Shown here piece by piece: positions 1-64,000 of a DNA stretch of 64,000 nucleotides. The notes beneath the pieces were generated by a model. It made no database searches and was not told the origin of the DNA. It worked only from the letters and a program-made list of their open reading frames with translations. The position numbers and the translations under genes were made by a program. Source of the DNA: Anadara kagoshimensis (lineage: Eukaryota > Mollusca > Bivalvia > Arcoida > Arcidae); the NCBI GenBank assembly GCA_021292105.1, contig CM037868.1, forward strand, positions 27,548,139-27,612,138, read 5' to 3'. The first letter of the stretch is position 1. The number at the start of each line of letters is the position of its first letter.

Positions 1-454
1 ATGCCTTGAGGAGTCTATTTGAAGGTAATAGCTATTTAATTTGACAGATTGATGCAAATTACGACGGCTTTATGCGATAATGGCGGTTCATTTCAATTAG
101 TATCATTACGTATTAAACATGAATACGTTTCTAGGCCGAAAAACTTGCAGTAAGTATTCCTTTGGATGGAGGATCTGCAAGATTAAACGTGACTGGTAGC
201 TAAGCTTTCCCATAGAATTGAAAATGATATCAGGTAAGTAAATGACCAATGATAGAAAATTACTGACCGATACGTTACGAGGGAAAAAATAATTTTACGG
301 TGAATGTGTATGAAATATATATAGCAATAATGAATAAATAAAATCAGAAAAAAGAATTTAAAATCGCTTCCGACAGGTTCCTCGGTCTATGACAAATTGT
401 TGAGCGTAACAGAAAAACAAGTTCAAAACAATCAAATGAAAAGTTAATTCGTGT
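1..454. other. Intergenic, AT-rich, nothing recognised
   Basis: No open frame or RNA gene is supported. A good splice-donor sequence (CAGGTAAGTAAATG) lies at about 230-245 but has no coding sequence before it, so I do not call an exon. Confidence 0.5.
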
Positions 455-494
455 CACGTGATATTTTATATACGCGGTAATGACGCGTTGTAAT

Positions 495-526
495 TATAAA
501 GTCGAGTGTGAATAATTATTTCATTC
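495..526 (+). promoter_or_regulatory. Candidate core promoter: TATA box and initiator of the secreted-protein gene
   Basis: TATAAA at 495-500 is followed about 26-28 bp later by TCATTC (521-526), which fits an initiator. The start codon lies only 20 bp further on. A palindromic CACGTG E-box lies at 455-460. The spacing is right for a TATA-driven RNA polymerase II promoter, but AT-rich DNA yields TATA motifs by chance. Confidence 0.4.
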
Positions 527-545
527 ATTTTCATTTTGTATCAAT

Positions 546-1497
546 ATGTTGTTCATTTTGCTGTCTGTTTCTTTGATTGCATGTGCATTCTCAGCGCCTG
601 TCAATGAAGAAAATAAATCTATAAAAACATGTAAACAAAGAGTTGTCGGGTAAGTAATGTATTTTTGATGTTTAGCTGTTAGATAAAACATGAATTGTTA
701 ATATAAGTAAAATATGTATAATAGTTAAGACAAGTTTATTATTTTAGCATTACTTTATGATAATAATGTATTCATTTCTCTAGCTTGTCATTTTCTTTTC
801 GTGTGCTCCGTAAGTACTTAAGTGTGTAAAAAACCTTTTCCAGTCATTTGTAAAATAAAAAAAATGAAACTGAAAGAAACATAGAACAATGCAACGTCAA
901 ATATATCAAGGATAAGTTAAGATACAGAGGCACCGTACTTAAAAATATTGTGATTACGACCATAAGCAATGGCTTCTAATATTCCCCCGTTAATGTTTCA
1001 TTTATAATTACCTTGCTTCGTTGAATTGAGTATAAATAAATACCATTTATGTATTTATTTACAATTATTGTTATTCACAATATATAAACATTTAAATGAA
1101 TTCAGTTTTACGGTATTTATTACCTTGTCTGTTATAACTGACAATTAATTACAACGTCGTTTGTAGTAATAACTTTAATTTGGAGACATTTGTTGAATAA
1201 AATAGGAACATTGGCGTCTCAGATGTACAATATAAAGAAGAATACTATAAATTATAAATATTTTATAGGGATTACAGTAACCCGGGTAATCCTGAAGCTG
1301 TCGATATCCCTGATAACTGCACGGAGGGGGTTGTGAATTTCCACCATACTACTAACAATATTGACTTGGTGTTTAGAAGAAAGGGTGTGTATATCGTATG
1401 CATTTCCAGTAACGCTAGAGCAGACGGTGAACTTTACTCCATTAGAGATCAAACCGGTACACGTGATGCGTACCTGGGATTACCATCAAAACGTTAG
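546..1497 (+). CDS. Small secreted protein, two exons (546-649, 1269-1497), 110 aa, family not recognised
   Basis: Exon 1 begins with an ATG followed by a typical signal peptide (MLFILLSVSLIACAFSAP, cleavage probably near residues 16-18). It would hit a stop at once if read on, but a strong donor (GG then GTAAGT) lies at 649/650. The 619-bp intron ends in TTTTATAG at 1268. Joining 649 to 1269 keeps the frame and gives a further 75 residues to a TAG at 1495-1497. The mature part is about 93 residues, with three cysteines (C29, C52 and one in the YIVC stretch), an NCT glycosylation sequon and a basic C-terminal LPSKR. A TATAAA at 495-500 sits about 28 bp before an initiator-like TCATTC, which fits a very short 5' UTR. 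I do not recognise the family and give no function. The gene model is inferred from splice signals only; no canonical AATAAA was seen soon after the stop. Confidence 0.6.
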
Positions 1498-1640
1498 TAC
1501 TTACGGTATATAGTTAATGATATTCTATGATTTGGATTGTTTATTAATTTGGAAAAAAACCTGTAAAAAGTGGATAGCTAGGGCGCTTTACAATTACATC
1601 GAATAACATTATTTCTTTTTATCGTATCAATTTATTTTAT

Positions 1641-1789
1641 ACATTCTAGTTGAGTGTATACATTCGGTATTATGAATGAGAGTCTGGGATAGCACATTGA
1701 ATGAACTACGAAGCAGTTTATGCCTGACTCTAGTACGTTTGTTTTTGACCTCATTCATAATACAAAATGAATACACTCAACTAGAATGT
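1641..1789. mobile_element. 149-bp foldback element (MITE-like) with 40-bp inverted termini
   Basis: The arm 1641-1680 and the reverse complement of 1750-1789 match at 37 of 40 positions; both begin ACATTCTAGTTGAGTGTAT. The 69-bp centre is unrelated. Size and structure fit a non-autonomous DNA transposon. It lies about 140 bp downstream of the stop of the secreted-protein gene. I could not define a clear target duplication. Confidence 0.7.
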
Positions 1790-2235
1790 TAATTTTTATA
1801 TTTACAATCATAAATTATATCGTTAGCATGTCAGAAATATAAAATAATCGCTACAAAAATTATTTTATTCAAGATTCTGACAAACATATGGGATTGATAG
1901 AACAGCCTTTTTCCAAATAAGGATAGAAACGTTGTGAATGATGTTGATTGCTGACCAATCAAACATTGCATGACGTAATAAAATGCCTTTCCATTACGTC
2001 ATCGGATTGTTGAATATTACATAATCAGAGATCATGAACCACATCATATTCATGAGCGATTGAATGCAAGCAAAAACAAATACAAATGTAGGTTCATCTA
2101 AATGAGGTCCATTCCAATTAAATATGAGTTGGAGAAAGTGTTCTTCATTTGTTTAGCACCATCTTCCGGTTGTTTTATTTTACTAAACATGAACCAATAT
2201 CTTTTTTCCATAATCATATAAACACAATTTTACCA
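1790..2235. other. Intergenic, nothing recognised
   Basis: AT-rich with no long frame. TGACGTAATAAAATG and CCATTACGTCATCGG (about 1970-2000) form a loose pair of CRE-like motifs; no other structure was seen. Confidence 0.4.
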
Positions 2236-2262
2236 CACACACACACACACGCACACGCGCGT
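2236..2262. repeat. (AC)n microsatellite
   Basis: An AC run that degrades into GCACACGCGCGTG at its 3' end. Confidence 0.9.
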
Positions 2263-2839
2263 GATAAACAAAAAAGCGATAAGGAAGTTTTTGATTAATT
2301 TGCGTATAAATGATGGATCTGCCATGTTTGTTAACGAGTCTCTTCTTTATGATTGATTATCATATCGTTTGAATGGTTTGACAGGCTCGTATTATACATC
2401 AAATAATCAGATCTGTTTTTTTTTTCAATGAGGGGTTTATTGTATAATCCAAAATTCAAATCATATACATATCCACCGGAGCATGGCAAGGAAATAAAAC
2501 TTGTTGATTTTAAACTTGGCTACATTATGTATGTGTATAAAGCATACTCATGAGTCATGTTTTAGGTACAAAAATGTATTATTTTTCATTTAATCTAAAT
2601 TTCAAAACTAACAGTCAGAAATTTTCCTCCTTCATACAATTTTTATCCGATGTCATCACTGTTATTGTTGATCCAAGTGTGACTAGCTGTTTCACTGCCG
2701 ATTTAAGTAGGGCGTCTTCCCACTAAGCCAACATCGTGAAAACATTCTAGATCTGGAAAGTTTAGGCATTAGGCAATGTTTGTTTCAGCGCAATTCGTTT
2801 CATGGGGCATATGTAGGATATTTTATACCGGCATGATAT
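2263..2839. other. Intergenic, nothing recognised
   Basis: AT-rich with a poly-T run at about 2416-2426. No frame, repeat or RNA structure stood out. Confidence 0.4.
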
Positions 2840-3020
2840 TATATATATATATATAAGGGCCACCTGCTTATAAAGGCCAGTTTAATTGTATCCCAACTGT
2901 TCTTTCTTTTTATTATTTGAACCTGTATATAAAGGCCACCTGCTCATAAAGGCCACTTTTACTGGTTCCCTTGGGTGGCCTTTATAGACAGGTTTGACTG
3001 TATATATATATATATATATC
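2840..3020. repeat. TA microsatellites flanking clustered TATAAAGGCCACC repeats
   Basis: A TA run (2840-2856) and a longer one (3000-3020) bracket four copies of a TATAAAGGCCA-type motif. Three are on the plus strand (about 2857-2880, 2925-2945 and 2946-2960) and one is inverted (GGTGGCCTTTATAGACAGG, about 2974-2992). The outer copies form an imperfect inverted repeat, which suggests a small interspersed element. The reading frame across it on the minus strand has no coding character. Confidence 0.6.
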
Positions 3021-3554
3021 CAGTGCCAAGCACAAGTGTTCTGTATGTGTTTTACCCCTCGCTTTTTCTTAATTGATCTTACTTTTTCCATTCCAATATT
3101 TTTCTCGTTCAAATTATTTAATACTTCATAATCATATTTTCACATAAAAGTTCAATATCATGTGACACTTGTCTACGGAAAATGTAAAGAAACATGATGA
3201 CCCATAGGAAAATTTCATGCAAGATAAGATTTACATTAATGAAAAATTGGTTAAAATTACTTTTTATCTATAGAATAAGGTTCGTTTTAAAATGTCGTGT
3301 CAATAAAAATATCTTTGGTGACGGAAAAGTATTACCATTTGTATATGAAAATGGTGATTTAAAGCAGAAATAGCTATTTCTCTACATTTGACCTCATATA
3401 TATTGCGATTTCATAATGATTGCAGGCCTGCCCGTGAAACGGACGTTAAAATGTATAGGTAATTGGCCTGAGGATGACTGCCAAGATGGTTAACATTTTA
3501 AAACACGCTTAAAATTTAAACTGTTACCCTTATTCGTCACTTATAAATTATAGC
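3021..3554. other. Intergenic, nothing recognised
   Basis: AT-rich, many stops in all frames, no repeat detected by eye. Confidence 0.4.
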
Positions 3555-3645
3555 ATAATTCGATAATTCAGTGGTAAAGTATGTGGACTACTAAGATATA
3601 ATCAAATGATATCCTTTTTATGTGGTGCGGGTTCGAATCCAAAAT
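3555..3645 (+). mobile_element. tRNA-derived SINE head (degenerate)
   Basis: An A-box-like TAATTCAGTGG at 3564-3574 is followed about 55 bp later by a perfect B-box, GGTTCGAATCC, at 3630-3640. This is the layout of an internal RNA polymerase III promoter. The cloverleaf is not intact (long spacer), so it is a tRNA-derived SINE or tRNA relic and not a working tRNA gene. The 3' boundary is unclear. Confidence 0.5.
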
Positions 3646-3988
3646 GATTGTTAAAATAACGAAAATGTTGCTGGGAAGCCAAAAACATTCACTATCCATT
3701 TAAAGTGGTTATGACTGTTTACTCTTTATACAACCACATACTTTTATGTCGGGTTTGCACTGAATTATTATAACAATTAAGTGACAGAAAACACATTTGT
3801 AACGATGGCCTCACACAGGTAAAATAACATACGAGGACTGAATATATTGCTCGCAAAAAACCGTAGACATCCTTTGCCTCCCTCTTTTAAATTATCACGT
3901 TTCTTTTGGTCTGTTGATTCAATATTTGTACTAATATAGAATTTTCAGGTATACACACTTAAAAAGCAAATTTCATCTTTATTTCCGC
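3646..3988. other. Intergenic, nothing recognised
   Basis: May hold the body of the preceding SINE; no open frame. It ends where the 38-bp satellite begins. Confidence 0.35.
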
Positions 3989-6900
3989 ATAATAAATACA
4001 TATATCAAATGATACATATAACAACATTACATGATAACGGTAGTTTAAGATACATATAACAATGTTACATGATAACGGTAGTTTATGATACATATAACAA
4101 CATTACATGATAACGGTAGTTTATGATACATATAACAACATTACATGATAACAGTAGTTTATGATACATATAACAACATAACATGATAACGGTAGTTTAT
4201 GATACATATAACAACATTACATGATAACAGTAGTTCATGATACATATAACAACATAACATGATAACAGTAGTTTATGATACATATAACAACATAACATGA
4301 TAAGGGTAGTTTATGATACATATAACAACATTACATGGATAACGGTAGTTTATGATACATATAACAACATCACATGATAACGGTAGTTTATGATACATAT
4401 AACAACATTACATGATAACAGTAGTTTATGATACATATAACAATATTACATGGATAACGGTAGTTCATGATACATATAACAACATAACATGATAACGGTA
4501 GTTTATGATACATATAACAACATCACATGATAACGGTAGTTTGTGATACATATAACAACATTACATGGATCACGGTAGTTTAAGATACATATAACACCAT
4601 TACATGGATAACGGTAGTTTATGATACATATAACAACATCACATAATAAATACATATATCAAATGATACATATATCAACATTTCATGATAACGGTAGTTT
4701 ATGATACATATAACAACATTACATGATAACAGTAGTTTATGATACATATAACAACATTACATGATAACAGTAGTTTATGATACATATAACTACATTACAT
4801 GATAACAGTAGTTTATGATACATATAACAGCATTCCATGGATAACGGTAGTTTATGATACATATAACAACATTGCATGATAACGGTAGTTTATGATACAT
4901 ATAACAACATTACATGATAACGGTAGTTTATGATACATATAACAGCATTACATGATAACGGTAGTTTATGATACAAATAACAATATTGCATAGATAAGAT
5001 TAGTTTATGATAACAACATTACATGATAACAGTAGTTAATGATACATATAACAACATTACATGAAAACAGTAGTTTATGATACATATAACAACATTACAT
5101 GACAACAGTAGTTTATGATACATATAACAACATTACATGATAACAGTAGTTTATGATACATATAACAACATTACATGACAAAAGTAGTTTATGATACATA
5201 TAACAACATTACATGATAACAGTAGTTTATGATACATATAACAACATTACATGATAACAGTAGTTTATGATACATATAACAACATTACATGATAACAGTA
5301 GTTTATGATACATATAACAACATTACATGATAACAGTAGTTTATGATACATATAACAACATTACATGACAACAGTAGTTTATGATACATATAACAACATT
5401 ACATGATCAGAGTAGTTTATGATACATGTAACAACATAACATGATAACGGTAATTTATGATTCATATAACAACGTCACATGATAACAGTAGTTAATGATA
5501 CATATAACAACATTACATGATAACAGTAGTTTGTGATACATATAACAACATTACATGATAACAGTAGTTTGTGATACATATAAGAACATAACATGATAAC
5601 GGTAGTTTATGATACATATAAGAACATAACATGATAAGGGTAGTTTATGATACATATAACAACATAACATGATAACGGTAGTTTATGATACATATAACAA
5701 CATTACATGGATAACAGTAGTTTATGATACATATAACAACATTACATGATAATTGAAGTTCATGATACATATAACAGCATTACATGATAACAGTAGTTTA
5801 TGATACATATAACAGCATTACATGATAACAGTAGTTTATGATACATGTAACAACATTACATAATAACAGTAGTTTATGATACATATAACAACATTACATG
5901 ATAACAGTAGTTTATGATACATATAACAACATTACATGACAACAGTAGTTTATGATACATATAACAACATTACATGATAACAGTAGTTTATGATACATAT
6001 AACAACATTACATGATAACAGTAGTTTTGATACATATAACAACATTACATGATAACAGTAGTTTATGATACATATAACAACATTACATGATAACAGTAGT
6101 TTATGATACATATAACAACATTACATGATAACAGTAGTTTATGATACATATAACAACATTACATGATAACAGTAGTTTATGATACATATAACAACATTAC
6201 ATGGATAACAGTAGTTTATGATACATATAACAACATTACATGATAATTGAAGATCATGATACATATAACAACATCACATGATAAGAGTAGTTTATGATAC
6301 ATGTAACAACATAACATGATAACGGTAATTTATGATTCATATAACAACGTCACATGATAACAGTAGTTTGTGATACATATAACAACATTACATGATAACA
6401 GTAGTTTGTGATACATATAAGAACATAACATGATAACGGTAGTTTATGATACATATAAGAACATAACATGATAACGGTAGATTATGATACATATAACAAC
6501 ATAACATGATAACGGTAGTTTATGATACATATAACAACATTACATGGATAACAGTAGTTTATGATACATATAACAACATTACATGATAATTGAAGATCAT
6601 GATACATATAACAACATCACATGATAAGAGTATTTTATGATACATATAACAACATTACATGGATAACGGTAGTTTATGATACATATAACAACATTGCATT
6701 AAATAACGGTAGTTTATGATACATATAACAACATTACATGATAACGGTAGTTTATGATACATATAACAGCATTACATGATAACGGTAGTTTATGATACAT
6801 ATAACAATATTACATGATAACGGTAGTTTATGATACATATAACAGCATTACATGGATAACGGTAGTTTATGATACAAATAACAATATTGCATGGATAAGA

Positions 6901-9900
6901 TTAGTTTATGATAACAACATTACATGATAAAAGTAGTTAATGATACATATAACAACATTACATGAAAACATTAGTTTATGATACATATAACAACATTACA
7001 TGACAACAGTAGTTTATGATACATATAACAACATTACATGATAACAGTAGTTTATGATACATATAACAACATTACATGGATAACGGTAGTTTATGATACA
7101 TATAACAACATTACATGATAAGAGTAGTTTATGATACATATAACAACATTACATGATAAGAGTAGTTTATGATACATATAACAACATTACATGATAAGAG
7201 TAGTTTATGATACATATAACAACATTACATGGATAACAGTAGTTTATGATACATATAACAACATCACATGATAAGAGTAGTTTATGATACATATAACAAC
7301 ATTACATGATAACAGTAGTTTATGATACATATAACAACATTACATTGATAATGGTAGTTTATGATACATATAACAACATTACATGATAACAGTAGTTTAT
7401 GATACATATAACAACATTACGTGATAACTGTAGTTTATGATACATATAACAACATTACATGATAACGGTAGTTTATGATACATATAACAACATTACATGG
7501 ATAACAGTAGTTTATGATACATATAACAACATCACATGATAAGAGTAGTTTATGATACATGTAACAACATAACATGATAACGGTAATTTATGATTCATAT
7601 AACAACGTCACATGATAACAGTAGTTAATGATACATATAACAACATTACATGATAACAGTAGTTTGTGATACATATAACAACATTACATGATAACAGTAG
7701 TTTGTGATACATATAAGAACATAACATGATAACGGTAGTTTATGATACATATAAGAACATAACATGATAACGGTAGATTATGATACATATAACAACATAA
7801 CATGATAACGGTAGTTTATGATACATATAACAACATTACATGGATAACAGTAGTTTATGATACATATACAACATTACATGATAATTGAAGATCATGATAC
7901 ATATAACAACATCACATGATAAGAGTATTTTATGATACATATAACAACATTACATGGATAACGGTAGTTTATGATACATATAACAACATTGCATGATAAC
8001 AGTAGTTTATGATACATATAACAACATTACATGATAACGGTAGTTTATGATACATATAACAACATTACATGATAACAGTAGTTTATGATACATATAACAA
8101 CATTACATGGATAACGGTAGTTTATGATACATATAACAACATTGCATTAAATAACGGTAGTTTATGATACATATAACAACATTACATGATAACGGTAGTT
8201 TATGATACATATAACAGCATTACATGATAACAGTAGTTTATGATACATATAACAACATTACATGGATAACGGTAGTTTATGATACATATAACAACATTAC
8301 ATGATAACAGTAGTTTATGATACATATAACAACATTACATGGATAACGGTAGTTTATGATACATATAACAACATTACATGATAAGAGTAGTTTATGATAC
8401 ATATAACAACATTACATGATAAGAGTAGTTTATGATACATATAACAACATTACATGATAAGAGTAGTTTATGATACATATAACAACATTACATGGATAAC
8501 AGTAGTTTATGATACATATAACAACATCACATGATAAGAGTAGTTTATGATACATATAACAACATTACATGATAACAGTAGTTTATGATACATATAACAA
8601 CATTACATTGATAATGGTAGTTTATGATACATATAACAACATTACATGATAACAGTAGTTTATGATACATAACAACATTACGTGATAACTGTAGTTTATG
8701 ATACATATAACAACATTACATGATAACGGTAGTTTATGATACATATAACAACATTACATGGATAACAGTAGTTGATGATACATATAACAACATCACATGA
8801 TAAGTAGTTTATGATACATATAACAACATTACATGATAACAGTAGTTTATGATACATATAACAACATCACATGATAACAGTAGTTTATGATACATATAAC
8901 AACATTACATTGATAACGGTAGTTTATGATACATATAACAACATCACATGATAACGGTAGTTTATGATACATATAACAACATTACATGGATAACAGTAGT
9001 TTATGATACATATAACAACATTACGTGATAACAGTAGTTTATGATACATATAACAACATTACATGATAACAGTAGTTTATGATACATATAACAACATCAT
9101 GATAAGAGTAGTTTATGATACATATAACAACATCACATGATAAGAGTAGTTTATGATACATATAACAACATTACATGATAACAGTAGTTTATGATACATA
9201 TAACAACATTACATGATAACAGTAGTTTATGATACATATAACAACATTACATGATAACAGTAGTTTATGATACATATAACAACATTACATGGATAACAGT
9301 AGTTTATGATACATATAACAACATTACATGATAATTGAAGATCATGATACATATAACAACATCACATGATAAGAGTAGTTTATGATACATGTAACAACAT
9401 AACATGATAACGGTAATTTATGATTCATATAACAACGTCACATGATAACAGTAGTTAATGATACATATAACAACATTACATGATAACAGTAGTTTGTGAT
9501 ACATATAACAACATTACATGATAACAGTAGTTTGTGATACATATAAGAACATAACATGATAACGGTAGTTTATGATACATATAAGAACATAACATGATAA
9601 CGGTAGATTATGATACATATAACAACATAACATGATAACGGTAGTTTATGATACATATAACAACATTACATGGATAACAGTAGTTTATGATACATATAAC
9701 AACATTACATGATAATTGAAGATCATGATACATATAACAACATCACATGATAAGAGTAGTTTATGATACATATAACAACATTACATGATAAGAGTAGTTT
9801 ATGATACATATAACAACATTACATGGATAACAGTAGTTTATGATACATATAACAACATCACATGATAAGAGTAGTTTATGATACATATAACAACATTACA

Positions 9901-12900
9901 TGATAACAGTAGTTTATGATACATATAACAACATTACATTGATAATGGTAGTTTATGATACATATAACAACATTACATGATAACAGTAGTTTATGATACA
10001 TATAACAACATTACGTGATAACTGTAGTTTATGATACATATAACAACATTACATGATAACGGTAGTTTATGATACATATAACAACATTACATGGATAACA
10101 GTAGTTTATGATACATATAACAACATCACATGATAAGAGTAGTTTATGATACATATAACAACATTACATGATAACAGTAGTTTATGATACATATAACAAC
10201 ATCACATGATAACAGTAGTTTATGATACATATAACAACATTACATTGATAACGGTAGTTTATGATACATATAACAACATCACATGATAACGGTAGTTTAT
10301 GATACATATAACAACATTACATGGATAACAGTAGTTTATGATACATATAACAACATTACGTGATAACAGTAGTTTATGATACATATAACAACATTACATG
10401 ATAACAGTAGTTTATGATACATATAACAACATCACATGATAAGAGTAGTTTATGATACATATAACAACATCACATGATAAGAGTAGTTTATGATACATAT
10501 AACAACATTACATGATAACAGTAGTTTATGATACATATAACAACATTACATGATAACAGTAGTTTATGATACATATAACAACATTACATGATAACAGTAG
10601 TTTATGATACATATAACAACATTACATGGATAACAGTAGTTTATGATACATATAACAACATTACATGATAATTGAAGATCATGATACATATAACAACATC
10701 ACATGATAAGAGTAGTTTATGATACATGTAACAACATAACATGATAACGGTAATTTATGATTCATATAACAACGTCACATGATAACAGTAGTTAATGATA
10801 CATATAACAACATTACATGATAACAATAGTTTGTGATACATATAACAACATTACATGATAACAGTAGTTTGTGATACATATAAGAACATAACATGATAAC
10901 GGTAGTTTATGATACATATAAGAACATAACATGATAACGGTAGATTATGATACATATAACAACATAACATGATAACGGTAGTTTATGATACATATAACAA
11001 CATTACATGGATAACAGTAGTTTATGATACATATAACAACATTACATGATAATTGAAGATCATGATACATATAACAACATCACATGATAAGAGTATTTTA
11101 TGATACATATAACAACATTACATGGATAACGGTAGTTTATGATACATATAACAACATTGCATGATAACAGTAGTTTATGATACATATAACAACATTACAT
11201 GATAACGGTAGTTTATGATACATATAACAACATTACATGATAACAGTAGTTTATGATACATATAACAACATTACATGGATAACGGTAGTTTATGATACAT
11301 ATAACAACATTGCATTAAATAACGGTAGTTTATGATACATATAACAACATTACATGATAACGGTAGTTTATGATACATATAACAGCATTACATGATAACG
11401 GTAGTTTATGATACATATAACAATATTACATGATAACGGTAGTTTATGATACATATAACAGCATTACATGGATAACGGTAGTTTATGATACAAATAACAA
11501 TATTGCATGGATAAGATTAGTTTATGATAACAACATTACATGATAAAAGTAGTTAATGATACATATAACAACATTACATGAAAACATTAGTTTATGATAC
11601 ATATAACAACATTACATGACAACAGTAGTTTATGATACATATAACAACATTACATGATAACAGTAGTTTATGATACATATAACAACATTACATGGATAAC
11701 GGTAGTTTGATACATATAACAACATTACATGATAAGAGTAGTTTATGATACATATAACAACATTACATGATAAGAGTAGTTTATGATACATATAACAACA
11801 TTACATGATAAGAGTAGTTTATGATACATATAACAACATTACATGATAAGAGTAGTTTATGATACATATAACAACATTACATGGATAACAGTAGTTTATG
11901 ATACATATAACAACATCACATGATAAGAGTAGTTTATGATACATATAACAACATTACATGATAACAGTAGTTTATGATACATATAACAACATTACATTGA
12001 TAATGGTAGTTTATGATACATATAACAACATTACATGATAACAGTAGTTTATGATACATATAACAACATTACGTGATAACTGTAGTTTATGATACATATA
12101 ACAACATTACATGATAACGGTAGTTTATGATACATATAACAACATTACATGGATAACAGTAGTCAGTAGTTTATGATACATATAACAACATCACATGATA
12201 AGAGTAGTTTATGATACATATAACAACATTACATGATAACAGTAGTTTATGATACATATAACAACATCACATGATAACAGTAGTTTATGATACATATAAC
12301 AACATTACATTGATAACGGTAGTTTATGATACATATAACAACATCACATGATAACGGTAGTTTATGATACATATAACAACATTACATGGATAACAGTAGT
12401 TTATGATACATATAACAACATTACATGATAACAGTAGTTTATAATACATATAACAACATTACATGATAACAGTAGTTTATGATACATATAACAACATCAC
12501 ATGATAAGAGTAGTTTATGATACATATAACAACATCACATGATAACAGTAGTTTGTGATACATATAACAACATTACATGATAAGAATAGTTTATGATACA
12601 TATAACAACATTACATGATAACAGTAGTTTATGATACATATAACAACATTACATTGATAACGGTAGTTTATGATACATATAACAACATCACATGATAACG
12701 GTAGTTTATGATACATATAACACCATTACATGGATAACAGTAGTTTATGATACATATAACAACATCACATAATAAATACATATATCAAATGATACATATA
12801 TCAACATTTCATGATAACGGTAGTTTATGATACATATAACAACATTACATGATAACAGTAGTTTATGATACATATAACAACATTACATGATAACAGTAGT

Positions 12901-15900
12901 TTATGATACATATAACTACATTACATGATAACAGTAGTTTATGATACATATAACAGCATTCCATGGATAACGGTAGTTTATGATACATATAACAACATTG
13001 CATGATAACGGTAGTTTATGATACATATAACAACATTACATGATAACGGTAGTTTATGATACATATAACAGCATTACATGATAACGGTAGTTTATGATAC
13101 AAATAACAATATTGCATAGATAAGATTAGTTTATGATAACAACATTACATGATAACAGTAGTTAATGATACATATAACAACATTACATGAAAACAGTAGT
13201 TTATTACATATAACAACATTACATGACAACAGTAGTTTATGATACATATAACAACATTACATGATAACAGTAGTTTATGATACATATAACAACATTACAT
13301 GACAAAAGTAGTTTATGATACATATAACAACATTACATGATAACAGTAGTTTATGATACATATAACAACATTACATGATAACAGTAGTTTATGATACATA
13401 TAACAACATTACATGATAACAGTAGTTTATGATACATATAACAACATTACATGACAACAGTAGTTTATGATACATATAACAACATTACATGATCAGAGTA
13501 GTTTATGATACATGTAACAACATAACATGATAACGGTAATTTATGATTCATATAACAACGTCACATGATAACAGTAGTTAATGATACATATAACAACATT
13601 ACATGATACAGTAGTTTGTGATACATATAACAACATTACATGATAACAGTAGTTTGTGATACATATAAGAACATAACATGATAACGGTAGTTTATGATAC
13701 ATATAAGAACATAACATGATAAGGGTAGTTTATGATACATATAACAACATAACATGATAACGGTAGTTTATGATACATATAACAACATTACATGCATAAC
13801 AGTAGTTTATGATACATATAACAACATTACATGATAATTGAAGTTCATGATACATATAACAGCATTACATGATAACAGTAGTTTTGATACATATAACAGC
13901 ATTACATGATAACAGTAGTTTATGATACATGTAACAACATTACATAATAACAGTAGTTTATGATACATATAACAACATTACATGATAACAGTAGTTTATG
14001 ATACATATAACAACATTACATGACAACAGTAGTTTATGATACATATAACAACATTACATGATAACAGTAGCTTATGATACATATAACAACATTACATGAT
14101 AACAGTAGTTTATGATACATATAACAACATTACGTGATAACAGTAGTTTATGATACATATAACAACATTACATGATAACAGTAGTTTATGATACATATAA
14201 CAACATCATGATAAGAGTAGTTTATGATACATATAACAACATTACATGATAACAGTAGTTTATGATACATATAACAACATTACATGATAACAGTAGTTTA
14301 TGATACATATAACAACATTACATGATAACAGTAGTTTATGATACATATAACAACATTACATGATAACAGTAGTTTATGATACATATAACCAACATTACAT
14401 GGATAACAGTAGTTTATGATACATATAACACACATTACATGATAATTGAGATCATGATACATATCAACATCACATGATAAGAGTAGTTTATGATACATGT
14501 AACAACATAACATGATAACGGTAATTTATGATTCATATAACAACGTCACATGATAACAGTAGTTAATGATACATATAACAACATTACATGATAACAGTAG
14601 TTTTGTGATACATATAACAACATTACATGATAACAGTAGTTTGTGATACATATAAGACATAACATGATAACGGTAGTTTATGATACATATAAGAACATAA
14701 CATGATAACGGTAGATTATGATACATATAAAACATAACATGATAACGGTAGTTTATGATACATATAACAACATTACATGGATAACAGTAGTTTATGATAC
14801 ATATAACAACATTACATGATAATTGAAGATCATGATACATATAACAACATCACATGATAAGAGTATTTATGATACATATAACAACATTACATGATAACGG
14901 TAGTTTATGATACATATAACACATTGCATTAAATAACGGTAGTTTATTGATACATATAACAACATTACATGATAACGGTAGTTTATGATACATATAACAG
15001 CATTACATGATAACGGTAGTTTATGATACATATAACAATATTACATGATAACGGTAGTTTATGATACATATAACAGCATTACATGGATAACGGTAGTTTA
15101 TGATACATAACAATATGCATGGATAAGATAGTTTATGATAACAACATTACATGATAAAAGTAGTTAATGATACATATAACAACATTACATGAACATTAGT
15201 TTATGATACATATAACAACATTACATGACAACAGTAGTTTATGATACATATAACAACATTACATGATAACAGTAGTTTATGATACATATAACAACATTAC
15301 ATGGATAACGGTAGTTTATGATACATATAACAACATTACATGATAAGAGTAGTTTATGATACATATAACAACATTACATGATAAGAGTAGTTTATGATAC
15401 ATATAACAACATTACATGATAAGAGTAGTTTATGATACATATAACAACATTACATGGATAACAGTAGTTTATGATACATATAACAACATCACATGATAAG
15501 AGTAGTTTATGATACATATAACAACATTACATGATAACAGTAGTTTTGATACATATAACAACATTACATTGATAATGGTAGTTTATGATACATATAACAA
15601 CATTACATGATAACAGTAGTTTATGATACATATAACAACATACGTTACACTGATAACTGTTATATGATACATATAACAACATTACATGATAACGGTAGTT
15701 TATGATACATATAACAACATTACATGGATAACAGTAGTTTATGATACATATAACAACATCACATGAGAGTAGTTTATGATACATGTAACAACATAACATG
15801 ATAACGGTAATTTATGATTCATATAACAACGTCACATGATAACAGTAGTTAATGATACATATAACAACATTACATGATAACAGTAGTTTGTGATACATAT

Positions 15901-18270
15901 AACAACATTACATGATAACAGTAGTTTGTGATACATATAAGAACATAACATGATAACGGTAGTTTATGATACATATAAGAACATAACATGATAACGGTAG
16001 ATTATGATACATATAACAACATAACATGATAACGGTAGTTTATGATACATATAACAACATTACATGGATAACAGTAGTTTATGATACATATAACAACATT
16101 ACATGATAATTGAAGATCATGATACATATAACAACATCACATGATAAGAGTATTTTTGATACATATAACAACATTACATGGATAACGGTAGTTTATGATA
16201 CATATAACAACATTGCATGATAACAGTAGTTTATGATACATATAACAACATTACATGATAACGGTAGTTTATGATACATATAACAACATTACATGATAAC
16301 AGTAGTTTATGATACATATAACAACATTACATGGATAACGGTAGTTTATGATACATATAACAACATTGCATTAAATAACGGTAGTTTATGATACATTAAC
16401 ACATTACATGATAACGGTAGTTTTGATACATATAACAGCATTACATGATAACAGTAGTTTATGATACATATAACAACATTACATGGATAACGGTAGTTTA
16501 TGATACATATAACAACATTACATGATAACATAGTTTATGATACATATAACAACATTACATGGATAACGGTAGTTTATGATACATATAACAACATTACATG
16601 ATAAGAGTAGTTTATGATACATATAACAACATTACATGATAAGAGTAGTTTATGATACATATAACAACATTACATGATAAGAGTAGTTTATGATACATAT
16701 AACAACATTACATGGATAACAGTAGTTTATGATACATATAAACAACATCACATGATAAGAGTAGTTTATGATACATATAACAACATTACATGATACAGAG
16801 TAGTTTTATGATACATATAACAACATTACATTGATAATGGTAGTTTATGATACATATAACAACATTACTGATAACAGTAGTTTTTGATACATATAACAAC
16901 ATTACGTGATAACTGTAGTTTATGATACATATAACAACATTACATGATAACGGTAGTTTATGATACATATAACAACATTACATGGATAACAGTAGTTTAT
17001 GATACATATAACAACATCCATGATAAGAGTAGTTTATGATACATATAACAACATTACATGATAACAGTAGTTTATGATACATATAACAACATCACATGAT
17101 ACAGTAGTTTTATGATACATATAACAACATTACATTGATAACGGTAGTTTATGATACATATAACAACATCACATGATAACGGTAGTTTATGATACATATA
17201 ACAACATTACATGGATAACAGTAGTTTATGATACATATAACAACATTACGTGATAACAGTAGTTTATGATACATATAACAACATTACATGATAACAGTAG
17301 TTTATGATACATATAACAACATCACATGATAAGAGTAGTTTATGATACATATAACAACATCACATGATAAGAGTAGTTTATGATACATATAACAACATTA
17401 CATGATAACAGTAGTTTATGATACATATAACAACATTACATGATAACAGTAGTTTATGATACATATAACAACATTACATGATAACAGTAGTTTATGATAC
17501 ATATAACAACATTACATGGATACAGTAGTTTTATGATACATATAACAACATTACATGATAATTGAAGATCATGATACATATAACAACATCAATGATAAAG
17601 AGTAGTTTATGATACATGTAACAACATAACATGATAACGGTTAATTTATGATTCATATAACAACGTCACATGATAACAGTAGTTAATGATACATATAACA
17701 ACATTACATGATAACAGTAGTTTGTGATACATATAACAACATTACATGATAACAGTAGTTTGTGATACATATAAGACATAACATGGATAACGGTAGTTTA
17801 TGATACATATAAGAACATAACATGATAACGGTAGATTATGATACATATAACAACATAACATGATAACGGTAGTTTATGATACATATAACAACATTACATG
17901 GATAACAGTAGTTTATGATACATATAACAACATTACATGATAATTGAAGATCATGATACATATAACAACATCACATGATAAGAGTAGTTTATGATACATA
18001 TAACAACATACATGATAAGAGTAGTTTATGATACATATAACAACATTACATGGATAACAGTAGTTTATGATACATATAACAACATCACATGATAAGAGTA
18101 GTTTATGATACATATAACAACATTACATGATAACAGTAGTTTATGATACATATAACAACATTACATTGATAATGGTAGTTTATGATACTATAACAACATT
18201 ACATGATAACAGTAGTTTATGATACATATAACAACATTACGTGATAACTTTAGTTTATGATACATATAAC
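3989..18270. repeat. 38-bp satellite array, about 370 monomers
   Basis: The monomer is GATACATATAACAACATTAC followed by ATGATAACAGTAGTTTAT. The period is exactly 38 bp (for example GATAC at 4087 and 4125); a 39-bp form carries ATGGATAAC. Diagnostic variants (GATTCATATAACAACGTC, GCATTAAATAACGG, AATTGAAGATCATGATAC) recur in fixed order. The unit with AATAAATACATATATC starts the array and recurs at about 4645 and 12771, showing a higher-order duplication offset by about 8.1-8.2 kb. The array runs into an N gap, so its true length is unknown. Short frames within it are by-products. Confidence 0.97.
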
Positions 18271-19270
18271 NNNNNNNNNNNNNNNNNNNNNNNNNNNNNN
18301 NNNNNNNNNNNNNNNNNNNNNNNNNNNNNNNNNNNNNNNNNNNNNNNNNNNNNNNNNNNNNNNNNNNNNNNNNNNNNNNNNNNNNNNNNNNNNNNNNNNN
18401 NNNNNNNNNNNNNNNNNNNNNNNNNNNNNNNNNNNNNNNNNNNNNNNNNNNNNNNNNNNNNNNNNNNNNNNNNNNNNNNNNNNNNNNNNNNNNNNNNNNN
18501 NNNNNNNNNNNNNNNNNNNNNNNNNNNNNNNNNNNNNNNNNNNNNNNNNNNNNNNNNNNNNNNNNNNNNNNNNNNNNNNNNNNNNNNNNNNNNNNNNNNN
18601 NNNNNNNNNNNNNNNNNNNNNNNNNNNNNNNNNNNNNNNNNNNNNNNNNNNNNNNNNNNNNNNNNNNNNNNNNNNNNNNNNNNNNNNNNNNNNNNNNNNN
18701 NNNNNNNNNNNNNNNNNNNNNNNNNNNNNNNNNNNNNNNNNNNNNNNNNNNNNNNNNNNNNNNNNNNNNNNNNNNNNNNNNNNNNNNNNNNNNNNNNNNN
18801 NNNNNNNNNNNNNNNNNNNNNNNNNNNNNNNNNNNNNNNNNNNNNNNNNNNNNNNNNNNNNNNNNNNNNNNNNNNNNNNNNNNNNNNNNNNNNNNNNNNN
18901 NNNNNNNNNNNNNNNNNNNNNNNNNNNNNNNNNNNNNNNNNNNNNNNNNNNNNNNNNNNNNNNNNNNNNNNNNNNNNNNNNNNNNNNNNNNNNNNNNNNN
19001 NNNNNNNNNNNNNNNNNNNNNNNNNNNNNNNNNNNNNNNNNNNNNNNNNNNNNNNNNNNNNNNNNNNNNNNNNNNNNNNNNNNNNNNNNNNNNNNNNNNN
19101 NNNNNNNNNNNNNNNNNNNNNNNNNNNNNNNNNNNNNNNNNNNNNNNNNNNNNNNNNNNNNNNNNNNNNNNNNNNNNNNNNNNNNNNNNNNNNNNNNNNN
19201 NNNNNNNNNNNNNNNNNNNNNNNNNNNNNNNNNNNNNNNNNNNNNNNNNNNNNNNNNNNNNNNNNNNNNN
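18271..19270. other. Assembly gap, 1000 N
   Basis: The run of N is exactly 1000 bases, a placeholder length. It separates the 38-bp array from the 51-bp array, so their adjacency and true spacing are scaffold inferences. Confidence 1.
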
Positions 19271-22200
19271 TACTTGACAGAATAAATTATGAGGTAGTAA
19301 AGCCTCTGTTAACTGATTTACTACTTGACAGAATAAATCATGAGGTAGTAAAGCCTCTGTTAACTGATTTACTACTTGACACAATAAATCACAAGGTAGT
19401 AAAGCCTCTGTTAATGATTTACTACTTGACAGAATAAATCACAAGGTAGTAAAGCCTCTGTTAACTGATTTACTACGTGACAGAATAAATCATGAGGTAG
19501 TAAAGCATCAGCTAACTGATTTACTACTTGACAGAATAAATCATGAGGTAGTAAAGCCTCTGTTAACTGATTAACTACTTGACAGAAAAATCATAAGGTA
19601 GTAAAGCCTCTGTTAACTGATTTACTACTTGACAGAATAATCATGAGGTAGTAAAGCCTCTGTTAACTGAGTTACTATGTGACAGAATAAACCATGAGGT
19701 AGTAAAGCCTCTGTAACTGATTTACTACTTGACACAATAAATCACAAGGTAGTAAAGCCTCTGTTAACTGATTTATACTTGACAGAATAAATCATGAGGT
19801 AGTAAAGCCCCTGCTAACTGATTTACTACTTGACACAATAAATCACAAGGTAGTAAAGCCTCTACTAAGTGATTTACTACGTGACAGAATAAATCACAAG
19901 GTAGTAAAGCCTCTGCTAATTGATTACTACGTGACAGAATAAATCACAAGGTAGTAAAGCCTCTGTTATTTGATTTACTACGTGACAGAATAAATCACAA
20001 GGTAATAAAGCCTCATCTAATTGATTTACTAAGTGACAGAATAAATCACAAGTAGTAAAGCCTCAGCTAACTGATTTACTACGTGACAGAATAAATCACA
20101 AGGTAGTAAAGCCTCTGTTAACTTATTTACTATGTGACACATAAATCATGAGGTAGTAAAGGCCTCAGCTAACTGATTTACTACGTGACAGAATAAATCA
20201 TGAGGTAGTAAAGCCCTGCTAACTGATTTACTACGTGACGGAATAAATCATGTGGTAGTAAAGCCCCTGCTAACTGATTTACTATGTGACAATAAATCAT
20301 GAGGTAGTAAAGCCTCAGCTAACTGATTTACTACGTGACAGAATAAATCATGAGGTAGTAAAGCCCCTGCTAACTGATTTACTATGTGACAGAATAAATC
20401 ACAAGGTAGTAAAGCCTCAGCTAACTGATTTACTACGTGACAGAATAAATCATGAGGTAGTAAAGCCCCTGCTAACTGATTTACTATGTGACAGAATAAA
20501 TCATGAGGTAGTAAAGCCCTGCTAACTGATTTACTATGTGACAGAATAAATCACAAGGTAGTAAAGCCTCTGTTAACTGATTTACTACTTGACAGAATAA
20601 ATCATGAGGTAGTAAAGCCCCTGCTAACTGATTTACTACTTGACAGAATAAATCATGAGGTAGTAAAGACTTGTTAACTGATTTACTACTTGACAGAATA
20701 AATCATGAGGTAGTAAAGCCTCTGTTAACTGATTTACTACTTGACACAAAAATAAATCATGAGGTAGTAAAGCCTCTGTTAATTGATTTACTACTTGACA
20801 CAATAAATCATGAGGTAGTAAAGCCTCTGTTAACTGATTTACTACTTGACACAATAAATCACGAGGTAGTTAAGCCTTTGCTAACTGATTTACTACTTGA
20901 CACAATAAATCATGAGGTAGTAAAGCCTCTGTTAACTGATTTACTACTTGACAGAATAAATCATGAGGTAGTAAAGCCCCTGCTAACTGATTTACTACTT
21001 GACACAATAAATCATGAGGTAGTTAAGCCTTTGCTAACTGATTTACTACTTGACACAATAAATCATGAGGTAGTAAAGCCTCTGTTAACTGATTTACTAC
21101 TTGACAATAAATCACAAGGTAGTAAAGCCTCTGTTAACTGATATACTACTTGACACAATAAATCATGAGGTAGTTAAGCCTTTGCTAACTGATTTACTAC
21201 TTGACAGAATAAATCATGAGGTAGTAAAGCCTCTGTTAACTGATTTACTACGTGACAGAATAAATCATGAGGTAGTAAAGCCTCTGTTAACTGATTTACT
21301 ACGGACAGAATAAATCATGAGGTAGTAAAGACTCTGTTAAACTGAGTTACTACTTGACACAATAAATCATGAGGTAGTAAGCCTCTGTTAACTGATTTAC
21401 TACTTGACACAATAAATCAAAGTAGGTAAAGCCTCTGTTAACTGATTTACTACTTGACACAATAAATCATGAGGTAGTTAAGCCTTTGCTAACTGATTTA
21501 CTACTTGACAGAATAAATCATGAGGTAGTAAAGCCTCTGTTAACTGATTTACTACGTGACAGAATAAAATCATGAGGTAGTAAAGACTCTGTTAACTGAT
21601 TTACTACTTGACACAATAAATCATGAGGTAGTTAAGCCTTTGCTAACTGATTTACTACTTGACAGAATAAATCATGAGGTAGTAAAGCCCCTGCTAACTG
21701 ATTTACTACTTGACACAATAAATCATGAGGTAGTTAAGCCTTTGCTAACTGATTTACTACTTGACAGAATAAATCATGAGGTAGTAAAGCCTCAGCAAAC
21801 TGATTTACTACTTGACAGAATAATCACAAGGTACTAAAGCCTCTGTTAACTAATTTACTACTTGACACAATAAATCACGAGGTAGTTATGCCTTTGCTAA
21901 CTGATTTACTACTTGACAGAATAAATCATGAGGTAGTAAAGCCTCTTAACTGATTTACTACATGACAGAATAAATCATGAGGTAGTAAAGCCCCTGCTAA
22001 CTGATTTACTACTTGACAGAATAAATTATGAGGTAGTAAAGCCTCTGTTAACTGATTTACTACTTGACAGAATAAATCATGAGGTAGTAAAGCCTCTGTT
22101 AACTGATTTACTACTTGACACATATAAATCACAAGGTAGTAAAGCCTCTGTTAACTGATTTACTACTTGACAGAATAAATCACAAGTAGTAAAGCCTCTG

Positions 22201-25200
22201 TTAACTGATTTACTACTTGACAGAATAAATCATGAGGTAGTAAAGCATCAGCTAACTGATTTACTACTTGACAGAATAAATCATGAGGTAGTAAAGCCTC
22301 TGTTAACTGATTAACTACTTGACAGAAAAATCATAAGTAGTAAAGCCTCTGTTAACTGATTTACTACTTGACAGAATAAATCATGAGGTAGTAAAGCCTC
22401 TGTTAACTGAGTTACTATGTGACAGAATAAACATGAGGTAGTAAAGCCTCTGTTAACAGATTACTACTTGACACAATAAATCACAAGGTAGTAAAGCCTC
22501 TGTTAACTGATTTACTACTTGACAGAATAAATCATGAGGTAGTAAAGCCCCTGCTAACTGATTTACTACTTGACACAATAAATCACAAGGTAGTAAAGCC
22601 TCTACTAATTGATTTACTACGTGACAGAATAAATCACAAGGTAGTTAAAAGCCCTCTGCTAATTGATTTACTACGTGACAGAATAAATCACAAGGTAGTA
22701 AAGCCTCTGTTATTTGATTTACTACGTGACAAGAATAAATCACAAGGTAATAAAGCCTCATCTAATTGATTTACTAAGTGACAGAATAAATCACAAGGTA
22801 GTAAAGCCTCAGCTAACTGATTTACTACGTGACAGAATAAATCATGCACAAGGTAGTAAAGCCTCTGTTAACTTATTTACTATGTGACACAATAAACATG
22901 AGGTAGTAAAGCCTCAGCTAACTGATTTACTACGTGACAGAATAAATCATGAGGTAGTAAAGCCCCTGCTAACTGATTACTACGTGACGGAATAAATCAT
23001 GAGGTAGTAAAGCCCCTGCTAACTGATTACTATGTGACACAATAAATCATGAGGTAGTAAAGCTCAGCTAACTGATTTACTACGTGACAGAATAAATCAT
23101 GAGGTAGTAAAGCCCCTGCTAACTGATTTACTATGTGACAGAATAAATCACAAGGTAGTAAAGCCTCAGCTAACTGATTTACTACGTGACAGAATAAATC
23201 ATGAGGTAGTAAAGCCCCTGCTAACTGATTTACTATGTGACAGAATAAATCATGAGGTAGTAAAGCCCCTGCTAACTGATTTACTATGTGACAGAAAAAT
23301 CACAGGTAGTAAAGCCTCAGCTAACTGATTTACTACGTGACAGAATAAATCATGAGGTAGTAAAGCCCCTGCTAACTGATTTACTACTTGACAGAATAAA
23401 TCATGAGGTAGTAAAGCCTCTGTTAACTGATTACTACATGACAGAATAAATCATGGTAGTAAAGCCCTGCTAACTGATTTACTACTTGACAGAATAAATT
23501 ATGAGGTAGTAAAGCCTCTGTTAACTGATTTACTACTTGACAGAATAAATCATGAGGTAGTAAAGCCTCTGTTAACTGATTTACTACTTGACACAATAAA
23601 TCACAAGGTAGTAAAGCCTCTGTTAACTGATTTACTACTTGACAGAATAAATCACAAGGTAGTAAAGCCTCTGTTAACTGATTTACTACGTGACAGAATA
23701 AATCATGAGGTAGTAAAGCATCAGCTAACTGATTTACTACTTGACAGAATAAATCATGAGGTAGTAAAGCCTCTGTTAACTGATTAACTACTTGACAGAA
23801 AAATCATAAGGTAGTAAAGCCTCTGTTAACTGATTTACTACTTGACAGAATAAATCATGAGGTAGTAAAGCCTCTGTTAACTGAGTTACTATGTGACAGA
23901 ATAAACCATGAGTAGTAAAGCCTCTGTTAACTGATTTACTACTTGACACAATAAATCACAAGGTAGTAAAGCCTCTGTTAACTGATTTACTACTTGACAG
24001 AATAAATCATGAGGTAGTAAAGCCCCTGCTAACTGATTACTACTTGACACAATAAATCACAAGGTAGTAAAGCCTCTACTAATTGATTTACTACGTGACA
24101 GAAAAATCACAAGGTAGTAAAGCCTCTGCTAATTGATTTACTACTTGACAGAATAAATCACAAGGTAGTAAAGCCTCTGTTATTTGATTTACTACGTGAC
24201 AGAATAAATCACAAGGTAATAAAGCCTCATCTAATTGATTTACTAAGTGACAGAATAAATCACAAGGTAGTAAAGCCTCAGCTAACTGATTTACTACGTG
24301 ACAGAATAAATCACAAGGTAGTAAAGCCTCTGTTAACTTATTTACTATGTGACACAATAAATCATGAGGTAGTAAAGCCTCAGCTAACTGATTTACTACG
24401 TGACAGAATAAATCATGAGGTAGTAAAGCCCCTGCTAACTGATTTACTACGTGACGGAATAAATCATGTGGTAGTAAAGCCCCTGCTAACTGATTTACTA
24501 TGTGACACAATAAATCATGAGGTAGTAAAGCCTCAGCTAACTGATTTACTACGTGACAGAATAAATCATGAGGTAGTAAAGCCCCTGCTAACTGATTTAC
24601 TATGTGACAGAATAAATCACAAGGTAGTAAAGCCTCAGCTAACTGATTTACTACGTGACAGAATAAATCATGAGGTAGTAAAGCCCCTGCTAACTGATTT
24701 ACTATGTGACAGAATAAATCATGAGGTAGTAAAGCCCCTGCTAACTGATTTACTATGTGACAGAATAAATCACAAGGTAGTAAAGCTCAGCTAACTGATT
24801 TACTACGTGACAGAATAAATCATGAGGTAGTAAAGCCCCTGCTAACTGATTTACTATGTGACAGAATAAATCATGAGGTAGTGAAGCTCAGCTAACTGAT
24901 TTACTACGTGACAGAATAAATCATGAGGTAGTGAAGCCTCTGCTAACTGATTTACTACTTGACACAATAAATCATGAGGTAGTAAAGCCTCTGTTAACTG
25001 ATTTACTACTTGACACAATAAATCACAAGGTAGTAAAGCCTCTGTTAACTGATTTACTACTTGACAGAATAAATCATGAGGTAGTAAAGCCCCTGCTAAC
25101 TGATTTACTACTTGACAGAATAAATCATGAGGTAGTAAAGACTCTGTTAACTGATTTACTACTTGACACAATAAATCATGAGGTAGTAAAGCCTTTGCTA

Positions 25201-28200
25201 ACTGATTTACTACTTGACACAATAAATCATGAGGTAGTAAAGCCTCTGTTAATTGATTTACTACTTGACACAATAAATCATGAGGTAGTAAAGCCTCTGT
25301 TAACTGATTTACTACTTGACACAATAAATCAGGTAGTTAAGCCTTTGCTAACTGATTTACTACTTGACACAATAAATCATGAGGTAGTAAAGCCTCTTTT
25401 AACTGATTTACTACTTGACAGAATAAATCATGAGGTAGTAAAGCCCCTGCTAACTGATTTACTACTTGACACAATAAATCATGAGGTAGTTAAGCCTTTG
25501 CTAACTGATTTACTACTTGACACAATAAATCATGAGGTAGTAAAGCCTCTGTTAACTGATTTACTACTTGACACAATAAATCACAAGGTAATAAAGCCTC
25601 TGTTAACTGATTTACTACTTGACACAATAAATCATGAGGTAGTAAAGCCTCTGTTAACTGATTTACTACGTGACAGAATAAATCATGAGGTAGTAAAGCC
25701 TCTGTTAACTGATTTACTACGTGACACAATAAATCATGAGGTAGTAAAGACTCTGTAACTGAGTTACTACTTGACACAATAAATCATGAGGTAGTAAAGC
25801 CTCTGTTAACTGATTTACTACTTGACACAATAAATCACAAGGTAGTAAAGCCTCTGTTAACTGATTTACTACTTGACACAATAAATCATGAGGTAGTTAA
25901 GCCTTTGCTAACTGATTACTACTTGACAGAATAAATCATGAGGTAGTAAAGCCTCTGTTAACTGATTTACTACGTGACAGAATAAATCATGAGGTAGTAA
26001 AGACTCTGTTAACTGATTTACTACTTGACACAATAAATCATGAGGTAGTTAAGCCTTTGCTAACTGATTTACTACTTGACAGAATAAATCATGAGGTAGT
26101 AAAGCCCCTGCTAACTGATTTACTACTTGACACAATAAATCATGAGGTAGTTAAGCCTTTGCTAACTGATTTACTACTTGACAGAATAAATCATGAGGTA
26201 GTAAAGCCTCAGCAAACTGATTTACTACTTGACAGAATAAATCACAAGGTACTAAAGCCTCTGTTAACTAATTTACTACTTGACACAATAAATCACGAGG
26301 TAGTTATGCCTTTGCTAACTGATTTACTACTTGACAGAATAAATCATGAGGTAGTAAAGCTCTGTTAAACTGATTTACTACATGACAGAATAAATCATGA
26401 GGTAGTAAAGCCCCTGCTAACTGATTTACTACTTGACAGAATAAATTATGAGGTAGTAAAGCCTCTGTTAACTGATTTACTACTTGACAGAATAAATCAT
26501 GAGGTAGTAAAGCCTCTGTTAACTGATTTACTACTTGACACAATAAATCACAAGGTAGTAAAGCCTCTGTTAACTGATTTACTACTTGACAGAATAAATC
26601 ACAAGGTAGTAAAGCCTCTGTTAACTGATTTACTACTTGACAGAATAAATCATGAGGTAGTAAAGCATCAGCTAACTGATTTACTACTTGACAGAATAAA
26701 TCATGAGGTAGTAAAGCCTCTGTTAACTGATTAACTACTTGACAGAAAAATCATAAGGTAGTAAAGCCTCTGTTAACTGATTTACTACTTGACAGAATAA
26801 ATCATGAGGTAGTAAAGCCTCTGTTAACTGATTTACTACTTGACACAATAAATCACAAGGTAGTAAAGCCTCTACTAATTGATTTACTACGTGACAGAAT
26901 AAATCACAAGGTAGTAAAGCCTCTGCTAATTGATTTACTACGTGACAGAATAAATCACAAGGTAGTAAAGCCTCTGTTATTTGATTTACTACGTGACAGA
27001 ATAAATCACAAGGTAATAAAGCCTCATCTAATTGATTTACTAAGTGACAGAATAAATCACAAGGTAGTAAAGCCTCAGCTAACTGATTTACTACGTGACA
27101 GAATAAATCATGCACAAGGTAGTAAAGCCTCTGTTAACTTATTTACTATGTGACACAATAAATCATGAGGTAGTAAAGCCTCAGCTAACTGATTTACTAC
27201 GTGACAGAATAAATCATGAGGTAGTAAAGCCCCTGCTAACTGATTTACTACGTGACGGAATAAATCATGAGGTAGTAAAGCCCCTGCTAACTGATTTACT
27301 ATGTGACACAATAAATCATGAGGTAGTAAAGCCTCAGCTAACTGATTTACTACGTGACAGAATAAATCATGAGGTAGTAAAGCCCCTGCTAACTGATTTA
27401 CTATGTGACAGAATAAATCACAAGGTAGTAAAGCCTCAGCTAACTGATTTACTACGTGACAGAATAAATCATGAGGTAGTAAAGCCCCTGCTAACTGATT
27501 TACTATGTGACAGAATAAATCATGAGGTAGTAAAGCCCCTGCTAACTGATTTACTATGTGACAGAATAAATCACAAGGTAGTAAAGCCTCAGCTAACTGA
27601 TTTACTACGTGACAGAATAAATCATGAGGTAGTAAAGCCCCTGCTAACTGATTTACTACTTGACAGAATAAATCATGAGGTAGTAAAGCCTCTGTTAACT
27701 GATTTACTACATGACAGAATAAATCATGAGGTAGTAAAGCCCCTGCTAACTGATTTACTACTTGACAGAATAAATTATGAGGTAGTAAAGCCTCTGTTAA
27801 CTGATTTACTACTTGACAGAATAAATCATGAGGTAGTAAAGCCTCTGTTAACTGATTTACTACTTGACACAATAAATCACAAGGTAGTAAAGCCTCTGTT
27901 AACTGATTTACTACTTGACAGAATAAATCACAAGGTAGTAAAGCCTCTGTTAACTGATTTACTACGTGACAGAATAAATCATGAGGTAGTAAAGCATCAG
28001 CTAACTGATTTACTACTTGACAGAATAAATCATGAGGTAGTAAAGCCTCTGTTAACTGATTAACTACTTGACAGAAAAATCATAAGGTAGTAAAGCCTCT
28101 GTTAACTGATTTACTACTTGACAGAATAAATCATGAGGTAGTAAAGCCTCTGTTAACTGAGTTACTATGTGACAGAATAAACCATGAGGTAGTAAAGCCT

Positions 28201-31200
28201 CTGTTAACTGATTTACTACTTGACACAATAAATCACAAGGTAGTAAAGCCTCTGTTAACTGATTTACTACTTGACAGAATAAATCATGAGGTAGTAAAGC
28301 CCCTGCTAACTGATTTACTACTTGACACAATAAATCACAAGGTAGTAAAGCCTCTACTAATTGATTTACTACGTGACAGAATAAATCACAAGGTAGTAAA
28401 GCCTCTGCTAATTGATTTACTACGTGACAGAATAAATCACAAGGTAGTAAAGCCTCTGTTATTTGATTTACTACGTGACAGAATAAATCACAAGGTAATA
28501 AAGCCTCATCTAATTGATTTACTAAGTGACAGAATAAATCACAAGGTAGTAAAGCCTCAGCTAACTGATTTACTACGTGACAGAATAAATCACAAGGTAG
28601 TAAAGCCTCTGTTAACTTATTTACTATGTGACACAATAAATCATGAGGTAGTAAAGCCTCAGCTAACTGATTTACTACGTGACAGAATAAATCATGAGGT
28701 AGTAAAGCCCCTGCTAACTGATTTACTACGTGACGGAATAAATCATGTGGTAGTAAAGCCCCTGCTAACTGATTTACTATGTGACACAATAAATCATGAG
28801 GTAGTAAAGCCTCAGCTAACTGATTTACTACGTGACAGAATAAATCATGAGGTAGTAAAGCCCCTGCTAACTGATTTACTATGTGACAGAATAAATCACA
28901 AGGTAGTAAAGCCTCAGCTAACTGATTTACTACGTGACAGAATAAATCATGAGGTAGTAAAGCCCCTGCTAACTGATTTACTATGTGACAGAATAAATCA
29001 TGAGGTAGTAAAGCCCCTGCTAACTGATTTACTATGTGACAGAATAAATCACAAGGTAGTAAAGCCTCAGCTAACTGATTTACTACGTGACAGAATAAAT
29101 CATGAGGTAGTAAAGCCCCTGCTAACTGATTTACTATGTGACAGAATAAATCATGAGGTAGTGAAGCCTCAGCTAACTGATTTACTACGTGACAGAATAA
29201 ATCATGAGGTAGTGAAGCCTCTGCTAACTGATTTACTACTTGACACAATAAATCATGAGGTAGTAAAGCCTCTGTTAACTGATTTACTACTTGACACAAT
29301 AAATCACAAGGTAGTAAAGCCTCTGTTAACTGATTTACTACTTGACAGAATAAATCATGAGGTAGTAAAGCCCCTGCTAACTGATTTACTACTTGACAGA
29401 ATAAATCATGAGGTAGTAAAGACTCTGTTAACTGATTTACTACTTGACAGAATAAATCATGAGGTAGTAAAGCCTCTGTTAACTGATTTACTACTTGACA
29501 CAATAAATCATGAGGTAGTAAAGCCTCTGTTAATTGATTTACTACTTGACACAATAAATCATGAGGTAGTAAAGCCTCTGTTAACTGATTTACTACTTGA
29601 CACAATAAATCACGAGGTAGTTAAGCCTTTGCTAACTGATTTACTACTTGACACAATAAATCATGAGGTAGTAAAGCCTCTTTTAACTGATTTACTACTT
29701 GACAGAATAAATCATGAGGTAGTAAAGCCCCTGCTAACTGATTTACTACTTGACACAATAAATCATGAGGTAGTTAAGCCTTTGCTAACTGATTTACTAC
29801 TTGACACAATAAATCATGAGGTAGTAAAGCCTCTGTTAACTGATTTACTACTTGACACAATAAATCACAAGGTAATAAAGCCTCTGTTAACTGATTTACT
29901 ACTTGACACAATAAATCATGAGGTAGTTAAGCCTTTGCTAACTGATTTACTACTTGACAGAATAAATCATGAGGTAGTAAAGCCTCTGTTAACTGATTTA
30001 CTACGTGACAGAATAAATCATGAGGTAGTAAAGCCTCTGTTAACTGATTTACTACGTGACAGAATAAATCATGAGGTAGTAAAGACTCTGTAACTGAGTT
30101 ACTACTTGACACAATAAATCATGAGGTAGTAAAGCCTCTGTTAACTGATTTACTACTTGACACAATAAATCACAAGGTAGTAAAGCCTCTGTTAACTGAT
30201 TTACTACTTGACACAATAAATCATGAGGTAGTTAAGCCTTTGCTAACTGATTTACTACTTGACAGAATAAATCATGAGGTAGTAAAGCCTCTGTTAACTG
30301 ATTTACTACGTGACAGAATAAATCATGAGGTAGTAAAGACTCTGTTAACTGATTTACTACTTGACACAATAAATCATGAGGTAGTTAAGCCTTTGCTAAC
30401 TGATTTACTACTTGACAGAATAAATCATGAGGTAGTAAAGCCCCTGCTAACTGATTTACTACTTGACACAATAAATCATGAGGTAGTTAAGCCTTTGCTA
30501 ACTGATTTACTACTTGACAGAATAAATCATGAGGTAGTAAAGCCTCAGCAAACTGATTTACTACTTGACAGAATAAATCACAAGGTACTAAAGCCTCTGT
30601 TAACTAATTTACTACTTGACACAATAAATCACGAGGTAGTTATGCCTTTGCTAACTGATTTACTACTTGACAGAATAAATCATGAGGTAGTAAAGCCTCT
30701 GTTAACTGATTTACTACATGACAGAATAAATCATGAGGTAGTAAAGCCCCTGCTAACTGATTTACTACTTGACAGAATAAATTATGAGGTAGTAAAGCCT
30801 CTGTTAACTGATTTACTACTTGACAGAATAAATCATGAGGTAGTAAAGCCTCTGTTAACTGATTTACTACTTGACACAATAAATCACAAGGTAGTAAAGC
30901 CTCTGTTAACTGATTTACTACTTGACAGAATAAATCACAAGGTAGTAAAGCCTCTGTTAACTGATTTACTACTTGACAGAATAAATCATGAGGTAGTAAA
31001 GCATCAGCTAACTGATTTACTACTTGACAGAATAAATCATGAGGTAGTAAAGCCTCTGTTAACTGATTAACTACTTGACAGAAAAATCATAAGGTAGTAA
31101 AGCCTCTGTTAACTGATTTACTACTTGACAGAATAAATCATGAGGTAGTAAAGCCTCTGTTAACTGAGTTACTATGTGACAGAATAAACCATGAGGTAGT

Positions 31201-32457
31201 AAAGCCTCTGTTAACTGATTTACTACTTGACACAATAAATCACAAGGTAGTAAAGCCTCTGTTAACTGATTTACTACTTGACAGAATAAATCATGAGGTA
31301 GTAAAGCCCCTGCTAACTGATTTACTACTTGACACAATAAATCACAAGGTAGTAAAGCCTCTACTAATTGATTTACTACGTGACAGAATAAATCACAAGG
31401 TAGTAAAGCCTCTGCTAATTGATTTACTACGTGACAGAATAAATCACAAGGTAGTAAAGCCTCTGTTATTTGATTTACTACGTGACAGAATAAATCACAA
31501 GGTAATAAAGCCTCATCTAATTGATTTACTAAGTGACAGAATAAATCACAAGGTAGTAAAGCCTCAGCTAACTGATTTACTACGTGACAGAATAAATCAC
31601 AAGGTAGTAAAGCCTCTGTTAACTTATTTACTATGTGACACAATAAATCATGAGGTAGTAAAGCCCCTGCTAACTGATTTACTACGCGACGGAATAAATC
31701 ATGAGGTAGTAAAGCCCCTGCTAACTGATTTACTATGTGACACAATAAATCATGAGGTAGTAAAGCCTCAGCTAACTGATTTACTACGTGACAGAATAAA
31801 TCATGAGGTAGTAAAGCCCCTGCTAACTGATTTACTATGTGACAGAATAAATCACAAGGTAGTAAAGCCTCAGCTAACTGATTTACTACGTGACAGAATA
31901 AATCATGAGGTAGTAAAGCCCCTGCTAACTGATTTACTATGTGACAGAATAAATCATGAGGTAGTAAAGCCCCTGCTAACTGATTTACTATGTGACAGAA
32001 TAAATCACAAGGTAGTAAAGCCTCAGCTAACTGATTTACTACGTGACAGAATAAATCGTGAGGTAGTAAAGCCCCTGCTAACTGATTTACTATGTGACAG
32101 AATAAATCATGAGGTAGTGAAGCCTCAGCTAACTGATTTACTACGTGACAGAATAAATCATGAGGTAGTGAAGCCTCTGCTAACTGATTTACTATGTGAC
32201 AGAATAAATCATGAGGTAGTAAAGTCCCTGCTAACTGATTTACTATGTGAGAGAATAAATCACAAGGTAGTAAAGTCCCTGCTAACTGATTTACTACTTG
32301 ACAGAATAAATCATGAGGTAGTAAAGCCCCTGCTAACTGATTTACTACATGACAGAATAAATCATGAGGTAGTTAAGCCTTTGCTAACTGATTTACTATG
32401 TGAGAGAATAAATCATGAGGTAGTAAAGTCCCTGCTAACTGATTTACTACGTAACAG
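19271..32457. repeat. 51-bp satellite array, about 258 monomers
   Basis: The monomer is TGATTTACTACTTGACAGAA, then TAAATCATGAGGTAGTAAAG, then CCTCTGTTAAC (51 bp). TTTACTAC and GTAGTAAA form an 8-bp inverted repeat around a 20-base loop, so each unit could fold into a hairpin. Variant blocks recur every 4.2-4.3 kb: GTGACGGAATAAATCATGTGG at about 20236, 24453 and 28735; AATCATGCACAAGG at about 22845 and 27108. Because 51 is a multiple of three, long frames are open on both strands at once; this follows from the period and is not evidence of coding. The array ends sharply at about 32457. Confidence 0.97.
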
Positions 32458-32861
32458 GTACATGATGATCTGTACAGTACTGGATTATAAAACACAGTAA
32501 AAGTTGATCATTTCAATTATAACATGACTAAAACAACTAATTTAAAAAAGTTACCAAGTCTTTCATCAGATTAACAAATCTTATTTTCTTAATGTTTGAG
32601 ATTGACTTTCAACAAATGAAATACCCAATGAAATGGATGTTTTCAGAATTAAATTATTTTCACAATACAAAGTCAGAATCATTAATTATTGTTGATGTCA
32701 TAGGGTAGTGAAATAATGCAGTAGAAGGACCTGACTATTATCATTTAATAATGATTTGGTTTCTCTTCTTTTACAAGTCATGTTATACTACAGACAGTAC
32801 TATATTAATTAGTGTTTAATTAGTGGTTATTGTTTACACCAAGAAAGTAAATCCATCTAGT
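32458..32861. other. Spacer between two tandem arrays
   Basis: About 400 bp of AT-rich, apparently single-copy DNA with no open frame. Confidence 0.5.
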
Positions 32862-33722
32862 CATCATGCAGCCATCAGCTGAGACCACAAGTCAACTGGC
32901 CACCTAGCCATCATGCAGCCATTAGCTGAGACCACAAGTCAACTAGCCACCTAGTCATCATGCAGCCATCAGCTGAGACCACAAGTCAACTAGCCACCTA
33001 GTCATCATGCAGCCATCAGCTGAGACCACAAGTCAACTAGCCACCTAGCCATCATGCAGCCATCAGCTGAGACCACAAGTCAACTAGCCACCTAGTCATC
33101 ATGCAGCCATCAGCTGAGACTACAAGTCAACTGGCCACCTAGTCATCATGCAGCAATCAGCTGAGACCACAAGTCAACTAGCCACCTAGTCATCATGCAG
33201 CCATCAGCTGAGACCACAAGTCAACTGGCCACCTAGCCATCATGCAGCCATCAGCTGAGACCACAAGTCAACTAGCCACCTAGTCATCATGTAGCCATCA
33301 GCTGAGACCACAAGTCAACTAGCCACCTAGTCATCATGTAGCCATCAGCTGAGACTACAAGTCAACTAGCCACCTAGTCATCATGCAGCCATCAGCTGAG
33401 ACTACAAGTCAACTAGCCACCTAGTCATCATGCAGCCATCAGCTGAGACCACAAGTCAACTAGCCACCTAGTCATCATGCAGCCATCAGCTGAGACCACA
33501 AGTCAACTAGCCACCTAGTCATCATGCAGCCATCAGCTGAGACTACAAGTCAACTGGCCACCTAGTCATCATGCAGCAATCAGCTGAGACCACAAGTCAA
33601 CTAGCCACCTAGCCATCATGCAGCCATCAGCTGAGACCACAAGTCAACTAGCCACCTAGCCATCATGCAGCCATCAGCTGAGACCACAAGTCAACTGGCC
33701 ACCTAGTCATCATGCAGCCATC
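32862..33722. repeat. 47-bp minisatellite, about 18 units
   Basis: The monomer is CATCATGCAGCCATCAGCTG, then AGACCACAAGTCAACTAGCC, then ACCTAGT. Units are very homogeneous; variants are TAGCC/TGGCC, AGACC/AGACT and GCAGCAATC. The last unit breaks off at GCAGCCATCCC. Confidence 0.97.
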
Positions 33723-34552
33723 CCTTCCTGTATCTTAGTTTTAATGTAATACAGCACAGTGTCAGTCTGGTCTAAAGCTATCATGTATCTTTTAATGTTT
33801 CCCAATTTTATAATAAATTTTTAAACTGTACCCAATAATAAAAAATATAATAAAATGACTTGTAAACAGTCAATAACAAAATACAACAGGTCTGTCTGTA
33901 CATGTATTATTAATGGTTTACAATGACTAGATAGACTTGCCATATCTAAGTGTTACAAGGTTAGTGAATTCTACTGTAACAAACCTGATGGGGTCGAAGG
34001 AAATCTGTCTCATCCTGTCAACACACCAGCAAAGACAACACATTAAATAGTGATATTTTGTAGAATATCATGGTCTTGTTTTAACAAACCTAATCAACAG
34101 AGCACACAGGGAGAGATATTTCTAAGATGCTTAAGTTCATTCATAATGCAATCAAGTAACAAAAACAAATAAATACATAATTCAATGTAGGATTTGATGG
34201 ATCATAGACACCAAATATTTATGAGTCAGTAGAACTAGTTATAGATCATAAGGTCAGAACTGAAGCTGGTCAATATACTTATATGAATTAAATAGTGCAT
34301 AGTAAAATGTAAGCTACCTATACGGTTTTATAATAGTCTTCAAGGTGAAAATATAGAAAGCATTAGCATATTTCAGTTTTATAATACTAGTAGAGCTATT
34401 TTGTGCTATAAATAAAATATTTTGATGACCAACCTTGTGAGGAGGGGGGACATATTCTTCCTGTTAATGTGAGTAAAATAAACAATTTCATTCATAAAAT
34501 ATGCCACTGATACACAGTTTAAAAATCTTTCAATCTAATAACTATGAATTTT
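33723..34552. other. AT-rich interval, nothing recognised
   Basis: No long frame, no tandem repeat and no RNA gene seen. Part may be decayed transposon sequence. Confidence 0.4.
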
Positions 34553-35327
34553 GGGCCTGATACGCTCATCCTGATAAATAATGTCTGGCAAAAATCTTTT
34601 AAAAAAACATAAAAACTGAAACCCAATGTCAAAAATAATCTTTACATATATTCATTTAAAGCTTTTCTAGATAATGAACTGTTTACTTATTCTTTTGAAT
34701 CCATGACCTTATTCTGTATGTAAAATGATCACTAAGTCAATACCTACAACATGTATACAAAAAGTTTACAATTGACCCATGACCTAATTCCGTACATCAA
34801 AATGATAATTGTACCAATACCTACAATATTCTAATACACATGTCTATACACAAAGTTTATAGTTTTCCAGATCATTAACCATTTGCATATTCTTTCACAT
34901 CTGTGACCTTGACCTTGACCCCATTAATTAATTACTAGGTAATTACTAGAATATGTCAAAACTGGAAAACCTATGTCTTAACAACTTTTTTCATAACTAC
35001 ACGCAAAAACTTGTAAACCATTTTTTTGTCCGAATTTAACAAAAAGAACAAACTAAAGGCTTAAAACCCTAGAGAAGCCAAATATCACATCAGATTTTTT
35101 TCTCTAATTGTCAGTTACAGATAAGAAGATTTTTTAATATTTATGCACCATTAGGTTACCTTGAAATAGTTTTGGTATCCATGGTAATGCCACGAACGAT
35201 ACTTCTGACCAAGTTTTTTTAAAATCTGTCTAGTAGTTCCAGAAAAGAAGTTGAAAATAAATGATAACAACACAAACACACACACTCATACACATACGCA
35301 CACATGATTTGGTCAGGTGAGCTAAAA
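34553..35327 (+). mobile_element. GGCCCATGGGCC-family interspersed element, copy A (5' damaged)
   Basis: It starts with GGGCCTGATACGCTCATCCTG and ends TTGGTCAGGTGAGCTAAAA, matching the ends of the copies at 47610, 49828 and 52637. It shares internal blocks with them: ACCTACAATATTCTAATACA, TATAGTTTTCCAGAT, CATCTGTGACCTTGACC, and the 3' block AAATATCACATCAGATTTTT. The first bases of the family start are missing. An AC-rich microsatellite (about 35270-35303) precedes the 3' end, as in copy B. No coding capacity; superfamily not identified. Confidence 0.75.
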
Positions 35328-36440
35328 CGATTACTGTATAAAATGTTTATGTTATTACACAAAATCTAATAAACTCAAGAATAACTGATTTATTCAGTGT
35401 GATATATACATTTTAAAAGAACTCATAAAATCCCACATTATCCAAATTTTAAATTCTGAGATTAAATTTAAGCAATTAATATCAAGATTTTATATAAATA
35501 TAAAAAGGTTAACAGTCAAAAAATTCAATTATACATATGTATAAGATTTACTATTGTCAAATAATGAGTTTTTGTTAGTAGAAGTTAGTTAATATAAAAC
35601 TGAAACATATTGACAGTAGCAGACTTTGTAAACAGAAGCATTGTAATAAGTGTCACAAAGGGAGATAACTTGAATAATATATAATATAAACTTATGTATA
35701 TAGGTATATTAATAAGCAGATTTGATATAACTACAAGAATTACAAAAATAATTATGCACGAAATACAATATAAAAAATAAAAACCTCAATATGAATATTT
35801 GAATGTTTTAATCTGACCCATGGATCTGAAGTCAGGTGATAACACAAAGAAATACATCACTAAAATATAGTCGGAGAATTTACAAACTGAGGTTTTATTT
35901 AAAAGTTCATGAAAAGAACCTGATTTAGGGGTAACCTGTCTTGACACATCACCAATAAAACTAATTTGCGACAGTATCACCACCGATATATGTCTGCAAA
36001 TCAAAAATTACAAGATGATTATCCCTATTTTAATTCACAACATACTTTAAAGGAAAAAGCAAGGATTTTCTGTAAATGATACTAAAAATAACTCTGGGTT
36101 TTTCCAAATCCATTTGAAATAATTAAGACAGACCACACAAACCATCTCCAGAATTAATGAGACTTCTGTGACTTTTAAATCTGATTGTATGAAAAAAAAA
36201 AAAAGTGCATTCTGGATGAGACATGACCACTTAGTCACTAAATTGATGATGTCATAATAATTTTACGTAAGAACGTCAATAAAATTTGATGACATCATTT
36301 TCCAAAAGCATGGATGGTGGCATGAAAACTAAACATTTGAGGCAAATATTTGTTTACAAATCCCATATTTGTGTGCGAGTAGAAGAATCTTGCACCACTA
36401 ACAGTGTAATATTTCAATGACAGGAAAATATTCATCATCC
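35328..36440. other. AT-rich interval, nothing recognised
   Basis: The open frames on the minus strand here (up to 72 codons) lack any recognisable motif and look like chance. A poly-A run lies at about 36191-36204. Confidence 0.4.
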
Positions 36441-36529
36441 ATACCGGTTGATCTCAGTTGATGGTGACGTGATGTAACATATATCCCAATTGAGACATCA
36501 CGTCACCATCGACTGAGATCAACCGGTAT
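36441..36529. repeat. 89-bp foldback: 34-bp inverted arms, 21-bp loop
   Basis: 36441-36474 (ATACCGGTTGATCTCAGTTG onward) pairs with 36496-36529 with one mismatch in 34. Each arm contains a TGACGTGA CRE-like site. The near identity of the arms suggests a recent foldback or MITE-type insertion, or conserved hairpin formation. Confidence 0.85.
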
Positions 36530-36901
36530 CGGTCACAAACAAGTGATAGATTCTATTTCTCGTACAATTTAAGTGTTTATAACTGCAATACATACAAAAC
36601 AAAACACGTTCCCTCATGGGGCCTCTTCTATTCCTTTGGGCACCTAATGCATTGTACAAATCCGCCCTTTGAAAATAATCCCAACGACAACTCTTCAAAT
36701 TTTAAAATATCAACAATTTGTATTCAATGCAAATATAAAAAACTCTGACAATGAAATATTTTGAATAAAAAGTAAAATAAAACACATATGGGAAAAATAA
36801 ATATAGAAACACTTTGTTTTGATGACGTCAAGCGCAATGATCGGATACATCATCCTGATTGTTCAATATGTCGCGTGAGGCAGTACCAGACAAACTGAAC
36901 A
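36530..36901. other. Interval between two foldback repeats, nothing recognised
   Basis: AT-rich, no frame. TGATGACGTCAAGC at about 36820-36833 holds a full CRE palindrome (TGACGTCA); no nearby gene supports a role. Confidence 0.35.
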
Positions 36902-36947
36902 AGACAGAAAAATCTAGCACTGGTGTGCGCGTAAGATTTTTCTGTCT
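36902..36947. repeat. Short perfect inverted repeat beside the 58-bp array
   Basis: AGACAGAAAAATCT (36902-36915) and AGATTTTTCTGTCT (36934-36947) are perfect 14-bp inverted copies around an 18-base loop. The hairpin lies only 9 bp before the first unit of the 58-bp minisatellite. Confidence 0.7.
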
Positions 36948-36956
36948 GAGGTACGA

Positions 36957-39900
36957 GAATGTTTGATCTATATCATCATTAGTAATATGTCTAGACAAAC
37001 ACCTCACAACACTAGAATGTTTGATCTATACCATCATCAGTAATATGTCTAGACAAACACCTCACAACACTAGAATGTTTGATCTATACCATCATTAGTA
37101 ATATGTCTAGACAAACACCTCACAACACTAGAATGTTTGATCTATACCATCATTAGTAATATGTCTAGACAAACACCTCACAACACTAGAATGTTTGATC
37201 TATACCATCATCAGTAATATGTCTAGACAAACACCTCACAACACTAGAATGTTTGATCTATACCATCATCAGTAATATGTCTAGACAAACACCTCACAAC
37301 ACTAGAATGTTTGATCTATACCATCATTAGTAATATATCTAGACAAACACCTCACAACACTAGAATGTTTGATCTATACTATCATCAGTAATATGTCTAG
37401 ACAAACACCTCACAACACTAGAATGTTTGATCTATACCATTATCAGTAATATGTCTAGACAAACACCTCACAACATTAGAATGTTTTATCTATACCATCA
37501 TCAGTTATATGTCTAGACAAACACCTCACAACACTAGAATGTTTGATCTATACCATCATCAGTAATATGTCTAGACAAACACCTCACAACACTCAAATGT
37601 TTGATCTATACCATCATTAGATATGTTTAGACAAACATCTCACAACACTAGAATGTTTGATTTATACCATTATCAGTAATATGTCTAGACAAACACCTAA
37701 CACTAGAATGTTTGATCTATACCATCATCAGTAATATGTCTAGACAAACACCTCACAACACTAGAATGTTTGATCTATACCATCATCAGTAATATGTCTA
37801 GACAAACACCTCACAGCACCAAAATGTTTGATCTATACCATCATTAGTAATATGTCTAGACAAACACCTCATAGCAATAAAATGTTTGATCTATACCATC
37901 ATTAGTAATATGTCTAGACAAACACCTCACAACACTCAAATGTTTGATCTATACCATCATTAGATATGTTTAGACAAACATCTCACAACACTAGAATGTT
38001 TGATTTATACCATTATCAGTAATATGTCTAGACAAACACCTCACAACATTAGAATGTTTTATCTATACCATCATCAGTTATATGTCTAGACAAACACCTC
38101 ACAACACTAGAATGTTTGATCTATACCATCATCAGTAATATGTCTAGACAAACACCTCACAACACTCAAATGTTTGATCTATACCATCATTAGATATGTT
38201 TAGACAAACATCTCACAACACTAGAATGTTTGATTTATACCATTATCAGTAATATGTCTAGACAAACACCTCACAACACTAGAATGTTTGATGTATACCA
38301 TCATCAGTTATATGTCTAGACACACCTAACAACACTAGAATGTTTGATCTATACCATCATCAGTAATATGTCTAGACAAACACCTCACAACACTAGAATG
38401 TTTGATCTATTCCATCATCAGTAATATGTCTAGACAAACACCTCACAGCACCAAAATGTTTGATCTATACCATCATTAGTAATATGTCTAGAAAAACACC
38501 TCATAGCAATAAAATGTTTGATCTATACCATCATTAGTAATATGTCTAGACAAACACCTCACAACACTAGAATGTTTGATCTATACCATCATTAGATATG
38601 TTTAGACAATTATCTCACAACACTAGACTGTTTGATCTATACCATCATTAGTAATATGTCTAGACAAACACCTCATAGCAATAAAATGTTTGATCTATAC
38701 CATCATTAGTAATATGTCTAGACAAACACCTCACAGCACCAAAATGTTTGATCTATACCATCATTAGTAATATGTCTAGACAAACACCTCATAGCAATAA
38801 AATGTTTGATCTATACCATCATTAGTAATATGTCTAGACAAACACCTCACAACACTAGAATGTTTGATCTATACCATCATTAGATATGTTTAGACAATTA
38901 TCTCACAACACTAGACTGTTTGATCTATACCATCATTAGTAATATGTCTAGACAAACACCTCATAGCAATAAAATGTTTGATCTATACCATCATTAGTAA
39001 TATGTCTAGACAAACACCTCACAACACTAGAATGTTTGATCTATACCATCATCAGTAATATGTCTAGACAAACACCTCACAACACTAGAATGTTTGATCT
39101 ATACCATCATCAGTAATATGTCTAGACAAACACCTCACAGCACCAAAATGTTTGATCTATACCATCATTAGTAATATGTCTAGACAAACACCTCATAGCA
39201 ATAAAATGTTTGATCTATACCATCATTAGTAATATGTCTAGACAAACACCTCACACTACTGAAATGTTTGATCTATACCATCATTAGATATGTTTAGACA
39301 ATTATCTCACAACACTAGACTGTTTGATCTATACCATCATTAGTAATATGTCTAGACAAACACCTCACAACACTAGAATGTTTGATCTATACCATCATCA
39401 GTAATATGTCTAGACAAACACCTCACAACACTAGAATGTTTTATCTATACCATCATCAGTAATATATCTAGGCAAACACCTCACAACACTAGAATGTTTG
39501 ATCTATACCATCATCAGTAATATGTCTAGACAAACACCTCACAACACTAGAATGTTTGATCTATACCATCATCAGTAATATGTTTAGACAGACACCTCAC
39601 AATACTGGAATGTTTTATCTATACCATGATCAGTTATATGTCTAGACAAACACCTCACAGCACTAAAATGTTTGATCTATACCATCATTAGTAATATATC
39701 TAGACAAACACCTAACAACACTAGAATGTTTGATTTATACCATCATCAGTAATATGTCTAGACAAACACCTCACAACACTAGAATGTTTGATCTATACCA
39801 TCATCAGTAATATGTCTAGACAAACACCTCACAGCACTAAAATGTTTGATCTATACTATCATCAGTAATATGTCTAGACAAAAACCTCACAGCACTAGAA

Positions 39901-42762
39901 TGTTTGATCTATACCATCATTAGTAATATGTCTAGACAAACACCTCACAACACTCAAATGTTTGATCTATACCATCATCAGTAATATGTCTAGACAAACA
40001 CCTGACAACATTAGAAAGTTTGATCTATACCATCATTAGTAATATATCTAGACAAACACCTCACAACACTAGATTGTTTGATCTATACCATCATCAGTAA
40101 TATGTCTAGACAAACACAATGTTTGATCTATACCATCATCAGTAATATGTCTAGACAAACACAATGTTTGATCTATACCATCATTAGTAATATATCTAGA
40201 CAAACACCTCACAACACTAGAATGTTTGATCTATACCATCATTAGTAATATGTCTAGACAAACACCTCACAACACTAGAATGATTGATCTATACCATCAT
40301 CAGTTATATGTGTAGACAAACACCTAACAACACTAGACTGTTTGATCTATACCATCATTAGTAATATATCTAGACAAACACCTCACATCACTAGAATGTT
40401 TGATCTATACCATCACTAGTAATATGTCTAGACAAACACCTCACAACACTAGAATGTTTGATCTATACAATCATTAGTAATATGTCTAGACAAACACCTC
40501 ACATCACTAGAATGTTTGATCTATACCATCTTCATTAATATATCTAGACAAACACCTCACAACACCAGAATGTTTGATCTATACCATCATCATTAATATG
40601 TCTAGACAAACACCTCACAACACTAGACTGTTTGATCTATGCCATCATTAGTAATATATCTAGACAAACACCTCACAACACTAGAATGTTTGATCTATAC
40701 TATCATCAGTAATATGTCTAGACAAACACCTCACAACAATAGAATGTTAGATCTATACCATCATCAGTAATATGTTTAGACAAACATCTCACAACACTAG
40801 AATGTTTGATCTATACCATCATCAGTAATATGTTAAGACAAACATCTCACAACATTAGAATGTTTTATCTATACCATCATTAGTAATATGTCTAGACAAA
40901 CACCTCACATCACTAGAATGTTTGATCTATACCATCTTCATTAATATATCTAGACAAACACCTCACAACACCAGAATGTTTGATCTATACCATCATCATT
41001 AATATGTCTAGACAAACACCTCACAACACTAGACTGTTTGATCTATACCATCATTAGTAATATATCTAGACAAACACCTCACAACACTAGAATGTTTGAT
41101 CTATACTATCATCAGTAATATGTCTAGACAAACACCTCACAACAATAGAATGTTAGATCTATACCATCATCAGTAATATGTTTAGACAAACATCTCACAA
41201 CACTAAAATGTTTGATCTATACCATCATCAGTAATATGTTAAGACAAACACCTCACAACACTAGAATGTTTGATCTATACCATCATCAGTTATATGTCTA
41301 GACAAACACCTAACAACACTAGACTGTTTGATCTATACCATCATTAGTAATATATCTAGACAAACACCTCACATCACTAGAATGTTTGATCTATACCATC
41401 TTCATTAATATATCTAGACAAACACCTAACAACACTAGACTGTTTGATCTATACCATCATTAGTAATATATCTAGACAAACACCTCACAACACTAGACTG
41501 TTTGATCTATACCATCATTAGTAATATATCTAGACAAACACCTAACAACACTAGACTGTTTGATCTATACCATCATTAGTAATATATCTAGACAAACACC
41601 TAACAACACTAGACTGTTTGATCTATACCATCATTAGTAATATATCTAGACAAACACCTAACAACACTAGACTGTTTGATCTATACCATCATTAGTAATA
41701 TATCTAGACAAACACCTAACAACACTAGACTGTTTGATCTATACCATCATTAGTAATATATCTAGACAAACACCTCACAACACTAGAATGTTTGATCTAT
41801 ACCATCATCAGTAATATGTTAAGACAAACAATCACAACACTAGAATGTTTGATCTATACCATCATCAGTTATATGTCTAGACAAACATCTCACAGCACTA
41901 AAATGTTTGATCTATACCATCATCAGTAATATATCTAGACAAACACCTCACAACACTAGAATGTTTGATCTATACCATCATCAGTAATATGTCTAGACAA
42001 ACACAATGTTTGATCTATACCATCATCAGTAATATGTTTAGACAAACATCTCACAGCACTAAAATGTTTGATCTATACCATCATCAGTAATATATCTAGA
42101 CAAACACCTCACAACACTAGAATGTTTGATCTATACCATCATCAGTAATATGTCTAGACAAACACCTCACAGCACTAAAATGTTTGATCTATACCATCAT
42201 CAGTAATATATCTAGACAAACACCTCACAACACTAGAATGTTTGATCTATACCATCATCAGTAATATGTCTAGACAAACACCTCACAGCACTAAAATGTT
42301 TGATCTATACCATTATCAGTAATATATCTAGACAAACACCTCACAACACTCAAATGATTGATCTATACCATCATTAGTAATATATCTAGACAAACATCTC
42401 ACAACACTAGAATGTTTGATCTATACCATCATCAGTAATATGTCTAGACAAACACCTCACAACACTAGAATGTTTGATCTATACCATCATCAGTAATATG
42501 TCTAGACAAACACCTCACAACACCAGAATGTTTGATATATACCATCATCAGTAATATATCTAGACAAACATCTCACAACACTAGAATGTTTGATATATAC
42601 CATCATCAGTAATATATCTAGACAAACACCTCACAACACCAGAATGTTTGATCTATACCATCATCAGTAATATATCTAGACAAACACCTCACAACACCAG
42701 AATGTTTGATCTATACCATCATTAGTAATATGTCTAGACAAACACCTTACAACAATAGAATG
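36957..42762. repeat. 58-bp minisatellite, about 100 units
   Basis: The monomer is GTTTGATCTATACCATCATC, then AGTAATATGTCTAGACAAAC, then ACCTCACAACACTAGAAT; TTGAT repeats at 37021 and 37079 (58 bp). GTCTAGAC is an 8-bp palindrome within it. Local blocks are duplicated: the TTAGACAATTATCTC variant at about 38600, 38890 and 39296, and the CATCTTCATTAATATATC variant at about 40528, 40935 and 41398. Several truncated units lack the CTCACAACACTAGAA part (about 40117, 40159, 42001). Confidence 0.97.
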
Positions 42763-44520
42763 TACAGATAGATATGACTGTAGTCTGCTGTACAGATAGA
42801 TATGACTGTAGTCTGTTGTACAGATAGATATGACTGTAGTCTGTTGTACAGATAGATATGACTGTAGTCTGCTGTACAGATAGATATGACTGTAGTCTGC
42901 TGTACAGATACATGTAGATATGACTGTAGTCAGTTGTACAGATAGATATGACTGTAGTCTGTTGTACAGATAGATATGACTGTAGTCTGTTGTACAGATA
43001 GATATGACTGTAGTCTGCTGTACAGATAGATATGACTGTAGTCTGCTGTACAGATACATGTAGATATGACTGTAGTCAGTTGTACAGATAGATATGACTG
43101 TAGTCTGCTGTACAGATAGATATGACTGTAGTCTGTTGTACAGATAGATATGACTGTAGTCTGTTGTACAGATAGATATGACTGTAGTCTGTTGTACAGA
43201 TAGATATGACTGTAGTCTGCTGTACAGATAGATATGACTGTAGTCAGTTGTACAGGTAGATATGACTGCAGTCTGTTGTATGACTGTAGTCAGTTGTACA
43301 GATAGATATGACTGTAGTCAGTTGTATGACTGTAGTCAGTTGTACAGATAGATATGACTGTAGTCTGTTGTATGACTGTAGTCAGTTGTACAGATAGATA
43401 TGACTGTAGTCTGTTGTATGACTGTAGTCAGTTGTACAGATAGATATGACTGTAGTCAGTTGTATGACTGTAGTCAGTTGTACAGATAGATATGACTGTA
43501 GTCAGTTGTATGACTGTAGTCAGTTGTACAGATAGATATGACTGTAGTCTGTTGTACAGATAGATATGACTGTAGTCAGTTGTACAGATAGATATGACTG
43601 TAGTCTGCTGTACAGATAGACATGACTGTAGTCTGCTGTACAGATAGATATGACTGTAGTCTGCTGTACAGATAGATATGACTGTAGTCAGTTGTACAGA
43701 TAGATATGACTGTAGTCAGTTGTATGACTGTAGTCAGTTGTACAGATAGATATGACTGTAGTCTGCTGTACAGATAGATATGACTGTAGTCAGTTGTACA
43801 GATAGATATGACTGTAGTCTGCTGTACAGATACATGTAGATATGACTGTAGTCAGTTGTACAGATAGATATGACTGTAGTCAGTTGTACAGATAGATATG
43901 ACTGTAGTCTGCTGTACAGATAGATATGACTGTAGTCTGTTGTACAGATAGATATGACTGTAGTCTGCTGTACAGATAGATATGACTGTAGTCTGTTGTA
44001 CAGATAGATATGACTGTAGTCTGTTGTACAGATAGATATGACTGTAGTCTGCTGTACAGATAGATATGACTGTAGTCAGTTGTACAGATAGATATGACTG
44101 TAGTCTGTTGTACAGATAGATATGACTGTAGTCTGCTGTACAGATAGATATGACTGTAGTCAGTTGTACAGATAGATATGACTGTAGTCTGCTGTACAGA
44201 TAGATATGACTGTAGTCAGTTGTACAGATAGATATGACTGTAGTCTGCTGTACAGATAGATATGACTGTAGCCTGTTGTACAGATAGATATGACTGTAGT
44301 CTGCTGTACAGATAGATATGACTGTGTGTTGTACAGATAGATATGACTGTAGTCTGCTGTACAGATACATGTAGATATGACTGTAGTCTGTTGTACAGAT
44401 AGATATGACTGTAGTCAGTTGTACAGATAATATGACTGTAGTCTGTTGTACAGATAGATATGACTGTAGTCTGCTGTACAGATAGACATGACTGTAGTCT
44501 GCTGTACAGATAGATATGAC
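42763..44520. repeat. 28-bp minisatellite, about 60 units
   Basis: The monomer is ACAGATAGATATGACTGTAG then TCTGCTGT. Variants are TCTGTTGT and TCAGTTGT, a 34-bp form with ACAGATACATGTAGATATG, and a 45-bp composite in which TATGACTGTAGTCAGTTGT is partly duplicated (43270-43520). It begins directly at the end of the 58-bp array with no spacer. Open frames on the minus strand are by-products. Confidence 0.97.
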
Positions 44521-44729
44521 AATTATAGTTTGATTATTTTACTGCCAGATGTAACCAATTCTGGCCTACAGTGATCAAATCTATTTAAAGAAATTTAATT
44601 CTATTTTTGGACACCATATTTTATCTGGTCAAAGAAAAACAACTGTGTACAGTTTACTGAATGCAAAACTGAGATACACTACAAGCAAGGAAAACCACAA
44701 ACTGTTCTACCCCACATATCTGCAACATA
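44521..44729. other. Short spacer, nothing recognised
   Basis: No frame or repeat seen. Confidence 0.4.
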
Positions 44730-45760
44730 TACTGTAAACGTGGTTATTTTTGGGATCTTGAAATTAGAGCTGAAACGAATACCAAATTTAGGATTCGAAT
44801 ATTTGTGGGCTGTTATTCAAATCCTATTCGAATATTTGACACCAAAGAGAAACTCTCCATCATCTTTTCTGAAACAAAGCTATATATAGAGCATTTTTTG
44901 GATGGAAACGATGTGGATTGCATGAAACAGATGAAAAAATTACCTTATTATATATTCCTTATTCATAGGAAGGCTGTATGACAATGATAAAATCATGATC
45001 TCTTTAATATTCTTCTAAATAAACCCAGATTTACTGTTAAGGCCATATAAGCAGTAAAACATGTGACAGCCATATTTTATGTTAACCCAAAAAATAGCCG
45101 TTACCCACTCTGCTACCTTGAATAACATGTTTAATGAATTTAAAGAGACTTAATCATGATATGATATAATGACAGAAAGTAAACAAACTGAAAGCACATG
45201 GCAGGAGAATTTGTCAGATTGTGGAGTCTTTCCCCGACTTTCTGGTGACTGTTTGGATTAATAAAGTTTTTTATTAATAAAAATGAAGAAAGAAAGGAAG
45301 CATCTGAAGTAGGTTGTTCGCTATGTGACATATTTATTTTTCCAGATGAAATATAAGTTGAATTCTTACATCAGAATTATTTTTTTACCACATGTTTTCC
45401 TATAGGAATGAATATTCGAATACCAATTTAGCATTCGAATACCACCAAAAATCCTTTCGTAATCAAATATTCGAACATTCGTTTCAGCTCTACTGGAAAT
45501 TTTCCCTATTTTCGCGAATTGAAAAAAAAAAGTCACAAAAAATTACCCCCTCATGAAAATTTCAACAAAACCCAAACATTGTAGCAAGTGGGTGATTCTC
45601 GTGCTCACTTTTAACATATTGTCCAAGGAATTCATCATAGTGTCCTCAATGCTCCATTGATATAGCGACCACACAAGCCCAGAATTGGTAAGATCCAGAA
45701 AATTACCCCCATGCGAAATTTCAGGTATCCAATTTCGCGAAAATAACCACGATTACAGTA
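44730..45760. mobile_element. Palindromic MITE with TACTGTAAACGTGG termini, interrupted by a hAT-like insertion
   Basis: The left end TACTGTAAACGTGGTTATTTT matches the reverse complement of the right end, AAAATAACCACGATTACAGTA, with one mismatch. Next to the right end is TTTCGCG; similar TTTTCGCGAATTG occurs internally at about 45509. Its middle is split by the element at 44765-45492; without that, the MITE would be about 300 bp. No coding capacity. Confidence 0.7.
44765..45492. mobile_element. hAT-like non-autonomous element nested in the MITE
   Basis: Termini are TAGAGCTGAAACGAAT and its exact inverse ATTCGTTTCAGCTCTA. Flanking 8-bp sequences CTTGAAAT (44757-44764) and CTGGAAAT (45493-45500) differ at one base and look like a target duplication. 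An 8-bp duplication with TAGAGCTG-type ends fits the hAT superfamily. Sub-terminal ATTCGAATATT and GAATACCA repeats occur in both halves. No transposase is visible in 728 bp. Confidence 0.7.
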
Positions 45761-46294
45761 GTCCAATAGTCCAAATATCAAGACATGCAAAGAGACATGC
45801 ACTAAAGTATTTCAGTATTTATAGGGGTCACTGATTATTTCATCACTTTACATATATATATATACATGCACTAAATAAAATACCAATTAAGCTACATTGA
45901 GATATGTTACTGCAGTCAGTAAGTGTTAATTCATGGTTAAGTACCACTGAAATACATTATCAAGGCATGATTGGTTTGTGAAGCAAAGCAAAGCATTGTA
46001 GTACAACTAGTAAATAATTACAGAAGCACCAGCAGCAGACTGACTGAGATGCAGCAGTCCAGTCAGCCACCAATAATAATAATAAGCCATTGCTATACTA
46101 ATTAAAACATAAAGATAAAAATAAGATTGATCAACAAACCTGGGGTAAAACAACATCAGGAACATCCTGAAAGTCAAATAAAGCTTGTACAATCAGTCAG
46201 TCACAGGTAGTCTATACTACTACATAAACTTATATTGTATTACAATGTATTTTATCTGTCCCACAACCACTTTATATAGTTTTTGGATTGATAT
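45761..46294. other. Interval, nothing recognised
   Basis: A short TATATATATATA run lies near 45853. The minus-strand frame at 46007-46192 has no motif I recognise. Confidence 0.35.
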
Positions 46295-46581
46295 ATATGA
46301 TTGGCGTCGCGACAAAAGGGACCTTATCTTTTTGACGTCACAATCGAGATAATCGACGTCAAAGTTTTACTTTTTTCGCGCTGAAAAACACGGAAGTCGG
46401 CTGTGAAGAAAGCGGGTGTTCTTTTATTTTGTATAAGACTGCAAGACGTGTAACACTGCGAACTACTGATATATAAAATTTGAAGTAATTTAAAATAAAA
46501 TGTTATCGTTTTATTTTCCACTATATTTATATTAAAATAATCCACATAAAGTAAAATATTATAGACTTTCTGACATTCTCA

Positions 46582-46583
46582 AG

Positions 46584-46615
<32 letters not shown>
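46582..46615. repeat. (GA)n microsatellite
   Basis: A nearly pure AG run with one interruption. Confidence 0.95.
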
Positions 46616-47448
46616 TATTGACTGTCATACTACGTTATCATTTCACTACGCAAATTTTGTTCAGTAGGCCTAGTTCTTTGTTCGTTGAAGTTTTTGTAAT
46701 TTTTATTAACTTCAAATTTTACTGTTTATATAGATTACAATATCTTTAACAATGTTTACCTATTCTTGTATTTTAGTGTTTATAAGTTAAAAAAATATAA
46801 ACAATATTGAGTGGAGTTATTTTAACTTTCAAAAATAGCATTTGATTTAGAACTAGAATTACTCACAGTACGTACATCGCTACCAGAATAAAAAAGTGGA
46901 ATTGGTATGAAAAAATCGATTAAAATCATACCTCTAAAATCTTTTTGATTTTTATTTTCAAATTAGATGACATTAGAAATCTAGATCTACATTGAAAGTA
47001 ATTGAAAAACTTGTTTAGTAACTGAAAACAAAGTTCTAGAACTAGACCCAGTGCTAATACAGGCACTGAATATGAAAAATGTTGCCTACAATTTTTCTTA
47101 TATATATCACAGGTTAAGGATCTAGACTGAAATAAAGTTAAAAAATCTATTAAAACATAAAATAAACATAAGACGAAAAACCTTAAAGGTAATAGTCAAA
47201 ACTTCGCTAGCGATCGCTGGATGACAGTTAGGCATGTTTATATGAATGTCTTTTTTTACGTCCGTGCTGTGGGGTCAAAAATTAGATCGATACAAATCGT
47301 TCGCCACAAAAATTAAGGTTACCTACACATACATGTTTAAATTGTAAAGTGATCCCTGAGTAGCACGAATGCGATTTTTTTTTTTTTTTAAATAAGTCAG
47401 TCCCGTGGCTTATGTCACAACGGTATTAAAATAACCATTATAACTGCA
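46616..47448. other. AT-rich interval, nothing recognised
   Basis: No open frame; a poly-T run lies at about 47374-47388, upstream of the tRNA-like SINE head. Confidence 0.4.
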
Positions 47449-47452
47449 TTAA

Positions 47453-47525
47453 CGGCTTTGGTAGCCAAGTTGGTAGAACTCTTGCCTTTATAGAGCTCCC
47501 GGTTTTGATTCCTGATCCGACCTAG
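47453..47525 (+). mobile_element. tRNA-derived SINE head
   Basis: A-box TAGCCAAGTTGG at 47462-47473 and a degenerate B-box GGTTTTGATTCCT at 47501-47513 have tRNA-like spacing, and the head is about 70 bp long. The following GATCCGACC resembles the start of a SINE body. Mutations in the B-box and lack of a full acceptor stem argue against a functional tRNA. Confidence 0.55.
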
Positions 47526-47609
47526 CGCTTTTCTCTTTTAAGATGCAATAATTATCATTGATAAAAGGGAATTTGAGTGCAAGATTTTCCATTTCCCAAA
47601 TTCTATAGA

Positions 47610-48969
47610 ACAAGAGGCCCATGGGCCTGATACGCTCACCTGAAACTAATGGCTAGCTGATAGATTTAAAGAAAACATAAATACTAAACCCCAATGACTT
47701 TTTTCTTTACATCATAATAACCGATGTATCAATACCTACAACATTCTAATATACATGCCTATAAAAAAGTTGATAGTTTTCAAGATAATTAACCATTTAA
47801 TATTGTTTCACATCTGTGACCTTGACCTTTGAACCCATGGCCTTTTTCTATACATCAAAATGATCATTGTATCGATACTTACAAGATTCTCATATACATG
47901 CCTATACAAAAAGTTTATAGTTTTCGAGATAATGAACCATTTCGGTATTGTTTCGCATCTGTGACCTTGACCTTTGAACCCATGACCTTTTTCTATACAT
48001 CAAAATGATCGTTGTATCAATACCTACAACATTCTAATATACATGCCTATACAAAAAGTTTATAGTTTTCGAGATAACTATTTCGGTATTGTTTCGCATC
48101 TGATATACATGCTTATACAAAAAGTTTATAGTTTTCGAGATAATTAAATATTTCGGTATTGTTTCACTGTGACCTTGACCTTTGAACCCATGACCTTTTC
48201 TATACATCAAAATGTGTTGTATCAATACCTACAACATTCTATATACATGCCTATACAAAAAGTTTATAGTTTTCGAATAATTAATATTTCGGTATTGTTT
48301 CACATCTGTGACTTGACCTTTGAACCATGACTTTTTCTATACATCAAAATGGTCGTTGTATCAAACCTACAACATTCTAATATACATGCCTATACAAAAA
48401 GTTTATAGTTTTCGAGATAATAATTATAATCAGAGGTTAAAAAAATTAGGTAACGACCTTCACAATTGACCTTGACCTCATATTGAAGATAATAACAAGA
48501 AGATGTCAAAACTGAAAGCCCCATGCTATTATCTGGTCACATAGTCAAGTTATAACAATTTGAAGATATTTTACGATTTTTTCAAAATTAAAGGCAAAAA
48601 CGCGTAACCCATTTTTCGACCGAATTTCACGAAATGAACAAACTACAGGTTTAAGACCCTAGAGAAGCCAAATATCACATCAGATTTTTTCTCCCATCAT
48701 CCGTTTCAGAGAAGTAGATTTTTCAAGATTTTTGCACTCCTAGGTCACTGTGACCTAGTTTTGGTAGCCATGGCAATGCCATTAACAAATCTTAATTGCA
48801 CTGACCCAGACATGCTTCTGACCAAGTCTGGTTGAAATCTGCCAAGTACTTTCAGAGGAGAAGTTGAAAATATGTATTAACGACGCACGCACGCACACAT
48901 GCACGCACGCACGCACACACGCTGCACCATACCATAAGCTCACATGACCTTTGGTCAGGTGAGCTAAAA
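47610..48969 (+). mobile_element. GGCCCATGGGCC-family element, copy B
   Basis: It begins ACAAGAGGCCCATGGGCCTG, with a 14-bp palindrome, then ATACGCTCACCTGA, and ends TTGGTCAGGTGAGCTAAAA; GCTCACCTGA and TCAGGTGAGC are inverted termini. The middle is a tandem of about 145-bp units, each with TGACCTTGACCTTTGAACC, ATACATCAAAATGATC, ACCTACAACATTC and TTTATAGTTTTCGAGATAA. A CGCA-type microsatellite lies near 48880-48922. Many single-base losses in 48080-48420 suggest decay or consensus errors. No coding sequence. Confidence 0.85.
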
Positions 48970-49260
48970 GTTAAAGTCTGTCCTGAGCCATTAGGCCCAT
49001 CAGGCCAGAGCTTATCCTGGTTTCGGTGGCGTTAAGCGACTGAGAGCACAAGACTCTCCCCTGAATGGAACGCCGGTCCATCGCAGGGTTAATCCCCAGC
49101 ATTTTGCTGGTACTCATTTATTTTTCAGCTGAGTGAACTGGAACAACGTGAAATTAAGTGTCTTGCTTAAGGACACAACACATCGCCCGGTCCAGGGATC
49201 GAACCCACGATCTTCGAATCATGAGTCCAACGCCTTAACCACTAGGCCACACGCTTCCAC
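48970..49260 (-). mobile_element. tRNA-derived SINE, 291 bp, with 14-bp target-site duplication
   Basis: On the minus strand the 5' end reads as a tRNA: A-box TAGTGGTTAAGG (49233-49244) and B-box GGTTCGATCCC (49195-49205), with a plausible anticodon loop CTCATGA (CAT by position). The body follows (GTGTCCTTAAGCAAGACAC, then CCAGTTCACTCAGCTGAAAA), then a 3' domain. CAGGTGAGCTAAAA occurs immediately on both sides (48956-48969 and 49261-49274) and is a perfect 14-bp target duplication, so both ends are exact. It inserted into the last bases of copy B. Confidence 0.88.
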
Positions 49261-49290
49261 CAGGTGAGCTAAAAACAAGATTATAATGCA

Positions 49291-49375
49291 GTGGCCTGGT
49301 TAGTTCAGTTGGCAGACCACTTGTCTTTGATGATAGATGTCCCGTATTGATTAATGGTCCTTCCTTTTAAAGGAA
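49291..49375 (+). mobile_element. tRNA-like SINE head, degenerate
   Basis: GTGGCCTGGTTAGTTCAGTTGG (49291-49312) contains an A-box-like region. The expected B-box is degraded to CCGTATTGATTAATGG. A GGTCGGGTTTGACCAAGACT block at about 49804-49823 may be from the body of the same or another SINE. Confidence 0.4.
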
Positions 49376-49827
49376 AAATTGGAAATGACATATAATTAAA
49401 TAAGCCAACGTAAATGGTGTTGGTACTGGTTCCAAGTTCACAATCATCTCTTAACATAGATTTTCCTTGACTTAAGCCCGATAACTTTTGACAATGTTTT
49501 ATGGTGTTCCAAATAAAAAAATCCCTTAAATCTATTAATAATTTAAAATCTAACAAAATTACTCAGATTTAAAATTTGCCAGATTTTTAGGAAATCTTAG
49601 TGTGAAACTTTTGCTAAGTAGCGCTAATTGGAACTGAATATTATTTACTTTGCAATAAAAATTTAACAAATATAGTGTATCCATGCCAAAAACATGAACA
49701 CCTAAACCTGTGAAATTGCAAAATAATTAAGAATCCCATACAAATTTCCGTATTTTGGACAGATACTTCTTGAGCAATGTGGGAGTTCGTGTGTTCTAAA
49801 CCTCGGTCGGGTTTGACCAAGACTTAA
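49376..49827. other. Interval, nothing firm
   Basis: AT-rich; the minus-strand frame reaching 49556 shows no recognisable motif. Possible SINE body at the end, as noted for the preceding feature. Confidence 0.35.
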
Positions 49828-50940
49828 ACAAGAGGCCCATGGGCCTTAACACTCACCTGTGACCTTGACCTTTGAACCCATAACCCTCATTCATATATCA
49901 AAATGATCATTAGGCCAATACCTACAATATTCTAGCATACATGCCTATACAAAATATTTATAGTTTTCAAGATAATTAACCAATTCAGTATTAATTTGCA
50001 CCTGTGACCTTGACCTTTGAACTCATGACCTTTATTCATATATCAAAATTATCATAGGACCAATACCTACAATATTCCAATATATATGCCTATACAAGGA
50101 AGTTATGGTTTTTGAGATAATCAACCATTTCAGTTCTTGCTTGCATCTGTGACCTTGACCTTTGAACCCGTGACCTTTATTAATATATCAAAATGACCAT
50201 TGTGCCATTACCTACAATATTCTAATATGTATGCCTATACAAAAAGTTAATAGTTTTGCAGATAATCAACTATAACGGAAATAACTGTTCATCTTTGACC
50301 TTGACCTTTGACCTTGATCTATGTATCAAAATGATTGTCATGTCAATACCTACAATTAACTGAAAATCCCATGCCATTATCACTTGAAATGTTTAAAAGA
50401 TAGCATTTTTTAACAAAGGTCAAAAACAGGGACATGACCTTGACCTTTGACCTTGACATCTTTTGGAAGAAAATAGCAAGACAAGATCAACAGTGAAAAT
50501 TCCATACAATTATCTTCAGCCGTTATTGAGTTATAACAATAAATGTCTCATTTTCAAAATTACATAATTTTATGCAAAAAACGCGTAACCTATTTTTCAT
50601 TTAATTTTCATGAAAAACACAATTTTAATAGTCCTAGGCATCCTGAATCTAATTATCTAATCTAAATTTGTCTGCACCTTTTGGTTTCAGAGAAGAAGAT
50701 TTTTTGTCTTTTGGCTATTTATAGTAACGGCAGCCATATTGTTGGGCCTGGTCAAACCCTAAACACAATTTTAAAAGCCTGTTATCCAGGCATGATAATC
50801 ATCAAGTTTCATCAAATTTGGCTCAGTAGTTTTGGAGGAGAAGATTAAAATGTAAAGTTTACACACGACGGACGACGGATGACGAACGGTGATAGATTGC
50901 AATAGCTCAACTGAGCCTTTTGGCTCAGGTGAGCTAAAAA
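49828..50940 (+). mobile_element. GGCCCATGGGCC-family element, copy C
   Basis: It starts CAAGAGGCCCATGGGCCTTA and ends TTTTGGCTCAGGTGAGCTAA. Three clean internal units put TGACCTTGACCTTTGAA at 49860, 50005 and 50150, exactly 145 bp apart. The 3' part has the AGAAGATTTTTTG block and CACACGACGGACGACGG before the end, which differs from the ACGCACGCACG version of copy B and so marks a subfamily shared with copy D. Confidence 0.85.
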
Positions 50941-51040
50941 TTCAAAATAACAAACAACAATCTCGGTGGCCCAGTGCAAAGCGTCTGCATCGAGAGCGGA
51001 AGGGTTCTAGACCCAGGTCAGGTCATACATAAGGCTTTCA
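50941..51040 (+). mobile_element. tRNA-derived SINE head and body start
   Basis: TGGCCCAGTGC (about 50967-50977) as A-box and GGGTTCTAGACCC (51002-51014) as B-box, followed by AGGTCAGGTCATACATAAGG, which is similar to the GGTCGGGTTTGACC region near 49804. Relic, not a functional tRNA. Confidence 0.5.
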
Positions 51041-52294
51041 AAATTGTGATTCAGTATCCTCGCCTTAAGCTCTGTATTAAGAGGACATCGCATGGTGAAA
51101 GGATGAGTGGTAGGCCTTACTTCGGCGTACTGACTTTGTAAGCTTGCACCTTAGGATTGAAAACAAACCAAATACACACTTGCATATACACAAAATTATT
51201 CTTAGGTTGATCCTTAGACATAATTAAACTGCTCTCATCGGGAATAGCTGAAAATAAGCTCCGATGCTACGATAACCAATACGTCAAAGTAAAACATATT
51301 ATTTTATAAAACACTAACAATGAATTTTTATTAATACTAACAATGAATTTTTATTACAGTCATTACATATGAAAATTGATTTTAACCTCACAATGTGTGT
51401 TTTAATTGATCTTGTACAAAACAAGATATAAAAAGTAAACCGACATTTTATGTTAACTTTATTACAGAGGATACTTTGACAACACATGATGTTTTTCAAT
51501 ATGTGTCCACTGCGGCGGCAGCGTTGGTGGTGGTGGTGATGGAATATGAGAAAACTGATCTTTATTATGCATTAGGTAGCGTGTGACCATTCACCGGCAG
51601 TTAAAGTTCGGGAGGGGCGGTTGGCTTGAACCGGCATTTTCTTAACTACTAACCACTTTCATTTAATTTTAAAGCCTATGCATTCGACTTTATCAGAAAT
51701 CGTACCAAAGATGAACAAATCTCTGGGTGAGGCAACACAATCAATAAAAGTTGCCAACTTAAAATCCAAGTGCTGTAGTAGTAAAACCCCGATGTAAATG
51801 AAGTGCTCAAGTTTAAAGACACATCACATGGAAGGGCATAAAGATAAACCTCGTTGCTAGGCAACTCATTCGTGAAATCATTTGTTTTTTTGTCCATTCC
51901 TAAGATATAAACGAATGGTCTGATTTTGAGTTTTGAAAAAAGTTGAAAAACATTTCATCAAATTAAAATACTAGCAATGGACAGCATGAGCATGTACTTC
52001 GTATTTGCGAGAATCAATACTGGTATAATATGTAATTATTACTGTTGTTTCTTGAATGACCGATCGTTTTGTCTACATAATGACAAAACTATAAATCTGC
52101 ATTGAATTTTTAGTTCTTTTATGGCATATACACAAATTCCAAGTCAATTCTGCAGGTGCTTCCACGGAAACTAGTTTCTTCTATTTAACTAGTCTTTTTT
52201 AATTCAGAGTAGTTGTTGAAAATATTTGTCAGTATACATAGGCATTAATGTTACATAACTATCACTGTTAATAATAGCTTAATAATGCTCTTAA
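51041..52294. other. Interval, nothing recognised
   Basis: Contains a short GGT run (about 51521-51540) and no supported gene. The minus-strand frames at 51314-51499 and 51676-51897 have no motif I recognise. Confidence 0.35.
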
Positions 52295-52636
52295 TTATTC
52301 CTAAGCCATTATTCTGGCCATAATCATTGGGTTATAAGTCAAATATTGTGACGTCATCAAACGAGTCCATAGCAATGAAAATAGTTACCCTAAAAACTTA
52401 AAACTGCTTTTAATACGAATAGGAAATGTTAAACTACATGTATAATAATAGACAAAAACATGAAAATGTAAAATTTTGACCTTAAGATCCCTTTTCTCGC
52501 GACGCCAATCATATTTATTAATCATTTAATATTCCTCATCCCTTTTTAATAAATCTCAAGGTTTTCCCTTTTAACTATTAAAATAACTTGAATTGGGTCA
52601 ATCAAAAATTATTTCTAACATATATCATAAAATGTA

Positions 52637-54552
52637 ACAAGAGGCCCATGGGCCTTAACGCTCACCTGAGGCCGAGTACATATTCCATGCAGAGGTTCAA
52701 TGGTCAATGACAAAGAATGTTTGACTTTTCAGCAGTAAGAGCCAATTATATGCAAGGATTTTTGCAAATTAATGATAACTTGTCCTAAGAATGCTACATA
52801 TAACATATCTAACAGCTAAAACATCTATATATCAAATTGTTCATTAGGCTAATACCTACAATATTCTATTTTATTATATAATCTACTCAATAATCCATGT
52901 AATACGGTCATACAATAAAAATCGTATTGAATGATTGTGACGTCATAAAAGCATGAAAGTCATTCCAGAGTGACGTCACACAATTGACCCAGTTCACAGT
53001 TGTTTGTTTTAACTGATACTTTTGTACTTTTCTTTTAAAAAGAAGATACATTGTATTTTAATTGAAAATGTTTGTTTTGTTTTTGTATCCTGCGGACAGA
53101 CTATTGTTTACTTTTAATATTTTTTGCGGATGTATAGTTACGTGAACTTGTTGTGTTTTGGTCAATCTGCTGTTTTCTTATAACGAGAAGACAAGTTTTA
53201 AATCTACGGAAACCCCGTTTTTTATGGGATTATATAATAAATAGAATCTTGCATTCGTGTTTATGCAATATTGAATTAATTAAACTCGTTGAATAATGTT
53301 TTATGCAACTCGCCAAGGCTCGTTGCATAAAAAATTATTCAACTCGTTTAATAAATTCAATATTACATAACCACTCATGCAAGATCCTCTATATACATGC
53401 CTATACAAAAAGTTTATAGGTTTTGAGATAATTACCCATTTAAGTATTTGTTTGAACCTGTGACCTTGACCTTTGAACCCATGACCTTCATCTATATATC
53501 AAAATGACTGTTAGGCCAATACCTACAATATTCTAATATATATGCTTATACACAAAGTTGATAGTTTTTTAGATAATTAACCATTTCAGTATTTGTTTGC
53601 ATATGTGACCTTGACCTTTGAACTTATGACTTTCATTCATATATCAAAATGATTGCTGTGCAAATGCCTACAATATTCTAATATACATGCCTATACAAAA
53701 CGTTTATTGTTTTTGAGATAATAAACCATTTACGAATTCCTTCTCACCTATGCCCTTGACCTTTGAACCTATGACCTTTATTTAGATATTAAAATGATTG
53801 TTGTGCAAATGCCTACAATATTCTAATATACATGCCTATACAAGAAGTTGATAGTTTTTGAGATAATTAACCATTTAAGTATTCATTAGCATCTATGACC
53901 TTGACCTTTGAACCTATGACTTTCATTCTTACATCAAAATGATTGTTGTGCAAATGCCGACAATATTCTAATATACAAGCCTATATAAAAAGTTGATAGT
54001 TTTTGAGATTATTAACCATTTAAGTATTTGTTCGAATCTATGACCTTGACCTTTGAATTTATGACCTTGATTCATATACATGTATTGAAATGATCGTTTT
54101 GCAAATGCCTACAATATTCCTATATGCATGCCTATACAAAAAATTTATAGTTTTCAAGATATATTGACAAATACATTAATTTTAGCAATTTCATCCTAAA
54201 GTACCTTGCCATTTCCCCATTTTGGCCCCTACAGTTACGATTTGTGCAAATCTGAAACTAGGTGCCCTAAGTATGTTTTACATGAAATATCTAAGCTATA
54301 TCTCTTGTAAGTTCAGAGGAGATAATTTTTAAAGATTTTCACAATTTTCCCCTTTATGGGGCCCCAAGGGGACATAATCCTTTCATTTGTGCAAATCGGA
54401 AAGCCCCTCACCTAGACATCATTACTGACAAATATCATCCAATTTGGCTTTGTAGTTTTGGAGGAGTTGATTAAAATGTGAAAAGTTTACACACGACGCA
54501 CAACGGACGACGAACGACAGACGAAGATAGCTATGACTCAGGTGAGCTAAAA
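52637..54552 (+). mobile_element. GGCCCATGGGCC-family element, copy D, interrupted by an insertion
   Basis: It starts ACAAGAGGCCCATGGGCCTT and ends GACTCAGGTGAGCTAAAA. It is the longest copy because of more 145-bp-type units (TGACCTTGACCTTTGAA near 53460, 53607, 53898 and 54042) and because about 517 bp (52874-53390) are inserted at ACAATATTCTA. The 3' part has CACACGACGCACAACGGACG, as in copy C. No coding sequence. Confidence 0.85.
52874..53390. mobile_element. Insertion inside copy D ending in a long hairpin
   Basis: The family sequence CCTACAATATTCTA is cut at about 52873 and resumes as TATACATGCCTATAC at about 53391. The right part of the insert is an imperfect hairpin: 53243-53309 pairs with 53322-53390 at about 80 percent identity around a 12-base loop (TCGCCAAGGCTC). 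The left half contains two GTGACGTCA sites. Superfamily unknown; the target duplication is not clear. Confidence 0.6.
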
Positions 54553-55000
54553 TGGGAATAAAGTGTCTTTATGACATGTATATATAAATGTATTTCCCCC
54601 ACTTCCTTAACGTTTTAAACACTACATACATGTATTATCTCCCCAATAAAAGTAATTCTTTTCATAGCACTTTTATATATCTTCACATTCAATAGTTATG
54701 GGGTGCCCATATATCATAACCAGAACTGTCTCAAGATTGAAAGCCCCAACTAAGATTTGAACTTGTGACCTTGACCTTTAACCTACACACATAAATGTGG
54801 TACATGACACATTATCTCATGTTGATATACATTTGTTTCAAGTTTGAGCAAAATCCATCTAAATGTGCAAGTTTTGGATAAAGTATGAATTTATCATATA
54901 TTTTCTAGTGATTAGCCCTTCCTTGTAACCCTAAAACAAAGCAATGCTAACCATCCATATAATAGGCTTTATACAAATGAAATAGTGATTTATACATGTA
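54553..55000. other. Interval, nothing firm
   Basis: Contains TTGTGACCTTGACCTTTAACC at about 54763, suggesting a scrap of the same interspersed family. No gene. Confidence 0.35.
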
Positions 55001-56267
55001 CAGATGTTGGACAAAAGTATTCGCATGGTGATGTCTAATAACGTCATTTCAGCCGTCATGCAATTATCATCAACATCGGTTCACAGAATTCAGATCAATA
55101 GTTTTCAGAAGATTTGACATCATTGCTCAAGCAACAAAACTGAGAAAATATCAATATATGGAATATACTAACTTTAATATTTTGTGATATACCTACAGGC
55201 TCTGTGTACCCTAGCTAAACATTCCGGCAAGGTGATGTATAAATTTCTAATATAATCGACTGTGAATGATGTCCATATATTTAAAATGTGATGGTAAAGG
55301 TAGTTATTAGAATGAATAAGATGAGACACAAATCTGATATTGTTCTTAATTTTTAACCAAATGTTTTCAATTGGATTGATATCTAGAGATTGTGCTGGCC
55401 ATTCAAAGGGCTGTATGTTATTTTCTTCTTTATATGTGTTTGTAACGGGAGATCAATGGACAGGGGCATTGTCATCCATAAATGAAAACACTGAATTAGG
55501 AAAATGTCTTGCTATAACAGGCCATAAATTTTCTTCAAAAATGCTCCATAAATAAACTTTATTATAGTCTCCTGACACAATCTGAGTCTCGTCTGAAAAT
55601 ATGGCATTTTTCAATTTATTTTCAACAGTCCACAGTCTGCTGTCAAAACACCATCGCCCTCACTTCACTCGATTACATACACCAATCCTTATTTTTTTTT
55701 TAAACACACATCATCTGAATTGAATTTTTCTCAAACATCCCCAAACAGTTTTTCCTCGTACATTTTAGTTATTTTTTGCATTAAATTCATTTGTGACATC
55801 AGACAGAATGGAATTTCTATTCATTTGTACTTGCTGTTTTAATGACCTGGATGCCCTGTTGCTGATCAATTTTTTCCTGCCACTTTTCTTGCGATTTTCT
55901 TTTGATCCCGTTACTGAATTTTTTTTTCCAAAAGCTATAAACAGTAAATTTTAGTATCCCCAAAGTTTATGCAACTTTTCCAAAACTTTTACCCTCTCGA
56001 ATTAATTTTATAATGATATCTTTACATCCTATACTCATTTCACCCGATTCTACCCTATGTTGGATTTTCCATACTTGTTGACAATCTAAAAATACCAGAC
56101 AACAGCAAAAATGACCTATTTTAGACCTTGACCTTGTAAGTCAACATATTCATAAGGTGTAAGGGGAAACCTTATGTATCATTATTTATACAGCATTGAA
56201 ATATGGCATAGTGCATATTGGCGAGTTAAAATAATGTCATCATGCAAATACGTTTGTCCAACATATG
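55001..56267 (-). mobile_element. Tc1/mariner-type transposon, degraded, about 1.27 kb
   Basis: Imperfect inverted termini: ATGTTGGACAAAAGTATTCG at the left and, read from the right end inward, ATGTTGGACAAACGTATTTG. The interior on the minus strand encodes recognisable pieces of a Tc1-like transposase. The termini-to-termini length fits the family (usually 1.2-1.7 kb). Confidence 0.85.
55190..56050 (-). pseudogene. Tc1-like transposase (DD34E) pseudogene
   Basis: In intact copies this protein cuts and joins the transposon ends at TA sites in the nucleus. Conceptual translation of the minus strand shows, in order: a basic SGSKENRKKSGRKK stretch like the linker after the DNA-binding domain; a WGCL block; FSDETQI with the first catalytic Asp (about 55580-55600); FMDDNAPVH with the second (about 55465-55490); and WPAQSLDINPIENIWLK with the catalytic Glu (about 55350-55401). 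Thirty-four codons separate the second Asp from the Glu, as in Tc1 elements. Several in-frame stops (one right after NAPVH, others in the middle) and frame changes near the poly-A tracts show it is dead. Confidence 0.85.
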
Positions 56268-57005
56268 GCTTTAAGCCACTCGAATGAAAAAACTATCAGT
56301 AACTGTTAAATTGGCAAAAATGCACAAACAATATGAAATAAAAATTGACAAAACAAATTGTAACTGCAGTAACTATTCTAAACAATACAAAGCTACAAAG
56401 AAGTATTAATTTGATCTTAAAAAGTAAACCAAACCATTTCATTTACAACAATTTAAACAATGGTCAGGTTAGAATTTCTCTAAGACCATTAGAACTAAAT
56501 CCCAGATGTCCAGGGAATTTAGAATTGTCAGTTATTGTATACTACAACAAACATGTTTTGTCCAATACAATGACATAAATTTTGACATTGTGGAATGAAC
56601 CCCGGTAAGAAAGAATGTGTGGACATATCCAGTTGTCTCTGAAGTATAATTGTTAGGCTGGAGACTCAAGGACAGACTGTAAGTACTGGAGGTAAGGACA
56701 TGTTCAAAAGTACTTGGACCACATTGCCGACTATAAATACCATTTCTGTCATATTATCATCCAGTGTCTGTGTCATATGATTTAAACTAGAGAAAAGTGT
56801 CACATATACCACGGCTTCATTTATGATGAATTGATTGAATGGGGTTTACTCTCCCACTTAAGATTATAATGCATCTCACTGATATCAATAAGTCACCAGC
56901 TACAGGTGAACCCCAAATAAAATGGCTTCATAGAAAATCTTTTACTCTTCGCTTTGTGTTTAAAACCAGAATGTTGGTATGCAGATAATCATCAATGATA
57001 AACAA
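56268..57005. other. Interval, nothing recognised
   Basis: A 77-codon frame at 56345-56578 (+) has a low-complexity N/L/I-rich composition and no recognised domain; I do not call it a gene. Confidence 0.35.
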
Positions 57006-57431
57006 AACAAGAGGCCCATTTGGCCTGATAAGCTCACCTGTTCCATAATGGCTAGCTGATAGATTTCAAGAAAATATAAATACTAAGACCCCAATGTCAA
57101 AATCTTTCATAATAGCAATGATTTGAGGCTAAAATATTGAACACAAAAATATAAAAGTAAAAAACTAGGCCATTTTGGGATTTTTGGTATATGTGACCTT
57201 GGCCCTTGAACCTAGGACTTTTATTAATATATCAAAATAATTGTGAGGTCAATACCTAATCCTCTAATATACATCCTCTAATATAATCTGCCTATACAAA
57301 AAGGTAACAGTTTTCAAGATAATTTATCATTTCAGTATTCTTACCGATCTGTGACCTTGACCTTTGAACCCATGACCTTTTTCTATACATCAAAATGACA
57401 GTTGTACCAATATCTACATTCTAATATACAT
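57006..57431 (+). mobile_element. GGCCCATGGGCC-family element, copy E, 3' part replaced by a tandem array
   Basis: It starts ACAAGAGGCCCATTTGGCCT then GATAAGCTCACCTG, and contains TGACCTTGACCTTTGAACC (about 57352-57370) and ATACATCAAAATGACAG. At the point where the family has CTAATATACATGCCTATAC, the sequence turns into TATACATTGTATACATGTAC and the 26-bp array. No 3' end is found before or after the array. Confidence 0.75.
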
Positions 57432-57986
57432 TGTATACATGTACTGGAGTTATTGTGTGTATACATGTACTGGAGTTATAGTGTGTATACATGTACTGGA
57501 GTTATTGTGTCTATATATGTACTGGAGTTATTGTGTCTATATATGTACTGGATTTATAGTGTGTATACATATACTGGGGTTATTGTGTGTATACATGTAC
57601 TGGGGTAATAGTGTGTATACATGTACTGGAGTGATTGTGTGACTGGGGTTATAGTGCGATATATGTACTGAGGTCATAGTGTGTATACATGTTATGGGGT
57701 TATTGTTTGTATACATGTACTGGGGTTATAGTGTGTATACATGTACTGGAGTTATAGTGTGTATACATGTAGTGAAATTATTGTGTTAAAATGTACTAGA
57801 CTTATTGTGTATAAATGTACTAGACGTATTGTGTTTACATGTGTAAACTTATTGTGTATACATTTACCAGACTTATTATGTATACATGCACTGAAGTTAT
57901 TATGTGTATGCATGTACTGGAGTTATTATGTGTATGCATGTACTGGTGTCTTGTGTGTATACATGTACTAGGCTTATTGTGTATAC
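57432..57986. repeat. 26/24-bp minisatellite, first segment
   Basis: The monomer is GTATACATGTACTGGAGTTA then TTGTGT (26 bp), drifting towards the 24-bp form with CTAGACTTATTGT near 57800-57986. The frames on the plus strand are by-products. It is separated from the main 24-bp array by the element at 57987-58565. Confidence 0.93.
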
Positions 57987-58565
57987 CAGTGCTCCAAGCA
58001 GGTTTTGAAAACTGGTAGCCACATGGCTAATAATTCAAAAATTTCAGTAGCCATGCCAATATTTTTGTCGCCAGGTAAAATTCTTGGTGGCCAAACCTTA
58101 TATAAATATTCTATTTAATCACACCGCCCGTCGCTACTACCGATTGAATGGTTTAGTGAGATCCTCGGATTGGTCCCACCACGGGAGGCAACTTTCGAGG
58201 CGAAGCGATGAGAAGACGTTCAAACTTGATCATTAGAGGAAGTAAAAGTCGTAACAAAACCCAAATCAAAAAGTGATTTTTGCCGTTTGGCTGCCATTAA
58301 AGCAAAATTAGATCACGGTCAGTTATGCGCTTTGAACTATAAAGTCACCTGCTTTGGTTCAAGCGCTTTTAAGATATTATTGAGGGCGAAACTATTTGTC
58401 AGGTTGGGTGACAGGTCATGAACAAAATTTCCGGATTTGTCGATTTTTAATAGCCAAACTCAAAAAAATTATTTGACATAATGGCGATCATCTGACAATT
58501 TGTAGTCGCAAAATCCGATTTTTGGTCGCAAATTTCGAGTATTTACTAGGCTACTTGGAGCACTG
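57987..58565. mobile_element. 579-bp inverted-terminus element carrying an 18S rRNA fragment
   Basis: The left end CAGTGCTCCAAGCAG and the inverse of the right end (CAGTGCTCCAAGTAG) match at 14 of 15 positions. TATAC flanks both sides (57982-57986 and 58566-58570), a possible 5-bp target duplication, although the host array is rich in this sequence. Sub-terminal GTAGCCA, TGGTGGCCA, TAGTCGCAAA and TGGTCGCAAAT repeats resemble those of hAT elements. The element interrupts the tandem array and contains no open frame. The middle holds a 139-bp piece of 18S rRNA. Confidence 0.75.
58119..58257 (+). pseudogene. 18S rRNA fragment spanning helix 44
   Basis: The segment starts TCACACCGCCCGTCGCTACT, continues with ACCGATTGAATGGTTTAGTG, and ends GAGGAAGTAAAAGTCGTAACA. 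These are universally conserved sequences of the 3' minor domain of eukaryotic small-subunit rRNA. The ends fall at the two strands at the base of helix 44, the decoding-site helix; the following GGTTTCCGTAGGTGAACC is absent. The loop region (CCACCACGGGAGGCAACTTT) differs from vertebrates, as expected for this variable part. Small changes such as GAAGACGTTC in place of GAAGACGGTC suggest it is not under rRNA constraint. It is not an rRNA gene; no other 18S, 5.8S or 28S sequence is near. Confidence 0.9.
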
Positions 58566-61500
58566 TATACATGTACCAGACTTATTGTATATACATGTAC
58601 CAGACTCATTGTGTATACATGTACCAGACTTATTGTATATACATGTACCAGACTTATTGTGTATATATGTACTGGACATATTGTGTATACATGGACCAGA
58701 ATTATTGTGTATACATGTACCACACTTATTATGTATACATGTACCAGACTTATTGTGTATATATGTACTTGTGTGAACATGGACTGGACTTATTGTGTAT
58801 ACATGTACCAGACTTATCATGTATACATGGACCAGAATTATTGTGTATACATGTATCAGAATTATTGTGTTTACACGTAGCAGACTTAATGTGTATACAT
58901 GTACCAGACTTATTGTGTATACATATACCAGACTTATCGTGTATACATGGACCAGACTTATCGTGTATACATGGACCAGACTTGTTGTGTATACATGGAC
59001 TGGACTTATTGTGAATACATGTACCAGATTTATTGTGTATACATGTACCAGACTTATTGTGTATACATGTACCAGACTTTTTGTGTATACATGGACTGGA
59101 CTTATTGTGAATACATGTACCAGATTTATTGTGTATACATGTACCAGACTTATTGTGTATACATGTACCAGACTTATTGTGTATATATGGACTGGTCTTA
59201 TTGTGTATACATGTACCAGACTTATTGTATATACATGTACCAGACTTATTGTGTATACATGTACCAGACTTATTGTGTATACATGTACCAGACTTATCAT
59301 GTATACATGGACCAGAATTATTGTGTATACATGTATCAGAATTATTGTGTTTACACGTAGCAGACTTAATGTGTATACATGTACCAGACTTATTGTGTAT
59401 ACATATACCAGACTTATCGTGTATACATGGACCAGACTTATCGTGTATACATGGACCAGACTTGTTGTGTATACATATATTGGAGTTATTGTGTATATAT
59501 GTACTGGACATATTGTGTATACATGTACCAGACTTATTGTGTGTACATGTACCAGACTAATGTGTATACATGTACCAGACTTATTGTGTATACATGTACC
59601 AGACTTATTGTGTATACACGTACCAGAATTATTGTGTATACATAGACCAGAATTATTGTGTATACATGTACCAGACTTATTGTGTATACATGTACCAGAC
59701 GAATGTGTATACATATACCAGAATTATTGTGTATACATGAACCAGACTTATTGTGTATACATGTACCAGACTTATTGTATATACATGTACCAGACTTATT
59801 GTATATACAAGTACCAGACTTAATGTGTATACATGTACCAGACTTATTGTGTATACATGTACCAGACTTAATGTGTATACATGTACCAGACTTATTGTAT
59901 ACATGTACCGGACTTAATGTGTATACATGTACCAGATTTATTGTGTATACATATAGCAGACTTATCGTGTATACATGGACCAGACTTATCGTGTATACAT
60001 GGACCAGACTTGTTGTGTATACATATATTGGAGTTATTGTGTATACATGTACCAGACTTATCATGTATACATGGACCAGAATTATTGTGTATACATGTAC
60101 CAGAATTATTGTGTTTACACGTAGCAGACTTAATGTGTATACATATACCAGACTTATCGTGTATACATGGACCAGACTTATCGTGTATACATGGACCAGA
60201 CTTGTTGTGTATACATATATTGGAGTTATTGTGTATATATGTACTGGACATATTGTGTATACATGTACCAGACTTATTGTGTGTACATGTACCAGACTAA
60301 TGTGTATACATGTACCAGACTTATTGTGTATACACGTACCAGACTTAATGTGTATACACGTACCAGAATTATTGTGTATACATAGACCAGACTTATTGTG
60401 TATACATGTACCAGACGAATGTGTATACATATACCAGAATTATTGTGTATACATGTACCAGACTTATTGTGTATACATGTACCAGACTTATTGTGTATAC
60501 ATGTACCAGACTTATTGTATATACATGTACCAGACTTATTGTATATACATGTACCAGACTTAATGTGTATACATGTACCAGACTTATTGTGTATACATGT
60601 ACCAGACTTAATGTGTATACATGTACCAGACTTATTGTATATACATGTACCAGACTTATTGTGTATACATGTACCAGACTTATTGTATATACATGTACCA
60701 GACTTAATGTGTATACATGTACCAGACTTATTGTATATACATGTACCAGACTTATTGTGTATACATATACCAGACTTATTGTGTATATATGGACTGGACT
60801 TATTGTAAATACATTTACCAGACTTTTTGTGTATACATGGACTGGCTTTATTGTGAATACATGTACCAGACTTATTGTGTATACATATACCAGACTTATT
60901 GTGTATACATATACCAGACTTATTGTGTATATATGTACCAGATTTATTGTATATACATGTACCAGACTTATTGTGTATACATATACCAGACATATTGTGT
61001 ATACATATACCAGACTTATTGTGTATACATATACCAGATTTATTGTGTATACATGTACCAGACTTATTGTGTATATATGGACTGGACTTACTGTGAATAC
61101 ATGTACCAGACTTATTGTGTATACATGTACCAGACTTTTTGTGTATACATGGACTGGACTTATTGTGAATACATGTACCAGATTTATTGTGTATACATGT
61201 ACCAGACTTATTGTGTATACATGTACCAGACTTTTTGTGTATACATGGACTGGACTTATTGTGAATACATGTACCAGATTTATTGTGTATACATGTACCA
61301 GACTTATTGTGTATACATGTACCAGACTTATTGTGTATATATGGACTGGTCTTATTGTGTATACATGTACCAGACTTATTGTATATACATGTACCAGACT
61401 TATTGTGTATACATGTACCAGACTTATTGTGTATACATGTACCAGACTTATTGTGTATACATGTACCAGACTTATTGTATATACATGTACCAGACTTATT

Positions 61501-62590
61501 GTGTATATATGGACTGGACTTATTGTGTATACATGTACCAGACTTATTGTATATACATGTACCAGACTTATTGTGTATACATGTACCAGACTTATTGTGT
61601 ATACATGTACCAGACTTATTGTGTATACATGTACCAGACTTATTGTGTATACATGTACCAGACTTTTTGTATATACATGTACCAGACTTATTGTATATAC
61701 ATGTACCAGACTTATTGTGTATACATGTACCAGATTTATTGTGTATACATGTACCAGACTTATTGTGTATACATGTACCAGACTTATTGTATATACATGT
61801 ACCAGACTTTTTGTGTATACATGGACTGGACTTATTGTGAATACATGTTCCAGATTTATTGTGTATACATGGACTGGACTTATTGTGAATACATGTACCA
61901 GATTTATTGTGTATACATGTACCAGACTTATTGTGTATATATGGACTGGACTTACTGTGAATACATGTACCAGACTTATTGTATATACATGTACCAGACT
62001 TATTGTGTATACATGAACCAGACCTCTTGTGTATATATGGACTGGACTTACTGTGAATACATGTACCAGACTTATTGTGAATACATGTACCAGACTTATT
62101 GTGTATACATGTACCAGGCTTAATGTGTATACATGTACCAGACTTATTGTGTATATATGTACTGGACTTATTGTGTATACATGTACCAGACTTAATGTGT
62201 ATACATGTACCAGACTTATTGTGTATATATGTACTGGACTTATTGTGTATACATGTACCAGACTTATTGTGTATATATGTACTGGACTTATTGTGTATAC
62301 ATGTACCAGACTTATTGTGTATATATGTACCAGACTTATTGTGTATACATGTACCAGACTTATTGTGTATACATGTACCAGACTTATTGTGTATATATGT
62401 ACTGGACTTATTGTGTATTCATGTACCAGACTTATTGTGTATACATGTACCAGACTTATTGTGTATACATGTACCAGACTTATTGTGTATACATGTACCA
62501 GACTTATTGTGTATACATGGACTGGACTTATTGTGTATACATGGACCTGATTTATTGGTATACCATGTATACATGGAACAGTTTTGTGTA
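58566..62590. repeat. 24-bp minisatellite, about 165 units
   Basis: The monomer is GTATACATGTACCAGACTTA then TTGT; GTACCAG repeats at exact 24-bp steps (61391, 61415). TACATGTA is an 8-bp palindrome within it. A variant block with TTTACACGTAGCAGAC recurs at about 58870, 59350 and 60116, 480 and about 766 bp apart, showing higher-order duplication. Since 24 is a multiple of three, frames stay open on both strands for up to 700 codons; these are not genes. Confidence 0.97.
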
Positions 62591-62732
62591 TATGTATACA
62601 CAATCAGTGTATGTTAAGTATACATTTCATGACTACTTTTTGACAGAATTTTGATTACAGGTGGTCATAAATTAGAGGGATCAGCAAATGAACCAATAAC
62701 TAAAAAAAGTATACATGTGTATGATCAGCTAA

Positions 62733-63132
62733 CAGGGTTTTTTCTGGGTATCCACAGGGTCCGGTAAAGGGACCCATTCCCAATGCAAAAAAACATACAT
62801 TATTCCCAATTTTGTAGTAAAAAATTCCCAATTAGCTATGTTTATCAATTTTTTGAAAAAAAAAATAAAAATCACAAGAGCATCAAAATCATATTCGGAG
62901 GATATCTCTTTCTGATAACGATTTCGCTCTATATTAACCCACATTTTGCTTAATGATTTATATAGAGACAAAGGGGACAGCACTATTTTGCTGTGAAACC
63001 GATATAATTTGTTCAATTACCAGTATTCTAGTGGTCTAGAATTTCTAATTTTTCCCAAAATTACATTTTTGTTGAGCATTTTCCCAATTTCATCCCAAGG
63101 TCCTTTTCCCAAAAAGGTCAGAAAAATCCCTG
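62733..63132. mobile_element. 400-bp hAT-like non-autonomous element
   Basis: The left end CAGGGTTTTTTCTG and the inverse of the right end (CAGGGATTTTTCTG) match at 13 of 14 positions. GCTAA occurs directly outside both ends and may be a 5-bp target duplication. The interior has many TTCCCAAT-type sub-terminal repeats in both halves. CAGGG termini with such repeats fit hAT-like elements. No open frame of note. Confidence 0.65.
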
Positions 63133-63176
63133 GCTAATGAACAGGAAAATAGAACATTACTACAGGTATACTATTA

Positions 63177-63248
63177 GTTATTCGAGATTTTCCCGGGTAT
63201 ACGGGACGGTCATACCATCCCGTATACTCCGGGAAAATCTCGAATAAC
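63177..63248. repeat. Near-perfect hairpin, 30-bp arms, 11-base loop
   Basis: 63177-63206 (GTTATTCGAGATTTTCCCGG onward) pairs with 63218-63248 with a single extra base in one arm. The short loop and near identity set it apart from its surroundings. Whether it is a terminal palindrome of a transposon or a structural element is unknown; neither arm resembles a tRNA or microRNA I know. Confidence 0.85.
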
Positions 63249-64000
63249 GAATTTATTACCACTTTGGTCTGATCTCGACCAACATTTGAAAATTTAAGCT
63301 TATGCTGCATTTACTGGAATATTGTAATGTGGTTTAAAATATTAGTATAAAATAATTAAATTGGAACAACTCAACAAGTTAATCTTTTCTATCAAATTTT
63401 AATTAATATTGAAAATACGGAAATATTAAATTTATTAAACATTTCTGAGATAAGTAAGTTTTAAAAAATGTCATTTATCCTATTAAAAATTATAACTCTT
63501 CAAACTGGAGCTACCCTTCATTGTACCCCTTGTGCACAAAGAATAAATTCTTCCGTCATCATTACGTCACACGAAAGACACCGCCATTTTGTCAAAATGT
63601 TTACCATTGTAAACATCCATCCAAAATACGCTTTGGTGTATTAAAGGAGTTATAATGTATGGACTACACTATGTAGATCGAAATTAGGATTGTTAGTAAC
63701 GACTCGCCTCATGTAAGTAAATGATTAATTGATTTTTAACCGTGTCATTCAAATCTTTAAAATATTAGCGTTGTTCCTTTCTCTCCAGCAGAGTAAACGG
63801 ACATGTACTTTTCGTAGGAAGCTACAGGACACATTGTCATTGGCGTGTTGTCAGCAGGCATTATTCCTGTGTTTCTCTCCTTTTCATTTTCGCGACGATT
63901 TTTTGTTAACTCTACAGTTTTCTTCACAAATTTGGCCCCTGTAGAGGATCTGTAGCCACAGAAAAAGTAGATTTCGACATTTCAAGAATTTTCACCACCC
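63249..64000. other. Interval with possible promoter motifs; no gene supported
   Basis: ATTACGTCAC (about 63561-63570, CRE-like) and CCGCCATTTTG (about 63580-63590, YY1-like) lie about 130 bp before a donor-like ATGTAAGTAAATG (63712). This could be a first noncoding exon of a gene that continues beyond the window. The 71-codon frame at 63729-63944 shows no recognised domain. Confidence 0.25.

Follow-up and report, generated by a model that had tools for sequence, protein, structure and literature searches.

The stretch of Anadara kagoshimensis DNA analyzed here (64,000 nucleotides, referred to as the window) contains a complete, short transposable element that encloses a piece of 18S rRNA and lies between two satellite arrays (Table 1). 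A sequence-only reading of this DNA had proposed inverted ends and possible TATAC duplications, and both are present: the terminal repeats are perfect over 12 bp and 93% identical over 15 bp, TATAC stands on both flanks, and the whole lies inside satellite DNA. When the element and one TATAC are removed, the satellite unit is restored, as can be read directly from the sequence, and this restoration is direct evidence of insertion. Satellite arrays make up more than half of the window (4009–32457, 32853–33722, 36956–44520, and 57432–62569), with units of 38, 51, 47, 58, 28/56, 26, and 24 bp; the long open frames within them are mostly repeats.

Table 1. Features of the element and its insertion site, in window coordinates
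Feature	Position	Strand	Basis or remark
Complete non-autonomous hAT element with 18S helix 44	57987..58565	+	Ends, target-site duplications, dispersed copies, junction counts
Left target-site duplication, TATAC	57982..57986	.	Read from sequence
Right target-site duplication, TATAC	58566..58570	.	Read from sequence
Left terminal inverted repeat, CAGTGCTCCAAG	57987..57998	+	Perfect 12 bp
Right terminal inverted repeat (CAGTGCTCCAAG in reverse complement)	58554..58565	-	Perfect 12 bp
Left arm	57987..58119	+	Common to rRNA-less relatives and the end of the 4,398-bp L105
18S rRNA helix 44 piece, 138 bp	58120..58257	+ (rRNA sense; the transposase remnant is on the other strand)	RF01960 match and pairs
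Right arm, equal to the parental hAT 5′ end and comprising upstream sequence and the initial transposase codons	58258..58565	-	
Transposase-start remnant MAAKRQKSLFDLGF, continuing into antisense rRNA	58256..58297	-	Similar reading in L067 and L105
26-bp satellite, left of the insertion	57432..57982	.	
24-bp satellite, right of the insertion	58564..62569	.	Array as called extends 2 bases into the element

The rRNA piece is identified by a match of positions 58125–58259 to the Rfam model RF01960 (60 bits against a cut-off of 50, E = 2.1e-15, model positions 1670–1798); a fast Rfam scan of the whole window gave no hits and missed it. In the Rfam structure the outermost pair of helix 44 joins 58126 to 58255, and the rRNA runs beyond this pair by 6 nt on the 5′ side and 2 nt on the 3′ side. 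The piece presumably corresponds to about 1395–1503 in E. coli numbering. The earlier claim of 139 bp with limits at the base of helix 44 is thus correct to within a few bases, the actual piece being 138 bp with these short overhangs. The accompanying concern that such elements could confuse 18S amplicon surveys holds in part: the 3′ parts of a 1391F-type and a 1492R-type primer site are presumably present in the element, but the usual eukaryotic V9 reverse site, beyond helix 45, would fall outside it.

The genome to which the window belongs (1.115 Gb in 36 contigs, with nearly all of the sequence in nineteen of them, C1–C19) contains many copies. A search with the whole element gave at least 40 full-length matches at 94–100% identity, the window's own included, as scored among 430 first-look candidates; the 40 closest copies are 564–588 bp long. 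A perfect 5-bp duplication flanks 33 of 40 copies (the window and the 39 best others), and none of the 40 matches at 8 bp; when left and right flanks of different copies in this set were paired as a control, 2 of 1,560 pairs agreed. The right rRNA/element junction, sought as a 23-base pattern with at most two mismatches, occurs at 328 places (184 + 144), against 1 for the reversed-pattern control. Not all of these places are separate insertions: L046 and L047, 8 kb apart on contig C5 in opposite orientation and with common flanks, probably go back to a single insertion that was copied by inverted segmental duplication. Ten loci were fetched as the first-listed junction places, all with 0 mismatches; nine of them are complete and differ by 3.5–4.9% from the family majority sequence.

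Both arms are found in 81 rRNA-bearing and 21 rRNA-less copies of a broader sample of 104 loci, exclusive of the window; the remaining two (L074 and L121) are incomplete. Omitted from this sample were L092 (a repeat of L067), second views of included copies (L001–L008, L048–L055, and L057), and L113–L115, which lie outside the family. Perfect 5-bp duplications flank 66 of the 81 rRNA-bearing and 15 of the 21 rRNA-less copies, proportions that are not a census, since most of the loci were selected for ranking highest in searches with the element, the rRNA, a single arm, or the interior of the rRNA-less form. The 66 perfect rRNA-bearing copies display 62 different duplication sequences, and mismatched flank pairs agree in 11 of 6,480 cases. 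These searches confirm a multicopy family, most of whose members have their own target duplications, and the inverted ends, the 5-bp duplications, and the dispersal of rRNA-bearing copies support the earlier description of a DNA element that has inverted termini and contains 18S helix 44. One copy has a related element nested in its rRNA piece (L072:797–1669, with ends CAGGGCTCCAAGTAGG...CTACTTGGAGCCCTG) and TAGAG on both sides; the nested element looks like a member of a sister hAT family with 5-bp duplications.

Elements of the hAT superfamily have short terminal inverted repeats beginning with CAG or CAGTG, and the perfect 12-bp CAGTGCTCCAAG is of this type. A transposase with the hAT dimerization domain is found in the family, in L105, which has the ends and arms of the element. 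The usual 8-bp target duplications of hAT elements are not seen; the 5-bp duplications instead fit the hAT5 group, which comprises hAT transposons with duplications of this length (Kapitonov and Jurka 2007, cited in PMC12730594). The hAT5-like assignment is drawn from the CAGTG... ends and the 5-bp duplications. Transib/RAG-type elements also make 5-bp duplications, and such an origin is rejected because the transposase of the family is hAT. SINEs derived from rRNA have A-rich or LINE-like tails, duplications of variable length, and no inverted ends; the present element, with its inverted ends and fixed 5-bp duplications, is not one of them. It is short, retains only the first 14 transposase codons rather than an intact transposase, and is highly repeated, as befits a non-autonomous element or MITE, and its host-derived interior between intact ends agrees with Pack-TIR and Ds2-type filler elements. 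The arms of one copy (L016) contain eight subterminal TMGCCA/GTCGCA-type repeats, compared with a mean of 0.33 and a maximum of 4 in 2,000 shuffles, for a motif picked after inspection; such repeats recur at similar places in L105 and may be bound by the transposase.

Relatives without rRNA reveal what the insert replaced. One of 835 bp (L067) matches the element at 1–133 and 270–579 but has a different sequence, about 397 bp long, at the site of the rRNA; this central sequence is in part a transposase N terminus on the minus strand, exactly where the rRNA sits in the element. The N terminus reads AAKRQKSLFDLGFSGDQP in L067 and MAAKRQKSLFDLGFSGDQP in L105, and has a weak zinc-finger match (PF25431, E = 4.3e-4, below the cut-off). 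Seven more loci (L093–L099) have the same arms flanking an L067-type interior, and a genome search with the rRNA-less interior gave 47 matched stretches in 40 first-look candidate places, all 40 of which were scored. The rRNA-less forms measure 778–835 bp, or 513–544 bp where part of the interior only is present (L100–L104). In an RF01960 scan of 20 fetched loci, all 16 rRNA-bearing loci matched and none of the four rRNA-less ones did.

The 4,398-bp relative L105 has ends and arms as in the element and a TGTAC duplication. Its fragments match Dimer_Tnp_hAT (PF05699, E = 2.9e-6, 27.4 bits, above the cut-off of 21.4) and DUF4371 (E = 2.4e-4, below the cut-off); a PDB search with one transposase fragment returned a single chance-level match (E = 0.56). 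The transposase frames of L105 are separate and broken; no working transposase is thus seen, which counts against the account favored below. The interior of the rRNA-less forms corresponds to the transposase region of L105, and for this reason absence of the rRNA is taken to be ancestral and its presence a replacement. The capture of 18S sequence that the sequence-only reading had envisaged is thus borne out by rRNA-less relatives with an identical arm layout (L067, L093–L099, and L105).

The junctions of the insert are uniform. Fuzzy matching finds both expected junctions in all 81 rRNA-bearing copies, the differences being point changes and small deletions, three of which fall immediately after the right junction. 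By comparison with the rRNA-less form, and with the presumed 18S flanks, the left junction is blunt and the right permits a 2-base AA overlap. No extra duplication or poly(A) tail, such as a retroposed rRNA insert would leave, is seen at the rRNA limits, and a retroposed origin is rejected on this ground. That all examined copies have the same two junction points indicates a single origin.

Since transposase sequence occupies the exact place of the rRNA in the 835-bp form, the rRNA-bearing element is best described as an internal deletion filled with 18S sequence. The reading that we favor, with a probability of about 0.88, is that of a miniature non-autonomous hAT element (hAT5-like) that received rRNA as filler in gap repair and was then amplified with the rRNA as passenger. 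A parental element with a minus-strand transposase would have lost its interior; gap-repair synthesis would have jumped to an 18S rRNA gene as template, continued there for 138 bases across helix 44, and then returned to the element, so that rRNA sequence filled the space between the intact ends. A related transposase that still recognized these ends would have amplified the filled copy, bringing its junction to the 328 places where it now occurs, and the rRNA would have been copied along, decaying like the rest of the element. Template switching in gap repair is the most likely capture step, and we infer that the rRNA piece came from DNA rather than from RNA, that the element was mobilized in trans, and that the rRNA is a passenger.

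No match to either of two conserved 18S patterns that would mark an rDNA array was found in the searched sequence of this otherwise chromosome-scale assembly, and a conserved 18S 61-mer located three other fragments in the genome, none of them with helix 44. Two loci on contig C12 (L113:1224–1629 and L114:1222–1659) belong to another repeat, which starts with antisense 18S rRNA (RF01960 model positions about 1175–1612). These copies lie about 244 kb apart and are 92–93% alike from position 1223 onward, not before. A 68-bp palindromic stretch (L113:1571–1638) overlaps the end of the Rfam match, so that the actual length of the 18S part may be closer to 350 bp; the repeat is possibly a mobile one derived from rDNA. 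A more decayed 18S fragment on contig C8 (L115:1447–1680, RF01960 model positions 1229–1478, 85.7 bits) is perhaps an isolated rRNA pseudogene.

One feature sits uneasily with template switching. Limits so nearly coincident with those of a helix are not predicted by random switching, and they count against that explanation; they may have arisen by chance or through the capture step itself. Limits near the helix base would be accounted for if the gap had been patched by RNA-templated repair with a reverse-transcribed fragment of rRNA, the most abundant RNA. We consider such a patch unlikely, because poly(A) and an extra duplication are missing at the rRNA limits, and because DNA capture is the route proposed for the filler of hAT elements in the published accounts (PMC3260210, PMC8277862).

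A second difficulty comes from the arms. The rRNA-bearing copies do not form a single clade in a tree built from both arms; 82 of them fall in a group of 99 together with 17 rRNA-less copies, at a support of 0.39. Such mixing might be expected if related elements had captured the same 18S piece several times independently, but the identity of both junction points in the 81 copies examined makes repeated capture very improbable. We suspect that the clade fails because of short arms, truncated rows (L080 and L107), and exchange between copies. The shared junctions are therefore weighed above the arms tree, though the tree still counts against a simple history.

The sequence-only reading had also raised selection for a folded RNA module. 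Selection on an rRNA module, for instance because it folds as RNA or protects the element from silencing, could have helped this version of the element to spread. The proximity of the rRNA limits to the outermost helix pair (6 and 2 nt) would suit this idea, as would the apparent predominance of the rRNA form, with 328 junctions against 47 rRNA-less interior stretches in 40 candidate places, a rough comparison of counts obtained by different methods. The pattern of change, however, argues against it. In the 40 closest copies, differences from the majority at non-CpG cells amount to 1.7% in the rRNA and 1.4% in each arm; with CpG included, the values are 2.4% for the rRNA versus 1.5% and 1.7% for the arms. 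In a set of 77 copies that includes the window and leaves out L059, L072, L075, L076, and L080 (nested, tandem, truncated, or deleted structure), non-CpG change is 2.0% in the rRNA, 1.9% in the left arm, and 2.5% in the right arm.

Within the rRNA of these 77 copies, paired sites are changed more often (2.5%) than unpaired sites (1.0%). Changed cells at canonical pairs number 208, of which 136 disrupt pairing and 72 preserve it, and eight of the 13 pair-keeping double changes are one shared pair of CpG transitions. Copies with damaged helices, such as L045, L059, and L076, occur among the fetched loci. The rRNA piece of the window folds no better than its shuffles (z = 0.24). The insert has thus been evolving without detectable constraint after its capture, maintenance of the helix is not seen, and selection on the module is most improbable. 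An assembly chimera or rDNA contamination, the former named in the sequence-only reading as part of a possible refutation, can be dismissed: the window does lie in repeats, where assemblies can err, but hundreds of junctions (328 places), fetched copies with differing flanks and duplications, and a perfect 5-bp duplication at 66 of 81 copies already refute it.

Mobile elements with rRNA-derived sequence are known among retrotransposons. SINE3 is derived from 5S and SINE28 from 28S rRNA, and in these, as in R2 elements, a role as promoter or in targeting is attributed to the rRNA part. R2 elements have a 28S-derived 3′ UTR (PMC5035012). The present element resembles all three in its rRNA-derived sequence, but they are retrotransposons, whereas it moves by cut and paste and its 18S piece shows no role.

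The favored account, amplified gap-repair filler in a hAT element, has its own precedents. In the maize Ac/Ds system of hAT elements, Ds2 elements are deletion derivatives that keep both ends and carry unrelated filler in the interior, sometimes pieces of genes, and Ds1 elements, about 400 bp long, number 331 copies with one common filler (PMC3260210). Ds2 thus parallels the swap of an interior for filler between retained hAT ends, and Ds1 the amplification of a fixed filler to hundreds of copies. The fillers of the 39 Ds2 elements differ from copy to copy, however, and the filler here is 18S rRNA in an element with 5-bp duplications, unlike the Ds1 and Ds2 fillers, which are not rRNA as described in that source (PMC3260210). 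Among animal Pack-TIRs, hAT elements are the commonest source (208 of 370), and capture is ascribed to gap filling in single-copy cases and to fork stalling and template switching, followed by transposition, in multicopy ones (PMC8277862). Pack-hATs likewise copy host sequence into elements with terminal inverted repeats at short or absent microhomology, but their multicopy cases reach few copies, such as three derived copies of Pack-hAT-N8_XT; the terms “rRNA” and “ribosomal” do not occur in the main text (PMC8277862).

No 18S helix in a DNA transposon was found among the matches listed in a literature search whose scope mostly excluded subscription papers and Repbase reports, nothing relevant was found in PMC7348941, and a term search of PMC6004678 had no hits. 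In contig collections without eukaryotes, an rRNA-tip pattern had no match (viral and genome collections), nor did an element-end pattern (viral collection). Filler in hAT elements, hAT elements with 5-bp duplications, an amplified fixed filler (Ds1), and rRNA in retroelements are already known; a DNA transposon amplified with an 18S rRNA helix as its filler was not seen among the matches listed.

The orientation of the insert invites speculation about its effects. Because the parental gene has its 5′ end in the right arm, any transcript started there would continue directly into antisense 18S helix 44. The transposase start MAAKRQKSLFDLGFV (the start followed by V) is kept in 49 of the 77 rRNA-bearing copies, but recent decay alone would leave the same. 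If such transcription occurs, the hundreds of units might constitute a genome-wide source of antisense decoding-site RNA for small-RNA pathways against or around rRNA, or the element might be marked as self-like and so escape silencing; we give this idea very little credence.

Unusual yet understandable as a sequence capture, the family is a non-coding hAT lineage in which the gene has been swapped for a 138-base piece of 18S rRNA and the result spread to hundreds of places. It provides a clear example of the gain of host sequence by a cut-and-paste transposon, since the same genome contains a relative with transposase sequence, deleted forms, and the filled form, and the junctions can be placed to the base. 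The family also shows that SINEs and R2-type elements are not the only vehicles of rRNA sequence and that a DNA transposon can disperse it too, a point relevant to rRNA masking, RNA-seq filtering, and counts of rRNA pseudogenes in such genomes. It offers, finally, a natural test of whether silencing is influenced by rRNA-like sequence lying antisense to a promoter.
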